Assembly (NCBI GenBank): GCA_903875605.1
Contig: CAIQWT010000094.1
Span: 1-64,000 of the forward strand
DNA from: an uncultured Geobacteraceae bacterium
GTDB taxonomy: Bacteria > Desulfobacterota > Desulfuromonadia > Geobacterales > Pseudopelobacteraceae
DNA: 64,000 nucleotides
Direction: 5' to 3'
Part shown: one piece after another, positions 1-64,000 of the stretch
Position numbering within the stretch: position 1 is the stretch's first letter
How the letters are laid out: the number at the start of each line of letters is the position of its first letter
The notes under the pieces: model-generated
What the model was told of the DNA's origin: nothing
Seen by the model: only the letters and a program-made list of their open reading frames with translations
Database searches by the model: none
Position numbers and translations under genes: made by a program

Positions 1-500
1 ACTGCTGAGTAATTCAGATAAGTCCATTTTTTAGATGCTTTGCTGTGACCAACAGTAGTTGCCTTGATGGCAAGATAATCGGTACCATCCAAAATAGAAA
101 AAGAAGATGTGCTAGAGCTTGTTTCTGAAGTAGAAATTTCTGCATTTGTATCACTGGCCCCCGATACTGAATCTAATGACACTATCGGTCGCGGCACATT
201 GCCAGCAGTTGAGGTGCCCTTTCCATCATTAAACAAGTTAGCTGGTGCATAGCTAGCCTCAACGTATTTGGGTGCAAGAGACAAAAAAGTGTCGGGGATT
301 CCATATCCAGACTGTTGCAAATCATAGCGAAACATTTCTAGTCCGATCATACCTTCAATATTGCTTTCTTCGCTGGCAACAAGACGCCCTGTGCTTTTTA
401 GAATAGACTCAAACGCAGACCCAGTAATCATTATTACCAGAATCACAAGAGTCATTGTGACGAGCATCTCAATTAATGTAAAACCTTTATTATTTGTCAT
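1..500 (-). CDS. PilW-like type IV minor pilin, 3' part outside window
   Basis: The reading frame begins with ATG at 500 and stays open to the window edge, so only about 166 N-terminal residues are visible. The short leader MTNNKG is followed by FTLIE, the class III prepilin cleavage motif (cut after Gly6, Glu at mature position 5), then a hydrophobic helix. The continuation (GLEMFRYDLQQSGYGIP) is typical of PilW-like minor pilins, which prime pilus assembly at the inner membrane with PilV, PilX, FimT/FimU and PilY1. AGGTG lies about 9 bases before the ATG. It follows the PilV-like gene by 24 bases in the same operon. The family call rests on context plus the N-terminus. Confidence 0.8.
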   Translation of the reverse strand, partial: MTNNKGFTLIEMLVTMTLVILVIMITGSAFESILKSTGRLVASEESNIEGMIGLEMFRYDLQQSGYGIPDTFLSLAPKYVEASYAPANLFNDGKGTSTAGNVPRPIVSLDSVSGASDTNAEISTSETSSSTSSFSILDGTDYLAIKATTVGHSKASKKWTYLNYSA

Positions 501-524
501 GTCTGAATTCACCTATTTAAAAAG

Positions 525-965
525 CTACAGTGCTGGGTCAGGGTTAGCAATTAGTGTAGAAATTGTATGACTGAACCTGCTTCCTTTAAATCGCCAGGAA
601 ACTCTGAGTGAAACCTCTTGAGATGTTACAGTAATTACGCCAGTAATCGGATGAGTTGTTGTGCGCGACACTTGGGTTGTTCGAACCACTGAATAATTAT
701 TAAAGCCTGCTCTGGTTTTTCTATTTATATAACTAGTTGCAGGTGCAAGTGTATCAAAAGGCAGAATTTTCGCAGTTACCATTTGCTCATCTGCCAGTGA
801 TATTGCTTCATTACGCAGCAGAGTAGCAAGATTGTGTTCCGTAGCGAGGTTCACTGCCTGAAGTAGGCCAAGTAGACCGACCATCATGATCAGTACCGCT
901 ACGCAAAACTCAATCAAAGTAAAACCTGATTTACTAATTAAACTCGCATTTTGAATTTGATACAT
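525..965 (-). CDS. PilV-like type IV pilus minor pilin
   Basis: 146 residues. The leader (residues 1-14, ending KSG) precedes FTLIEF, a prepilin peptidase site with Glu at mature position 5. The transmembrane helix (about 15-38) contains VLIMMVGLLGLLQAV, the pattern characteristic of PilV. The remainder is a small globular domain containing SHRISTL-like strands near the end (SRFSHTISTL). It probably forms part of the pilus-tip initiation complex. The start overlaps the end of the upstream FimT-like gene by 32 bases, which implies translational coupling, and GGGGAAATGGA sits just upstream of the ATG. Assignment to PilV rather than another minor pilin is by motif and gene order. Confidence 0.8.
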   Translation of the reverse strand: MYQIQNASLISKSGFTLIEFCVAVLIMMVGLLGLLQAVNLATEHNLATLLRNEAISLADEQMVTAKILPFDTLAPATSYINRKTRAGFNNYSVVRTTQVSRTTTHPITGVITVTSQEVSLRVSWRFKGSRFSHTISTLIANPDPAL

Positions 966-1527
966 TCCATTTCCCCATATTTACACGAGCTACTGAAATA
1001 ACCAGGCAATTAATGCCTGATGATACATCTATAGGGTTTACAACTATTGTAAAACCGAAGGTTGATGTTGAAGGTGATGTAGAGTTAAAACCGGTTGTAT
1101 CAAATAAGATTGCCGAATTATCATCAGTAAATGCCGTTGTAGTATTAGTTTTTGTTATGCCATATTTCAAAGACTTGGTCATAATATTGGTGCCATTCGT
1201 TTTTGCATCTGCAGAATATTTATATTCAACTTCCGAGCTATATGATTTCATTACATAGCTATTAGGCTGAAAAACAATCCCATGCACTTTCTTTTGTGTG
1301 AACGCCATATTTCTAGCATCCATTAGGTCTGCATACATTTCACGCACCTGAGACTCAAACCTGCTTTTTTTCTGCCAAGTAGTGAACGACAGTGTGGCTG
1401 TCCCCACAACTACCGCCATAATTGCAATGGTGATCATCAATTCAATCAAAGTGAACCCTGCTTGGTGCAAATGCCCCCTATTTCGACCTAAAGAGCGGGT
1501 ACATCGTAATTCAGTAGTGAAATTCAT
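934..1527 (-). CDS. FimT/GspH-like pseudopilin
   Basis: 197 residues from the ATG at 1527, which has GGAG 6 bases upstream; another in-frame ATG at 1551 is less well placed. The 24-residue leader is long for a prepilin and ends QAG before FTLIELM. The hydrophobic helix contains TIAIMAVVVGTATL, and the following segment (FESQVREMYADLMDARNMAF) is the usual GspH/FimT region, where a helix leads into a beta-rich domain. Expected role: minor pilin at the tip of the type IV pilus or in a related secretion pseudopilus. It lies 25 bases after the pilY1-like stop and overlaps the next prepilin gene. Confidence 0.85.
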   Translation of the reverse strand: MNFTTELRCTRSLGRNRGHLHQAGFTLIELMITIAIMAVVVGTATLSFTTWQKKSRFESQVREMYADLMDARNMAFTQKKVHGIVFQPNSYVMKSYSSEVEYKYSADAKTNGTNIMTKSLKYGITKTNTTTAFTDDNSAILFDTTGFNSTSPSTSTFGFTIVVNPIDVSSGINCLVISVARVNMGKWNVSNSKCEFN

Positions 1528-1552
1528 TTTATCTCCACGAAGAATTATCATC

Positions 1553-4500
1553 CTATTTTTCCTGGATATGCAGAATTTTTTTCAGTGGTTTGTTATTGGT
1601 ATTGCTAATTACTGGCGGAGGATCTGTTGGTGGCTTGCCAATCATAGGAGTGTCCATCTTTCTGCCGCCACTGGCGTTAAGAGCCTTGCTCAGAGTAACC
1701 TCTTCAAAAGCTCCAGTTGAGACCTGTACAAGAACTTTTCCTGTCAAAGCGGCAGATGGAGCAGCTCCACCGGTTGCATAATTGAATCCCCAAACATACG
1801 AATAGCCACCAAACTTGCACACATCTGTAGTCGGCTTGAAGGTTGTAAAAAATACCGCTCCATTTGATTGTGCAACAGGATCGGTAATTGAGCGCTCCGC
1901 ACCAAGACTGTTAGCCACAATTTTACTGTCAAGTGCGACATACCAGCCTTTTTCGCTAGAACTAAGTGCAGTTGGATCAATAGTAGTCTGATTTCGTAGA
2001 TTGCTAATCGTCATTTGATTAGCTGTACATGCAGGATCTATTTTATTGCTGTCGGTATAACATGGTTCCTGAACCCCCACCAGATAACGTTGATTGTAAG
2101 TATCAGTCGAAGAATCATCACCTGTGTAGTAGAATCTTCCGGTGCCAAAATAGAGCCACAGCTTTCTATTATTTCGATCCTGTAATCTAGAAATAGCTGT
2201 CGTGACCGGACCAATTCCGTCAATTACCTTACTAAATATCCATTGTGAAGGGTCGGTACTTTCTTTAGTTAACAGTCGCCCTACCCCGCCATCTGTCCAG
2301 GAAACTTCGCCTGAACTCTCAGTCCTTTTTTTTGTGTAACCGACATACACGGCATCATCCTGATAATTACCATCTAATGCACTGCTCCACCTGTCTGTAT
2401 CAATAGCTCCACCAATCACACTTCCACCAAAAGCTTCTGGGATGCCTGTGTCTATTACCCAGTAATTTGTATTTAAGACAAAGGGACTAGTTGCCGTTAC
2501 AGTTGCCCCAAGGTCAACAACAAACAACTTCAGATTCTGGTCAGATCTCCCCATAAAGCGATGTACTGATGAATCAATCGGCCCTGTAGGTCCCGAAGCA
2601 AAAACAGCAAACCATTTGCCGTTTACCTTAGTATTCGGTTTAATTATTCCATCAACCGCAGCTAGTTTAGGAGATATACGGACAATAGCTGCACCAGAAG
2701 TTGCGTATCCGAGACCAAAATTATCTGGAGCATCACGCGGAGGAAACTCCCACTTTAATATAGGTTGCCCTGCAATGGTTTCAACATTTCCAGCAGTATT
2801 AAAATATTGGTTTGATATATCCATTGCAAAATATGATGAATAGCCGACCCCTTTAGTTTTGGGTACTCCGGAATCATCTGGATCTAGTATAGGGGTTTTA
2901 ACACACCTGCCATCAGCAGCATTAGAACAAACCGCGTTTGTCGATAGTCGAGATGCCCCGCCCAACCCCATACTGCCAATAAGTACTGTTGTCCAGTTTG
3001 TACCGCCATCCTCATCTTTCAGACAGAGTGAATAGTCATCGCAAGTTCCTACTTTTACAGTGGAAATATCTGTCAAAATAGTAGGGCCATCCAGATAATT
3101 GATATGCTTGTAATTCACAGCATCCGTATAATATTTAAGATATGGTAGATTACTTCGGGGAATATAGGCCCACTGTTCCTCACCCAGATTTGTTCCTGTA
3201 AGTGATGCCTTGACAAAACCTCCAATTTTTACAGTGCTGCTTCCAGAGGCGATACCGGTATCAGCCCCGGACGCAACAGTCAGTTTACCCAATTTAAAAG
3301 CATGCAGCATTCCGTCATTTGCCCCAACATAAACCATTCCTCTTTTTAAATAATTCGCTGATTTGATATATTTGTCATAACTTTTATCGTTGTAACCAGC
3401 AGGCGCTATCAAGTTATAAGCGTTAAGCTTGTTGGTAGACTGGAGTTTTGGCGTAGAAGACACTATATCACCCAATTTCCATTCATTAGTTACGGTAGAA
3501 CCACTAACCGATAGCGAGACTCTACGGTTACGATAGCCAGTCTGGTCTGTGCCTCTAATGTAATCAATGATCTTGATAGCCTCGACATTGCTGTCAGTTG
3601 CAGAGGCTTGTAGATAGGGTCGTAAGTTCGTTACTCTGTCATTGGCTGTATAAAAGCCACCGTATATTTCCGTCGGTGGATAAACCCCACTTGCATCTGA
3701 GTGAAGTAAGGAATAGCCGTCAACACTTGTATGAATTTTTCTTGTATTTGCTGCTCTAGCCCATAACTGCCGGCCTGCACGCCAAAGGCTTTTCACACTG
3801 TCAGGACTCAGTGCAACATTTACAGGCGGTTCATTGCCTAGTCCGTCACCGTCAGTATCCTGTTTCAATTCAACCTTCGTACTTGAATCCGCATTATCAA
3901 AATAAAAACGGGCTACATAATCATTTTTAAGGTTCAAAATATGGTTCGGTGTAGTTGTTGCGAAATCGGTGTCCTCTCGAACCGTACTATTTGAAACAAA
4001 TGGATCTACGTAATACCAAAGATTCTGCATTTCTCCTGTCCAACTTACTTCAGATGTTGAGTCAGTTGCTGGATTTGGTGCCGGAAAGATTTTGTTAGGG
4101 AAGAAAACTGCCTGAAGCAGGTTAGCTCCGCTACCTTCACTATTACTCAAAATCGATGCTGCAGTACCAGAGGCAACTTTTGCCAAAATCGAAGACATTG
4201 CCGTATTAAGACTATTTTGAAGTACCGTGCCATCATCAGCCTCAAAATAATTATACGGGACGCAGGTACCAGCTTTATTCCATTCCGGTGATCCGGTGAC
4301 TGGATTATCCGGAGTTTTTGGCTGTGCATAAGTAGCCGTATTTCCGGAATTTGCAGCGTTACCGTCATTATTTTCAAAACCACCGTATTTTGCCGCCATC
4401 ATAAGTGTTTTTTTGCCAGGTCCATTTCCGTTGGAATCGAGTTTTCCGAAGGTATACACGGGGAAAAGGGTAATATTTTGCATTACCGTTTCAGTGCTGT

Positions 4501-7500
4501 CTACGGCATTTCCGTAGACACTCGAACGCAAATCTGTGTTGTGCATGTAATAAGCGACGGCCTCTACCTTATCGGAATTGGTGTTAGAATTAAAAGTCGC
4601 TGCACTACAAGTAGTATTCGCATTGTCTGCACGGTCATCTGCTAAAATCTTATTTTCCCAGGTTGTTGCATTAAAAATACTATCCGTGTAGCTGTTTGCA
4701 GTGCCAGGAAGTTTATCCGTACTGTTTGGCTCACCATCGGTCAATAGCAATATAAAATGTTTCTGACAGCTATTCTGCACCGGATCCATGGTGCCGTAAT
4801 CTACGCCCGTGTTGTAAGCGCTGGGTTTTGCCTGAAAATAACGAATAGCTTCATAAAGTGTTTCAGAAATCGGGGTACTAGTTTTAGGGTCAGTCTCAGT
4901 ACTTTCAATAGCAGCTATCAAACCAGCTTCTGTAGATCCGAGTACAGCTTTTCCAGTTGGATCAGCTGTCGTAACAGGAATAACGGCAAGGTGTCCGCCG
5001 TCATTTGAAGCATTAAAGACCATTACTCCGAAGCGAACTTTTCCAGAAAGGTTTTGTATCAGCCCGGTTGGCAACGTCGTGCCATATTCAATCGTCTTGC
5101 CATTATCTGTTGCAAGATAGTATGGAGATGAGGAACGATTAACTATTTTACCACCCATCAATACTTTTCTGACAACGTCAACCTTATGCATATGTAGCCA
5201 ATTGAGTTTATTCCCGGATAAATTGCTCGAGAGATCCAGATTGATAGCATCAATCAAGTATTTATTTGCATCCGAACCAGAGCTACCAGCGGTTTTGTAC
5301 ATCTTATTTGGCTCGAAATAACCATAAAATGTTGAGCATGAACAAGCTGTTGATGATGTACAGGTTGATGATGATGTACAGTTATAAGTTTTTCCAGTTA
5401 TACCATTATATGTGTAACCATCGGTATCGTTCCCCCCCATACTGGCCGAGTTATCAAAAACAATAAGCACATTTGGAGCAAGACTTGCCTGGCCGGCAAC
5501 AAATGCCGGGATCTGACAGTACGAATCAGAAGATGTCGGAGAAATTGCCGAATACTGCACTGTAATAGCGCCATCGGCTTGAACATCTGTGAATGTATAC
5601 GTGGCGGAAGCAAGCGGTGCTATGTCCAAATTAGTATAATTTCTGTTTGTATCAGTTACCCAAACATGGGTTACTGAACATGTTGAGGTCGGATTAAAGG
5701 TAAGAGTTTTACTGGAACCACGTGGCACATTGATAGTTGTGGGATTTCCCGACATATCAGAAATAGTACCACAGCCAGACGGATTGGACGCATGGTTGGT
5801 CAGAACAATATTGAAACCTATCGGCCTGAATTTAACAACAAAAGTGCTGTTTGCTGTGATTGCTGGTGTCGTATAGGTATAACCGGTGCCGACCCATGCC
5901 TGTGCAACACCGGTATTAAACTTTACACTTTCAATCATGCAATTAGTAGACGTTCCGAATACAAAAGAGTCTGTTTGCCCATCGTTAATAAGTCGGCTTG
6001 AAGGAGTAATGGTATTCGAGGTACAAAGAGCATCAGTTGTCGGATCAACCGTACCAGTAACTGTATGACTTGTAGCTGCGGTAGATGTAAAGACAACCCA
6101 CACTTTATAGGAATGTCCTCCAGACACAGGAAACGTAAAAGTCATGTTAGTAATTTGATTCGCCGGAACAGCGACAGAGTTAGTCGGGTTTGTGTCGCCA
6201 TAGTAGATGTAGGATATCTTGAAGTTAGTTGCAGGGCGTACTTCAATGGTAACCGTAGCATTGCTGGTAAGTATCGTATCATCAGCAATCGTATTTCTAA
6301 GCTGCTCCGAACTGCCGGGGCTTGTTTTGTATACTGTTCCACCACTACCATTGGCACCGGGTGGTGCAGCCGTGGATGCGTTATAATCTAGAGTATTGTT
6401 AGTTCCATACCAAGCACCGATCTGTCCACCAACGGCACCAACAGGGGTAAACTGGACAAAAATTATATAGTTTTTGGGGGCAGTCGCAGAGGGGACGGTA
6501 ATGTCTCCATTACTATCAGCACTTACCGAATGACATGTACCAGAAGTCACCGTAACTGTTTGCGGAACCGTCCAAGAGGCTTCACAATATTGCACAGCAG
6601 TAATAGTATGTGCCGGAGAAGTAGAAGCGGTTATTTGGACAATTTTATCGCCATCCGAAGTATAACCAACCGTCGTGTAAGAACCGGTCCCTATAGCACT
6701 GTAGGTGTAGTTGCTTGCTTTCCAACCACCGGTTCTGAGGGAGACAGAACCGCCAGTCCAGCCAGGTGTGGTTGCGGCAGTAATGTCTATGGGACCGGTT
6801 CCGTAGTACGCAAGGAACCTGTCATGTGCCGCATTGGGATCGAGCTTGAACACAACTTGGAAGGAACTAGTGTTTCCAACCAGCGTGAATGATACCACTC
6901 CATTAGCATCCGGAAACAAAACAATATTATTACTGGTAAAACCATTATCATCATTGTCTTTCCACTGAACATTATCAATAACATATCCTGTATCCGGCGT
7001 AATGGTAAATGTAGCTGTCGCTGTTTGAGCATAACTAGGACTGACAAATTGCGAGTTCTGTACCGTTTTACTAGTTGCTTCAACAAGACCGCCATTCCCA
7101 GTCCATGAGGGATTGCCGTTATTGATATCAGTGTCACGCCGCCATCTTGTAAAAATATTGACCGTAGGGACAGGCGCAAAAATGACCTGAAGTGAGCATT
7201 CTCGGTTGGTCATCTGAAACGACACCTGGTTGTTGGTAACTGTCAAGGTATTTATGTTGGAATCGCCGCTACTAAAACCATTTGAATCGTTATCACGCCA
7301 TTCTGCAGATGAAACCATATATCCATCAGCCGGAGTCAGGATAAAAACCGGTGTGGCCGTTCCACCGTACGACGTATTTCCACCATTAGTTACAGTATAT
7401 CCAGTGGATGTTACGCTACCAACGGCGGGGTTATTACTCCAACTGCTGGATGTGCCCCACCTGACAAAAACATTATGGGCAGTTACCTGAGTGAATGTAA

Positions 7501-7891
7501 CCTGTATGACCCAGTCAGTATTGTTTATATTGAGAGACACTTTATTGCTAACAGGCGTCATTGTAGTACCAGTACCAATAGTAAAGTTACTGTTGCCATT
7601 TTTACACTCTACAGATGCGATATATCCAGAGACAGGAACTATTGTAAAAGTAACGCCAGTCGCGTTATCCGGATAACTAATACTACCTCCATTAAGCACT
7701 GCCGTTTTACCATCGGGGGTAATTACACCACCAGTACTGTCATTAAAGCTCGAAGTAGTTCCCCACCTGAGCTTTACATTATTATTTCCGGCATGTACTG
7801 AAAGCACACTCATTTGCATCAGAAGTAGTATCAGAATAGATATACTCAGGGCAGGTTTTGCAATTCTGGAAAGCAACAATTTAGTTTTCAT
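1553..7891 (-). CDS. pilY1: Giant PilY1-like pilus-tip adhesin with vWA domain
   Basis: 2112 residues, far longer than the roughly 1,000-1,200 usual for PilY1. A signal peptide spans residues 1-35. Residues about 36-800 form a tandem series of divergent modules that begin with patterns such as NVKLRWG, NVFVRWG, NIFTRWR and GQIGAWYG and contain TP.DGY and W.D.D motifs, resembling bacterial InlB-B-like repeats. A von Willebrand A-type domain follows from about 808 (DNSAS, the MIDAS motif; LLTDGEPNS near 1052). The C-terminal beta-propeller of the PilY1/PilC family starts near 1475 (LGDIVSSTPKL), and a calcium-loop-like DTD...D.N..DDAVYVG lies near 1832. PilY1 acts at the pilus tip in adhesion and control of extension/retraction. 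It is the first pilus gene of the operon, 252 bases after the zinc-ribbon gene. Confidence 0.9.
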   Translation of the reverse strand: MKTKLLLSRIAKPALSISILILLLMQMSVLSVHAGNNNVKLRWGTTSSFNDSTGGVITPDGKTAVLNGGSISYPDNATGVTFTIVPVSGYIASVECKNGNSNFTIGTGTTMTPVSNKVSLNINNTDWVIQVTFTQVTAHNVFVRWGTSSSWSNNPAVGSVTSTGYTVTNGGNTSYGGTATPVFILTPADGYMVSSAEWRDNDSNGFSSGDSNINTLTVTNNQVSFQMTNRECSLQVIFAPVPTVNIFTRWRRDTDINNGNPSWTGNGGLVEATSKTVQNSQFVSPSYAQTATATFTITPDTGYVIDNVQWKDNDDNGFTSNNIVLFPDANGVVSFTLVGNTSSFQVVFKLDPNAAHDRFLAYYGTGPIDITAATTPGWTGGSVSLRTGGWKASNYTYSAIGTGSYTTVGYTSDGDKIVQITASTSPAHTITAVQYCEASWTVPQTVTVTSGTCHSVSADSNGDITVPSATAPKNYIIFVQFTPVGAVGGQIGAWYGTNNTLDYNASTAAPPGANGSGGTVYKTSPGSSEQLRNTIADDTILTSNATVTIEVRPATNFKISYIYYGDTNPTNSVAVPANQITNMTFTFPVSGGHSYKVWVVFTSTAATSHTVTGTVDPTTDALCTSNTITPSSRLINDGQTDSFVFGTSTNCMIESVKFNTGVAQAWVGTGYTYTTPAITANSTFVVKFRPIGFNIVLTNHASNPSGCGTISDMSGNPTTINVPRGSSKTLTFNPTSTCSVTHVWVTDTNRNYTNLDIAPLASATYTFTDVQADGAITVQYSAISPTSSDSYCQIPAFVAGQASLAPNVLIVFDNSASMGGNDTDGYTYNGITGKTYNCTSSSTCTSSTACSCSTFYGYFEPNKMYKTAGSSGSDANKYLIDAINLDLSSNLSGNKLNWLHMHKVDVVRKVLMGGKIVNRSSSPYYLATDNGKTIEYGTTLPTGLIQNLSGKVRFGVMVFNASNDGGHLAVIPVTTADPTGKAVLGSTEAGLIAAIESTETDPKTSTPISETLYEAIRYFQAKPSAYNTGVDYGTMDPVQNSCQKHFILLLTDGEPNSTDKLPGTANSYTDSIFNATTWENKILADDRADNANTTCSAATFNSNTNSDKVEAVAYYMHNTDLRSSVYGNAVDSTETVMQNITLFPVYTFGKLDSNGNGPGKKTLMMAAKYGGFENNDGNAANSGNTATYAQPKTPDNPVTGSPEWNKAGTCVPYNYFEADDGTVLQNSLNTAMSSILAKVASGTAASILSNSEGSGANLLQAVFFPNKIFPAPNPATDSTSEVSWTGEMQNLWYYVDPFVSNSTVREDTDFATTTPNHILNLKNDYVARFYFDNADSSTKVELKQDTDGDGLGNEPPVNVALSPDSVKSLWRAGRQLWARAANTRKIHTSVDGYSLLHSDASGVYPPTEIYGGFYTANDRVTNLRPYLQASATDSNVEAIKIIDYIRGTDQTGYRNRRVSLSVSGSTVTNEWKLGDIVSSTPKLQSTNKLNAYNLIAPAGYNDKSYDKYIKSANYLKRGMVYVGANDGMLHAFKLGKLTVASGADTGIASGSSTVKIGGFVKASLTGTNLGEEQWAYIPRSNLPYLKYYTDAVNYKHINYLDGPTILTDISTVKVGTCDDYSLCLKDEDGGTNWTTVLIGSMGLGGASRLSTNAVCSNAADGRCVKTPILDPDDSGVPKTKGVGYSSYFAMDISNQYFNTAGNVETIAGQPILKWEFPPRDAPDNFGLGYATSGAAIVRISPKLAAVDGIIKPNTKVNGKWFAVFASGPTGPIDSSVHRFMGRSDQNLKLFVVDLGATVTATSPFVLNTNYWVIDTGIPEAFGGSVIGGAIDTDRWSSALDGNYQDDAVYVGYTKKRTESSGEVSWTDGGVGRLLTKESTDPSQWIFSKVIDGIGPVTTAISRLQDRNNRKLWLYFGTGRFYYTGDDSSTDTYNQRYLVGVQEPCYTDSNKIDPACTANQMTISNLRNQTTIDPTALSSSEKGWYVALDSKIVANSLGAERSITDPVAQSNGAVFFTTFKPTTDVCKFGGYSYVWGFNYATGGAAPSAALTGKVLVQVSTGAFEEVTLSKALNASGGRKMDTPMIGKPPTDPPPVISNTNNKPLKKILHIQEK

Positions 7892-8051
7892 ACTATCTCC
7901 TCAAATATTGGCGAATCGCAGCTTCGGGGTCATATACACACTAAAACTTAATTATTCATCGTTCTTTTTTAATCAATAAATGCAGGACACGCCAAAAGCA
8001 TAACCAATTAAGATCACGCGCTTTCAACATCAAAAGCTAAACCAACCATAT

Positions 8052-8078
8052 GAATCACCCCGCCGCGGTGGGGAATTC
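8052..8078. repeat. GC-rich imperfect inverted repeat upstream of pilY1-like gene
   Basis: Within the otherwise AT-rich 252-base gap between the zinc-ribbon gene and the pilY1-like gene, GAAT and CCCC arms face GGGG and ATTC around a CCGCGG core. In the direction of transcription no T-run follows, so it is not a typical intrinsic terminator. It could be a leader hairpin or operator about 160 bases before the pilY1 start. Function unknown. I see nothing else certain in this gap. Confidence 0.4.
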
Positions 8079-8143
8079 AAACCTAATAGATTAATTGCAA
8101 CATATTAAGTGCAACAAATATGCAAAAAAACAGTAGAAAAATA

Positions 8144-8677
8144 TTACCTTTTCAACAATTGCGGATTCGAGACAAGAACCACGCCGGCAATAGCCAGCAC
8201 AACAATAACCGTTAATATTATAAGGTTCTTAGTTGAAAACACCTTCGCCATCAACTGCTCCATCGGCGTTAAAATCTTTCCGTGGCAATAGATACATACC
8301 TTCAGTTTCGGCATAATCAGTTTCTGGCAATATGGACATTTAACAAGAATCTCTTTTACAGGCGGGGGCGATTTCTTTTTGCGTTCAGCTAATTTCTCAG
8401 CTCTAAGAGCCTTATATTTTTCATATTCCCTGGCGTAATCTTTGTAGATCAGGGACCCTTTTATCGTTGTAAAAAGTTCTTCGAGCTGTTTTAAATTATC
8501 AGAGGCACTGATCCTCTCAGACGAATCAGACGATCTCATAGCTTTGTCATACTCGTCTTTCAGCTTCCTGTAGGTTTTCTCCACCTGTTCCGGATTATCA
8601 CTGAACGAAAGCCCCATCGCCTTGTAGCAAAGCTCAATATCGGAAAACTCTTTTTCTTTTTCTGAAACATCACTCAT
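8144..8677 (-). CDS. Zinc-ribbon, single-TM protein with J-domain-like N-terminus
   Basis: 177 residues, no family recognised with certainty. Residues about 13-85 read like a divergent J-domain (YKAMGLSFSDNPEQVEKTYRKLK, then helices ending YAREYEKYKAL), but the diagnostic HPD loop is absent (DEYDKAM in its place). A four-cysteine zinc ribbon follows (C114, C117, C128, C131), and a transmembrane helix spans about 152-170 with a basic tail, so the bulk is probably cytoplasmic and C-terminally anchored. It precedes the pilY1/minor pilin genes on the same strand and has a sigma-54-like promoter about 63 bases upstream, which suggests a pilus-related or envelope role. That role is inference only. 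Confidence 0.75.
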   Translation of the reverse strand: MSDVSEKEKEFSDIELCYKAMGLSFSDNPEQVEKTYRKLKDEYDKAMRSSDSSERISASDNLKQLEELFTTIKGSLIYKDYAREYEKYKALRAEKLAERKKKSPPPVKEILVKCPYCQKLIMPKLKVCIYCHGKILTPMEQLMAKVFSTKNLIILTVIVVLAIAGVVLVSNPQLLKR

Positions 8678-8749
8678 ACAGTTTCCCCTTCAATTATCTA
8701 TTACATGCAGATGTCTTGGCATTTGGAGAATAGTCAGACTTGATACGCT

Positions 8750-8765
8750 TGCAAATTAAGAGCCA
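8750..8765 (-). promoter_or_regulatory. Predicted sigma-54 promoter (-24/-12)
   Basis: Read on the minus strand the site is TGGCTCTTAATTTGCA. It matches the sigma-54 consensus TGGCAC-N5-TTGCA at every conserved base except one (A to T), with correct spacing between GG and GC. The predicted start lies about 63 bases before the zinc-ribbon gene, upstream of the pilY1 operon. Sigma-54 itself and two sigma-54 activators are encoded in this window. In the 295-base gap 8678-8972 the only other clear element is the terminator at 8856-8900. Confidence 0.6.
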
Positions 8766-8855
8766 CAGCCAGTGAAGCCCTATCAGCACAGAATAGTTGA
8801 TTTTTTTTATAACGATCCAATTACTACGCAATTAATTCATAATCAACCAGAAATA

Positions 8856-8900
8856 AAAACGCCCCTTACTATGCAATCTTTTCATAGCAAGGGGCGTTTT
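8856..8900 (-). terminator. Intrinsic terminator after the DsbC-like gene
   Basis: An 18-base arm (AAAACGCCCCTTACTATG) pairs with its complement across a 9-base loop, with a single G-U pair. In the minus direction a T-rich run (TTTTTATTT) follows the stem. It lies 72 bases after the stop of the DsbC-like gene and ends the long rpoN-PTS-pilD-regulator array. The symmetric A/T flanks could also serve the opposite strand, but no plus-strand gene is present. Confidence 0.85.
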
Positions 8901-8972
8901 GTCTGATATTTATTCACAACAGCGATATACGAAGTGACTAAGTTACAACCTGAAGAGGCCGTTACTATACAT

Positions 8973-9758
8973 CTACTTAACTTCCAGCATCCTTTTCAGT
9001 GTTTCAGCATCAGGCATACCACTTTGAACTGTGCCATTCGGCATTACCACCGTGGGCGTACTGGAAATGCCATTAACAGAGGCGAACATGATTATTTCGT
9101 CAATAGCCTGCTTACTGCTTTCCTTGGTTGGCTTGGGAACTTCCTTACCATCAAACGCCTTGTCCAGCAGATCAAGGCTTTTTGTTTCAAGAACTGTTCG
9201 GGACTTGTCATAGGCGCCAGGATGCATTGGCAGCGGGAACAACATGACATAAATCGCTACATCTTTGTCGATGCTTGCCAGTTTTTTCAGTTCAAGATGC
9301 CCTTTCCGGCAGTATGGACAGTCGGGATCGGTAAAAACATATAGTTTCTTTGTACCCTTAGGATTGCCCATAACAACAGCAAGCTGTGCAGGAATATTTT
9401 TTACATCAATAGTTGACATCTGTTTTGGCTTCGGAAGCACGTTTTTATGTGCCGCAATCGGTTCAAGTTTTTCCAGATCGAATACGGTACCCTGGATCAG
9501 ATGTTTTTTACCGAAATCCATAAAAAGAATCCCTTTTTGCCCATCTTTCTCGAATAGCATCTCAAACAGGCCTCGTGCAGGAGAGAGCATTACCGAATCA
9601 ATACTCACACCGATCTTTTTTACGAGTCCGTTGGCTTCCGGAATAGTAAGCGAGTGACAGGTTGCACATTCACCACCGCACCCATCTTTAGTCATGGCAT
9701 ACGAGGAGGTAACAAGGAGGAAACTGACTGCGACGGCAATACAAAGTGTTTTCAGCAT
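8973..9758 (-). CDS. DsbC/DsbG-like thiol:disulfide protein with N-terminal CXXCH motif
   Basis: 261 residues. The signal peptide (about 1-21, ending SYA) directs it to the periplasm. The C-terminal two thirds are DsbC-like: a dimerisation-type region (about 35-125), then a thioredoxin fold with the active site CPYC near 148 after VFTDPD, and a cis-Pro region ISSTPTVV near the end. DsbC reduces or isomerises wrong disulfides, and the length fits the family. The oddity is C27 and CATCH at 31-35 just after the signal peptide, a possible c-type heme site. The gene lies 29 bases after a sigma-54 response regulator. It may assist folding of multiheme cytochromes; that is inference. Confidence 0.88.
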   Translation of the reverse strand: MLKTLCIAVAVSFLLVTSSYAMTKDGCGGECATCHSLTIPEANGLVKKIGVSIDSVMLSPARGLFEMLFEKDGQKGILFMDFGKKHLIQGTVFDLEKLEPIAAHKNVLPKPKQMSTIDVKNIPAQLAVVMGNPKGTKKLYVFTDPDCPYCRKGHLELKKLASIDKDVAIYVMLFPLPMHPGAYDKSRTVLETKSLDLLDKAFDGKEVPKPTKESSKQAIDEIIMFASVNGISSTPTVVMPNGTVQSGMPDAETLKRMLEVK

Positions 9759-9787
9759 GAAGAATTCCTTTCAGGATTGAATATGCG

Positions 9788-11158
9788 CTACTCTATGCCA
9801 TATTCCTTGATTTTGTAAAGTAGTGAACGATGACTAATTTCCAGTATTTTGGCAGATTGTGTGCGATTACCTCCGGTTCTGGCAAGCGCTTTACGGATAA
9901 GTTCACGCTCTATGGTATCTTCAGCTTTTTTTATAGAAAGATTTTCATCGTCATCCGGTTCAGAAAGATTGTCTATATCAGGCAGGCAAACTGATTGTGG
10001 CAAACAGGCAGAGGTTATGTGACCATCTTCACAGAGGATACAGGCGCGCTCAATTGCATTTTCAAGTTCGCGAATATTGCCCGGCCAGCGATGTGCCATC
10101 AGACTGCGCAGTGCATAAGGCTCAATACGCAGTTGTTTACTATTTTCAGCACTTCCGTAACGGTTCATAAAATATTCCACCAACAGTGGAATATCCTCAA
10201 CACGTTCGCGCAAAGGCGGTAACTGAAGGCAAAACACATTCAGCCGGAAATACAAATCTTCCCGAAAACGTCCGGCCTCGCTATCAACTGACAGGTCACG
10301 TGAGGTGGCAGAAACAACTCTTACGTCTACTTTTTTTGATACTGCACTCCCTACCCTTCTGATCTCACTCTCTTGCAAAACCCGCAGCAGCTTAACCTGT
10401 AATGCGAGCGGCATCTCGCCGATTTCATCGAGAAAAAGTGTCCCGCCATCAGCCTGCTCGAAAAGGCCTACTTTGTCACTTGAAGCATCGGTAAAGGCAC
10501 CACGGATATGCCCGAACAACTCACTTTCAAGCAGATTTTCCGGAATAGCACCGCAATTCACAGCCACAAACGGCTTTAGTGATCTCCTGCCGTTTTGATG
10601 GATTGCGCGGGCGACCAGCTCTTTTCCGGTGCCTGATTCACCCAGAATAAGGATTGTTGTCTTAAGATCGGCAATTTTTTTGATCTGTGTAAATATTTCC
10701 TGCATTTTAGCATTTTGGCTGAGTATACCGCTGTAAGAAAATCTTCCGGCGGCAACTTCACGCAAGCGACTGTTTTCTTCTTTAAGCCGCTCACGCTCTT
10801 CAGCTTTTTTAAGCACCATTAGTATTTCATCTTTCTTGAACGGCTTAGAGATAAAGTCATATGCTCCAAGCTTCAGGCATTCTACTGCCGTTTCCACACT
10901 GCCATAGGCGGACATCATAATGATCGGAGCGGTAACCAGCTGTTCAAGTGCCCGTACCAAAAAAGTTTTACCATCCATTTCCGGCATATGTATGTCACAG
11001 AGGATAAAATTATATACATTTTCTAGAACACAACCCAGCGCTTCTTCACCATCGGCTGCCAAATCAACACGGTATCCCTGATGAGACAGCATGACCGACA
11101 ACATATGGCGCAGGTTTTCCTCGTCATCTATAATCAGTATCGGCTGGTTTTTCTTCAT
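9788..11158 (-). CDS. NtrC-family sigma-54-dependent response regulator (pilus-locus, PilR-like)
   Basis: 456 residues in three parts: receiver (about 6-120, with DD at 11-12 and phospho-Asp in CDIHMPEMDG), AAA+ ATPase (about 145-375, Walker A GESGTGKE near 175, Walker B LFLDEIGE), and a Fis-type helix-turn-helix (last 40 residues, GGNRTQSAKILEISHRSLLYK). It activates sigma-54 promoters by remodelling RNA polymerase. The loop that contacts sigma-54 reads GAFTDA instead of GAFTGA. The ATG overlaps the stop of the upstream kinase (ATGA), so the two form a cognate pair. Adjacency to pilD and the pilus genes suggests a PilR-like role, but naming is uncertain because paralogs are common. Confidence 0.92.
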   Translation of the reverse strand: MKKNQPILIIDDEENLRHMLSVMLSHQGYRVDLAADGEEALGCVLENVYNFILCDIHMPEMDGKTFLVRALEQLVTAPIIMMSAYGSVETAVECLKLGAYDFISKPFKKDEILMVLKKAEERERLKEENSRLREVAAGRFSYSGILSQNAKMQEIFTQIKKIADLKTTILILGESGTGKELVARAIHQNGRRSLKPFVAVNCGAIPENLLESELFGHIRGAFTDASSDKVGLFEQADGGTLFLDEIGEMPLALQVKLLRVLQESEIRRVGSAVSKKVDVRVVSATSRDLSVDSEAGRFREDLYFRLNVFCLQLPPLRERVEDIPLLVEYFMNRYGSAENSKQLRIEPYALRSLMAHRWPGNIRELENAIERACILCEDGHITSACLPQSVCLPDIDNLSEPDDDENLSIKKAEDTIERELIRKALARTGGNRTQSAKILEISHRSLLYKIKEYGIE

Positions 11159-12651
11159 GTTTCTATCCTTTTTTCTGCTTGCGCCAGTGGCAGCCAGAGA
11201 GTAAAACAGCTCCCTTTTCCCACTTTACTTACCGCTGTAATACGCCCGCCAAAGCCCTCAATAATCCGCGCTGAAATAGCCAATCCCAGACCGGTTCCCT
11301 TTCCGGGAGCTTTAGTTGTAAAAAACGGATCAAAAATATGTTTCATCGATTCATCTGTAATGCCGCTACCATTGTCTTTTACATCAACACGGATATAGAC
11401 GCCATCCCGTCCGGCAGTGATCGTTATCGTTCCTCCTGCAGGAGTGGCATCGCGACTGTTAAGAAGGAGGTTCAACATTACCTGCTGAAGCTGGTATTGA
11501 TCGCAACTGACTGGTAAAAGTCCTTCAGCAATTTCCGTACATAGATGCAAATGTTTAAAAACACCCTGCTCGGTCATCAAATCACAGGTTGAGAGTACAA
11601 CCTCCCGTATATCAGCATTCTCACCGCCGGGCGTACGTGGGCGGGAAAAATCGAGCAGGCCCCGTACAATCCTGTCGATCCGGGAGCAATCAGCACTGAT
11701 GCGCCTGGTATAATCCTGAATGGTGGGATTGTCCGGCATCTCACCGGCAGAGAGCTCGGCATAGCCCATGATCGAGGCAAGCGGAGTTCCTATTTCATGT
11801 GCCATACCGGCAGCAAGCAGGCCGATAGAAGCCATTTTTTCAGTGCGCAGCGTTTCTTCCCGAGCCTGGTGCAAATCGCTGTTAGCCTGTTTCAGGGCCG
11901 CCATCTGTTCGTTAACCTGAAGGTCTTTATTGTACAGAGCAGATGCCATTTCATTAAATGCATTGGCAAGCAGAGCAAGTTCTGCACTTCCGGAAACTTT
12001 CAGTAACTGGCCGTATTGGCCTCCGGTAATTTTTTCCGTAGCGGTCAATAAACGGTTAATCGGATTGACAACAATCCGTGTCAGCACAAAGGAACCTAGT
12101 CCTAGCAATAAAATAAAGTCTAAAGCAAAATATGCCATTAATAACTGGCGGGATCGATATAGGCGCGCTTTTTCAGGAGCCAGGGAGAGCAGCAAACCGG
12201 CCTTACCGACAGCTTCACCTTCACGAATAATTGTCATGAGGTGAACAACGGCGCTTCCATCCGGTCTGATGTAACTTCCATCTATTGTTTTCGCTAGCCC
12301 CTCAAATGGAGCATACAGATCACTCCCTTCCCGACCGGAGCTGAAAATAACCTTGCCATTTACGTCCAGCAGGGTGAGACGACTGAAGGCAGACTCTTCG
12401 GAAAGCTTTTGAATGTAGCGGGCAGCTTGAGAATCGGTAGGTAGAAATCCTTCCGGATAAGTCGGAATTGAATCCGGGAGCAGGCTGGCAAAAGCTTTGA
12501 GCAGGGTGCGGGCATGTTCACCTTTTTGTGCATACAGGTCGTTTGCGGCTGTTTTGAATGCCAGCAGGCTGAAGAGGAGCCATGTCAACATAAGAAGCAA
12601 CCCCAAAAAAGCAAGGATTGAAACAGTCAGACTGGGGCGGTAACGGGTCAT
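11155..12651 (-). CDS. Membrane sensor histidine kinase, partner of the NtrC-type regulator
   Basis: 498 residues from the ATG at 12651; AGGGG, lying within the last codons of the prepilin peptidase gene, is its ribosome site. An N-terminal TM helix (about 8-30), a periplasmic sensor region (about 31-175), a second TM helix, HAMP (about 190-245), a coiled coil, a HisKA domain with HEIGTPL, and an HATPase domain (N-box NLLLNSRDA, G1 DNGSGI, G2 GTGLGLAI) are visible. It autophosphorylates in response to an unknown envelope signal and phosphorylates the overlapping regulator gene product. An upstream in-frame ATG at 12693 would extend it into pilD and is unlikely. Confidence 0.92.
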   Translation of the reverse strand: MTRYRPSLTVSILAFLGLLLMLTWLLFSLLAFKTAANDLYAQKGEHARTLLKAFASLLPDSIPTYPEGFLPTDSQAARYIQKLSEESAFSRLTLLDVNGKVIFSSGREGSDLYAPFEGLAKTIDGSYIRPDGSAVVHLMTIIREGEAVGKAGLLLSLAPEKARLYRSRQLLMAYFALDFILLLGLGSFVLTRIVVNPINRLLTATEKITGGQYGQLLKVSGSAELALLANAFNEMASALYNKDLQVNEQMAALKQANSDLHQAREETLRTEKMASIGLLAAGMAHEIGTPLASIMGYAELSAGEMPDNPTIQDYTRRISADCSRIDRIVRGLLDFSRPRTPGGENADIREVVLSTCDLMTEQGVFKHLHLCTEIAEGLLPVSCDQYQLQQVMLNLLLNSRDATPAGGTITITAGRDGVYIRVDVKDNGSGITDESMKHIFDPFFTTKAPGKGTGLGLAISARIIEGFGGRITAVSKVGKGSCFTLWLPLAQAEKRIET

Positions 12652-12656
12652 GAAAA

Positions 12657-13445
12657 CTACCCCTGAGTAAAACCGCTCAGCCCGAGATACCAACGAATGA
12701 GTGGCTTACCGTAAAAGATGTAGAGCACTGCACCAAAAGCAAGGTATGGACCAAACGGAATTGCCAGCTTGGAATCTTTTTTCTGCACCAACATGATGGA
12801 GACACCAACTATCGAACCGATCAGTGAGCTGGCAAAAATAATAAACAGCACCGATTTCCAGCCAAGAAAAGCCCCCATCATAGCCAGAAGCTTTATATCA
12901 CCACCACCCATACCGTCTTTACCGGTCAGCCACTGATAACCGTAGGCAACCAGCAGGAGGCTCCCCCCCCCCAGAAGGATGCCAAGCAGTGAATTAAGCC
13001 AAGTATAACCTGGAATAAAAAACGAGAGAATAAATCCAACAACAATGCCGGGTAACGAGATTTCATCCGGGATGATCTGATGTTCAATATCTATAAAAGT
13101 GATCACTACCAATGCCGAACAGAGCAGAAACAGGGTCGCAAACGCCAGCGTCGGGCCGAAACGGAGGAAAAGCAGCAGGGTCAACAGTCCATTCAGTAGC
13201 TCTACCAGCGGATATTGAAGGGAGATGTGAGTTCCGCAACCCCGGCATTTTCCACGAAGGAAAAGATAGCTCAACAACGGGATATTGTCATACCAACGAA
13301 TCTGATATGAGCAGACAGGACAATGCGAAGGGGGAGAGACTATTGATTCATCTCTCGGCATGCGGCAGATACAGACATTGAGGAATGATCCGACAACCAT
13401 ACCGAATACGAGCGCGAAGGCGGAATAGATTAAGTCAGGGGTCAT
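12657..13445 (-). CDS. pilD: Prepilin peptidase / N-methyltransferase
   Basis: 262 residues. This inner-membrane aspartic protease cuts and N-methylates type IV prepilins such as the PilV-, PilW- and FimT-like proteins here. The N-terminal part contains GSFLNVCICRMP and a four-cysteine zinc site (CPVC ... CRGC), as in bifunctional enzymes. The catalytic aspartates lie in FIDIEHQIIPDEI and in GGGDIKLLAMMG, followed by several hydrophobic helices. Its start overlaps the EI stop by one base (TGATG), which ties pilin processing to the PTS operon. The substrates are probably encoded both here and elsewhere in the genome. Confidence 0.95.
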   Translation of the reverse strand: MTPDLIYSAFALVFGMVVGSFLNVCICRMPRDESIVSPPSHCPVCSYQIRWYDNIPLLSYLFLRGKCRGCGTHISLQYPLVELLNGLLTLLLFLRFGPTLAFATLFLLCSALVVITFIDIEHQIIPDEISLPGIVVGFILSFFIPGYTWLNSLLGILLGGGSLLLVAYGYQWLTGKDGMGGGDIKLLAMMGAFLGWKSVLFIIFASSLIGSIVGVSIMLVQKKDSKLAIPFGPYLAFGAVLYIFYGKPLIRWYLGLSGFTQG

Positions 13446-15187
13446 CAGTCTATACTTTCGGTTACATCCAGGGTAATTTGAGATTTGAGGTACATCTCCA
13501 CCTCAGAGGCGGTTGAAAAAGCAAAGCAGCCTTCGGCAATCCGCACTGCGCGCTCCATAGAGCAGCGACGCAGAATCTGCTTCACCCGCAGGATTGATCC
13601 TGCACCCATGGAAAGCTCATCAAAACCGAGCCCGAGCAGAATCGGCAGATAGAGAGAATCTCCGGCCATTTCGCCACAGAGACAAGCAGGTATTCCGGCA
13701 CCGTGAGCAGCCTGAACAATACGGCGCAGTGACCTGAGTACCGCAGGATGAAGCGGTTGATACAGATGGGAAAGCTGTTCGTTGCTGCGATCAATAGCCA
13801 GTGTGTACTGAATCAGATCGTTCGTGCCGACACTGAAAAAATCTACTTCGCGTGCCAGCAGGTCTGCCAGGGTAACTGCTGCCGGTATTTCAATCATCAC
13901 ACCAACCTGAATGGCACTATCAAACCGGATGCCTGAGGCATTCAACTCCAGCTTGGCCTCTTCAAGCAGTTTTTTCGCGGTGCGAACTTCCTCCAATCCT
14001 GAAATCATCGGAAACATTATACGAACCGGGCCATCAGCACTGACGCGTAATATCGCCCTAAGCTGTTTTTTAAATTCGTCCGGCATACTCAATGACAAGC
14101 GGATCGCCCTGACACCAAGCGCCGGATTAGCCTCTGCTGCCTGATCCATACCTTCCAACAGCTTGTCACCACCGGCATCCAGAGTTCGAATAGTAAGAGG
14201 ATGTGGTGCAATGGCCTGCTGCATAGTACGATATGTTATCAACTGTTCTTCTTCATCCGGCATGGAAGCACGGTTCATGAAAAGCATTTCTGTCCGGTAC
14301 AAACCGACGCCGCTGCCGCCATGCGCCAGAACGGAAGCACCCTCTTCCGGTATCTCCACGTTACCACGCAGAGACATCGTGTGGCCATCAAGCGTCACAG
14401 CCGGCAGTGGTGCAGTTTTCAGCAGTTCATATTCAACATATTCATAGTGTTGCTTACGGCGCAGCGACAACTGAAAAGTTTCCTGATCAGGTTCAACAAT
14501 AACTGAGCCGGACAAGCCGTCAACGATAACACTAACTCCATCCAGCAGCAGGTCTGTTATGCCCTCAACGCCCATAACCGCCGGCAGTTCCAGTGCACGT
14601 GCCAGTATTGCTGTGTGCGACGTCCGGCCACCAATCTCGGTTATGATGGCAAGAACATTATTACGATTGATCTGAAGCATATCGGCAGGGGAAATGTCAT
14701 GCGCTGCGATGATTATATGATTTTCGTGCTGCGGCAGCGGTTCCAGAGTTTCACCGCTCATACTGCGCAGCACCCTCTCAATAACCGTTTCAACATCGCT
14801 GATACGCTCACGAAGATATGGATCATCAATTCTGGCAAATGTTTCGCGATACCGGTGCAGTGTACGTCGCAGGGCACCTTCGGCGTTTATCATACCGGTG
14901 CGGATGGTTTCCGTAGTTTCAGTAACCAGACGCTCATCTGCCAGAATCATCAGGTGGGTTTCTATAAAGAAGAGGTGGTCTTCTCCATTTGTTTCTGCGA
15001 GGCGGGATTTAAGAAGTTCGAGGTCTACGCGGGTTACTTCAATTGCCTGCGCCAGTCGGGCAGTTTCATGAGAAACGGCCTCAGATTGGATCGGATATTC
15101 AGAAACGGTGATACTGCGGCGATCAATAATGCGCAACTTACCCATGGCAATCCCGGGCGAAGCCGCGATACCAGAGAAAGTTCGCAT
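13445..15187 (-). CDS. ptsI: Phosphoenolpyruvate-protein phosphotransferase (PTS enzyme I)
   Basis: 580 residues from the ATG at 15187, preceded by GAGAGGAA inside the HPr stop region; an upstream ATG at 15214 is less likely. Enzyme I transfers phosphate from PEP to HPr. The phospho-histidine lies in GGRTSHTAILAR (near residue 190). The PEP-binding barrel shows LYRTEMLFMNR, IRTLDAGGDK and FFSVGTNDLIQYTLAIDR, and the C-terminal Cys lies in CLCGEMAGD. There is no N-terminal GAF domain, so it is PtsI- rather than PtsP-type. It lies directly after HPr and EIIA. No sugar permease is encoded nearby, so its output is probably regulatory. Confidence 0.95.
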   Translation of the reverse strand: MRTFSGIAASPGIAMGKLRIIDRRSITVSEYPIQSEAVSHETARLAQAIEVTRVDLELLKSRLAETNGEDHLFFIETHLMILADERLVTETTETIRTGMINAEGALRRTLHRYRETFARIDDPYLRERISDVETVIERVLRSMSGETLEPLPQHENHIIIAAHDISPADMLQINRNNVLAIITEIGGRTSHTAILARALELPAVMGVEGITDLLLDGVSVIVDGLSGSVIVEPDQETFQLSLRRKQHYEYVEYELLKTAPLPAVTLDGHTMSLRGNVEIPEEGASVLAHGGSGVGLYRTEMLFMNRASMPDEEEQLITYRTMQQAIAPHPLTIRTLDAGGDKLLEGMDQAAEANPALGVRAIRLSLSMPDEFKKQLRAILRVSADGPVRIMFPMISGLEEVRTAKKLLEEAKLELNASGIRFDSAIQVGVMIEIPAAVTLADLLAREVDFFSVGTNDLIQYTLAIDRSNEQLSHLYQPLHPAVLRSLRRIVQAAHGAGIPACLCGEMAGDSLYLPILLGLGFDELSMGAGSILRVKQILRRCSMERAVRIAEGCFAFSTASEVEMYLKSQITLDVTESID

Positions 15188-15188
15188 A

Positions 15189-15455
15189 TCATTCCTCTCC
15201 AAAACCATTGGCAATCAGCTCACCAATGGCCTGAAAAGCTTCGGTTTCATCCGCACCATCAACTGTCAAGCGTACAGAGGAACCTTTGGAGGCCGCCAGC
15301 ATCATAATGCCCATAATGCTTTTTCCGTTAACCTCAACACCCTCTCGGGCCAGCTTGACGTCAGAGCTGAAACGACTTGAAGTTTTCACGAAGAGTGCCG
15401 AAGCACGGGCGTGTAAACCGAGTTTATTTATGATCATAAATTCGTTCTGGAGCAT
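15189..15455 (-). CDS. ptsH: Phosphocarrier protein HPr
   Basis: 88 residues, the normal HPr size. Active-site His15 sits in GLHARAS, and the regulatory Ser46 sits in NGKSIMG, the exact context recognised by HPr kinase. HPr takes phosphate from enzyme I and gives it to EIIA; phosphorylation at Ser46 by HprK (encoded 1.3 kb upstream) reduces that flow. The stop codon precedes the ptsI ATG by one base. Having both sites intact implies that both phosphorylation routes operate. Confidence 0.96.
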   Translation of the reverse strand: MLQNEFMIINKLGLHARASALFVKTSSRFSSDVKLAREGVEVNGKSIMGIMMLAASKGSSVRLTVDGADETEAFQAIGELIANGFGEE

Positions 15456-15477
15456 ATGTTCAGGTATCCTTGGGCGC

Positions 15478-15870
15478 TTACTTCAAAAATTCTCCGGCAA
15501 CGATAATTCCTTCACGCCCGGATCGATGCAAATCAGCGGCAAGTTCAGCAACCGGCATCTTTGTTCGACGTGAACAGAACTCAATCAGCATCGGCAGGTT
15601 CACTCCGGTTACAACTTCAATACATCCCTCTTTTAAAAATGACATTGCCATATTTGACGGCGTACCGCCAAAAAGATCCGTCATGATAATAGCCCCGTCA
15701 GCATGCACAGATTCTACAGCAGCAACAACACGAGCCATTATATCGTCAGCTCTTTCATCAGGAGCAACTTCCACTGCAGCGCAGTTTTCAATCGGACCGA
15801 CAATCATCTCTGCAGACAATTTGAGGGCCGTGGCCAAACCGGCATGGGTAACAAGAACTAATCCTATCAT
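15478..15870 (-). CDS. PTS EIIA component, mannose (Man) family
   Basis: 130 residues, a stand-alone EIIA domain of the mannose superfamily. The phospho-acceptor His9 lies in VLVTHAGLA near the start, and a typical DLFGGTPSNMAM motif follows in the middle. It would accept phosphate from HPr. No IIB, IIC or IID gene is present, so it may act as a regulatory end-point rather than in sugar uptake. The start overlaps the rapZ stop by 4 bases (ATGA), and ptsH follows after 22 bases. Confidence 0.93.
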   Translation of the reverse strand: MIGLVLVTHAGLATALKLSAEMIVGPIENCAAVEVAPDERADDIMARVVAAVESVHADGAIIMTDLFGGTPSNMAMSFLKEGCIEVVTGVNLPMLIEFCSRRTKMPVAELAADLHRSGREGIIVAGEFLK

Positions 15871-16730
15871 TTAAGCCCCTTTTCAATATCCCTGTGTATG
15901 ATTCGCACTGAGGGCCACAATTCCTGCAAGTGCATTCCGGTGGCTTCTGCAATAGCAACAGAGCGATGGCGCCCACCGGTACAGCCAATTGAAATAGTTA
16001 AATAAGACTTGCCTTCTTTAAGATGTGCCGGCAGCAACATATCCAAAAGCGGGAAAAAATATTCAAGAAATTGTGCTGAAGTAACATTATCGAGGACATA
16101 ATCGCGAACCGAGTCATCAATTCCTGTTCCTTCTTTCAATTCAGGAATAAAGAAGGGATTCGGAAGAAAACGAACGTCCATTACTATACTCGATTCAAGA
16201 GGCACACCATACTTGAATCCAAAGGACTGAACTTCAATCGCAAGTTGATTATTCTGTTCATCACCCCTGACAATCCGCAAAACAAGTTCTTTCAACTGGT
16301 GCACAGTAAAGTCGGATGTGTCGATTACCCTTGTCGCTAAACTTCTCAGTACACTCAACCGTTCACGTTCAAGAACAATTGCTTCTGAGACTGAACAGTC
16401 CTCATCAGCAGGGTGCCGGCGGCGTGTTTCAGAATAACGCCGCACAAGTATGTCATCAAGCGTATCAAAGAAAAATATTTCTACAGTATGCCCGGCGTTG
16501 ACAATTTTCTTAAAGGCGAGTTCGTATCCTTTAAAAAACTCCTTACCACGGATATCAGCCACCAGTACGATGCCCTGGAATGATTCACCGGACTTATCAA
16601 TCAGCTCTACGAACCGCTTGAACAAACGTACGGGAAGATTATCAATACAGTAATACCCTTCGTCTTCAAGGGCTCTTACTGCAGTTGATTTTCCTGATCC
16701 GGACATGCCGGTTATGATGATTATGCGCAT
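15867..16730 (-). CDS. rapZ: RapZ/YvcJ-family nucleotide-binding RNase adapter
   Basis: 287 residues, full length for the family. The Walker A motif GMSGSGKST is at residues 8-16, and the C-terminal domain carries SIGCTGGRHRSVAIAE, the signature of RapZ. In enterobacteria RapZ delivers small RNAs to RNase E to set glucosamine-6-phosphate synthase levels; in other phyla YvcJ binds GTP/ATP and the role is less clear. Its position between hprK and PTS genes is a classic arrangement. It overlaps the EIIA gene by 4 bases and starts 3 bases after hprK. Confidence 0.95.
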   Translation of the reverse strand: MRIIIITGMSGSGKSTAVRALEDEGYYCIDNLPVRLFKRFVELIDKSGESFQGIVLVADIRGKEFFKGYELAFKKIVNAGHTVEIFFFDTLDDILVRRYSETRRRHPADEDCSVSEAIVLERERLSVLRSLATRVIDTSDFTVHQLKELVLRIVRGDEQNNQLAIEVQSFGFKYGVPLESSIVMDVRFLPNPFFIPELKEGTGIDDSVRDYVLDNVTSAQFLEYFFPLLDMLLPAHLKEGKSYLTISIGCTGGRHRSVAIAEATGMHLQELWPSVRIIHRDIEKGLK

Positions 16731-16733
16731 TAT

Positions 16734-17693
16734 TTACTCGACCTCATCACCGAGAGGTCGGGCTTCTATACGAGCCATAAGCCTCTCCTGAAAATCCCGT
16801 GCCGAGTGATATCCCATCCCTTTCAGGAGGTTATTTCTAGCAGCTACTTCGATAATTGAACCCAGGTTGCGCCCGGGCCTGACAGGAATAATTATATGCG
16901 GTATTTCTATGCCTAGAATCGTAAAGGTGCGGTCATCAACGCCTAATCTATCATATTCATGCGACTCATCCCACTCCACTAACTCCAGCAGCATATCGAC
17001 AATTTTTTTGTCCCGTATAGCCGAAACCCCGTAAAGATCCTTGATATTGATAATACCGAGGCCACGAATCTCCATAAGATACTGCAGTGATTCTTCAGCA
17101 TGCCCCACAAGCACCGCAGGCATCTTCTTCTTTATAAACACCATGTCATCAGCAACCAGGCGGTGTCCACGCATTACCAGATCAAGGGCACATTCACTCT
17201 TTCCGATACCGCTTTTGCCGGAAATAAGGACACCGACCCCCAGCACATCCATCAGGACACCGTGAATATGAGTATTCGGGAGCAACCGTTCTTCAAGAAA
17301 TTTGGTTATCAGAGAGATAAAAGTAGATGATTGATGAGGGGTCGCAAGTACCGGAATAGCCCTGGCTTCGGCAAGCTCCATCAGAAGCTGTGGCGGACGC
17401 AGATTTTTTGTAACAATAAAACAGGCTATGGGGAACCTGCAAAGCGCTTCCAGATTATCAGCGGCCACTTGATTGTCAATCTGCTGGAGATAGGATATTT
17501 CAGTATTACCAAGCACCTGCAACCGGTCAGGATGCAGGTGCTCAGTGTAACCGGCCAGTGCCAACCCGGGCTTTTGAATCCGTGAACTGGAGACACGATG
17601 AGAAAGCCCCTGTTTGCCGGCTAGAAGCGACAAACCGAGGCCATACTCATTATCCGTCAGCAGATCTTGTATTGAAAGGGTAATACCGTCCAT
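16734..17693 (-). CDS. hprK: HPr kinase/phosphorylase
   Basis: 319 residues, the normal length. The N-terminal domain (about 1-130) precedes a P-loop GKSGIGKSECAL near residue 157, the catalytic LVADDMV, and the signature EIRGLGIINIKDLYG. It phosphorylates HPr at Ser46 with ATP and removes that phosphate in reverse. In proteobacteria it modulates regulatory PTS networks rather than CcpA. It sits between hpf and rapZ in the rpoN operon, with only 15 bases to hpf. Confidence 0.96.
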   Translation of the reverse strand: MDGITLSIQDLLTDNEYGLGLSLLAGKQGLSHRVSSSRIQKPGLALAGYTEHLHPDRLQVLGNTEISYLQQIDNQVAADNLEALCRFPIACFIVTKNLRPPQLLMELAEARAIPVLATPHQSSTFISLITKFLEERLLPNTHIHGVLMDVLGVGVLISGKSGIGKSECALDLVMRGHRLVADDMVFIKKKMPAVLVGHAEESLQYLMEIRGLGIINIKDLYGVSAIRDKKIVDMLLELVEWDESHEYDRLGVDDRTFTILGIEIPHIIIPVRPGRNLGSIIEVAARNNLLKGMGYHSARDFQERLMARIEARPLGDEVE

Positions 17694-17708
17694 GGTGACT
17701 TGGCCGTT

Positions 17709-18257
17709 CTAGGCGCGTTGTGGTTCAATAAGGCCGTAATTGCCGTCCTTACGACGATACAGAACATTGATATCGCTACTGTCGGCATCAGTGAACACAA
17801 TAAAGTCCTTATGAAGAAGATCCATCTGCATTACAGCCTCTTCAACCGACATCGGCTTGGCGGTCTCAGTGGTTGTCTTAATAACAACCGAATCAGAGTT
17901 AGCATCAATACTTTCCGCCTCAAAAATTTTCTTTGAAAGCTGACGACCATGCTCATCACCATTTGGTTTATGAGCTTTAATTTTTTCTTTGTAGCGAACA
18001 AGCTGACGCTCAATTTTGTCGATAACAGCATCGATAGAGGCATACATGTCGTGCGACGCCTCGGAAGCCTTAGTACTGATGCCTTTTGAATTAATGACGA
18101 TTTCGACAATGTGGCGAATCTTTTTTTCTACAGAAAAATAGACCTGTACAGTGATCGGGCCGTCGATATACTTAGTTGTGCGCTCAAGTTTTTCTTCGGC
18201 ATATGCCTTGAGGGCTTCACTTTGTTCCATGTGCCTGAATGTCATTGTTACCTGCAT
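17709..18257 (-). CDS. hpf: Ribosome hibernation promoting factor, long form
   Basis: 182 residues. The N-terminal domain (about 1-95, MQVTMTFRHMEQSEALKAY, then KGISTKASEASHDMYASID) is the ribosome-binding HPF/RaiA fold. The C-terminal segment (about 125-182) ends with LYRRKDGNYGLIEP, the dimerisation domain of long HPF, which pairs 70S ribosomes into inactive 100S particles during starvation. The 57-base gap to rpoN and the same strand make them co-transcribed, a widely conserved pairing. Confidence 0.95.
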   Translation of the reverse strand: MQVTMTFRHMEQSEALKAYAEEKLERTTKYIDGPITVQVYFSVEKKIRHIVEIVINSKGISTKASEASHDMYASIDAVIDKIERQLVRYKEKIKAHKPNGDEHGRQLSKKIFEAESIDANSDSVVIKTTTETAKPMSVEEAVMQMDLLHKDFIVFTDADSSDINVLYRRKDGNYGLIEPQRA

Positions 18258-18291
18258 ACGAACCTCCTGTGTAATTGCTGCTGTGGTATAG

Positions 18292-18311
18292 ACTGCTGCC
18301 GAAACAGCAGT
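18292..18311. repeat. Short perfect hairpin between rpoN and hpf
   Basis: ACTGCTG and CAGCAGT (7-bp arms) flank a CCGAAA loop in the 57-base spacer. No T-run follows in the minus direction, so it is probably an mRNA stability or processing hairpin, or coincidental, rather than a terminator. Confidence 0.4.
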
Positions 18312-18314
18312 ACG

Positions 18315-19757
18315 TTAAAAATGTCGCTTCCGTTCAGAAGATGATCCAAAATTGAGCATTTCCCGATACTTGGTTACTGTGCGCCGGGCAATATTGACCG
18401 TTTGGATCGTTAACAGCTCGGCAATTTTCTGATCTGAAAGCGGCTTTTTGGGATTTTCCTTTTCGATAATCTCTTTGATTCTGTTCTTCACGCTTTCTGA
18501 AGCTACAAAATCGCCCTCACTGGTCGAAAGACCACTGTTGAAGAAATATTTGAGCTCCAGCAAACCCTGTGGTGTCTGCATATATTTGTTAGTAGTGACC
18601 CGGCTAATAGTTGATTCATGCATACCAATATCTTCAGCAATGTCCCTAAGAACCAGCGGACGCAAGTATTCGATACCTCTATCAAAATATTCACGCTGGA
18701 AACGGATTATACTTTTTGCAACCTTATAAATCGTTCTCTGACGCTGCTGAATACTTTTGATCAACCAAACAGCAGAACGCATCTTGTCATTTATATAATG
18801 CTCGGCTTTGGAATCAATACTACCATTTCCTCGAGCATCTGAATACTGTGTACTTACTTTAAGGTTAGGCAACCCTTCCTCGTTCAACATAACGACATAG
18901 TCATCACCGACTTTGTGCACAAAAATATCGGGAGAAATGTAATGTACATCATCAGTGCTGAATGCTGAACCGGGACGTGGATCAAATCCGGATATTATCC
19001 TGGAAGCCACTAAAACCTGACTGATATCAACCTTTAAAGACCTGGCTATCAGCTTGTAGTTTCGTTTTTCCAGGTCTCCAAGATGATTCTGCAAGATACC
19101 CTCGACAATACTGCCCTTCATGCCCAGACTCCAGGCCTGAATCAGCAGGCATTCCCGTAAATCACGAGCAGCAACCCCCGGTGGATCGAATTCCTGGATG
19201 CAGTCGAGAACATCCTGTACATCATCATCTGTTGCATAACTCGCCGCAGCAATTTCCTGAATTGACGCACGCAGATAGCCGTAATCATCAACATTGCCGA
19301 TAATAACCTCACCGACACGCACATCCATTTCGGAATACTGACCCATATGGAGCTGCCATAACAGGTGATCAATCAAAGTGCCTTTTTTTGTCAGCAGGTT
19401 TTCAAAGGAGGGGCGTTCATCTTCACCACCGTACTGTTGTTCACCGGAACTGTAGTTATAGCCGTCAAGGTAACTGTCCCAATCCCGCAGGGTTTCTTCA
19501 CCGGTTTCAACTTCATGAAAATCGGTTGTATCCTGCGCTGGTTCATGCTCCTGTTCAGCAATTTCCAACGTATCCGGCTCGCGGATTTCTTCCATTTCGG
19601 CGGTTTCTTCAAGGAGCGGATTTTCCTCTAACTCCTGAAGCACTAGATCTTGAAGCTCCAGTCTTGTCAACTGCAGCAGCTTGATAGCCTGCTGCAACTG
19701 TGGAGTCATCACCAGTTGCTGGGACATTTTCAGTTGTTGGCGCATCTCCATTGCCAT
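18315..19757 (-). CDS. rpoN: RNA polymerase sigma-54 factor
   Basis: 480 residues. Region I at the N-terminus is glutamine- and leucine-rich (LKMSQQLVMTPQLQQAIKLL), followed by an acidic linker (about 50-110), the core-binding region, and near the C-terminus the RpoN box ARRTVTKYRE that contacts the -24 element. It directs polymerase to -24/-12 promoters that need AAA+ activators; two such activators and one good site are in this window. The order rpoN-hpf downstream of lptB is common in proteobacteria. The 135-base lptB-rpoN gap contains a small hairpin. Confidence 0.97.
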   Translation of the reverse strand: MAMEMRQQLKMSQQLVMTPQLQQAIKLLQLTRLELQDLVLQELEENPLLEETAEMEEIREPDTLEIAEQEHEPAQDTTDFHEVETGEETLRDWDSYLDGYNYSSGEQQYGGEDERPSFENLLTKKGTLIDHLLWQLHMGQYSEMDVRVGEVIIGNVDDYGYLRASIQEIAAASYATDDDVQDVLDCIQEFDPPGVAARDLRECLLIQAWSLGMKGSIVEGILQNHLGDLEKRNYKLIARSLKVDISQVLVASRIISGFDPRPGSAFSTDDVHYISPDIFVHKVGDDYVVMLNEEGLPNLKVSTQYSDARGNGSIDSKAEHYINDKMRSAVWLIKSIQQRQRTIYKVAKSIIRFQREYFDRGIEYLRPLVLRDIAEDIGMHESTISRVTTNKYMQTPQGLLELKYFFNSGLSTSEGDFVASESVKNRIKEIIEKENPKKPLSDQKIAELLTIQTVNIARRTVTKYREMLNFGSSSERKRHF

Positions 19758-19815
19758 GAAACGTTATCCTCAAGCCCGATATGGGAAATAAAACCTAAGC
19801 CCAAACAATCCTAAA

Positions 19816-19835
19816 CTCCTCCTTTATAAGAGGAG
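19816..19835. repeat. Small hairpin in the lptB-rpoN spacer
   Basis: CTCCTC and GAGGAG arms (6 bp) are separated by 8 bases. A similar sequence (CTCCTCC-AATTATAA-GGTGGAG) occurs in the pyrG-kdsB spacer near 25854-25875. No T-run follows. Both may be processing sites or copies of a small dispersed element. Confidence 0.3.
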
Positions 19836-19892
19836 CGTACAATCCGTATCCTATTACAAGAGAGTCAGGATGTTAAGTTGCTAATTGAATAA

Positions 19893-20633
19893 TCAGAGAC
19901 GGAAATCTTTACCGAGATAGATATCCTGAGCTTTTTTACTTGCCGCTATTTCAGTGGGAGTGCCATATTCAAGCACTTCACCACCACTTAGAATGTATGC
20001 TGAATCACAAACACCCAACGTTTCCCGAACATTGTGATCTGAAATCAATACGCCGATATTTTTGTTTTTCAGTGAAACAATTAAACCCTGAATATCTGCA
20101 ACGGCAATTGGGTCAATACCAGCAAACGGCTCGTCCAGAAGTATGAATGAAGGATTAGTTATTAATGCCCTGGCAATCTCAACCCGACGACGCTCACCAC
20201 CTGAAAGCGCGTATCCCTTGGAAGAGGCAATGTGTGTAATGGAAAATTCCTCAAGCAACTGTTCCATTCTCTGTTTCCCAAGGCGTTTATCAGGCTCAAC
20301 AGTTTCAATAATAGCCAGTAGATTATCAGCTACTGACAGCTTGCGAAAAACCGAGGCCTCCTGCGGAAGGTAGCTGATGCCGCGACGGGCTCTCTGGTAC
20401 ATCGGCAGTGCGGTTATCTCTTCATCCCCCAGATAAACATGGCCGCCATCCGGCTGTGCAAGGCCAACTACCATATAAAAAGTCGTTGTTTTTCCGGCAC
20501 CGTTCGGACCGAGCAATCCTATAACCGAACCGGAGGTAATAGAAATATCAACGCCACCAACGACTTGTCGACTACCGTAGTTTTTTTTAAGGGCCTTAGT
20601 CCATAATCTTGAAGAATTAACGACTTCCGGCAT
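19893..20633 (-). CDS. lptB: LPS export ATPase LptB
   Basis: 246 residues from the ATG at 20633, which has AGGA 6 bases upstream; longer in-frame starts lie inside lptA and would add an unconserved tail. Walker A is GPNGAGKTT, the ABC signature is LSGGERRRVEIARAL, Walker B is FILLDEPFAGIDP, and the switch His lies in LISDHNV. LptB powers the LptB2FG complex, which extracts LPS from the inner membrane and pushes it along LptC and LptA. It overlaps lptA by 17 bases. lptF/G are not in the window. Confidence 0.95.
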   Translation of the reverse strand: MPEVVNSSRLWTKALKKNYGSRQVVGGVDISITSGSVIGLLGPNGAGKTTTFYMVVGLAQPDGGHVYLGDEEITALPMYQRARRGISYLPQEASVFRKLSVADNLLAIIETVEPDKRLGKQRMEQLLEEFSITHIASSKGYALSGGERRRVEIARALITNPSFILLDEPFAGIDPIAVADIQGLIVSLKNKNIGVLISDHNVRETLGVCDSAYILSGGEVLEYGTPTEIAASKKAQDIYLGKDFRL

Positions 20634-21138
20634 CATTCTTCCTGGTTTGCGGATTAATAATTGCTTCAACACGCGCTTTGGGATCACCACCGCTTGACAC
20701 ATCACTTTTCTCATCATCAACATAATAAGTAATTACTTTTCCGGTGATGCTGTCTCCCCCCTGAACAACTCGCGGGTTTCCAGTCAACACAATGCGACCA
20801 TTGCGGCTGTCGTATACTGCCTGTTCGGCAAAACCGGTTTTATTCAGCTGAATGATTCTGACGTTTCCGAGCGCCTCTACTTTTTCAACCTCGCCGTTTT
20901 TATCCGCGTAGTTTACAACAAGTTTATCGGAAAAGATGGTTATATCACCCTGCTTTGCCACAACCTTACCTGAGAATAAGGCCGTTTTACCTTTGTTATC
21001 GGCGGTCATTTCATTGGATTTAACAGTAATCGGCAGGCTTGCACGATCCTTGTGAACCGGAGCTGCGGCTGAAGCAGTTGAAACCTGAAACAGGAACAAC
21101 AAACCTATTAATGACAGACAGAGAAGTTGTAGTTTCAT
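20617..21138 (-). CDS. lptA: LPS transport periplasmic protein LptA
   Basis: 173 residues. A signal peptide (about 1-24, ending ASAAAP) is followed by an OstA/LptA beta-jellyroll: ITVKSNEMTADNKGKTALFSGKV-type strands, DKLVVNYADKNG and GNVRI. LptA polymerises into the periplasmic bridge that carries LPS to the outer-membrane LptD. It lies between lptC (70 bases upstream) and lptB (overlapping), the usual order. Confidence 0.92.
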   Translation of the reverse strand: MKLQLLCLSLIGLLFLFQVSTASAAAPVHKDRASLPITVKSNEMTADNKGKTALFSGKVVAKQGDITIFSDKLVVNYADKNGEVEKVEALGNVRIIQLNKTGFAEQAVYDSRNGRIVLTGNPRVVQGGDSITGKVITYYVDDEKSDVSSGGDPKARVEAIINPQTRKNDAGSR

Positions 21139-21208
21139 CAGTTAATACCCAAAACCGGCTGAACCTAAACAAAACCGGAAACATATATGTTTTATTGCTG
21201 TTCAGTGG

Positions 21209-21778
21209 CTAGTTCATAATTATTGAAGCATCTACTGCCGAATGAAAACGAGCCTTCTGAGTTTTAACACCCAAAATCATACCAACCGCAGTAAGCTGCA
21301 ATCTTTGCTGTCGAAAAACAACCGGATCATTTGTTAAAAACTGATCCATTGCTCCAGTATAGATAATTGATCTGGTTTTAAAGCTTGCCCCGTCTTCAGT
21401 TGTCACGTGAACATTGCCGTTAAGCCAAACTTTTTTTTCAGAACTGAGATATTCACCTTTGTCTGCAGTAACAGTAACAGCTCCGTGTGTCGCTGTGTGC
21501 GGAAACTCCATCCGGATTGCCGACAGATAAGCTTTGTCGCCGTTTTTATCATAGTCAGCACGTTCTGCAACGAGTTCCCACACAACCAGCCCATCCTGAA
21601 TTTCTGAAAAACGGGCATTTTTCAGGGAAACATCAATATTTTGGGGAAGCTGCTGATTGATTGGCCTGACCGGTGTTGATCCATGAGAACCATTCCGGAA
21701 AACGACTGCCGCGATACCGATAGTCGCCGCTAATACGAGAAGAGCCAGTAAAGGCCTTATATAAACGGGCGATACCAT
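21209..21778 (-). CDS. lptC: LPS export protein LptC
   Basis: 189 residues with one N-terminal membrane anchor (about 8-27), then a periplasmic jellyroll domain: LVVWELVAERADYDKNGDKA, TVTADKGEYLSSEKKVWLNG and a final hydrophobic stretch. LptC receives LPS from LptB2FG and passes it to LptA. Sequence conservation in the family is low, so the call leans on fold-typical motifs plus position directly before lptA-lptB. The 104-base spacer to kdsC holds no clear element. Confidence 0.9.
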   Translation of the reverse strand: MVSPVYIRPLLALLVLAATIGIAAVVFRNGSHGSTPVRPINQQLPQNIDVSLKNARFSEIQDGLVVWELVAERADYDKNGDKAYLSAIRMEFPHTATHGAVTVTADKGEYLSSEKKVWLNGNVHVTTEDGASFKTRSIIYTGAMDQFLTNDPVVFRQQRLQLTAVGMILGVKTQKARFHSAVDASIIMN

Positions 21779-21882
21779 AATAGGAAGGAACTATATCATT
21801 GAGGAGAGGGGCTGTCCAGTACAACGTGGCGTGTTTGATGTTTTTGGCACAAAGATTGTATCACTTTCGATAAGACAATAAA

Positions 21883-22398
21883 TCAGAGTTCATAACGATC
21901 AGCTACCTCATCCCACAGACCACGCCCTTTGAGAATCAGATCGCAGACTTCACGCACCGCTCCGCGACCTCCAGCAAGAGTTGTAACATAATGAGCAACA
22001 TTTCGAGCTTCAATCAACGCATCAGCAGGAGCAGCGGCAAAAATCACGCATCTCATGACCGGAACATCAATAACGTCATCCCCCACATAAGCGATCTGAC
22101 AGTCACTAAGACCGGTTTTCAGTTTGATGTCCCGGTAACAATCGATTTTTTTCAATGCCCCCTGATACACCAATTCGATTCCGAGTTCCTTAGCCCTGAT
22201 AGCAACGACCTGAGAGGTGCGACCGGTAATGATACCAACCTCAATGCCATAGCGCTGAAGCATTTTGATGCCGTGCCCATCTTTGACGTTAAAAACTTTT
22301 GTTTCCAAACCGTTACCGTCGTAGATAATCCCACCGTCGGTCATAACACCATCAACATCAAGTAACAGCAGACGGATATCAGCAAGCTTATCATTCAT
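21883..22398 (-). CDS. kdsC: KDO-8-phosphate phosphatase
   Basis: 171 residues, a cap-less HAD phosphatase. Motif I is LLLDVDGVMTDGG with nucleophile D14 and D16; IITGRTS is motif II, and VGDDVIDVPVM is motif IV. It hydrolyses KDO-8-phosphate to KDO, the third step of the pathway. The start touches the kdsD stop (one shared base), and kdsD and kdsA lie immediately upstream, so the whole KDO branch is clustered. Confidence 0.95.
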   Translation of the reverse strand: MNDKLADIRLLLLDVDGVMTDGGIIYDGNGLETKVFNVKDGHGIKMLQRYGIEVGIITGRTSQVVAIRAKELGIELVYQGALKKIDCYRDIKLKTGLSDCQIAYVGDDVIDVPVMRCVIFAAAPADALIEARNVAHYVTTLAGGRGAVREVCDLILKGRGLWDEVADRYEL

Positions 22399-23369
22399 CA
22401 GGCGATACCTGCCTTGAGAATATCATGAAGATGGATTACCCCACACGGGACAAAGCTGTCATCATTTTCAAACACAAATAAGGAGGTAATCGCGCGTTGT
22501 TCCATAATCTGCAGGGCTGAAGCGGCAAGCTCTGATCGCTTGATGCGTAGCGGGCCATGTTTCATGATTTCAGATGCCCGCTGGTTGAGGATGTCAAAGC
22601 CCTTCTCCAGTGACCTACGCAGATCCCCGTCAGTAATCACCCCTTTAAGTACACCGCTTGAATCACAGACACCAGTCACGCCGAGTCCCTTGTCGGTGAT
22701 AACAAACAGGGCCTCCTTCATCAAAATATCTTCCTGTACCAACGGAATGGCTTCACCAGAGTGCATCAGGTCTTCCACTCGCAAAATCAACTTTTTACCC
22801 AGCGAACCTCCTGGGTGAAATATCGCAAAATCCTCTGCCTTAAAGCCGCGCTTAACCAACAATGCAACTGATAGGGCATCACCCATTGCCAACGTGGCCG
22901 TTGTTGACGCTGTAGGTGCGAGACCAAGCGGACAGGCCTCCTCAGCTACAGACACATCAAGAAACACGTCACTGGAACGGGCAAGATTCGATGTCGGATT
23001 ACCACTCATGGCAATCAGATGCGCTCCAAGACGCTTAATTGAGGGAAGAATCCTTAGAATCTCTTCCGTTTCGCCGCTGTTTGAAATGGCAATAACAACA
23101 TCACCTTTCATGATCATTCCCAGGTCACCATGGATGCCTTCAGCCGGATGGAGAAAGAAAGCCGGCGTTCCTGTGGAAGCCATGGTGGAGGCGATCTTCT
23201 GACCAATCAGGCCGGACTTCCCCATCCCGCTTACGATTACACGTCCTGTGCTGCTCCCCAATATCAGGTCAATCGCCCGCTCAAACGAAACGTCAATACG
23301 ATCGGCCATGGCAGAGAGAGCCAGCGCTTCAACGCGGATAACCCGGCGTGCTTCATCGACACTATTCAT
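22398..23369 (-). CDS. kdsD: Arabinose-5-phosphate isomerase
   Basis: 323 residues. An SIS sugar-isomerase domain (about 35-170) contains [20 protein letters not shown] and [10 protein letters not shown]. Two CBS domains follow (about 205-320). It converts ribulose-5-phosphate to arabinose-5-phosphate for KDO synthesis. The ATG overlaps the kdsA stop (ATGA) and its own stop touches kdsC. Confidence 0.95.
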
Positions 23370-24199
23370 ACTGCTGACCTCTGTTTAACTACAGAATCAA
23401 GCATTTTCAGGGTTTTAAGCAGTCCAGGAAGTTCACTTAACGGAATAGAATTGGGCCCGTCACAGAGAGCTTTGTCAGGGTCCTCATGCACCTCCATGAA
23501 GACGCCATCGATTCCGGTAGCAACAGCGGCACGCGACAGATATTCCACAAACTCGCGCTGACCACCAGAACTGTCACCCTGCCCCCCCGGTAGCTGTACG
23601 CTGTGAGTGGCATCAAACACCACAGGATAGCCGGTTGCACGCATAACAGGGAAACTGCGCATATCAACAACCAGATTATTATAACCGAAAGAAGCACCAC
23701 GTTCGGTAAGAATTATGTTTTCGTTACCGCTTGCTGCTATTTTTCCAGCGACATTTTTCATATCCCATGGAGCCAGAAACTGACCTTTTTTGACGTTTAT
23801 AATCCTTCCGCTTTTAGCTGCAGCAATTAATAAATCGGTTTGTCGGCAAAGGAAAGCCGGGATTTGAAGAATATCCAGCACCTCGGCTGCCGGTGTGATC
23901 TGTTCAATAGAGTGAATATCAGAGACAACCGGAACTCCAAGTGCCTCCTTGACCTTGCGCAGAATTGCAAGGCCTTCTTTCAGGCCGGGACCACGATAGG
24001 CATTGATCGAGGTCCGGTTAGCTTTGTCATATGAAGCTTTAAAAATCAGGGGAATTGAAAGCCCGTTACAAATCGTCATCAGCCGTTCGGCGTGCCGCAT
24101 AGTTGAACTTTCGTCCTCTATTACGCAGGGACCGGCAATCAGTACCAGAGGGCGATTATTTCCAATCATCACATTTCCGCAATTAATTTCACGTGTCAT
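23366..24199 (-). CDS. kdsA: KDO-8-phosphate synthase
   Basis: 277 residues starting at the ATG at 24199 (AAGGGG 8 bases upstream, overlapping the pyrG stop); a start at 24307 would run into pyrG. The TIM-barrel DAHP-synthase-like motifs include [52 protein letters not shown] and [13 protein letters not shown]. It condenses PEP with arabinose-5-phosphate. The motif with Cys at ...LCRQTD is compatible with either metal class; I do not decide between them. Confidence 0.95.
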
Positions 24200-24203
24200 T
24201 GTC

Positions 24204-25829
<1,626 letters not shown>

Positions 25830-25889
25830 TCAGTCGATAAGATATAATTTACAACTCCTCCAATTATAAGGTGGAGGTTCGTTGATGTT

Positions 25890-26654
25890 TTATTTCAACA
25901 GCTTACGATACCGTTCCTGTGCTTTAAGCAAGTCATCAGGCGTGTCCACACCGATCGACTCAAACTCCGTCTCTACGACCCTGATGCGAACACCATTTTC
26001 GATTGCGCGCAACTGTTCCAGCTTCTCCGATATTTCTAGAAATGTCGCTGGCATAGCAGCAAATTTCAGCAGAAAATCACGGCGATAAACGTACAGTCCG
26101 ACATGTTTATAGCAAAGCAATTTGCCGCAGCAAAATGATTCATCTTTTAGATCCTTCCACTTATCACGGAAAAAAGGAAGCGGAGAACGGGAAAAATAGA
26201 GGGCATTATCACAAGTGTCGGTCACTACCTTGACCACATTTGGTGAAAGAAAATCATGCAGGCATTTGATGCGGGTCTTGACAGTGCCCATCTGCAGATC
26301 ATTTTCCACAAGAAAAGGCTGCAACGCCAGGTCTATCATAGCCGGTTCAATCAGAGGCTCATCACCCTGAACATTGACTATTATGTCTGAATCAAGTCCG
26401 GCAGCTACTTCAGCCAGGCGATCCGTGCCGGTTTCATGAGTGATTGAAGTCATTATAACTTCGCCACCGAAAGAGCTGACTACATCAGCGATACGGAGGT
26501 CATCAGTAGCAACAATTACACGCCCCACCAGCTTTGACCGGGCGGCACGCTCATATACATGTTGAATCATCGGGCGGCCGTCAATTTCCGCAAGTGCTTT
26601 GCCGGGAAAACGTGTTGATGCATAACGGGCAGGGATAACCGCTGTAATTTTCAT
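25890..26654 (-). CDS. kdsB: 3-deoxy-manno-octulosonate cytidylyltransferase
   Basis: 254 residues. The N-terminal nucleotide-binding loop reads [18 protein letters not shown], followed by [15 protein letters not shown], and the C-terminal [10 protein letters not shown] and GVDTPDDL motifs. It activates KDO as CMP-KDO for addition to lipid A. It is the first gene of the co-directional KDO/LPS/rpoN array; a separate promoter probably lies in the 142-base space upstream (26655-26796). Confidence 0.96.
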
Positions 26655-26743
26655 GCCGGAGAACCTTTTTACGTGCGGGGATTATGACGAAGTCGTCAGC
26701 TGTCCTGTGGTAGGACGTGACAAGTTACCGCAAAAGCTGAGGG

Positions 26744-26780
26744 GTGTCAAGGCAGGAACGATCAATCACCCGCCTGACAC
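26744..26780 (-). terminator. Possible hairpin terminator after the chemosensory cluster
   Basis: GTGTCAAGGC pairs with GCCTGACAC with one bulged base across an 18-base loop, between the last kinase gene of the che cluster and kdsB. No clear T-run follows in the minus direction, so an intrinsic terminator is only tentative. A smaller stem (GTCCT/AGGAC) lies nearby at about 26702-26716. Confidence 0.35.
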
Positions 26781-26796
26781 TTGTGGATTGAGATGG

Positions 26797-28758
26797 TTAG
26801 TATTTCGCATCTATCTTCCGGCTCAACACCCTGCATAAGTCAACCGGATTATAAGGCTTGTGCAAAAAGCTGGCATTGGAATCTACCTCCGTAATTTCCA
26901 GCACTGATTCTGCTCCGTAACCGCTACAGATAATAATAGGCACTGAAGCATTCATCTTACGCAGCTCATAATAAGCTTCAACGCCCCCCATCTCCGGCAT
27001 TACCAGGTCGAGCATAATCAGATCAATCTCTTCACTATGTGTTTTGTATAGTTCCAGAGCTTCGCGCCCGTTAGCGGCCGTAAGCGCATCAAAACCAAGC
27101 GTTTCCAGCAACGCCTTTTCCATGATGCGCAGTGTTTCTTCATCATCAACCAATAGAATCGTGAATCTTTTTAGTGGCGCAGGCATTTTTACAAAAGCGG
27201 GGTCTAACGCAACTTCAAGATTCTTATGAGATGCAATCAGAGGGAAGTAAATTTTAAACGTTGTTCCGACACAAGGTGAACTGGTCAACTGAATCGTACC
27301 ATTATGAGACTTTACGATACCAAGTATAGCAGACATACCCAACCCTCGACCGGCAAATTTGGTCGTATAGAAAGGCTCAAACACCCTCATTTTACCTTCA
27401 TCACTCATACCGCAACCTGTATCGGCAACTTCCAGGCAGACATAATTCCCCGGAAATATAGCACAGCCAAAGTAATCAGCTTCAGGCTGATCGCACTGTA
27501 CTTGACATTTTTTCAGCCCGACACTGATGGTACCGTAGCCATCTCCAATAGCTTCACTGGCATTGATAATCAGATTCATAATGACCTGCTGAATCTGACT
27601 GCCATCACCAACTATCATCGGGATATCATCCTTCATATCAAGCGCTATAGTCACATTCTTTTTAATAGCGGAAGAAAGCATCTTGACAATATCATCAACC
27701 AGCATCAACAGACTGAACTCCGCCTGAAGCAGAGGACTTTTACCAGCGTAGGCAAGCATCTGACGACAGAGATCGGCAGCCCGATTTGCAGCGGTCTCAA
27801 TCATCAGGATGTGTTTATCCCGATTAGCACCGGTAACTACATTTTCCTTCATAATAAAACAGTGGCCCAGGATAATAGTTAAAATATTATTAAAATCATG
27901 AGCAATGCCGCCAGTCAATACCCCTAGACTCTCTATCTTTTGCGCGTGCTGAACCTGTTTTTCCAAGCTTTGGCGCTCCGCCTCAATTTTTACATGTTCA
28001 GTGACGTCGCGCATAACATGAACACAGCCTGATATATTTCCTTCATCAAAGAGAGGTGACACCGTAATATCAAAAACTCCGTTAAGTCTTTTTTCTTCAA
28101 TTCGAACATGATGTACTTTACCGCACTGGACCAGATCTGTGCCTGGACAGCAGGACGGCGGTGTTTTCAGACCATGTACCACCTCATGGCATCTTCGCCC
28201 TACAAGAGCTTCCGGAATTAAATCAAAACGATCCGCCATGGCTTTATTGACTCGAATTATTGTGTGATTCGTGTCGACAATGGCAATCAGGTCTGGAACA
28301 GCATCGAACGTTCGCTCCCAATCGTTTTTTGACCTGAGAGCAGCAATATCTGTTTGTCGGCGCGCCATCATCAATGCCCAGGCCATCAACGCGTACATTA
28401 CGGTACGGGGCAGCTTTTCAAAGGCCTCCGGCGACTTTACAATGTAATCCAGGGCACCGGTTTTCATAGTATCAACAGCAACCTGCTCATTGCCTTGAGA
28501 CGTCATCATGATAATCGGCCAGGAACCTACAGCCATGGCGACCAGTTCGCTGCCATGCCCATCAGGCAGATGGTAGTCGGTAAGAACCAGACTTGGCGTG
28601 CTGCGCTCCACAACCAAAATGGCATCACTGACACTACCGGCAATCTCGATTCGATACTCTTCCGGAGCAAGTTCAAATGATCGCCTGATTAATTCCAAGT
28701 GATTTATATCGTCTTCAACGACAAGTATCAGTGGTGCAGTAGGATTGTCCGTCAGCAT
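26797..28758 (-). CDS. Cytoplasmic hybrid kinase REC-PAS-HisKA-HATPase-REC
   Basis: 653 residues with no membrane segment. Receiver 1 (about 10-125) has phospho-Asp in LTDYHLPDG. A PAS domain (about 145-265) includes RRCHEVVHGLKTPPSCCPGTD, whose cysteines might bind a cofactor. The HisKA domain has GGIAHDFNNILTI, followed by an ATPase domain (NLIINASEA, DTGCGM, GRGLGMSAI) and receiver 2 (about 535-650, MLDLVMPEMGG). It probably passes phosphate between its own receivers and other proteins. Receiver 1 and the kinase core closely resemble the gene at 30823-32025, so the two are paralogs flanking the SBP-kinase. Confidence 0.9.
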   Translation of the reverse strand: MLTDNPTAPLILVVEDDINHLELIRRSFELAPEEYRIEIAGSVSDAILVVERSTPSLVLTDYHLPDGHGSELVAMAVGSWPIIMMTSQGNEQVAVDTMKTGALDYIVKSPEAFEKLPRTVMYALMAWALMMARRQTDIAALRSKNDWERTFDAVPDLIAIVDTNHTIIRVNKAMADRFDLIPEALVGRRCHEVVHGLKTPPSCCPGTDLVQCGKVHHVRIEEKRLNGVFDITVSPLFDEGNISGCVHVMRDVTEHVKIEAERQSLEKQVQHAQKIESLGVLTGGIAHDFNNILTIILGHCFIMKENVVTGANRDKHILMIETAANRAADLCRQMLAYAGKSPLLQAEFSLLMLVDDIVKMLSSAIKKNVTIALDMKDDIPMIVGDGSQIQQVIMNLIINASEAIGDGYGTISVGLKKCQVQCDQPEADYFGCAIFPGNYVCLEVADTGCGMSDEGKMRVFEPFYTTKFAGRGLGMSAILGIVKSHNGTIQLTSSPCVGTTFKIYFPLIASHKNLEVALDPAFVKMPAPLKRFTILLVDDEETLRIMEKALLETLGFDALTAANGREALELYKTHSEEIDLIMLDLVMPEMGGVEAYYELRKMNASVPIIICSGYGAESVLEITEVDSNASFLHKPYNPVDLCRVLSRKIDAKY

Positions 28759-28822
28759 TCAAGAGTCCTTTTGATTCAGTGAGTTTCAAACTCTAAGATC
28801 AATAACCTTCATAAAGATACCC

Positions 28823-28840
28823 AACATTCATCTGAATGTT
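28823..28840. repeat. Perfect inverted repeat upstream of the hybrid kinase gene
   Basis: AACATTCA-TC-TGAATGTT, two 8-bp arms, lies about 65 bases before the start of the hybrid kinase gene. A related half (TGAATGTCATTC) occurs near 32067-32078 upstream of the paralogous REC-kinase. It could be a shared operator; weak evidence. Confidence 0.4.
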
Positions 28841-28861
28841 ATTGTTCTTTGCACCTTCTTT

Positions 28862-30826
28862 TTACTCGCTTTTATCTGAAACATAATCTGGCAGCACAAA
28901 GCAGAACCGACTCCCCTTCCCCGCACCATCCGACTCAACCCACACCCGGCCTCCATGTGCTTCAATGGCCCGTTTGACCAGGGCAAGCCCTATTCCAGTC
29001 CCCTCGCTTTTGCTGTCCAACTGACTAAACAGATCGAAGATTTTTTCGTGAAAACGCTCCTCAATGCCTTTGCCGTTATCATAGACAAAGAAAACATTTT
29101 CTTTGCCTTCATTCCTTACACCTATCTCAATGCGTGGCTCAGCCTGGCCCCCCATATATTTAATGGCATTTTCAAGCAGGTTCTGCATGACTTCAAGTAT
29201 TCTTTTCCTGTCACCACGCACAGTAGGAAGATTCGACTGTAACGTAATCTTAACTTGGCTCTCCGTGACTGTTCCGGCCAACTGCTCCAGTGTATCCATT
29301 ATCAGGTGGTTCATATCCACTTGCGAAGGCATATCCATAACCTTACCAACGCGGGACAGCTCCAACAAATCATTGAGCAGAGTGGTCATCTTTAAAGCCG
29401 AGTCCTCAATTCTTTTGAGGTCGTCCTGAGCACTGGCATGTTGCCCTGCTTCCATATTCTTCTTTATCATGCCGGCATAGCTTTGGATAGTTATCAGAGG
29501 GCTCTTCAGATCATGCGAGACTGTGTAAGTAAAACTTTCCAACTCCGTGTTTTTATCATGAAGTGTTTTCTCGGTACGCTTGCGTTCACTGATATCTTTG
29601 ACAAAACAGAGGAAACGCGTTTCAGACAATTTTACTGCATCCAATGACCACCAGCGTTTTTCGCCGATTTTGTGTAAACACTCAAGCTCACCATAAGCAA
29701 ATCCATTCATTTTTAATGAGTTGAAATGATTGAGCGCCGTATCAAAAGATTCCGGCGGAACCAGATCTGGAATAGCCATCGTCAGCAACTCCACCTCCGT
29801 ATATCCTGTGATAGTGGACGCGGCACAATTGACCTCAAGATAACTACCATTTTCATCAGCAACAAAGACACCATCCGGTGAATTGTCAATATAACTGCGG
29901 AATTTTGCTTCGCTTTCCCGCAGCACGGCCTTACTCTGAATAATATCTGCAGTTGACCTCTGCACCTGCCTTCTCATCAGCACAACAAAAACAATGGCAA
30001 CAACAACCAGAACACCAAGTGCTGCGATAACTTTAACCAACCACCGAGGAACAGCCTGTTTAAAAACATTACTTTCGTGCGACCACTTCTGACGTGCAAT
30101 GTTAAATGGCGAGTCAGGTTGATGCTTCCAGTTGGCCAGATAGCTGTCCAAAAGTGTCAACAGGTTCTGATTTTTGTTCTTGGCAACAGCAAAAAAAATA
30201 TCAAACGGATTGAAAACAATGCCGGTGGAACGGAGACCAAATTTTTTCTGCTTGGCGACACCAAAGTTACTGCTTACGACCCCGGCATCAACTTTTTTTG
30301 AAGCTACCGCCTTGAAAACATCATCAAAACCAGGCATCTCAACAAATTCGCAAATAATATCGAACTTTTTTACAAGATTTATGAAGTGGCTGGCATTGAA
30401 ATCACCCTTCATCACAGCTATTTTTTTATTTTTGACTTCACGAATACCATCGATTTCTGAATCTAAAGGCACATAGAGTTCACCCCACACCGTCAAGAGC
30501 GGCGTTGTCGCGTAATCCAAAAACTGCGCTCGTTCGGTTGTGAATGCGACACTGGTAAGCACATCCACTTCACCTGATTTTATTTTTTCAAGCCCATCAC
30601 TCCATGAACCGAATATGTATTCAAAGCGTATATTTTCCCGCCGTGCTATCGCGGCCAATGCATCAACATAAAAACCCTTTACAGCACCGTCGGTGTCTTT
30701 GAAAATCGCTGGATAATAATTGAAAGCACCAACACGAACGACCTGAGGCCCAGCAGCATATAATGTGCTGAAAGATGAGAAAAAAAGTAGAATGAAGATA
30801 AGATTAGCTGAAATGTGTTTTTTCAC
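28862..30826 (-). CDS. Histidine kinase with periplasmic solute-binding (SBP_bac_3) sensor
   Basis: 654 residues. A signal peptide or signal anchor (1-24) is followed by a family 3 solute-binding domain (about 27-255: VRVGAFNYYPAIFKDTDGAVKGFYVDALAAIA). One TM helix (about 270-292) leads to a PAS domain (about 305-420), then HisKA with SHDLKSPL and an ATPase domain (NLLENAIKY, DNGKGIE, GTGIGLALVK). The family senses small molecules such as amino acids through the periplasmic domain; the ligand is unknown. Its stop lies 103 bases before the next gene, and its start overlaps the upstream REC-kinase by 4 bases. Confidence 0.92.
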   Translation of the reverse strand: MKKHISANLIFILLFFSSFSTLYAAGPQVVRVGAFNYYPAIFKDTDGAVKGFYVDALAAIARRENIRFEYIFGSWSDGLEKIKSGEVDVLTSVAFTTERAQFLDYATTPLLTVWGELYVPLDSEIDGIREVKNKKIAVMKGDFNASHFINLVKKFDIICEFVEMPGFDDVFKAVASKKVDAGVVSSNFGVAKQKKFGLRSTGIVFNPFDIFFAVAKNKNQNLLTLLDSYLANWKHQPDSPFNIARQKWSHESNVFKQAVPRWLVKVIAALGVLVVVAIVFVVLMRRQVQRSTADIIQSKAVLRESEAKFRSYIDNSPDGVFVADENGSYLEVNCAASTITGYTEVELLTMAIPDLVPPESFDTALNHFNSLKMNGFAYGELECLHKIGEKRWWSLDAVKLSETRFLCFVKDISERKRTEKTLHDKNTELESFTYTVSHDLKSPLITIQSYAGMIKKNMEAGQHASAQDDLKRIEDSALKMTTLLNDLLELSRVGKVMDMPSQVDMNHLIMDTLEQLAGTVTESQVKITLQSNLPTVRGDRKRILEVMQNLLENAIKYMGGQAEPRIEIGVRNEGKENVFFVYDNGKGIEERFHEKIFDLFSQLDSKSEGTGIGLALVKRAIEAHGGRVWVESDGAGKGSRFCFVLPDYVSDKSE

Positions 30827-32025
30827 TCTTTCTCCACATCAGAAATCACTCTATAATTTGGCATATTAATAATCGGAAACAGTAACCGGATGGTTGTTCC
30901 TCTGCCGGGACTGCTATCAACCATAATTGCCCCTTTGTGGGAGCGGATCAATCCATGTACCGCAGACATTCCCAGACCACGGCCGGTAAATTTTGTGGTA
31001 AAGAAAGGATCGAACATCTTATTCCGTGTCTCTACATCCATACCGCAACCGCTATCACTTACTTCTAACCAGACATAACGGCCAGCAGCAAGCTTCTCCT
31101 CCAACCGACTATTATTCAAACTTTTTTTGTCAAAATCCTGAACGCCGGTCGATAAATCAATTGAGCCGTTGGCTGTAGTGATAGACTCGGATGAATTGAT
31201 AAGCAGAGCCATAATTACCTGCTGAATCTGGTCAGCATCGGCAAGAATTAACGGCAGCCCACGGTTGAGGTTTAAGTTAAAAAGAATGTTTTGTGAAATA
31301 ACCGCTGCCGAAATATTGGCGTTTTTTTCAATCAGATCTGTGAGATTCAGCTCTCCGTTATTTAAAAACCCCCTGCCTGAGTAGGCCAGCATCATTTTAC
31401 TCAGCCTGGCGGCACGTTCAGCCGCATTGAACGCCTGACAAATAAAATTACGGGCCGGTGCGTCTTCCGGCAGCTTCGACAATGACAGCTCAAGATTACC
31501 AAGCACAGCCTGCAGTAGATTGTTGAAGTCGTGGGCGATTCCGCCCGACATTGTTCCCAGACTCTCCAGCTTTTGAACATGGAGAAGGTGGCGCTCAATT
31601 CTATGAAACTCTTCTTTCGCCCGTTTTTGATCCTGAATAAGTGCCCATTCACGCAGGCCTCGCTGCACTATCCGCGAAATACCGGCAAAAACCGCTGATG
31701 TTTTAACTACGTAGTCCTGTGCTCCTGCTTTCATGGCATTTACCGCTACTTGTTCGTTTCCCTGTGATGTTAGTAATATCACCGGGCAAAGTCCGTTAAC
31801 AGTGCTGACAAGTTCACTCCCCATCCCATCAGGAAGACGATAATCGGTCAGGATAATATCAGGAGGATGCTGCTCGATGGTTACCCGTGCATCATGCAAA
31901 CTGGCTGCAATTTTCAGGCAATATTCTTCCGCAGCGCCATGAAGAGACGTTTTCATTAATTCTGCGTGGTCGTAGTCGTCTTCAACAATTATTATTAAAG
32001 GTACGTTTCTGTTATCAGTCAGCAT
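30823..32025 (-). CDS. Receiver-histidine kinase (REC-HisKA-HATPase)
   Basis: 400 residues, soluble. The N-terminal receiver has phospho-Asp in LTDYRLPDG. No PAS domain is present; the HisKA box is GGIAHDFNNLLQ, followed by NSSESI, DSGCGM and GRGLGMSAV. The first 110 residues align well by eye with the hybrid kinase at 26797-28758 (both begin MLTDN and share LPDG.GSELV), so one arose by duplication. It probably couples the receiver state to the kinase and passes phosphate to a partner, perhaps a CheY-like protein of the cluster. It overlaps the SBP-kinase gene by 4 bases. Confidence 0.9.
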   Translation of the reverse strand: MLTDNRNVPLIIIVEDDYDHAELMKTSLHGAAEEYCLKIAASLHDARVTIEQHPPDIILTDYRLPDGMGSELVSTVNGLCPVILLTSQGNEQVAVNAMKAGAQDYVVKTSAVFAGISRIVQRGLREWALIQDQKRAKEEFHRIERHLLHVQKLESLGTMSGGIAHDFNNLLQAVLGNLELSLSKLPEDAPARNFICQAFNAAERAARLSKMMLAYSGRGFLNNGELNLTDLIEKNANISAAVISQNILFNLNLNRGLPLILADADQIQQVIMALLINSSESITTANGSIDLSTGVQDFDKKSLNNSRLEEKLAAGRYVWLEVSDSGCGMDVETRNKMFDPFFTTKFTGRGLGMSAVHGLIRSHKGAIMVDSSPGRGTTIRLLFPIINMPNYRVISDVEKE

Positions 32026-32085
32026 GACAGATCCCTCAATATTTTTTTCATTATTACTGCCGAAGTGAATGTCATTCGGATGATG

Positions 32086-35000
32086 TCAGATGGTAAAAGT
32101 TTTTTTGACTGTTTCTACTGTCAGCAATGCCAGCTGTTCTAATTCGGGCAGCAGGCACCTTACAGATCCAAGCGATCCATCTTTTGCAGCGGTTTCGATA
32201 CACCCGGCACTATCACGCAGTGCGACTGCACTTATATTCGCCGCCACGCCTTTCAGTGTATGGGCCAGTCGCCTTATTACCAGCAGATCATCACCATTAC
32301 TAATTTTTTTCAACTCCTCCAGTAGTTCCGGGATTTCCAGAAGCGCTTCGTCCAGAATACTTTTTACAAAATCAAGATCTTCGAGACGCTGCATTACATC
32401 AGCCTCATCAAAGACCAACCGGGCAGAGTCAAGCGACTTATCACCGGTGGATTGCGATACTAACGTACCTTCTACTCTGTTTTTCACCAGCCAAGTAGTA
32501 AGGATCTGAGCCAATTCATCCTTATATACCGGCTTGGCAAGATAATCATTCATACCGGATTCGATGCACTTTTCTCGATCACCACTCATAGCATTGGCTG
32601 TCATGGCAATAATCGGCACAGCATGGTTAAGCACTTTTGAGTGATTTCCCCGAATCTGAGCAGTAGCCTCATAGCCACTCATTTCTGGCATATGGCAATC
32701 CATAAGCACCAGGTCATAGTTAATCAACTCAAGCGCTTTAACAGCTTCGATTCCGTTGACAACGACATCGGCTTTATAACCGAGGCTATTCAACATAATC
32801 TGTGCTACTTTTTGATTGATAACATTGTCCTCCGCCAGGAGAATCCGCGATTTTTTTATAGCAGACTCTTCAACGGAGTTTAGTTTTTCAATATCAGCAG
32901 ATTTAACAGCAGCAGCAGCTGAATCATAATTTGAATCTGCAACCCCCAGCAGCTGCTCTAGGCACCGAAACAACAGCAATTGTTTCAGGGGCTTGGAGAT
33001 ACTTTCGGCAAAACCGCTCTGTTTCAATGCGGTTGCGTCCGGGCGCTTACCAAGCGCAGCGACCATAACCAGAATCATCGATTGCAACGCAGAATCACCC
33101 TTGATGCGTGATCCTAGCTCGAAACCATCAATGCCGGGCATCTGCTGAGCGATCAGTGCAATTCGAAAGGGGTCTCCAAGTTCCACAGCTTCATGCAAAA
33201 TGTCCAAAGCGGTGTCGCCATCTTTGGCGGTGTCGTACTGATAACCACGACTGTTTAACAGCGTAATAGTATGCATTCTGTTGGCATCACTGCTGTCTAC
33301 CACCAAAACCCGTACTGTCGCCATGTCAGAAGGCATCAAAGGAGGTGTGGCAGGAGCGGTGGAAGCCTCCAAGGCAGTTGAAATCACTGGGGCCTGCTTT
33401 TCAAATTGAGCCGTGAACCAGAACCTGGCGCCGCTTCCGTACCGGCTCTCTACCCCGATTGTGCCACCCATCAACTCAGCAAGTTGTTTACAAATAGCCA
33501 GGCCAAGGCCAGTACCCCCGTATTTACGGGAGGTGGAGCCTTCTGCCTGAGTGAACGGATCAAATAACACTGACAGCCTCGCTTCTGGAATACCAATGCC
33601 GGTATCGCTGACCGAAAAACGCACCATCAGAGGATCCTCTGATTCGACGTCCGCACTGATAACAACCTCTCCGGCATGGGTAAATTTAAGAGCGTTACCA
33701 ACCAGATTAGTAATAATCTGTCGCAAGCGACCTGGATCACCCCTCAGCAATATAGGTACATCGTGGGCTATACGGCAGATTAGATCGAGTCCGGAATCTG
33801 CGGCCTGTAACGCCAGTAATTCGGCTGTATCATCTAATGTTGCAAGCAGATCAAAAGGAATGATCTCCAGCTCCAGTTTGTGAGCTTCCATTTTAGAAAA
33901 GTCCAGAATATCGTTTATCAATCCCAATAAATTATCGCCACTTTTTTTGAGTAGCTTCGTGTACTTGCGTTGTTCCTCAGTCAATTCGGTATCCAACAGA
34001 ATTCCGGTAATGCCGATTACGCCATTCATAGGTGTTCGAATTTCGTGACTCATAATTGCCAGAAACTCACTTCTTGAGCGAGTAGCCTCCTCAGCGACAA
34101 TCAGCGCACACCCCAACTCGGATGTTTTCTGTTCCATAAGAGCTGAAAAATCAAGCAACTTCATTTCACGTCGCTGAATTTCATCGAGCAGCATATTGAA
34201 AGAAATTGCCAGCTGACCTATTTCATCGTCGTTATCAAAAACAATCTGCCTCTGTTTATTATCTCCGTATTGCGTCAGAGCAACGACCTGTCTGGAAAAA
34301 TCTTCCAAAGGCGCCGTGATGCCGGCACCTAGTTTCCATGCAAGTGTAACACAGATAAAGAGGACAAAAATCACACCTGAAATTGAAGCGTTTCGAAAGA
34401 GTGTTATTGATTGATATGCTTCCTCCAGTGGTAAATTACCCGATAATATCCAGCCAGTATATTCAAGCCGCTTGAAAGAGGCTAACAAGTGTAGCCCCTT
34501 TGAATTTATTGTTTCACCGGATCCTTCAAAGCCATCCAGAGCCCTGTCAAAAAGCGGGTTTTCCCCCTTTACAACATCTTTTTTCATGATTCTGCTACTG
34601 TCTGAGGACATAATTATGGTGCCGTCGGGTCCAAACAGATACATGAAACCTGAAGTTCCAATTCGAGTGTTGCCAACATCCCGAAAAATTCCATCTTGCC
34701 TCAGAAGGTCAATAGCCCCGCACAAAACTGCCCTGATCCTGCCACTATGGTCACGGATCGGAGCTGTCAGCATTACAATGGGGTGCTGATTGACTGATGA
34801 CAAAAAAGGCGAGGCTATGTACGGTTTATTCAGGATTATGGTCTGGGTGAAGTATTCTCTATGTGCATAGGAAGATCCGTACAGTCGTTCCGCTTTTGGA
34901 GAGACTACAAGCATTATTCCGTCAGCATCAAGTGCAAAGAGTCCATGATCAAAAACGGTTCTGAGAGCAGCCTTATCGTCTAACCACTCCTGCAAGAACT

Positions 35001-35250
35001 TCCTGTCATCAAGAATACCAATCGGAGCCGCATCTGCAACGGCAACCAGTGAGTTCTGTGAGGTGTTTATTACATTATCAAGCCCTTTGGCAACGGCTGA
35101 AACCATAGAATACTGCTGATTAAATATCATTTCCTTGGACGAATGGCGAAAATAAACATAGACACCGACTGCAATTGAGACAAGCAACGCCGTAACAGAC
35201 AAGCTGATTGTAGAAATCAGCTTATGCTTGATGCTGGTGAATTTCACCAT
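32086..35250 (-). CDS. Membrane hybrid histidine kinase (dCache-HAMP-HK-REC-REC-HPt)
   Basis: 1054 residues. TM1 (about 13-33), a large periplasmic Cache-type sensor (about 40-280), TM2 (about 287-307), HAMP, HisKA with [14 protein letters not shown] (His near 403), an ATPase domain ([23 protein letters not shown]), two receivers and a C-terminal HPt ([12 protein letters not shown], His near 993). Receiver 2 (about 808-930) is canonical ([13 protein letters not shown]). Receiver 1 (about 650-770) has Ala at the phospho-Asp position ([12 protein letters not shown]). The chain has all steps of a His-Asp-His phosphorelay. It ends the CheD-linked part of the cluster, 3 bases after the CheD gene start side. 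Confidence 0.93.
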
Positions 35251-35253
35251 TGC

Positions 35254-35739
35254 CTAACCATTCGATGTCGCTTTTTTTCCCTTGCCAACAAGAACAACTC
35301 CTGTTCCGCTATTCATAATGATTTTTCTGCCGACGCCACCACCTACATCTTTGGCAATAACAGGGATACGAAACTCTTCAAGCATTTGCAGAGCGAGCGT
35401 TATATTGCGGTCACCAATCATAAATACTTCAAGACCGGTGCCCGTAACATTAGCTCCGCCAAAAATCTTGGCGACAAGAAATTCGCGCCGGCAGCCGATT
35501 GAGATAACCTTGGCAAACAGTTTTTCCATGGCAATATTGCCATACTTTGGCGTTGCCAAACCTTCACCGTTCCAAAGGGGGAGCATCATGTGATTCATCC
35601 CCCCCCTGCGGGTTACGTGGTCCCAAAGGCAAACGGACACACATGAACCAAGAACGGTACTTATCTGATATTCCGTCGGTTCGGCAAAGATTGTGCCTGG
35701 AAAGAGAAAATGTTTATTGAGCGGTTCTTCACAGCCCAT
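35254..35739 (-). CDS. cheD: CheD, chemoreceptor glutamine deamidase (copy 1)
   Basis: 161 residues. The motif [14 protein letters not shown] contains the catalytic Cys, and RRGGMNHMMLP supplies the catalytic His; a KIFGGANVTG block and DVGGGVGRKI complete the family pattern. CheD deamidates or docks on MCPs and can interact with CheC-type phosphatases. A second CheD lies 3 kb upstream. It sits between a kinase-like gene with no phospho-His (5 bases) and the large hybrid kinase (3 bases), so it is translated in one tight unit with them. Confidence 0.93.
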   Translation of the reverse strand: MGCEEPLNKHFLFPGTIFAEPTEYQISTVLGSCVSVCLWDHVTRRGGMNHMMLPLWNGEGLATPKYGNIAMEKLFAKVISIGCRREFLVAKIFGGANVTGTGLEVFMIGDRNITLALQMLEEFRIPVIAKDVGGGVGRKIIMNSGTGVVLVGKGKKATSNG

Positions 35740-35744
35740 ACGGA

Positions 35745-36635
35745 TTATGCCTCGCTCATATCATCGAAGAGAAACAGATTGCCGGCCTCAGAAAAGGAAT
35801 CTTCATCGTCTAATCGCGTGCATGGAGGGATCGTCACCGTAAACAGTGTTCCTTCGCCCGGTGAACTGACAAGACTAATACCGCCCTGCATTAGTTCAAC
35901 AAGCGCCTTTGTTATACTAAGCCCAAGACCATGCCCAGGATGGGAGCGGGTTGTCCCTGTATCCAACTGCACAAAACGGTCAAAGACGCGCTGCTGGTCT
36001 TCCAGTGCTATCCCAACGCCGTGATCCTGAACAGCGATACTCAAATCTCCGTTTTCAACAGCAGAGAACATCACCTCGACAGAGGTATTTTTTTCACTAA
36101 ATTCAATCGCGTTGGCTAACAGATTGGAGACTACTATCTGGAGCTTTTCAACATCCACAACAACTATTCGCTCTTCATCACCAGGTATAAAAGACAAATT
36201 AAGTGACACATTTTTTTTTGCAGCGCTATGCAGGAAGGATTCAACCAGATCTCTTAAAATCAGTGCAATATGAACCTTCATACAGCGGGGACTGACCTCC
36301 CCGGCTTCCAGTTCTGCGGCGATAAATATATTTCGCAACTGAAAATCAAGATGATTGGCTTCCGAACCTATCAAAGAGGACAGAGTAGCAATCTCTTCAT
36401 TGCCGACTCCGACAATGGCAAGCTGGCCTGCAAGTCCCATGATGGCGTTAAGTGGATTATTAATTTCGTTGCGGATATTAGACAGGAAATTACTTTTGAG
36501 AGATTCCGAACGCTCAAGCCGTTCGTTCATATCAATCAATTTACGGTTAACAACGCTCAAATCAGAAAAAGCCTTACGGCTTTGGGCAAAACGATTTGAA
36601 AGTTCCGCGATTAAAGCATCGTCAGTCACATTCAT
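35745..36635 (-). CDS. Soluble histidine-kinase homolog lacking the phospho-His (NEINNP box)
   Basis: 296 residues, no TM. A short coiled coil (about 1-45) leads to a HisKA-like box FLSNIRNEINNPLNAIMG in which the expected His of HE(I)..P is Asn (codon at 36468-36470). The ATPase domain is intact by motif: NLLANAIEF, DHGVGI, FDRF and GHGLGLSI. It therefore may bind ATP but cannot autophosphorylate at the usual place. It could be a regulatory pseudokinase, pair with another kinase subunit, or phosphorylate in trans. It lies between CheV and CheD in the operon. Confidence 0.88.
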   Translation of the reverse strand: MNVTDDALIAELSNRFAQSRKAFSDLSVVNRKLIDMNERLERSESLKSNFLSNIRNEINNPLNAIMGLAGQLAIVGVGNEEIATLSSLIGSEANHLDFQLRNIFIAAELEAGEVSPRCMKVHIALILRDLVESFLHSAAKKNVSLNLSFIPGDEERIVVVDVEKLQIVVSNLLANAIEFSEKNTSVEVMFSAVENGDLSIAVQDHGVGIALEDQQRVFDRFVQLDTGTTRSHPGHGLGLSITKALVELMQGGISLVSSPGEGTLFTVTIPPCTRLDDEDSFSEAGNLFLFDDMSEA

Positions 36636-36668
36636 GAATATCTCCCTGTGGCTAGCTGTTTTTGTGGC

Positions 36669-37568
36669 TCAGCTCTCAACGAGACTGAATATTTCTTTTG
36701 AAAGGGAATCGGGATCGAACTTGGCAACGAACTTGTCGGCTCCGGCCTGTTCGGCTTTAAGTTGATTGGACGGGTTGCTCATTGAGCTGTGCAGAATTAC
36801 TTTGAGATGTTTGAAACGGCTCTGCTCCCGCATTGTACGGGTGAAAGTAAAGCCATCCATACCTGGCATTTCAATATCGGAGATAACCAGGTCCACCGAG
36901 GCATGTTCCTTGTCAAGATATTCCAGTGCCTTGTCTGCCGACATCAGTGCCGTATTAGTGAAACCCATTTTATCAAGCACTGATTGCAGCAGCATTATCG
37001 CTGTACGCGAATCATCAACGACAAGCACATGCCTACCACTTCCTTTCCCTGCAACATCGTTCATAGCAACCGTTGAAAGGTCACGATCTATTCCGACAAC
37101 GGCAGCCAGTATTGACTCAATATCCAGAAGCATAATAGCTTCACCACTATCCGCATAAGCGATTGCAACCAGAGACAGGGCATTAACACCCTCAGGCTTG
37201 TGAATATCGGCCCAGCTACGCGTCAGAAGAGTGTCCGGCGCATGAACTATAAAAGCCGTAAGGCTGCGGTTGTACTCACAGATGATAACGTAGGCAAGGT
37301 CAGTGCGAAATTCTTTAGCAGCCAGGCCAACAGCCTCGGACAGGTCAATAACGGCCAAAGCACTGCCGCGAAAATCGAGGACACCTTTCACTGCCGGATG
37401 AGAGTTGGGTACCCGGTCAATCCTGCGTGGACATTCAATGATTTCTATAATTTTGAACACGTTGATGCCGTAGAGCTGATTATCCGTCAATCGGAACGTC
37501 AACATCTCCATCTGGTTCGACTGGGACAGGTTAGAGCGCTGCAGTGCTTCGTCAAGAGATGATGCCAT
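36669..37568 (-). CDS. cheV: CheV-type coupling protein (CheW-REC)
   Basis: 299 residues. The CheW-like domain (about 20-155: FRLTDNQLYGINVFKIIEII, VPNSHPAVKGVLDFRGSALAVIDL) is fused to a receiver (about 170-295) with phospho-Asp in VISDIEMPGMDG. CheV links receptors to CheA and is tuned by phosphorylation, an alternative route to adaptation. The order cheB-cheV with 71 bases between them places it in the main operon. Confidence 0.94.
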   Translation of the reverse strand: MASSLDEALQRSNLSQSNQMEMLTFRLTDNQLYGINVFKIIEIIECPRRIDRVPNSHPAVKGVLDFRGSALAVIDLSEAVGLAAKEFRTDLAYVIICEYNRSLTAFIVHAPDTLLTRSWADIHKPEGVNALSLVAIAYADSGEAIMLLDIESILAAVVGIDRDLSTVAMNDVAGKGSGRHVLVVDDSRTAIMLLQSVLDKMGFTNTALMSADKALEYLDKEHASVDLVISDIEMPGMDGFTFTRTMREQSRFKHLKVILHSSMSNPSNQLKAEQAGADKFVAKFDPDSLSKEIFSLVES

Positions 37569-37639
37569 GTGGAATCTCCTTTGTGCTAAAGGGGCGATGG
37601 TCAGGCTATAGGAACCTGAAATACCCTATGCGAAAGATC

Positions 37640-38710
37640 TTAACTGCAAAGTCTCAATACTTCATGGGCGATATTCTGCAGCGGCATTATTTTGTTGACG
37701 CCTCCGAGTTTTACCGCTTCGTGCGGCATACCGTAAACCACGCAACTGGCTTCGTCCTGGGCAATAGTAATTGCTCCGGCGTCGTGCATTTCTTTCATAC
37801 CATGAGCGCCGTCATCACCCATACCGGTCATGATTACGCCAACGGCATTTTTGCCTGCATAACGCGCTGCCGAGCGGAACAGCACATCCACCGACGGACG
37901 GTGCCTGGAAACAAGCGGACCATCCTTGATTTCAACATAATAGCGGGCACCGCTCCGTTTCAGCAACACATGATGGTTTCCAGGGGCGATCAAAGCCCTG
38001 CCACGCACCACGGTATCATTATCCTGAGCTTCCTTGACCGTCACACGGCAGATGGAATCGAGACGTTTGGCAAAAGCGGCGGTAAAATTTTCCGGCATAT
38101 GCTGAACAATAACAATGCCTGGGGTATCTTCCGGAAGCATCTCCAGAAAAATCCTGAGAGCCTCGGTGCCACCGGTTGAAGCCCCCACGACGACCACCTT
38201 CTCTGTGGTCTGGATCATCGCCTTCATATTTGGCTTTTCCATGATAACATCAGCCGTATATTTGGGAGAAACCTCCTTCATGGTACGCATCGCTTTCATC
38301 GGTCCGAGCCTGGCGGCAGCAGCACCTCTGACAGCATCACAGATACGCACTCTGGACTCTTCGATAAACTGCTTAGTCCCCATTTTGGGTTTGGTGATGA
38401 TATCGACAGCACCGTATTCCAGAGCTTTCAGTGCCGTTTCATTGCCGCGCTCGGTGAGACTCGAACACATAACCACAGGGATAGGATGCTGACTCATCAG
38501 TTTCTGAAGAAAAGTAAGTCCATCCATACGCGGCATTTCAACATCCAGCGTTATAACATCGGGAATAACGGTTTTCATACGCTCTGCAGCCAGAATCGGG
38601 TCAGCAGCACTGCCAACCACTTCAATGTCAGGGTCAGAACTGAGGATATCGCATAAAGTCTGACGTACCAGAGCCGAGTCATCTATTATTAATACTTTGA
38701 TTTTTTTCAT
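37640..38710 (-). CDS. cheB: Chemotaxis methylesterase/deamidase CheB
   Basis: 356 residues. The N-terminal receiver (about 1-120) has DDSALVRQ and phospho-Asp in [11 protein letters not shown]. The methylesterase domain (about 165-350) carries Ser in [11 protein letters not shown], His in [12 protein letters not shown], and Asp in MTGMGDDGA. It removes methyl groups from MCP glutamates when phosphorylated by CheA. It overlaps the second cheD by 4 bases (ATGA). The counterpart methyltransferase CheR is two genes upstream. Confidence 0.97.
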
Positions 38711-39216
38711 GTATTATTATCCCCAGGATCCTGTTTGTTATGGCGCATCCGGCGCATATACACATCCCCGCTGCGGGTACAAAAAAACAGCTTGCGTCCC
38801 TGCTGACCTCCAGTATCACGAACTGAAATGGATAGCCCCAGTGATGCCAGCACGGCTTCCGCCTGTGCTATGTTCTGATCACCTACGGTATTTCTTTCAG
38901 GCAATCGATCTCCCACATTAAGCACCTGTGCGCCGCCGAACAGCTTGATTTCAAGATCACTTCCGATGCCAAATGCCACAAGCTTGTTATAGATATGCTG
39001 CAATGCCGTATCAACATAACGAAGATCATTTTCTCGCCCCAAATTTTCTGGCAGCATAGCGTGACAAATGGCACCAAAACCACGCGAAGCCGAAAACATT
39101 GTTACCGCAACACACGACCCGAGAACGGTCGAAACCAGCACCGGCGTCCGTGAAATAATCACTTCACCTGGCTTGAGATAAATATTATGTGTATGTGACG
39201 CGATAAGATTTTTCAT
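38707..39216 (-). CDS. cheD: CheD, chemoreceptor glutamine deamidase (copy 2)
   Basis: 169 residues from the ATG at 39216. The catalytic Cys sits in [13 protein letters not shown] and the His in [21 protein letters not shown] and [12 protein letters not shown] follow. An upstream TTG/ATG pair (39312-39307) is in frame and would extend it into cheR, but the CheD-typical part starts near LKPGEVIIS. No strong ribosome site precedes 39216, so the start is uncertain. It shares only the core motifs with CheD copy 1, so it is not a recent duplicate. Confidence 0.9.
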
Positions 39217-39265
39217 ATTAGGACACAGGACACTTTTGGAATTTAAGCTTTTACTGCCCCTTGAT

Positions 39266-40132
39266 TCACTTTCTATACACTGTAGATGCCACCGCCTTAA
39301 AATCAACATCAAGACCGCTCAATGTCTCTGAATGCCCGATAAACAGGTACCCACCCGGCTTTAGCTGCTTGTGGAATTTCCGCATCAAAGTCTGCTGAGT
39401 CGGTTTATCAAAATAAATAACCACATTACGGCAGAAGATGATGTCCATCTTCTCCGTAATTCCCAAATCATCATCCATAAAATTAATACGCCGGAAGTTA
39501 ACAAGTGAACGCAGCTGCGGGGCGATGCGTACCAGAGACCTGGTTTTTTCGCGACTGCGCATCAAATATTTTTTCTTCAGATTAAGTGGAATTGGATCGG
39601 TTCTCTCTTCGGGATAAATGGCCGCTTTGGCTGTCTGCAACACTTGAGTGCAAATATCTGAAGCGGTTATGGAAGCACGAAAGTCAGGGCGCCCAACGGC
39701 AAACTCGGAAAGAACCATTGCGAGGGTATAAGGTTCTTCACCTGTCGAACAACCGGCACTCCAGATTCGTATCGGGTCGCGCAGGACATCACCGCGAGAC
39801 TCGAGGATTGTCGGCAGTGCTGTTTTAACCATGAATTCAAAGTGGGCTGGTTCACGGAAAAAATCAGTCTTATTTGTGGTAACAACATCAATCAGGTGGA
39901 TGAGTTCTGTTGAGCGCCCCTCAGGACTGAAGACAAAATCGCTGTATTCCTCGAACGAAGCGATTGCATTTGCTTTCAACCTCTTCTGCAGGCGCGCTTC
40001 AAGCATGGTCTTTTTGGCGGGTGGCATTTTGATGCCGGTATGATCATAAATAAAACCGCTGAATCGATGAAACTCCCGATCCGACAGGGTTGCAGGCAGA
40101 CGGGGTTTCATATTGTCATGGGAATTAGTCAC
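39266..40132 (-). CDS. cheR: Chemotaxis protein methyltransferase CheR
   Basis: 288 residues from a GTG at 40132 (AGGA 7 bases upstream). The N-terminal helical domain (about 15-75, DREFHRFSGFIYDHTGI) is followed by a Rossmann methyltransferase domain with the SAM motif IWSAGCSTGEEPYTLA and with IIFCRNVVIYFD. It methylates MCP glutamates using SAM. One MCP of the cluster ends in FEKF, which could fit a CheR-tethering motif. It lies between the MCP at 40185 and cheD copy 2. Confidence 0.95.
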   Translation of the reverse strand: MTNSHDNMKPRLPATLSDREFHRFSGFIYDHTGIKMPPAKKTMLEARLQKRLKANAIASFEEYSDFVFSPEGRSTELIHLIDVVTTNKTDFFREPAHFEFMVKTALPTILESRGDVLRDPIRIWSAGCSTGEEPYTLAMVLSEFAVGRPDFRASITASDICTQVLQTAKAAIYPEERTDPIPLNLKKKYLMRSREKTRSLVRIAPQLRSLVNFRRINFMDDDLGITEKMDIIFCRNVVIYFDKPTQQTLMRKFHKQLKPGGYLFIGHSETLSGLDVDFKAVASTVYRK

Positions 40133-40184
40133 CTCGCCATCCTTTCTAAAACGTAATTAAGGAGCAAAAATGATGGGGCTTGTA

Positions 40185-41774
40185 TCACGGGTTATATGCC
40201 AATGCCAACGTATTATCCGGCACCTTGTTTCTCCCGGCCGACTTCCCCCTGCCCTTGCCATTTCCGCCACTGTTTATCTTGAAAAATGATATGGCATCGC
40301 TAAGCTGCTCAGCCTGACTGGAAAGTTCTTCCGAGGTGGAAGCCATCTCTTCAGAAGCACTGGCGTTCTGCTGAATAACCTGATCAAGTTGCTGAATAGC
40401 CTTATTGATCTGCTCGGCGCCGGTATCCTGTTCTTTGCTGGATGCGGCAATTTCCTGCACCAGTTCAGATGTTTTCTGAATATCAGGGAGCATCTTGGTC
40501 AACATAATACCGGCCTGCTCAGCAATTGACACACTCCGACTGGAAAGAGTGGATATTTCCCCGGCGGCTGTCTGGCTTCGCTCAGCCAGCTTACGGACTT
40601 CGGATGCGACTACCGCAAAGCCTTTACCATGTTCACCGGCACGAGCGGCTTCAATAGCAGCATTCAGTGCCAACAGATTGGTCTGACGGGAGATCTCTTC
40701 AATAATCGAAATTTTCGTAGCAATCTCTTTCATGGCCGCCACGGTTTCAATAACTGCCGTACCTCCCTCTTTGGCATCAACCGAGCTTTTGATGGAAATT
40801 TTTTCTGTCTGCATGGCGTTATCGGTATTTTGGCGAATACTTGATGCCATCTGTTCCATACTGGCAGAGATTTCTTCGGCTGAGGCTGCCTGTTCGGTTG
40901 CTCCCTGCGACATCTGCTGGGCCGTAGAGGATAATTCTTGACTACCGGAGGCAACGTTATCAGAAGCGGACATGACATCGCTAACGACATGCTTGAGTTT
41001 ATCAACCATGGTTGCAATGGCTGCCATCATAAGACCGGTTTCGTCCGTGCTCTTTGACTCGACAGTAATGGTCAGGTCACCCTGTGCCAGTGAGTTGGCA
41101 ACTCTAACCGCTTCACTTATCGGCTGCACAATGCCACGTGTCAGGAAGAAAGCGGTAAATAGGCCGATCAGAATGGCGGCGACTCCGAGTCCGAACATCG
41201 TATTGCGTGATTTGATATATCCATTAATCGCTTCGTCGTAACGCATCTTGTTACGATCCAGGTTATGCTCAATCAATTTTTCTATCAGCGCTTTCCATTT
41301 TTCGACAGCGGGTCCCGCTTCCCTGTTCAACAGGGAAATTGCTTCCGTATCCTTCTTGGCGGCATCAAGCTCATCAACTTTATTATTAAGCAGACGGGCG
41401 TGGTCCTGTGCTTCCTTTATTAAGACAAAGAGATCATGTGACTTTTTATCATCCTTGGAAGTCGACTCCTGGATTTTCTTGAAAGATTCATCATAGTTGG
41501 CACGGGCATCAGCTACAATCTTATCCAGAGGCGGGTGTCTGGTTTCATCCGCCTCCATTATTATATTTCTGATATTGACTGAAACCACAGCAATTTGGTT
41601 ATTACAGTTATTTGCCAGTCCAATTCGCACTGCGTTAACCTTGACGATACGATCAAGATTTTTCTGGATAGAAGCCATCCCTGAAACACCTTCCCAAATC
41701 AACACCATCATAATTACAAGCAATAAGCCGAAACCCATCGCCATTCTCTTGCCGATTTTCATATTTGCGAACAT
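40185..41774 (-). CDS. Methyl-accepting chemotaxis protein, 4HB type
   Basis: 529 residues. TM1 (about 11-30), a four-helix-bundle-type periplasmic sensor (about 31-190; [24 protein letters not shown]), TM2 (about 192-212), HAMP (about 213-265), and a cytoplasmic coiled coil whose tip is [18 protein letters not shown]. The signalling part is almost the same as that of the MCP at 49206-50888, while the sensor halves differ. Ligand unknown. The C-terminus (LALAYNP) lacks a CheR-tethering motif. Confidence 0.95.
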
Positions 41775-41822
41775 ATTTTTTCCCGTTTAAATGTTTATAT
41801 TAAACTACAACGCTAGCCGGCT

Positions 41823-43943
41823 TTAACCGGCATTTTCCAGTTGTTCAATCGAGTGCAGCAGAACTCTCATGTCAAGAATCAATGCTACGGTTCCGTCACC
41901 AAGAATGGTGGCACCAGAAACCCCCTTTACATCACGATACATCTTGCCGAGAGTTTTGATTACAGTCTGGTGTTCACCAACCACATGATCCACAACAAAA
42001 CCTACTTTGGTGCCATGAATATCAGCAATAACAATTTGTTCGATTTCTGGACGGTTATCGGTAATGCGGAAATGCTGTCTCAGCGGGATATACGGAATAA
42101 TCGCACCGCGCACATTGGCAAGATTACGGCCGTGCGAATTTTTGACATCCTCACGGGTAAGTTCAATGCACTCCTCAATCGCCGCAAGTGGCAACACAAA
42201 ATGATCAGTGCCTATTTTAACCAGCAGACTGTCGATTATCGCCAGGGTCAAAGGAATCTTAAGAGTTATGGTCGTGCCGGTTCCGCGAACGCTGTCCACA
42301 GAAATTGAACCGCGGAGTCCCTCGATGCCTCGTTTTACAACATCCATCCCGACCCCGCGACCGGAAACACTGGTTACCTTGGCGGCGGTGGAAAAGCCGG
42401 GGGCAAAGATCTGGGAATATATTTCCTTGTCGGATACATCTGCATGCGCAGACAACAGACCGCGTTCGATGGCTTTTGCGCGAATCGTGTCACGATCCAG
42501 ACCGGCGCCGTCGTCGCGAATGGTTATTAAAACCGAGTCACCAGAATGCTCTGCACCCAGATAAACAGTGCCGTGTGATGATTTACCAGCGGCCCGCCGC
42601 GCTTCCGGCATTTCGATACCGTGATCAATGCTGTTGCGAATGATGTGTACCAGGGGATCGTTCAGCTTTTCGATGACAGTCTTGTCCAGTTCTGTTTCAG
42701 CACCAAACGTTTCCATCTCGATCTCTTTACCAAGCTCGCTGGATAGATCGCGTACCAGTCGCTTGAACTTGCTGAAGGTGCTGCCGATAGGAAGCATGCG
42801 GATGTTTAGAGCTGTATCGCGCAGTTCATTGGTAAGGCGTTCCACCTCTTCCGAAATAGCGATAAAGGTGGGGTCACCTCCGGCCATGGAAACCTGTGAA
42901 AGATGAGCCTGTACCGTAACCATTTCACCAACTAGGTTAATCAGCTGATCAAGGCGCTCTGCCGGAACGCGGATGCTGGCGGCCGGTTCCTGAGGCTGAA
43001 TTTCACTACGCTCCTTACGGACACTTTTGACGTGCTGCTGCTCGACCAGGGCTGACTGTACTTTTTCGGGAGAAACAATACCCTGCTCTACCAGCAGTTC
43101 ACCGAAGCGTTTTTGCAGCATCAGGACTTTCTGCATCTCGACCGGTGAAAGATCACCACGCTCGACCAGAATATCACCAAGCTTCTTGTACCCTTCTTCA
43201 CGATCAATCAAACCACTGCTGTCAATCAATTCTATTTTTATGTCGCAATCATCCTCGACAAAAATGAATACATCCCTGATCGCATCCACTCCACAGGTCG
43301 TAGTCAGAATGACGTCCCAGAACATGTAGCAGTTCTCGCTGATCAACTCGTTAAGCGCAGGGACATCATCCATCTGGGCAACCACGTGAGCAACACCGAG
43401 CCCTCGCAGTTCATTGATCAAAGAGATTGGATTAGTGCCGCACATGAGGATATTGTGAGCAGGACGGAAACGGATACGCCAGGTACTCTCGTTAACCAGT
43501 TCATTCTCAGACAATTCGGGAAGGTTTATGTTCGGAACAGTGGCCGACCCCTTTTGAGCAATCTCCGGCTTTGGTACTAGCTGGCGCAGACCGGCGATAA
43601 TTTCATCCCCATCACTCCGGTCGACCTCTTCACCGAGAGGCATACTAAGCAGATAGGATATGTGGTCACGCGACTTTAGTGTCAAATCGAGAAGAGGTTT
43701 GGTGACGGTCATCTTGCCGTTACGCACCATGTCGAAAACCGTTTCAACTTCATGGGTAAACAAGGCGATTTCATCAAAGCCGAACATGGCACCAGAGCCC
43801 TTGATGGTATGCATAGCTCTAAACACCCGGTTTATCAGATCATCATCATCGGGCGTTTCTTCAAGATCAAGTAAAGATGTTTCCAGCTCGGCCAACAGTT
43901 CACTGGCCTCTTCACGATACGTTGCAATTGCTTCTTCCATCAT
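41823..43943 (-). CDS. cheA: Chemotaxis histidine kinase CheA with inserted helical repeats
   Basis: 706 residues from the ATG at 43943 (AAGGGG 8 bases upstream). The HPt domain P1 (about 1-110) has His in RAMHTIKGSGAMFGFDE. A P2-like domain follows (about 160-260), then an insertion of two related segments (KLGDILVERGDLSPVEMQ and RFGELLVEQGIVSPEKVQ) at about 263-320, resembling the N-terminal module of type II secretion ATPases. P3 dimerisation, P4 ATPase (HIIRNSIDHGIE, RDDGAGLD, SGRGVGMDVVK) and P5 CheW-like domains complete it. It phosphorylates CheY and CheB. It lies between CheY and an MCP. Confidence 0.95.
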   Translation of the reverse strand: MMEEAIATYREEASELLAELETSLLDLEETPDDDDLINRVFRAMHTIKGSGAMFGFDEIALFTHEVETVFDMVRNGKMTVTKPLLDLTLKSRDHISYLLSMPLGEEVDRSDGDEIIAGLRQLVPKPEIAQKGSATVPNINLPELSENELVNESTWRIRFRPAHNILMCGTNPISLINELRGLGVAHVVAQMDDVPALNELISENCYMFWDVILTTTCGVDAIRDVFIFVEDDCDIKIELIDSSGLIDREEGYKKLGDILVERGDLSPVEMQKVLMLQKRFGELLVEQGIVSPEKVQSALVEQQHVKSVRKERSEIQPQEPAASIRVPAERLDQLINLVGEMVTVQAHLSQVSMAGGDPTFIAISEEVERLTNELRDTALNIRMLPIGSTFSKFKRLVRDLSSELGKEIEMETFGAETELDKTVIEKLNDPLVHIIRNSIDHGIEMPEARRAAGKSSHGTVYLGAEHSGDSVLITIRDDGAGLDRDTIRAKAIERGLLSAHADVSDKEIYSQIFAPGFSTAAKVTSVSGRGVGMDVVKRGIEGLRGSISVDSVRGTGTTITLKIPLTLAIIDSLLVKIGTDHFVLPLAAIEECIELTREDVKNSHGRNLANVRGAIIPYIPLRQHFRITDNRPEIEQIVIADIHGTKVGFVVDHVVGEHQTVIKTLGKMYRDVKGVSGATILGDGTVALILDMRVLLHSIEQLENAG

Positions 43944-44012
43944 AAGAACACCCCTTACATTCAATTTTGGATTTTGGTTTAATAATTCAAAATCAAGAAT
44001 TCAAAATTGATT

Positions 44013-44378
44013 TTACCCGAGTACCTTTTTAATCACGGCAATCAACTGCTCCGGCTTAAAGGGCTTAACGATCCAACCGGTAGCTCCGGCAGACTTGCCC
44101 TCACCTTTTTTTGTGTCATTTGATTCGGTCGTCAGCATGACAATCGGTATAAACTTATTCAAGGTTCCGGCCCGAACACCTTTAATCAGTCCGATACCGT
44201 CCATATTGGGCATGTTAAGGTCGGTTAGCAGCATGTCTACTTTTTGCGCCCCCAGCTTGTTCAGTGCATCGCGCCCGTCTACCGCCTCTACGACGTCGTA
44301 ACCATTCTGCTTAAGAGTAAATGCTACCATCTGCCGGACACTCGCCGAGTCGTCGGCCGTCATTATTAACTTTGCCAT
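44013..44378 (-). CDS. cheY: CheY-type response regulator
   Basis: 121 residues from the ATG at 44378, which overlaps the STAS gene stop by one base (TAATG). It is a single receiver: acidic pair in MTADDSAS, phospho-Asp in LLTDLNMPNMDG, Thr in VMLTTES, and Lys in WIVKPFKPEQL. No output domain is present, so it is the probable diffusible output of CheA. A longer start at 44405 would run into the STAS gene and is disfavoured. Confidence 0.94.
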   Translation of the reverse strand: MAKLIMTADDSASVRQMVAFTLKQNGYDVVEAVDGRDALNKLGAQKVDMLLTDLNMPNMDGIGLIKGVRAGTLNKFIPIVMLTTESNDTKKGEGKSAGATGWIVKPFKPEQLIAVIKKVLG

Positions 44379-44725
44379 TAGTTGGCCCCCCCAAACCAGA
44401 TACAACTGGAATTATTATTATGCTTGCACCCTGCGTGACGCCCGGTACCGCTGCTGGCGATCAAATCAGCCAGGGCTGGTGGCTGCAGTCCGTGATATGA
44501 GAATACTTTGCCATTCTGTGCCGCACTTTTGCAGGCTGAACAAAGAATCTGCAATCCGGTGATGTCAATCTCAACTTCCGGCTCAAATTCAATCGCGACA
44601 ACATCAGAGGCATCCAGTGCTTCACTGACTAACAGGGCAAAATTAGCCGCGTTTTCAATCGTCAGACGGGCACCGCTGGTAATAATAATCTCGCCGCTCT
44701 CACGGACTGAACTGTTCATTGGCAT
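44378..44725 (-). CDS. Small STAS-domain protein
   Basis: 115 residues with a STAS fold of the anti-anti-sigma/SpoIIAA kind: strand ITSGARLTIENAANF, then EVEIDITGLQILCSACKSA. The residue corresponding to the phosphorylated Ser in the D-S-S-G motif is Thr (DITG). The C-terminal 25 residues are not typical. STAS proteins bind regulatory kinases or receptors, and such genes are often beside CheY-CheA in this type of cluster. The role here is unknown. It starts 13 bases after the MCP-like gene. Confidence 0.85.
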   Translation of the reverse strand: MPMNSSVRESGEIIITSGARLTIENAANFALLVSEALDASDVVAIEFEPEVEIDITGLQILCSACKSAAQNGKVFSYHGLQPPALADLIASSGTGRHAGCKHNNNSSCIWFGGAN

Positions 44726-44738
44726 AAATAATCTCCTG

Positions 44739-46595
44739 TTAAAACAAATCTACATTATTGCCGAATTCTGAATCATCTTCCGAACTGTTACTTATGACAC
44801 CCGGCATGGCAATCACGGCGGCTCCGCTACGTTTGCGGGCAAGGGCTTCGTGAATGTGCCGTTCGCTCTCCATCGTATAGCGTTCTTCCATGTAGCGCAG
44901 ATTCTGCTTGAACTCGCTGCTGGCCGGTTCTATCCGTCGTGCCTGGGCGACTATCTGCTCAAGCTCTGCCATGACTCCGTCAGACATGATTTTTGTCCGT
45001 TCGTGCACATCAATTCTGCGAGTCGCCTGCTCCACATCGTCGGTTAACGAGGCGACACTTCCGCTTAAGCCGGAAAGAATCGAAAACAACTCCGTGTTCA
45101 TTCCGGACAGGGCACTAATTATTGCCACGACCTCTTCCTGCATGAATGAAATCCGGCTGCCAAGGTGTTCTCCCTCGTTATCTGCGTCCAGAGACAAATG
45201 TTCGGTAGCGGTGTTTATCTCTCCAAGAGTAGCTGCAACGGCATCCGTCTGTCGCACTGCCTCGTCTGAGAGACGTTTGATCGCTTCGGCCAGCACCCCC
45301 AGAGCAGCACCTTCGGGACCGGTGTGGGCTGCTTTTACCTGAGCATTCAGGGCAATAAGTTCAATTTCTGAACCAATCGCTTCGATGTCGGTGACAAAAT
45401 TGGCAATCTCACCAATTGTGCAGGCAACCTTTTTCATGGTTTCTGACATATTTTTGTCGGCAGAAGCGCAAGTAGTCAGCGCAGCCGTAATAGTGGACAT
45501 GCCTTCGTTCATAACATCCACAAATGAGGTGCCGGAAGGGTTTGCAGTGCCTGCAACAGTGCTGGTTTCATCTGCCATCAGGGATTGCTTTCGGGCAACA
45601 TCGCGCAGATTGTCAACAATCGTACAGACTGCGGTGTATAGTTCGGCTGCAGCAAAGCGCAGCTGAGCCTCCTGAAGCTCACAGACATCTCCGGCTTCAA
45701 CTATCAATGCAAGAGCATGGGTCTCATCTGCTGCAGAGGCATCATAAGTGGGCAGATCGGCTAATAAACGTTCCAACGCCTCAACTATGTGCTCGACCTG
45801 CTGACGCGTCATATCATGCATCTGCATTGACGAAACAACTTCGCTGATGTTTTCAGTAACTTCGGCGGAGATAGAGGAAACTCTGGCACCGAACTGAGTA
45901 CAGCGCTCATTAACAGAGACCAGTTCCTGCAAACTTGAAGCGGTGTTCAAAAGGGATAATTTGACTGTAGCATCCTGAGCGTTTTCGGAAGTGCGAACGC
46001 TGTTTAGGTTGGAGGCGATCATGGTAGCCAGCAGCTGACGATGTGCCAATATGGCTGAAGATTTGTCATTGACCTGATGAGAAAGTTTCTCCACATCCAT
46101 CGCCAGGTTAACAAAACCATTTCCCAGTTCACCAAGACGCGCACTTTCTATTTTGGTGGAAATACTCAGCATGCGAAGGGCTTTATTCATTTTTTGAAAA
46201 CCCTCCAGAGGCTCTGACAGTTTTTCCAACTGATCCTGTACCAACTCCAGAGTGCTGCAACTGTCACTGCTGCGAGTACGGGCATCAGTCAGATAGGCTT
46301 CCATATCAGTCATCATCAACTGCAGACGACCGGTCAGAGTCTGCACGCTTTCCCCGGAAACGACTTCTACCAACTGGTTGGACATTGCAGTTATGTCACT
46401 TGATCTCTGGTAAAAGCCTTGTACATCCGAACCGATCTGCAAAAACTCGGACTCAGTCGTTCCGGCCATCTGCCGCAGAATCCCGATTGCGGGGCTGAGG
46501 ACGTCCCGCCAGGCAGCAAAAGCTTCCGTGTTGCTCAGGCTGTTTACTGAATAAATCTGTGTGGTCTTCTGGAATATCATGGGATCTACCTTCAC
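44739..46595 (-). CDS. Soluble MCP-like protein with two degenerate hairpin-tip segments
   Basis: 618 residues without signal peptide or TM helix, and almost all heptad-rich helix. Two separated segments recall the MCP signalling tip: about 140-185 (LSISTKIESARLGELGNGFVNLA) and about 405-455 (LIALNAQVKAAHTGPEGAALGVLAEA). Neither matches the canonical tip ([17 protein letters not shown]) well. A canonical MCP has a single tip per chain. It may be an intracellular sensor or a scaffold for CheA/CheW arrays. Its ATG overlaps the upstream CheY-like stop (ATGA). Confidence 0.85.
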   Translation of the reverse strand: MKVDPMIFQKTTQIYSVNSLSNTEAFAAWRDVLSPAIGILRQMAGTTESEFLQIGSDVQGFYQRSSDITAMSNQLVEVVSGESVQTLTGRLQLMMTDMEAYLTDARTRSSDSCSTLELVQDQLEKLSEPLEGFQKMNKALRMLSISTKIESARLGELGNGFVNLAMDVEKLSHQVNDKSSAILAHRQLLATMIASNLNSVRTSENAQDATVKLSLLNTASSLQELVSVNERCTQFGARVSSISAEVTENISEVVSSMQMHDMTRQQVEHIVEALERLLADLPTYDASAADETHALALIVEAGDVCELQEAQLRFAAAELYTAVCTIVDNLRDVARKQSLMADETSTVAGTANPSGTSFVDVMNEGMSTITAALTTCASADKNMSETMKKVACTIGEIANFVTDIEAIGSEIELIALNAQVKAAHTGPEGAALGVLAEAIKRLSDEAVRQTDAVAATLGEINTATEHLSLDADNEGEHLGSRISFMQEEVVAIISALSGMNTELFSILSGLSGSVASLTDDVEQATRRIDVHERTKIMSDGVMAELEQIVAQARRIEPASSEFKQNLRYMEERYTMESERHIHEALARKRSGAAVIAMPGVISNSSEDDSEFGNNVDLF

Positions 46596-46990
46596 TGGAC
46601 CAACTTAAGTGCCCGCAGTTCCTTGATCAAAGTGTGCCTGCTCAGCGGCTTGACAATATAAGCATCAGCTTCACATTCGTTAAACGATTTAATTACAGTG
46701 TGCGGATCATCCAGGGCGGTAGTCATGATAACTTTCACCGCCATATTATGCGGTATTCCCATTGTGCGTTCCTTGGCACGAATGCATTGCAGTGCCTCAA
46801 GGCCGTCGACTTCAGGCATCATAATATCGAGAAAGATAACGTCGTAAGGGCGTTTTGCTTCATGCGCCAAGATAAACGAATCAATTGCCTCCTGACCATT
46901 TACGGCAATTTCACAGTCAAACTGTGAAGAAAGCAGTTCTTTAAGTATGCGACGGGACAACAGATTATCTTCAACTATCAAACATTTCAC
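46592..46990 (-). CDS. Stand-alone CheY-like receiver
   Basis: 132 residues, one receiver domain: VEDNLLSRRIL, phospho-Asp in IFLDIMMPEVDG, MTTALDD, and Lys in YIVKPLSR. No output domain. It differs from the CheY at 44013 and lies between the REC-kinase and the soluble MCP-like protein, so it may be the phosphate acceptor of the kinase at 47007 or a phosphate sink. It starts 16 bases after the kinase stop. Confidence 0.92.
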   Translation of the reverse strand: MKCLIVEDNLLSRRILKELLSSQFDCEIAVNGQEAIDSFILAHEAKRPYDVIFLDIMMPEVDGLEALQCIRAKERTMGIPHNMAVKVIMTTALDDPHTVIKSFNECEADAYIVKPLSRHTLIKELRALKLVQ

Positions 46991-47006
46991 AGCTATTCCC
47001 CTTTTA

Positions 47007-48248
47007 TCACGGAGTGTTTATCTTTAATGTCACATTAAATCTACTGCCGCCCTCAGAAACATGCTCGGCCCAAAGATGACCATCAAGCAGCATGGCATTC
47101 TGCCGGGCAATAGCAAGCCCCAGCCCCACCCCTTCAAAGCGGCGGGTAAACGAGCCGTCCCCTTGAACAAATGGTTCAAATATCCGCTCCAACATACCAT
47201 CCGGAATTCCGATACCAGTATCAGTTACGGTACAGACAAACGTATCCCCGGCCCCATCTACAGCATCATTAGAGCTGACACAAGAAGCGGACAGCGACAC
47301 GGCACCGTAATCCGTAAATTTGAGCGCATTTCCAAGCAGAATTTCAAACAATCTGCAAAGTTTTTCCCGATCAGACCAGATATGACGAGGCATGTCATCA
47401 GCTATATGCAGTGAGAGATCAAGTTTTTTGCGTAAAAAAGCGGGGCGTTGCTCTACAACTATCGAATGCAATAAAGATTGTACGTCGAGAAGATCATGAA
47501 GATGTGCTCCGCTGTTCTGAAAGTTCAGGGCATTAAATGACAGCAACTGATTGATCATCGACATCATTTTGCCAGCTGACTCCCGAGCCATTGCCAGATA
47601 TTCCTGGGCAGCACCGCTCACCCCCTCTTCAGCCATCAGATCGAGGCAACCGATGACTCCATTCATCGGGGTACGCATTTCGTGGGAGACCGTCGACATA
47701 AATGTACTTTTTGCTGCAGTGAACTGCTGGAGTGCTGTGCGGGCAAAATCCAATTCAACCATGGATTCTCTAAGCTCAGAAGTACGGAGAGCCACCGTAT
47801 TTTCCAGCTCTATGCGATAGTTTTTTTCCATCAGCTGCAAATTCCGGTAATTCACAGCACGCATGATGAGTTTACGTAAATGGTCGATATCAAAGGGTTT
47901 ACAAACAAAGTCGAATGCACCGTTTTTGATGGCATTTACAGCCATCTGTAATTGCGCGTGTCCGGTCATCAGGATAACAGGAATGTCCGGCCAGGAATTA
48001 TGTACCCGTCCCAAAAAGACAATACCATCTTCACCAGGCATCATTACATCGCTGATAATGGCGTCGAACTGCTCCAGTGCCAGCAACTTACAGGCTTCTG
48101 CCACATCAGCAGCACAGGTGATACGGAAACGACACTTCTGAAGACAGAGAGCAATCATCTGACGGATATCAGCCTCGTCATCCACAACCAGAATGTGTGG
48201 CATAATATGTTCTGCCGGTTGTGTGAGTTCAGGCATGGGGTAATCCAT
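47007..48248 (-). CDS. Receiver-histidine kinase (REC-HisKA-HATPase)
   Basis: 413 residues, soluble. Receiver at about 18-130 (VVDDEADIRQ, AIISDVMMPGEDG), a short coiled coil, HisKA with [14 protein letters not shown], and an ATPase domain (EILLGNALKF, DTGIGI, GVGLGLAI). This HisKA type differs from the HDFNN type of the kinases at 26.8-32 kb. The receiver probably gates the kinase. It precedes the stand-alone receiver at 46592, a likely partner. Confidence 0.92.
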   Translation of the reverse strand: MDYPMPELTQPAEHIMPHILVVDDEADIRQMIALCLQKCRFRITCAADVAEACKLLALEQFDAIISDVMMPGEDGIVFLGRVHNSWPDIPVILMTGHAQLQMAVNAIKNGAFDFVCKPFDIDHLRKLIMRAVNYRNLQLMEKNYRIELENTVALRTSELRESMVELDFARTALQQFTAAKSTFMSTVSHEMRTPMNGVIGCLDLMAEEGVSGAAQEYLAMARESAGKMMSMINQLLSFNALNFQNSGAHLHDLLDVQSLLHSIVVEQRPAFLRKKLDLSLHIADDMPRHIWSDREKLCRLFEILLGNALKFTDYGAVSLSASCVSSNDAVDGAGDTFVCTVTDTGIGIPDGMLERIFEPFVQGDGSFTRRFEGVGLGLAIARQNAMLLDGHLWAEHVSEGGSRFNVTLKINTP

Positions 48249-48287
48249 TTCTGTAAAAGTCGTTTACAACCTAAACTGAAAACATAT

Positions 48288-48755
48288 TTAAAATTTGAAA
48301 TCCTTTTTTGTCGATATAACAAACTCTTTCTGAGCAGCGTCCTTCAGGTGACATCCAAAACAGGTGGCAACAGGATCGATACCGCTTGGTTTACCATCAG
48401 AACTAAAACCGGCAAAGAGCCAACCTCCTGTTGAACCTTGCCGCCTCTCCTTCTGCATCAAAACAATCATATTTTTAGGGCCATCGACGGAGGGATCATT
48501 CTTGATGTTGAAAAACTCGACAACAATACGGCTTCCCTCTGCAAATCTGTTATCTGCCAGATACCCGCTCCACGCCTTTTTGTCCGCATAGATATAATGA
48601 ATTCCATAAAAAAGAGAGCTTTTGTCGGTAATTACTTTGCGCTCGCTTTTTTTCCAGGAGGTATACCCTTTTGGAAGAACAGATGAAGCTGCACTCGATG
48701 TTACAGCGTTAATACAAAGGAATAATACAGCCAGCAGGACATAAGTTGATTTCAT
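48288..48755 (-). CDS. P460-family c-type cytochrome
   Basis: 155 residues. A signal peptide (about 1-22, ending SSAAS) directs it to the periplasm. The pattern LPKGYTSWKKSERKVI, then a beta-rich core and CFGCH at 132-136 near the C-terminus, fits the cytochrome P460 family. True P460 proteins have a lysine-heme cross-link; I cannot tell whether this protein has it. Members oxidise or reduce nitrogen compounds, but many are uncharacterised. Its placement inside a chemosensory operon, overlapping the gene at 48752 by 4 bases, suggests redox or nitrogen-oxide sensing. That is inference. Confidence 0.85.
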   Translation of the reverse strand: MKSTYVLLAVLFLCINAVTSSAASSVLPKGYTSWKKSERKVITDKSSLFYGIHYIYADKKAWSGYLADNRFAEGSRIVVEFFNIKNDPSVDGPKNMIVLMQKERRQGSTGGWLFAGFSSDGKPSGIDPVATCFGCHLKDAAQKEFVISTKKDFKF

Positions 48756-49228
48756 GATACGGAGCCTCCGGGTTTTTTAGTGGAAGGCACTATATCATTA
48801 ATACTTTTGCTGTCACGCAATGATGTCACTAAATCAGAGAAATCCTGCGGGGGATTTCCAGCAAAAGTCCCATCCTGTTCCAAGGTGCTGGCACGCATCA
48901 AACGCCCTGACAAATCCGCCGCACGTTCTGCAGATCTACGTATCAGCGACACATATTGCAGAAGTTCACCGTTGGCAGGATCGTCCCTGTCTATAAGGGT
49001 GCAGGCGCCCATAACTGTCGTCAGGATGTTATTAAAATCATCCGCCATACCACTCGCTAAAACAGCCATGAAATCTGGTGCCTGATGAGTGGGGGCTGTT
49101 TGGGCGCTATGTCTGGTGCGATGTCTTTTCATAGTGATTGTATTGTGAGCAGATGCAGAGCCCAGGGTTTTGACTTCCCTATACCCTGCATCCACTCCCC
49201 TGTACCTAGAATTTTTCGAACTCATCAT
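48752..49228 (-). CDS. Isolated HisKA-like domain without phospho-His or ATPase domain
   Basis: 158 residues from the outermost ATG, or about 126 from the ATG at 49132; neither start has a strong ribosome site. The core [20 protein letters not shown] matches the dimerisation box of HDFNN-type kinases, with Asp in place of His (codon 49040-49042). No HATPase domain follows; the C-terminus is short and polar. It could be a remnant of a kinase or a binding domain that pairs with the HDFNN kinases of the cluster. The reading frame is intact, so it is listed as a gene rather than a pseudogene. Confidence 0.65.
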
Positions 49229-50888
49229 CCATGTGATCCGGGCCGGCCTGACCGAGCTGCAGATTTATACCGCCACCGGATGAGCGTTTGGCCTGTGGTG
49301 CTGCGGTACTCTTTCTAGCGTGAGCAATCTGAACCTTGGCGGGCTTACGGGAAGTCGATGCAGACGCAACACGACGACCTGAGTTACCGATATCAAAGAA
49401 ACTGATGGATTGCTGAAGCTGCTCTGCCTGGCTGGAGAGTTCTTCCGATGTGGAGGCCATCTCTTCAGAAGCGGAGGCGTTCTGCTGAATAACCTGATCA
49501 AGTTGCTGGATGGCCTTATTGATCTGCTCAGCACCGGTATCCTGTTCTTTACTGGAGGCGGTGATTTCCTGCACCAGCTCAGCTGTTTTCTGGATGTCCG
49601 GCACCATCTTGGTCAGCATGTCTCCGGCCTGCTCGGCAATAGCAACGCTGCGAGTGGAAAGACTTGAGATCTCTCCGGCGGCAGACTGACTACGCTCAGC
49701 CAACTTGCGGACTTCGGAGGCGACAACAGCAAAACCTTTGCCATGTTCACCGGCGCGAGCAGCTTCGATGGCTGCGTTCAATGCCAACAGGTTAGTCTGG
49801 CGGGCGATCTCTTCGATGATGCTGATCTTGGTAGCTATTTCCTTCATGGCTGAGACTGTTTCCACAACAGCTTTGCCGCCATCTTTGGCATCTACTGAAC
49901 TTTTGATGGAAATTTTTTCCGTCTGCATAGCGTTATCAGTGTTCTGACGGATACTGGACGCCATCTCTTCCATGCTCGAAGAAATTTCTTCTGCTGAGGC
50001 AGCCTGCTCGGTGGCACCCTGCGACATCTGCTGTGCGGTCGATGAAAGTTCCTGACTGCCGGATGCAACATTGTCAGCAGCGGTCATAACTTCACCGACA
50101 ATACTGCTCAACTTGGTTACCATTTCGTTCAAAGCCAGCGCCAACTGGCCTATTTCGTCCTTCTGGTCCAGGTCGATCTTCTGTGTCAGATCGCCGGCGG
50201 CAACCGCCTGGGCAAAAACAACTCCTTTACGGAGCGGGTTGCTGATGATATTGGAAATAAAGAATCCGAACAGAATTGCGACAATAATGCCGCCGACCGC
50301 AAGGCCGATCATCAATCTGGTCGCTGTTGCGGCCAGGGCGGTGTTGTTATCCGAGGTAAGCTTGGCCTGCTTCAGCTTGGCTTCGACAAGCTTTTCGATA
50401 GCGTCCTGCTCGTCTCTTGATGCCTTGGCCCCATCACCCTGCATAAGAGCCAGGGCTTCTTTATCCTGGTTGTTTGTTGCAAACTGCACCATTTTATCGA
50501 CCATCGGACCATATGTAGTGCGCGATTTTTTGAATTCTTCAAACAGCTTGCGACCTTCGTCAGTCAGGATTGTTTTCTCGAACTCAACGCCAGACTTGTC
50601 GATATCCCCACGTAGTTCCTGAATTCGTTTAGCAAATTTCTGTATTTCTTCTGGAGATGTAGCAAGAACGAGATCACGGAGATTTACCCGCATCCGCTGA
50701 AAGCAAACTGACACATCCTGTAACTGTCCGATCGGGATAGTGATTTTTTCATAGAGAACCGTATCTGCAGCATCTATTTTTTTGAGTTCGATAACACCGA
50801 TAACACCGATTATCCCGGCTATTGCCGCAACAATTACAAAGGCCGATAACAGTTTAACGCTGATTTTAAGGTTATAATACCAACTCAT
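49206..50888 (-). CDS. Methyl-accepting chemotaxis protein, 4HB type, with FEKF tail
   Basis: 560 residues. TM1 (about 11-31), a 4HB-type sensor domain (about 32-190; [24 protein letters not shown]), TM2 (about 193-214), HAMP, and a signalling coiled coil with the tip [18 protein letters not shown]. The final residues DEFEKF fit the C-terminal pattern aromatic-x-x-aromatic that tethers CheR/CheB in some receptors. It is near identical to the MCP at 40185 in the signalling domain. It comes just after cheW at the head of the operon. Confidence 0.95.
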
Positions 50889-50929
50889 AACACTCTCCTT
50901 TTTGCTGTTTAATTGAAGTTTATTTTTGT

Positions 50930-51418
50930 CTATTCTGCTATTGAGTCTGCACCCTGTACCGCAGCAATCTCGCTGCTGGAAAAGACTTTATCGATATCAA
51001 GGATCATGACAAAACGTCCGTCGTGTTTGCCCATTCCCTTGATAAATTCAGTTTTGAGGTGTGTGCCAATGTGCGGGGCTGCTTCGATTTGTGACGGTTC
51101 CATTTCAATAACCTCCTGCACACTGTCGGCAAGAGCACCGAGGACGGTATTTTCACCATCCATCATTACCTCTACAACAATTATGCAGGTATTTACCGTC
51201 TGCGCGGTCTCCTCCATGGCAAACTTCAACCTGAGGTCAATGACCGGTACGACACAGCCGCGCAGGTTAATGACTCCCCTCATGAAATCCGGCACCTGCG
51301 GTACCTTGGTAATGTTGGTGATCTCCAGAATTTCCCTGACTCTGGCAACATCGACGGCAAACACTTCGTCGGCCAGCGTAAAGGTTAGATACTGGGTCGT
51401 CTGTAACTCTTCAGCCAT
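50930..51418 (-). CDS. cheW: Chemotaxis coupling protein CheW
   Basis: 162 residues, a single CheW domain: [49 protein letters not shown], and [20 protein letters not shown]. It joins MCPs to CheA. It is the first gene of the che operon, 41 bases before the MCP. The ribosome site AAAGGAGG lies just before its ATG. It has a 289-base upstream space with two repeat elements. Confidence 0.96.
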
Positions 51419-51457
51419 ACACAGCCTCCTTTCCTGCCTTGATAGTACAAAAAACTA

Positions 51458-51483
51458 CACAATTGTTGTTTACACCAATTGTG
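51458..51483. promoter_or_regulatory. Inverted repeat just upstream of cheW
   Basis: CACAATTG and CAATTGTG arms (8 bp) are separated by 10 bases, with the near end about 40 bases before the cheW ATG. The position and spacing suggest a repressor or activator site, or part of a promoter. On the minus strand TTGGCAC overlaps one arm and resembles a sigma-54 -24 element, but the -12 part does not fit. Confidence 0.4.
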
Positions 51484-51585
51484 CCAAGGCGAAAAAAGAG
51501 TGAGTCTAAAATGGTAATAAGTTAATTTCAGGAGGGTTATGAGAGTGAGGCGGTGATGAGCGGATAAATAAAACTTTGTGGGTTT

Positions 51586-51644
51586 GTGTAACATGGTACG
51601 GTATTTATGTTACATGTTACACAACATAGTGACACATGTTACAT
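51586..51644. promoter_or_regulatory. Cluster of four ATGTTACA/TGTAACAT sites upstream of the che operon
   Basis: The 8-mer TGTAACAT occurs at 51587-51594 and its complement ATGTTACA at 51607-51614, 51614-51621 and 51636-51643. The sites form an inverted pair followed by two direct repeats. The cluster lies about 170-225 bases before cheW and just after the stop of the FapA-like gene. Such multiple sites are typical of cooperative regulator binding. The regulator is unknown. The rest of the 51419-51707 gap shows no gene. Confidence 0.5.
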
Positions 51645-51707
51645 ACCGATTTAACTGAATTCAGCAGCAGAATACTGCATATCATAAAATGCCCCTGCCT
51701 GAGTATT

Positions 51708-53156
51708 TTACGCATGTAATGCCATTTTCTGTTCCCGAACAAACGCCAGCTCAATGTCTGTTGCCTTTATATTCAGGCCGGTCATTGACAGATAACGAAG
51801 TCCCCCATCGATACTATTTTCAATAACAGTTAGCGGCCCATCCTTTTGTTCCTTAATTATTTCAGCGGCACTGCCAAGAGTCAACAGCACATTTTCATAG
51901 AGCATAGCTTTGGCGTTTATTTTGGCGTTGGTATTTACATCTGATTTACCCCTTATGGCCATGATACTGTCTGTCAATGCGGCAATTGTCTTCCGCAGCT
52001 CGGCAACTTCAGAGAGAGACTGGGATTGCTTTGCCTTGTTCTGCGTTTCAGCCATTGCGGCGAACAGACTTTCCAGTAGCTCAACATCGTGGTAATCGAT
52101 TCCAGATTGAAGTTTAGTCTGTACTGATGATACCGAACCGATTTTTTTAGCTTCTATACCACCAAGTGCTATATACGAGCCGCCAGAAATAGCACCTTTA
52201 TCAACGATTATTTTCCCAAGCGTTTTTATTGTGCAATTGTGAATTTCAACCCCCACAATCACATCTCCGGCACACTCGACAGCAACATCATGAATATAGT
52301 TGGCCCGGATCGAACCTCCGCAGACAATCGACCCCTTATCCTGACCATCCATACCGCAAAAGGTAATATTGCCATCACTGACAATGTTGCAGACGCCTAT
52401 ATTCCCTGAAATTGAGAGGCCTTTACTCGCCGTAATGTTAAAATTATCCAGTACGTCGCCACGCACTTCAACAACACCTTTGAAATTAATAGTACCGACC
52501 CTGAAATTTACATCTCCCTTGACAACATATTCTTCCTCAACAGAGATTTCGCCTGCAGACTGGCAAAAACGACCGGTAGCAGCAGCGATAAGAAGCGCGC
52601 CATCTTCTTCAACACGAATGTTCTTGCCGAACGTCACTTTTAGTGGCTTGCCCGGTTGCGCTGGAATAGTTACGCCCATAATGTTTCTGCCCGGCGTGCC
52701 GGACCCGGCCGGAATGACTCGACCGATCTCATCACCTTTGGATACGTTGACAAATGTTTGAACAATATGCATATCCAGATCAGTTACAATTTCATCGTTA
52801 TCAAGCACTTTAGTTGAAGACTGCACTGATAACGCGATGTATTCATCCGTTCCGGCCACAGGAGCTGTTCCTGAAGCCAGCAGCACATCAACCTGCTGTT
52901 GACCGGCTGCCGCTTTGATGACAAAATCATCGAAGGCCTGCTGATCAATTCCTTCCCTGACGTTGTATTGCTTTAAAAAAGCAGCCAGCTCATCACTTGT
53001 CATCATGGAGCCCTGATCGTGAGGGACGTAGCTGCAACGGCATTCCAGACGATTGTCCGGCACCCGCAGATAAAGACTGTAACCGAGTTTTTTAATTTCA
53101 CTGCCGCCAATAGCCGGCGCAGCAGCACTCTGTGCTGGTTCGTGCGTATTCGTCAT
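51708..53156 (-). CDS. FapA/DUF342-family beta-helix protein
   Basis: 482 residues. An N-terminal region (about 1-130) precedes the DUF342/FapA signature segment GRVIPAGSGTPGRNIMG, then repeated short strands (GDVNFRVGTINFKGVVEVRGDV, GNIGVCNIVSDGNITF, GSIVCGGSIRANYIHDV) typical of a right-handed beta-helix, followed by a helical C-terminus. Family members are cytosolic polymer-like or scaffold proteins; function is mostly unknown, and some affect motility or cell morphology. It lies between a sigma-54 activator (104 bases) and the che operon (289 bases), on the same strand. Confidence 0.88.
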   Translation of the reverse strand: MTNTHEPAQSAAAPAIGGSEIKKLGYSLYLRVPDNRLECRCSYVPHDQGSMMTSDELAAFLKQYNVREGIDQQAFDDFVIKAAAGQQQVDVLLASGTAPVAGTDEYIALSVQSSTKVLDNDEIVTDLDMHIVQTFVNVSKGDEIGRVIPAGSGTPGRNIMGVTIPAQPGKPLKVTFGKNIRVEEDGALLIAAATGRFCQSAGEISVEEEYVVKGDVNFRVGTINFKGVVEVRGDVLDNFNITASKGLSISGNIGVCNIVSDGNITFCGMDGQDKGSIVCGGSIRANYIHDVAVECAGDVIVGVEIHNCTIKTLGKIIVDKGAISGGSYIALGGIEAKKIGSVSSVQTKLQSGIDYHDVELLESLFAAMAETQNKAKQSQSLSEVAELRKTIAALTDSIMAIRGKSDVNTNAKINAKAMLYENVLLTLGSAAEIIKEQKDGPLTVIENSIDGGLRYLSMTGLNIKATDIELAFVREQKMALHA

Positions 53157-53260
53157 GGCATCCTCCGCCCCTCACTCAAATCCGCTGATTAGTGCACACG
53201 GCTCGCAGGCCGCTACTCAACAATACCTATCGACAATTGAACAATTACCTGAATATTATT

Positions 53261-55042
53261 CTAACCCTCAACCTCCATTTGGCGATAAAGAGTCATGCGA
53301 CTGATGCCGAGCAGCCTTGCCGCGCGGGCTTTGTTACCGCCAGAGGCGGTCAGTGCTTCCGCAATAGAAATCCTGGTGGCAGTAACAGGCGCTGTGTGGA
53401 CAGCTTTCTTACCGCCAGGGGCAACGAATCGCGGCAAACTTTCCAGTAGATCCTGCGGCAGATCGCTAACTGTAATGATAGAAGTGCTGCAGACAATGCA
53501 GGCATGCTCAATAGCATGCTCAAGCTCACGAACATTCCCTGGCCAGGGATAGCAAAGAAAAAGGCTCATGACATCGTCTGAAACAGCCATCACAGCTTTT
53601 GAGAGCTTGATGTTGAATTTAGTGATAAAATGGGTAACTAGTTGGGTAATGTCATCTCTACGTTCCCGCAATGGCGGCAGATCGAGACGAACTACGTTCA
53701 GACGATAATAAAGATCCTGACGAAAAGTACCTTGAATAACCTTCTCAGCCAGACTCTGGTTTGTGGCGGCAACAATGCGAACATCCACCTTGATGGGGCT
53801 TGAGTCGCCCACACGTTCAAATTCGCTTTCCTGCAACACCCTCAAGAGACGCATCTGAATAGCCGGCGAGATGTCTCCGATTTCATCCAGAAACAGTGTG
53901 CCTCCGTGAGCTTTCTGAAAACGCCCGATTTTATCTGATATTGCTCCGGTAAACGCACCGCGAACATGACCGAACAGCTCACTTTCCAGAAGGTGCTCTG
54001 ACAGGGCGGAACAATTAACCTTCACAAAAGGCCCTCTTGAGCGCGACCCACTGCCATGCAGTGCTGCGGCAACAAGCTCTTTACCGGTACCGCTCTCGCC
54101 GTTGACAAGAACGGTGGTGGGGACGTTGGCGAGCGATTCGATCATAGAGTAGACCCGCTGCATCGGTGCGGAAATGCCGATAATGCTATGGAACTTACCC
54201 CGCAGTTGCAAAGAGCGTTCCATCTCCACCAGTTCGGTTTCATCACGAATGACTGATACCGCGCCACTGATCATCCCTTCTGATTCGGCCACCGGCGTAG
54301 CTGTCAAGCTGATAATGCGGGTTTTCCCCGAGGCAGACCGGCACTCGATACGCCTTAATTCCAGCGGAGCATTTTTGTGCAGTGCCTCCAGTAGAGCCGT
54401 CTGACAGCCGCCGTCACAGCCAAGACGTATGTCAGCGGCATCTGTTCCAATAAGTTCGGGACGGTATCCACAGAAGCGCTCCGCCGTTGTATTAAACTGT
54501 GCAAGCCGCCCATACTTGTCGATCATGACAATGCTATCAGTGACCGTTCTAAAAATAGCATTCAGATTGGCCCGATTAAGCTCCCGCTCATCACTGAGAG
54601 CCTTTGCACTTAAGGCAAGGCGTGTAACTGCAATCAGCATTTCATAGCGCACAGGCTTGGTAATATAATCAAAGGCACCCAGTCGCAGCGCTTCTGCAGC
54701 AGATTCAACATGTGGACATCCGGTAAACAGCACCACCTGTGTTGCAGGTGCAGATGCCTTTATATCACGCAGCAGATCGAGACCACTCTCACCGGCAAGC
54801 ATGATATCGATAAAGGCAAGATCATAGCTGCCGTCTTGCAGAAAAGCCCTGGCAGCAGAAAGGCCGGCAGCGGTATCAACCAGATACCCTTCTTTTGATA
54901 ACAGGGTACCCAGCGTGAAGCGGATACCGTCTTCATCATCGACCAGCAGTATGCGGTGCTGCAGTTGCTGTATCGGCACTTGTATTACCTCATATCTCTG
55001 AATTATTGCAAAATCCGGTTTTTTTGTCTTGAGCAAGTTCAT
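53261..55042 (-). CDS. Sigma-54-dependent regulator REC-PAS-AAA+-Fis
   Basis: 593 residues. The receiver (about 28-145, VDDEDGIRF, phospho-Asp in LAFIDIMLAGESG), a PAS domain (about 155-275), AAA+ (about 285-530, GESGTGKE, GAFTGA intact, LFLDEIGD) and a Fis-type helix-turn-helix (NKARAARLLGISRMTLYRQM) are visible. It activates -24/-12 promoters. A GTG at 54979 with GAGG 8 bases upstream is an alternative start that removes 21 unconserved residues. It is a candidate regulator for the FapA-like gene, but targets are not proven; the PAS domain suggests an additional small-molecule or redox input. Confidence 0.92.
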   Translation of the reverse strand: MNLLKTKKPDFAIIQRYEVIQVPIQQLQHRILLVDDEDGIRFTLGTLLSKEGYLVDTAAGLSAARAFLQDGSYDLAFIDIMLAGESGLDLLRDIKASAPATQVVLFTGCPHVESAAEALRLGAFDYITKPVRYEMLIAVTRLALSAKALSDERELNRANLNAIFRTVTDSIVMIDKYGRLAQFNTTAERFCGYRPELIGTDAADIRLGCDGGCQTALLEALHKNAPLELRRIECRSASGKTRIISLTATPVAESEGMISGAVSVIRDETELVEMERSLQLRGKFHSIIGISAPMQRVYSMIESLANVPTTVLVNGESGTGKELVAAALHGSGSRSRGPFVKVNCSALSEHLLESELFGHVRGAFTGAISDKIGRFQKAHGGTLFLDEIGDISPAIQMRLLRVLQESEFERVGDSSPIKVDVRIVAATNQSLAEKVIQGTFRQDLYYRLNVVRLDLPPLRERRDDITQLVTHFITKFNIKLSKAVMAVSDDVMSLFLCYPWPGNVRELEHAIEHACIVCSTSIITVSDLPQDLLESLPRFVAPGGKKAVHTAPVTATRISIAEALTASGGNKARAARLLGISRMTLYRQMEVEG

Positions 55043-55185
55043 GCCAAGGTTACTTTTTCTGGAATATATTACTTATCCTTGGCTACGCAAGAGAATTATA
55101 CTAAAAAATGGGTTACAATATTGACCTGCCAGACAGAGTAAGGTACTTTACCGCTCACATTTATGCAAGGAAGGAAGCTCCCGCT

Positions 55186-55653
55186 ATGCAACGTCCGTCA
55201 TGGGATCAGTATTTTATGGATATAACCCGACTGGTGGCAACAAGGTCCACCTGCATGAGGCGTCAAGTCGGCGCCATACTGGTAAAGGATCGTAACATCC
55301 TTGCCACAGGTTACAATGGCGTACCATCAGGCATCACTCATTGTGACTCAGTCGGCTGCCTGCGGGAACGCCTCAAAGTCCCATCAGGAGAACGTCATGA
55401 ACTCTGCCGTGGACTCCACGCCGAGCAAAACGCCATTATCCAGGCAGCACGGCACGGTATAAATATTGATGGCGCAACACTTTACTGCACAACCATGCCA
55501 TGCATAATCTGTACTAAAATGCTTATCAACGCCGGCATAACAGCGGTCGTCTACGCCGAGGGTTATGCGGACGAACTTGCCCGTGAAATGATTGCTGAGA
55601 CCGGCATAACTGTACATCATTTTTCATCTGATACTATGGAGCAGATGCCGTGA
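55186..55653 (+). CDS. dCMP deaminase
   Basis: 155 residues from the ATG at 55186, which has AAGGAAG about 8 bases upstream; the upstream ATG at 55108 is unlikely. The zinc site is HAEQNAII with [10 protein letters not shown], and an extra Cys/His region lies in [12 protein letters not shown] as in ComEB-type dCMP deaminases. It converts dCMP to dUMP for thymidylate synthesis. It starts an operon with nrdR and the riboflavin genes; the GTG of nrdR overlaps its stop (GTGA). Confidence 0.93.
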
Positions 55654-56102
55654 AATGTCCTTTTTGCAACAATATGGACAGTAAGGTTGTAGACTCGCGA
55701 CCCGACAAGGGCGGCTCTGCCATTCGCCGACGTCGTGAATGCGAACAATGTGCCAAGCGGTTTACTACCCATGAGCGTATTGAAGAGATACTTCCCCAGG
55801 TATGCAAGAAGGATGGCCGCCGAGAGCAGTTTGACCGTCTGAAGATTATCAACGGTATCGTTAAGGCCTGTGAAAAGCGCCCGATTTCCAAAACCGATAT
55901 CGAACTGCTGGTTGACCGATTGGAAGCACGGCTTCAGGAATCGACTGATCGTGAAATTTCCACTACAACAATCGGCGAATGGGTAATGAAGGAACTACAC
56001 GGCATGGATGAAGTTGCCTACGTTCGCTTCGCTTCCGTCTACCGTTCTTTCAGAGATATCAACGAATTCATGCAGGAATTGCAGGAGCTGTTGAAAAAAT
56101 AG
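55650..56102 (+). CDS. nrdR: Transcriptional repressor NrdR of ribonucleotide reductase
   Basis: 150 residues, starting with GTG at 55650 that overlaps the previous stop. The zinc ribbon has C3, C6, C31 and C34 (MKCPFC, CEQC), followed by an ATP-cone domain (about 49-139: [16 protein letters not shown]). NrdR senses ATP/dATP and represses nrd genes at NrdR boxes. It is often beside ribD, as here (65 bases). The deaminase-nrdR pair links dNTP supply genes. Confidence 0.97.
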
Positions 56103-56167
56103 GGGGATTAAGATCTTTATTTCATTCTTCACCCCGCCTTTTGCTTTGCACAATATAAAAGGACCAC

Positions 56168-57271
56168 ATGGCAACTGACTCTAAATACATGAAACGCGCC
56201 CTGATTCTGGCTAAAAAAGGTGTTGGCAAAACGAGTCCTAATCCGGTTGTCGGCTGCGTAATCGTTAAAAACGGGATCATAATCGGTGAAGGGTGGCACA
56301 AGAGGGCCGGCGGGCATCATGCCGAAGTTCATGCCCTGAACATGGCCGGCGCGGAAGCGCATGGAGCAGATGTATATGTAACCCTTGAGCCATGCAGCCA
56401 TAAAGGCCGGACCCCGCCGTGCTGCGATGCCCTGATTCGAGCGGGTGTAAAACGTGTTGTAGTCGGCATGAGTGACCCGAATCCGCAAGTTAATGGCGGT
56501 GGTTTACAGGCTCTGCAGCAGGTGGGGATTGATACTGTCTGCGGGATTCTTGCGGATGAGTGTCGCGACATCAATAAACCATTCCTCAAATTTATTGCAA
56601 CCGGTCAACCGTATGTCACATATAAATGTGCCATGACTCTTGACGGTAAGACCGCGAGTTATTCCGGAGATTCACGATGGATAAGTTGTGAGGCATCTCG
56701 TAAATTAGTGCATCAAATGCGGGCTGAGAGCGACGCAATCATGGTAGGCGTCAACACCGTCATCGCTGATAATCCGCAGTTAACCGTGCGGCACATCAGG
56801 GGGCGCAATCCGCTGAGAGTTATTGTGGACAGTCACCTACGCACGCCGGAGAATGCCGCCGTAGTAAATGGCCATCTGGCACAGGGAACTATTATTGCGA
56901 CAACTGAAACAAACACTGAAATCCACGCCCGCTACCTGACAAAGGGTGTAAGTTTGCTGGTCTGCAGCTCGGAAAATAACAGAGTAAGTCTGCATGATCT
57001 CTGGAACAAATTAGGTAAACTAGGTGTTAGTTCTCTACTTTTGGAGGGTGGAAGCCATCTGGCAGGATGCGCTCTTACACAGGGGTTGATTGATAATTGT
57101 GTATTTTTTTATGCCCCGAAAGTAATCGGCAGCGACGGTTTTTCTCCCTTTGCTATTAACGGCACGACCAGCATGAGCAATTCAATTTCTTTTCAAGATC
57201 TATGCATGCAGCGCGTTGGCACGGATATTATGTTAACCGCCCGCCCGGAGATAAAATGTTCACAGGACTGA
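56168..57271 (+). CDS. ribD: Bifunctional riboflavin deaminase/reductase RibD
   Basis: 367 residues. The N-terminal deaminase domain (about 1-145) has HAEVHALNMAG and CSHKGRTPPCCDALI as the zinc site and PNPVVGCVIV. The C-terminal reductase (about 148-365) shows YVTYKCAMTLDGKTA, SDAIMVGVNTVIADNP and LLLEGGSHLAG. It performs the second and third steps of riboflavin synthesis. It overlaps ribE by 16 bases. No FMN riboswitch was recognised upstream. Confidence 0.96.
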   Translation: MATDSKYMKRALILAKKGVGKTSPNPVVGCVIVKNGIIIGEGWHKRAGGHHAEVHALNMAGAEAHGADVYVTLEPCSHKGRTPPCCDALIRAGVKRVVVGMSDPNPQVNGGGLQALQQVGIDTVCGILADECRDINKPFLKFIATGQPYVTYKCAMTLDGKTASYSGDSRWISCEASRKLVHQMRAESDAIMVGVNTVIADNPQLTVRHIRGRNPLRVIVDSHLRTPENAAVVNGHLAQGTIIATTETNTEIHARYLTKGVSLLVCSSENNRVSLHDLWNKLGKLGVSSLLLEGGSHLAGCALTQGLIDNCVFFYAPKVIGSDGFSPFAINGTTSMSNSISFQDLCMQRVGTDIMLTARPEIKCSQD

Positions 57272-57897
57272 TTGAAGATACCGGCCGCGTGACCTCTTTC
57301 CATCGCCGTGGCGAAGCTGGAATCCTCACTGTGGAGACTTCTCTGCCTTCGGCTGAAATTACCATTGGAGATTCGATTGCCGTTAACGGGACCTGCCTGA
57401 CCGTCACAGCAAGCGGCGGCCGATCTCTTACTTTTGACGTTTCCCCGGAAAGCATGTCCCGCACAACGATCGGGAAACTGTCCGGCAGCAGCCTTGTAAA
57501 TCTGGAGCGGGCACTTAAACTCGGTGATCGCTTAGGAGGTCATATTGTCAGTGGACACGTCGACTGCGCTGGAAACCTGAGCCGTTCAGAAAACCGATCC
57601 GGCAATTATCAGCTGCATTTTACGCTGCCTTCTGCTCATGCCCGCTATCTGGTGGAAAAGGGTTCAGTAACGATTGACGGCATCAGCCTGACAGTCAATA
57701 CGGTTTCACAGGATGGTTTTTCCGTTAACATAATTCCGCATACCTACTCTAATACTACGCTTGGGCAGCTTCGGATTGGCGACCGGGTTAACATTGAAAC
57801 CGATATCATCGGAAAGTATGTGGAACGACTGGCAGCTCCGTGGAAATCGGAAGGTGCATTAAGCATGAAAACACTCGCAGAAAATGGATTTATATAA
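57256..57897 (+). CDS. ribE: Riboflavin synthase alpha subunit
   Basis: 213 residues from the ATG at 57256 (GGAG 6 bases upstream, inside ribD). It has the internal duplication of the family: [12 protein letters not shown] with [13 protein letters not shown], and the second barrel with [15 protein letters not shown]. It dismutates two 6,7-dimethyl-8-ribityllumazines into riboflavin and the uracil by-product. It is tightly followed by ribBA (18 bases). Confidence 0.96.
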
Positions 57898-57915
57898 TCA
57901 GAAAGGAACATACTA

Positions 57916-59121
57916 ATGTCCGTTTCATCTATTAAAGAAGCAATCGAAGACATCCGCCAGGGTAAAATGGTCATACTGGTTGATGACGAGGACCGTGAGA
58001 ACGAAGGAGATTTAACTCTGGCAGCTGAGGCAGCAACACCGGAGAACATCAACTTCATGGCAAAGCACGGTCGCGGATTAATCTGCCTGACTTTAACGCC
58101 CGAAAAATGTGATGAACTGGGATTACGTCCCATGGTGCGAGATAACACCTCACCTTTTGAAACCGCGTTTACCGTATCTATTGAAGCCAAGCATGGCGTG
58201 ACCACCGGCATCTCAGCGGCAGATCGTGCTCTTACGATAGTGACAGCCGTTGCCGACGGATCAAGCGCCAGAGATCTTGTCAGCCCCGGCCATATTTTCC
58301 CGCTCAGAGCCCGTAAAGGCGGCGTCCTCGTACGCCTTGGCCAGACTGAGGGTTCCGTGGATTTGGCGCGACTGGCCGGTTTGAAGCCGGCAGGAGTCAT
58401 CTGTGAAATAATGAACGATGACGGCACGATGTCCCGCATGCCGGAGCTGAAAGTTTTTGCCAGAGAACACAACATAAAGATCTGCACCATTGCTGATCTG
58501 GTTGCCTATCGCCTCAAGAACGAACGGCTGGTGCGCACTGTAGCTGAAGCACATCTTCCATCTTCATTTGGTGGTGATTGGCGGGCCATCGGATTTGAAA
58601 ACGATATCGACAAGCTTGAACATATCGCTTTGGTAAAAGGGGATTTAAAAAAAGACACGCCGATTCTAGTACGGGTACATTCGGAATGCCTTACCGGAGA
58701 TGTACTTGGCAGCCAACGCTGTGACTGTGGTGAACAGTTGCATCGCGCAATGGAACAGATAGCAGCTGAGGGGTGCGGAGTAATACTGTATATGCGCCAA
58801 GAAGGTCGTGGCATCGGCCTGGTCAATAAACTTAAAGCATACGAACTGCAGGACAACGGGCGTGACACTGTTGAAGCTAATCTGGAACTCGGCTTCAAGG
58901 CGGATCTGCGTGAGTACGGTCTCGGCGCCCAAATACTTCTAGCTCTTGGCATCACCAAAATTCGTCTGCTGACCAATAACCCGAAAAAGCTGATAGGCCT
59001 GCAGGGCTATGGCATCGATATTGTTGAGCGGGTATCCATTGAAGCAGAGCCGAACGACACCAACCGCGACTATCTTGCAACAAAACGCGAAAAGATGGGG
59101 CATCTGCTGGAGAACCTGTAA
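57916..59121 (+). CDS. ribBA: Bifunctional GTP cyclohydrolase II / DHBP synthase
   Basis: 401 residues. The N-terminal RibB half (about 1-200) has [17 protein letters not shown] and the [13 protein letters not shown] motif; the C-terminal RibA half (about 205-400) has the zinc cysteines in [17 protein letters not shown] and [10 protein letters not shown]. It supplies both early substrates of riboflavin synthesis. The stop codon overlaps the next gene's ATG (TAATG). Confidence 0.97.
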
Positions 59122-59648
59122 TGAAAATACTTCTCCACATCTGCTGTGGCCCCTGCGCCCTCTTTCCGCTGCAGCAACTGAGAGCAGTCGGTCACCAGGT
59201 GACCGGGTTTTTCTATAACCACAACATCCATCCATATCAGGAGTATGTAAGACGACGGGACACCGCCCTTCAAATGGCAGAGCAGCAAGAGCTGCCCATC
59301 ATTTTGCGTGACGACTATGATCTGGAGGGCTTTCTTGCTCACGTAGCCGCTGAACCGGAAAAACGCTGCAGCTATTGCTATTCATCACGCCTTATGGCCA
59401 CAGCTCAGGCGGCAGCCGAAGGAAGCTTTGAGGGGTTTACCGCATCGCTTCTCTATAGCAGATACCAGAAACATGACGAAATACAAGCCCTGGGTGAACA
59501 GATCAGCAGTAAATACGAGGTTCCGTTTTACTACGAGGACTTTCGTCCTGGATGGCAGGAAGGAATCAAACTTTCCAAGGAATCAGGGTTATACCGCCAG
59601 CAGTACTGCGGCTGTATCTACAGCGAGAAGGAACGGTTCATGCGGTAA
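59121..59648 (+). CDS. queH: Epoxyqueuosine reductase QueH
   Basis: 175 residues. Motifs HICCGPCAL near the N-terminus, RCSYCYSSRL near 90, YSRYQKHDEI and YCGCIYSE near the C-terminus match QueH, an iron-sulfur enzyme that reduces epoxyqueuosine to queuosine in tRNA. It is a non-homologous alternative to the B12-dependent QueG. It is translationally coupled to ribBA; ribH and nusB, common in this position in related genomes, are not seen. A terminator follows 40 bases later. Confidence 0.93.
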   Translation: MKILLHICCGPCALFPLQQLRAVGHQVTGFFYNHNIHPYQEYVRRRDTALQMAEQQELPIILRDDYDLEGFLAHVAAEPEKRCSYCYSSRLMATAQAAAEGSFEGFTASLLYSRYQKHDEIQALGEQISSKYEVPFYYEDFRPGWQEGIKLSKESGLYRQQYCGCIYSEKERFMR

Positions 59649-59688
59649 GATTGGTTGGATGTTTCAAAAAGAAGAGTACCTATTAAAC

Positions 59689-59724
59689 AACAAAAAAGCC
59701 CGTGCTGCCACGGGCTTTTTTGTT
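59689..59724. terminator. Bidirectional terminator between queH and ferredoxin genes
   Basis: A perfect 16-base inverted repeat (AACAAAAAAGCCCGTG and its complement) with a CTGC loop is flanked by A-run and T-run. It can terminate the plus-strand rib/queH operon and the minus-strand ferredoxin gene, which converge on it. Confidence 0.93.
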
Positions 59725-59744
59725 ACATTTGTTATCAATGACAA

Positions 59745-59912
59745 TTAAGCATTAATAGCGCTTACGGGGCAGGTATCTACGCATGCTCCGCAGTCGATAC
59801 AGGTATCGGCGTCGATAACACGTTTTGCACCCTGCTCGCTGATAGCATTAACGGGGCAGGAATCTTCACATGCTGCACAGTTTGTGCAATCTTCAGTAAT
59901 AGTATGAGCCAC
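59745..59912 (-). CDS. 2[4Fe-4S] ferredoxin
   Basis: A 55-residue protein starting with GTG at 59912 behind a strong ribosome site (AAGGAGGTG, 7 bases away). Two CxxCxxCxxxCP motifs are present: CTNCAACEDSCP (residues 9-20) and CIDCGACVDTCP (residues 38-49), the clostridial-type arrangement. It is a small soluble electron carrier for anaerobic redox enzymes. It is monocistronic as far as visible: a terminator lies 21 bases after the stop, and ackA is divergent upstream. In the 246-base space 59913-60158 between it and ackA I see no further gene. Confidence 0.95.
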   Translation of the reverse strand: MAHTITEDCTNCAACEDSCPVNAISEQGAKRVIDADTCIDCGACVDTCPVSAINA

Positions 59913-60158
59913 AATTTCACCTCCTTGTTAGATTAGCTTGCCAGACGGAAAGCGGAGAGTGGTGTACCATACCGATTTTTAAATGTCCAGCAAAGAAATC
60001 GGCCCCATGACAATTCCACCTCTACATATTTTGTTGAATTCATTTCCCGTTCCGTGTATATATCAAAAGCAGTTTTATTACAGCTAGTTATTTTAGTTTA
60101 GGTGTTATTTTTTTACTAATATTATAACCAAATCAGCGATTATTACGAGGGGGGATTC

Positions 60159-61424
60159 ATGATTATCATGGCGTTAAACTGCGGGAGCTCATCAGTTAAA
60201 TACCAGCTTTTTGATTGGCAGAAAATGGAGGTTGTCGCCAAGGGAATGGTAGAACGCGTTATTATTGGCGGATCATTCATTATGCACGAGATCCCCGGCC
60301 GTGAAAACTATCATCACGAGCAAGACTGCTCCAACCATCAGGAAGCGATCGATCTACTCATCAAAACTGTCACTGATCCCGTGCATGGTGTCCTGAAAAG
60401 CGTTGACCAGATATCCGCGGTAGGTCATCGAGTAGTACATGGCGGTGAAAAATTCACCTGCTCCGTCATGATAGACGAAAGTGTTCTTGACGCTGTAAAA
60501 GAGGTGCAGCACCTGGCACCGCTCCACAACCCACCTAATATCGAAGGGATTGAGGCGGCCCAGGCTCTTATGCCGACAGTCCCTCACATTGCCATTTTTG
60601 ACACCGCGTTTCACCAGACTATGCCTGAGCACGCGTACATCTACCCTCTCCCTTACGAGTGGTATGAAAAGCATCAGGTTCGCCGCTACGGCTTTCACGG
60701 CACATCACACCTGTATGTCTCCAAGCGCGCAGCAGTCCTCCTCGGCAAGGATCCAAAAGACACCAACATCGTTACGATGCACATCGGCAACGGCGTTTCA
60801 CATTGCGCCATTAAAAACGGAATATCAGTTGATACCACAATGGGGCTTACCCCGCTGGAAGGTGCGGTTATGGGAACGCGCTGTGGCGATATCGACCCTG
60901 CCATCCCGGCATTTATGATGCAAAAAGATAACCTCTCGGCTAAAGAAATAGACAGTATTCTGAACAAAAAGAGCGGAGTAATGGGTATCACCGGCCGCTT
61001 TACAGACCGGCGCGACGTTATAGAGCACGCAAATGCCGGAGACAAGCGCTGCCAACTGTCGTTGGATATTGAAGCATACCGTTTAAAAAAGTATATCGGC
61101 GCATTTATGGCGGCTGTCGGCAAGCTTGATGCGGTTGTATTCACCGCAGGTGTTGGTGAGATGGGCGCGCTGATCCGTGAAAAAGCTATTGAGGGACTGG
61201 AGCATATCGGCATTTTTCTTGATCGAGAGCGCAACAAAGGAGCCATGACACGTAAACGGGAAACACTCATCACCACCGATGACTCCCCGGTCAAGGTATA
61301 TGTCATTCCGACTGATGAGGAGCTTGTATTTACCGAAGATGTTGTCGGCATACTTAACGGTACATACACCGATCACATGAATTTTGAATATTCGTTTGCA
61401 AAAGCCGATTTTGTCAGAAAATAA
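60159..61424 (+). CDS. ackA: Acetate kinase
   Basis: 421 residues, normal length. Motifs: ALNCGSSSVKYQLFD at the N-terminus, GHRVVHGGEKF, FDTAFHQTMPEHAYIYPLP, RRYGFHGTSH and HIGNGVSHCAI. It interconverts acetate and acetyl phosphate with ATP, the last step of acetate production or the first of its use. The ribosome site GAGGGGGG lies 5 bases before the ATG. No pta gene is adjacent in this window. Confidence 0.97.
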   Translation: MIIMALNCGSSSVKYQLFDWQKMEVVAKGMVERVIIGGSFIMHEIPGRENYHHEQDCSNHQEAIDLLIKTVTDPVHGVLKSVDQISAVGHRVVHGGEKFTCSVMIDESVLDAVKEVQHLAPLHNPPNIEGIEAAQALMPTVPHIAIFDTAFHQTMPEHAYIYPLPYEWYEKHQVRRYGFHGTSHLYVSKRAAVLLGKDPKDTNIVTMHIGNGVSHCAIKNGISVDTTMGLTPLEGAVMGTRCGDIDPAIPAFMMQKDNLSAKEIDSILNKKSGVMGITGRFTDRRDVIEHANAGDKRCQLSLDIEAYRLKKYIGAFMAAVGKLDAVVFTAGVGEMGALIREKAIEGLEHIGIFLDRERNKGAMTRKRETLITTDDSPVKVYVIPTDEELVFTEDVVGILNGTYTDHMNFEYSFAKADFVRK

Positions 61425-61438
61425 CCGTTTACCCATGA

Positions 61439-61489
61439 ATTCAGGACACAAAAAAACCGGCTTACTGCCGGTTTTTTTGTGTCCTGAAT
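61439..61489. terminator. Bidirectional terminator between ackA and truD
   Basis: A 23-base perfect inverted repeat (arms centred on CAGGACACAAAAAAACCGGC) with a 5-base loop TTACT lies between the convergent ackA and truD genes. A/T runs on both sides of the GC core would let it work in both directions. The stem is unusually long and perfect. Confidence 0.93.
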
Positions 61490-61495
61490 AATCTT

Positions 61496-62719
61496 TCAGA
61501 ATGTTTTGGTTAGCTCCCTTATCAGCGATGTAGCATACGACCCCTTAGGCAGTGAGAACATCACTGTCACAGCATCTCCGTCAATACTCCATGAGACATC
61601 CTCAGCAGGCACACGCAGAGGTCTACGCTCACCATCCATCCGCAGCCCTCCCGGCAGGTCAAAAAGAGACAGATCCAAACCTGCCCGCTCCAGAATTTCT
61701 TCTTCTAACTCCCACACCGCACCTTCAGGGCGCTTCATCCTGCAGCCGAACATTGGTCCACTTGCTGATATTTCAAACGCTAAAGCTCTTTCCTGCTCTA
61801 CCGCAGCATCTTCAACCAGAAAGCAGGCACCATTTATATGTTTACAGGCAAGATCTCCTGTCATTATCCCATCTAAGGCATTAATACGCAGTGCTACAAC
61901 CTGATTAAACAGAAACGATTGTGCCGCAGAAAGATAAAGTTTTTTCAGACGTGGGTGTACAACGGAAAACGCTTTCTCATATTCTCCAGGACGCACTACT
62001 AATCTCTGCAGCACATCACGCTCGCTGCCGCAGTGACGCGGGAAAAGCCGCAGAGCTTCACCTACATCCCAATGCCGATATGCGCTAATGGCGGCAGACC
62101 AGACATCATCCCGTACCGCATCCGCTTCGCCAATCAACTGATCAACTGCCCTGTGCCAATCCCGCTGCAGCATTGCGGCACCTATCAGATGTGAATTACC
62201 CTGCGCACCGTAGCGTTGGTAACCAAAGTAATTTGGCACTCCACGCGTCTCAAGCACCTCTAAAATAGTCGGAACCAGTCGTGTGGCAGAGTCAGAGACT
62301 CCTCGAATGACGATACGAAATCTATTTCCTTTGAGATGCCCGACCTTCAGCTTGTTTGAGTGACGCTGGGCCGATACGACTGTAACTCCATCCAGTTCAA
62401 GAGCGAGCGCTTTTTCTGGAGAAAGCCACTGAATGGAAATCGTCTGCCGTGTAACGCCGACAGCATCCTTCATACCGGCATAACCGATATCACGTTCCGG
62501 AACTTTCAGTTTTTTAGCGATGCGGTGAATCGCCTCCAGCGTGGTGATACCCCGTTTTTCAATCGTCAGGTAACAGTGTTCACCGGAACCGCATGGATTA
62601 TATGAAGGGACCTCTTCGACAAAAAAGTCATTTGGACTTTCTTTTATTAAGCCGCCGATACCCGAGATGTCATTTGTCAGGTGTGGATCCGTACATTTTG
62701 TTGCAACCGAGTTAATCAC
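61496..62719 (-). CDS. truD: tRNA pseudouridine synthase D
   Basis: 407 residues starting with GTG at 62719 (GGAGGG upstream). The catalytic Asp is D85 in GYAGMKDAVGVTRQ, and GNRFRIVIRG and NYFGYQRYGAQG follow, typical of TruD. It makes pseudouridine at position 13 of tRNA. It overlaps the trmL stop by 4 bases (GTGA), so the two tRNA modification genes form an operon. Confidence 0.96.
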   Translation of the reverse strand: MINSVATKCTDPHLTNDISGIGGLIKESPNDFFVEEVPSYNPCGSGEHCYLTIEKRGITTLEAIHRIAKKLKVPERDIGYAGMKDAVGVTRQTISIQWLSPEKALALELDGVTVVSAQRHSNKLKVGHLKGNRFRIVIRGVSDSATRLVPTILEVLETRGVPNYFGYQRYGAQGNSHLIGAAMLQRDWHRAVDQLIGEADAVRDDVWSAAISAYRHWDVGEALRLFPRHCGSERDVLQRLVVRPGEYEKAFSVVHPRLKKLYLSAAQSFLFNQVVALRINALDGIMTGDLACKHINGACFLVEDAAVEQERALAFEISASGPMFGCRMKRPEGAVWELEEEILERAGLDLSLFDLPGGLRMDGERRPLRVPAEDVSWSIDGDAVTVMFSLPKGSYATSLIRELTKTF

Positions 62720-63180
62720 CCCAACCCTCCACTCTGTCGCAACGCTTCATAAAGCACAATCCCGGCTGAAGTCGAAAGATTAAGACTTCGTACCTTTTCA
62801 GACGGCATTGGAATTGTAAAGGCGGTTTCAGGATTGGCGTCCAGCAACTCTTCCGGCAGCCCTTTGGTCTCTTTGCCGAACACAATATAATCTCCCGGTT
62901 GAAAGCCGGCATCCAGATAGCTCCGACTGACTTTGGTACTCAGGTAGAAAAATTTCCCTTCAGTAGAGGAAGCCTGTAACGACTCAAGATCCGGCCACAG
63001 CTTCAGAGCGACAAATTCCCAGTAGTCAAGACCGGCACGCTTGAGGTAACGGTCGTCCAGGGAAAAGCCAAGTTTACCCACAAGATGCAGCACCGCTCCG
63101 GTCGCAGCACACAAACGGGCAATATTTCCGGTGTTGGGTGGAATTTCGGGTTCAATCAGAACTATATTAAAAGGTTTCAT
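62716..63180 (-). CDS. trmL: tRNA (cytidine(34)-2'-O)-methyltransferase
   Basis: 154 residues from the ATG at 63180, chosen because TrmL proteins start close to FNIVLIEPEIPPNTGNIARL; the ATG at 63213 adds 11 unconserved residues and neither has a strong ribosome site. The SPOUT fold motifs NTGNIARLCAATG, YIVFGKETKGLPEELL and RSLNLSTSAGIVLYEALRQ are present. It methylates the wobble base of tRNA-Leu. It is divergent from serA with about 100 bases between. Confidence 0.95.
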   Translation of the reverse strand: MKPFNIVLIEPEIPPNTGNIARLCAATGAVLHLVGKLGFSLDDRYLKRAGLDYWEFVALKLWPDLESLQASSTEGKFFYLSTKVSRSYLDAGFQPGDYIVFGKETKGLPEELLDANPETAFTIPMPSEKVRSLNLSTSAGIVLYEALRQSGGLG

Positions 63181-63281
63181 ACCCAGACGTATACCACTTC
63201 TTGCGGCTGCCATGCTTGCATTTTTTTTGCTTCGGGGCTATTGTGTCGCATCAAAATTCCATTGCATCCGGAGATTCGGTC

Positions 63282-64000
63282 ATGAAGATAATTGTAACTG
63301 ATGAAGTTTCAGCAGAAGGATTGGCGCTACTAACACAGGAACCGCGTATTCAGTTGGATGTGAAACTTGGTTTAAAAAAAGAAGAGTTGTTGGCTGTCAT
63401 TGGTGAGTATGACGTTATAATTACCCGCAGCGGAACTACCGTTGACAAAGCTCTTCTGGATGCTGCCCCACGCTTAAAAATGGTCGCCAGGGCCGGTGTC
63501 GGCATTGATAATGTAGACGTTGACTACGCCAGCTCAAAAGGTGTGATTGTTGTTAATGCCCCGTTCGGCAACACTAATAGTGCTGCAGAGCATACTATGG
63601 CACTGCTCCTTTCGTTCTGCAGGAATGTACCAATTGCCAACAACAGCCTGAAATCCGGCGAATGGAAACGCGCACCTTTTACCGGATACGAGCTTAAAAG
63701 CAAAGTGACCGGAGTAATCGGCATCGGCAAAGTCGGTGGACGCGTGGCCACACGCCTCAAGGCATTTGAATGCGAGGTGCTGGCCTGCGATCCGTATATC
63801 TCCGTGAAGCGGGCTCATGATCTGGGCGTCAAACTTGTGTCACACGATGAAATATACAAAAACTGCGACATTATAACCGTACACACCCCGCTCAACGAAG
63901 AGACAAAAGGGATGATCGGCGCTCGTGAGTTCGGCCTGATGAAAAGCGGAGTTATAGTTCTCAATGTGGCGCGCGGTGGGATCATCGAAGAACAGGCCAT
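63282..64000 (+). CDS. serA: D-3-phosphoglycerate dehydrogenase, 3' part outside window
   Basis: About 239 residues are visible from the ATG at 63282 (GGAG 9 bases upstream); the frame remains open at the window end. It is a D-2-hydroxyacid dehydrogenase: substrate loop ITRSGTTVDK, RAGVGIDNVD, SAAEHTMALLL, the NAD motif VIGIGKVGGRVA, and NVARGGIIEE near the edge. It starts the serine pathway by oxidising 3-phosphoglycerate. The C-terminal ACT-containing part is not visible, so a short paralog cannot be excluded. Confidence 0.92.
   Translation, partial: MKIIVTDEVSAEGLALLTQEPRIQLDVKLGLKKEELLAVIGEYDVIITRSGTTVDKALLDAAPRLKMVARAGVGIDNVDVDYASSKGVIVVNAPFGNTNSAAEHTMALLLSFCRNVPIANNSLKSGEWKRAPFTGYELKSKVTGVIGIGKVGGRVATRLKAFECEVLACDPYISVKRAHDLGVKLVSHDEIYKNCDIITVHTPLNEETKGMIGAREFGLMKSGVIVLNVARGGIIEEQA

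Follow-up and report, generated by a model that had tools for sequence, protein, structure and literature searches.

CheD is a widespread protein whose known regulator is CheC, and most work on CheC concerns Bacillus and Thermotoga. At high CheY~P in B. subtilis, CheC draws CheD off the receptors, and the binding of CheC to CheD outweighs the catalysis of either enzyme in importance (PMC3513319). Pseudo-histidine kinases are also known. The His-less, kinase-dead core of DivL from Caulobacter (PDB 4q20) senses a phosphorylated single-domain regulator, reading DivK~P without acting on it (PMC4211667). For CrdS, the acceptor His and the Glu that follows it are required for kinase activity with little or no requirement for phosphatase activity, the H371A mutant loses the former and keeps the latter, and the Asn four positions after the His (N375) is required for phosphatase activity only (PMC3510030). 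RdmS, which with MsmS represents the H-box-less Methanosarcina kinases, binds and hydrolyses ATP and is not an autokinase (PMC11784639).

Here we describe a protein encoded in the window (the whole stretch of 64,000 nucleotides that was analysed) as the founding type of a family of histidine-kinase cores, predicted to be kinase-dead, that occurs in a module of two genes, the other encoding a dedicated CheD. Like DivL, the family has a predicted kinase-dead DHp-CA core in which the acceptor His is replaced family-wide. However, DivL has Tyr at the acceptor position, carries PAS sensor domains, binds ATP weakly (57 uM) and partners with the hybrid kinase CckA, whereas the family has Asn, invariant ATP motifs, no sensor domain and cheD as its partner gene. 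The proposed role resembles that of CheC in the CheC-CheD-CheY~P loop of B. subtilis and T. maritima, as a dedicated CheD partner tied to receiver phosphorylation (PMC3513319), but the fold of CheC is unrelated to the HATPase_c core of the pseudokinase, and CheC/CheX genes can coexist with it in family genomes. With CrdS H371A/E372A and NtrB the family shares a lost acceptor His and a retained H+4 Asn, a combination expected to be kinase-minus and phosphatase-plus (PMC3510030); those proteins are either bifunctional kinases or products of laboratory mutagenesis, whereas here the state is natural and fixed in a whole family. The domain fold is that of HK853 of T. maritima and of the PhoR/PnpS-type HisKA kinases, which give the best PDB and NCBIfam sequence matches, although His260 of HK853 is Asn in the pseudokinase, the membrane and sensor parts are absent, and the window protein falls far below every NCBIfam cut-off. 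RdmS and MsmS lack the H-box altogether, in contrast to the near-invariant 12-residue H-box of this family. Thus pseudo-histidine kinases, CheD and CheC were each known already, while no name was found for an Asn-type family obligatorily partnered with a CheD clade of its own; the pair is undescribed in the family libraries and literature searched (subscription journals were outside the scope), and the pseudokinase family lacks a model in both Pfam and NCBIfam. The features of the locus, in window positions, are:

35745 to 36635, minus strand: Asn-type pseudo-histidine kinase, 296 aa (open reading frame, Pfam, family alignment, AF2 models)
36453 to 36488, minus strand: H-box FLSNIRNEINNP, residues 50-61, a near-invariant 12-residue signature in 108 homologs
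36468 to 36470, minus strand: codon AAC of Asn56, the phospho-histidine position (by alignment to HK853 His260; Asn in 108/108)
36456 to 36458, minus strand: codon of Asn60, equivalent of CrdS N375 and HK853 T264 (Asn in 103/108, Ser in 3, Asp in 2)
36111 to 36125, minus strand: N-box with N171 and N175 (108/108)
36012 to 36026, minus strand: G1 box D204xG206xG208 (108/108)
35973 to 35984, minus strand: F-box region with F218, R220 and F221 (R220 and F221 in 108/108)
35919 to 35936, minus strand: G2 box GHGLGL with G234, G236, G238 and L239 (Gly/Leu positions in 108/108)
35766 to 35783, minus strand: family-specific C-terminal tail motif GNxFxF, residues 285-290 (about 93% conserved, outside the HATPase_c match)
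36669 to 37568, minus strand: CheV, a CheW plus receiver domain protein and possible phospho-receiver partner (Pfam, neighbourhoods)
35254 to 35739, minus strand: paired cheD (CheD2), 161 aa (PF03975, 87 bits; next gene in 108/108 family loci)
35641 to 35643, minus strand: catalytic Cys33 of CheD2 (aligned to T. maritima CheD, 2f9z_C; 108/108)
35590 to 35592, minus strand: catalytic His50 of CheD2 (aligned to 2f9z_C; 108/108)
about 38707 to 39216: CheD1, beside cheB/cheR

The pseudokinase reading frame is real, with an ATG start and a ribosome-binding-like GGGAG upstream. The gene follows cheV by 33 nt and its stop codon precedes the start of cheD by 5 nt, so the initial annotation correctly described a tight placement between the two; the CheD side has proved the important one. 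CheV lies upstream in the window only and is not a conserved neighbour family-wide. From the N-terminus, the protein comprises a helix, the DHp (a HisKA-like hairpin), the CA domain (HATPase_c) and a short conserved tail. Pfam detects HATPase_c (PF02518) at 100.8 bits against a cut-off of 26.4 and HisKA (PF00512) at 26.3 bits, slightly below its cut-off of 26.9. The same scan of the window protein gave no sensor domain, PAS match or Pfam membrane domain, and no CheC/CheX match (PF04509/PF13690). The protein is a cytoplasmic DHp-CA histidine-kinase core. PADLOC matches reflect the shared HATPase fold only, and a defence-system role was rejected. Directly downstream of cheD2, on the same strand, four large hybrid or sensor histidine kinases occupy positions 26797-35250 and are possibly co-transcribed with the che genes.

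With the single protein as query, 24 other genomes among the 58 searched proved to have clear full-length relatives, and a second, pattern-based search, run on genome contigs, returned 80 loci. Because one of its patterns was the H-box NIRNEINN, which could favour Asn, a whole-length profile (49 rows) was built and the search repeated with the motif not used, across about 976 genomes from four bacterial groups: 345 from the window's phylum, 296 Nitrospirota, 295 from one Bacteroidota class and 40 from the phylum of the Calditrichota locus. These yielded 12, 25, 4 and 1 members, respectively (42 in total). In the window's phylum, members scored 311-410 bits and the next protein 203 bits; this runner-up (L133) is a hybrid kinase that has the His, FLSNMSHELRTP. 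The pseudokinases thus form a sharp, profile-defined family with a wide score gap. Cultured carriers of the gene include Trichlorobacter thiogenes ATCC BAA-34 and Oryzomonas japonica. Plasmid homologs reached at best 39% identity and are apparently ordinary kinases.

The initial annotation had read an Asn in place of the phospho-His in a motif NEINNP, beside intact N-box, G1, F and G2 motifs. Both readings are exact: in the alignment to HK853, Asn56 falls on His260, E57 on E261 and N60 on T264. It had also proposed that homologs be collected, and rather than mostly His these have Asn at the site without exception, in all 42 members from the unbiased search and in 108/108 nonredundant family sequences. 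Among the latter, Glu57 is present in 106 and Arg55 in 97. The residues shared by all 108 are, besides Asn56 and those of the N-box, G1, R220-F221 and G2 positions listed above, D161. By comparison, of 16 background histidine kinase ORFs in the same loci, 12 are readable at the site and all 12 have His. Motif-search bias as the source of the Asn is ruled out by the profile search, which includes divergent H-boxes that all retain Asn and a neighbouring cheD: RNQVNSP (L134/L135), RNEMGSP (L136), RNELVDP (L137), MNEIINP (L138) and SNEIINP (L140). A phospho-acceptor at another nearby His is unlikely, since the 108-sequence alignment has no conserved His in the DHp alpha-1 helix, and the frequent H232 (90/108) and H235 (99/108), neither of them invariant, both belong to the ATP-lid/G2 region. 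The acceptor His, to judge from the alignment, is permanently lost family-wide and fixed as Asn, with the ATP site kept; the joint invariance of Asn56 and the nucleotide-binding boxes indicates that selection has favoured losing the acceptor while keeping nucleotide binding. ATP binding without autophosphorylation, as initially suggested, would be the natural reading of such a pattern.

Two cases in the family are unusual in other respects. One Nitrospirota genome (G574) has two copies of the pair (L136 and L137), both with divergent H-boxes, which hints that the pair was duplicated and that the constraint on Asn60 has eased. The Bacteroidota member L139 (G927:C70:67383-68246) has one in-frame TGA, possibly a pseudogene, an assembly error or recoding.

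The downstream neighbour of the gene is invariant. In 42/42 members from the unbiased search and at all 108 nonredundant loci, the pseudokinase gene is followed directly by a cheD of the same orientation. The pair lies within che operons in Bacteroidota, KSB1, Calditrichota and deltaproteobacteria, in the order cheW-mcp-cheR-X-cheD-cheB-cheY-cheC-like in Bacteroidota and mcp-cheW/cheV-cheR-X-cheD-cheB at many deltaproteobacterial loci (X being the pseudokinase); in several Geobacter relatives it has no che gene nearby. At eight tested Nitrospirota loci dnaA and dnaN lie directly upstream of the pair (assigned by Pfam for L071, positions 509-6801, and by homology for L141, L145, L146, L148 and L151-L153), with gyrB downstream in 7/8 and not found in L148. 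Because the remaining neighbourhood varies in this way, the pseudokinase gene and cheD travel and are maintained together whatever the operon. The vicinity of replication-initiation genes is, in its own right, an odd place for chemotaxis genes. Chemosensory operons are likewise unusual in Bacteroidota, where we observed MCP, CheR, the pair, CheB and CheY together at L087:5936-6589, L094:5864-6487 and L100:5955-6581, the first with an additional, Pfam-supported CheC-like protein.

Among the 296 Nitrospirota genomes, CheD occurs in 131 and the pseudokinase family in only 24, never without CheD, and the paired CheD is the sole CheD in 11/17 family genomes checked. The partnership of pseudokinase and CheD is thus strongly supported by linkage, and the two proteins may bind each other physically. 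The suggestion in the initial annotation that the protein regulates the receptor array gains strong support from the invariant neighbouring cheD, insofar as it links the protein to the receptor-adaptation machinery. A CheC search found none in 21/43 family genomes; since the same search missed the Pfam-detected CheC of L087 (G401), we do not claim absence of CheC, and hence replacement of CheC, from this figure.

The paired CheDs also stand apart from other CheDs. When CheDs from the same loci, 106 paired and 26 unpaired, are placed in one tree, the paired sequences occupy one side of a single branch (support 96/99, length 2.09), with the root and the long branch to be read with caution for the two most divergent unpaired rows. 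A private WNGEG loop (core WNG) directly follows His50 in 103/106 paired and 0/26 unpaired CheDs. The Cys-His-Ser/Thr triad is intact, with Ser or Thr at residue 27 in most paired CheDs. A separate clade with a private loop points to a shared physical specialization rather than mere co-regulation. In the window itself, a single che cluster contains two cheD paralogs that belong to different clades and are separated by 3 kb (CheD1 and CheD2), and the window's genome contains no further CheD.

At 19 loci the two genes share a reading frame and only one stop codon separates them, so that a read-through pseudokinase-CheD chain could be predicted. The AF2 model (mean pLDDT 86.4, pTM 0.61) has both domains well resolved, with a linker pLDDT below 50 and the relative position of CheD not defined. 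Its fold matches are HK853 and DivL, with DivL (4q20) at the top. The DHp-CA portion lies within 2.6-3.4 angstrom rmsd of the HK853-RR468 complexes and DivL, versus about 6 for ATP-bound, active WalK; this likeness to receiver-bound HK853 is confined to the model with CheD attached, the arrangement being less well defined for the kinase part alone, and gives weak support to the explanation that we favour below. Attaching CheD raised the pLDDT of the N-terminal ten residues from 75 to 90 and that of the ATP lid from 45 to 70, a rise in model confidence that is suggestive only. Among 107 pairs joined end to end (about 82 effective sequences at 80% identity), covariation was noise, the top pairs being hubs of variable columns.

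Taken from conservation and linkage, the protein is very probably an ATP-binding, non-autophosphorylating functional partner of CheD, and the two probably constitute one adaptation module. As to how it might work, we hold with evenly divided confidence that it controls CheD as a response-regulator sensor and/or phosphatase, binding ATP but lacking kinase activity. By analogy, its role would be like that of CheC in Bacillus subtilis and its mechanism like that of DivL or of His-to-Asn NtrB/CrdS. The dimeric DHp-CA core would bind ATP without autophosphorylating, because Asn56 replaces the acceptor His. Much as DivL docks DivK~P, the DHp may dock a phosphorylated chemotaxis receiver (of the CheY, CheB or CheV type); Asn60 would then probably accelerate the dephosphorylation of that receiver, as in the kinase-dead His mutants of CrdS. 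The resulting ATP- and regulator-dependent state would set the share of the paired CheD held by the pseudokinase versus the receptors, feeding output phosphorylation back onto receptor adaptation in a CheC-like manner. As the His-to-Asn change blocks phosphate flow back or in, the pseudokinase would be a reader, not a writer, of the signal. Some observations count against this explanation: E57 is kept in 106/108 sequences though dispensable for phosphatase activity in CrdS, and a receiver partner gene is not constant in the pseudokinase neighbourhoods. Moreover, 5/108 sequences have Ser or Asp in place of Asn60, so some members may lack phosphatase activity, and CheX/CheC-like phosphatases are encoded elsewhere in the window's genome, which is therefore not missing a CheY~P phosphatase.

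Other readings account for part of the evidence. It is possible, if rather unlikely, that no response regulator is involved and that the protein is an ATP-dependent holder of CheD, its DHp four-helix bundle mimicking the chemoreceptor bundle, its ATP state serving as the switch, and Asn56-Glu57 acting as a pseudo-substrate placed where a receptor would present Gln/Glu. The surroundings of Asn56 do not match the CheD target consensus, [AS]xx[QE][QE]xx[AS], such a model has no need of the phosphatase residue Asn60 present in 103/108, and the AF2 interface is undefined. Nevertheless, it would explain the dedicated CheD at 108/108 loci and the fact that Asn56 is constrained more than E57 or N60, which is hard to attribute to mere loss of His; it also agrees with the gains in AF2 confidence of the N-terminal helix and ATP lid with CheD attached, and with the facts that CheD acts on helical bundles and that the site by which CheC engages CheD is receptor-like (PMC3513319). 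We consider it unlikely that the family adds to CheC another class of CheD controller, non-homologous to it, in the form of an ATP-gated pseudokinase with the DHp as receptor decoy and Asn56 as inert pseudo-substrate, in which ATP and/or receiver phosphorylation would set the amount of free CheD.

Distinctly unlikely is a monofunctional response-regulator phosphatase, that is, a natural kinase-minus/phosphatase-plus HisKA protein draining CheY~P, CheV~P or CheB~P with the cheD linkage reflecting co-regulation only. The window protein has the H+4 Asn or Thr expected of such an enzyme, as N60 (Asn in 103/108), and CrdS H371A and E372 mutants behave in just this way (PMC3510030), but the absolute linkage is to cheD rather than to cheY/cheV, the distinct clade of the paired CheD argues for physical co-adaptation, and PleC H610A, as cited in PMC3510030, loses phosphatase activity, so that a His-less form is not always active. 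The initial annotation had also proposed action on a partner's His. In such a reading, an ATP-competent subunit would phosphorylate a heterodimeric kinase partner or an Hpt such as CheA P1. The intact ATP motifs would permit this, and His-less NtrB subunits can phosphorylate their partner subunit; however, the gene has no linked kinase partner in any of the phyla compared, and a private H-box signature would be unnecessary, so the proposal is not supported and we judge it very improbable. The lost His and a HisKA score just under the Pfam cut-off could also suggest a decayed, functionless kinase or a local mutation, to which we assign a negligible probability given that Asn is present in 108/108 and all ATP motifs are invariant in several phyla; the same conservation of Asn rules out sequencing error.

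The pair offers a natural experiment in what the histidine-kinase fold is kept for after the His is lost. Since conservation of the ATP site is perfect although autokinase function is predicted to be lost, nucleotide binding itself or a receiver phosphatase activity must be under selection. The pair consists of two small soluble proteins and is open to testing. As a module co-inherited in Geobacterales, Nitrospirota, Bacteroidota and other groups, it is a concrete candidate for control of CheD beyond CheC. If the pseudokinase did prove to be an ATP-gated decoy for CheD, it would represent a previously unknown wiring of cellular energy into chemotactic adaptation.
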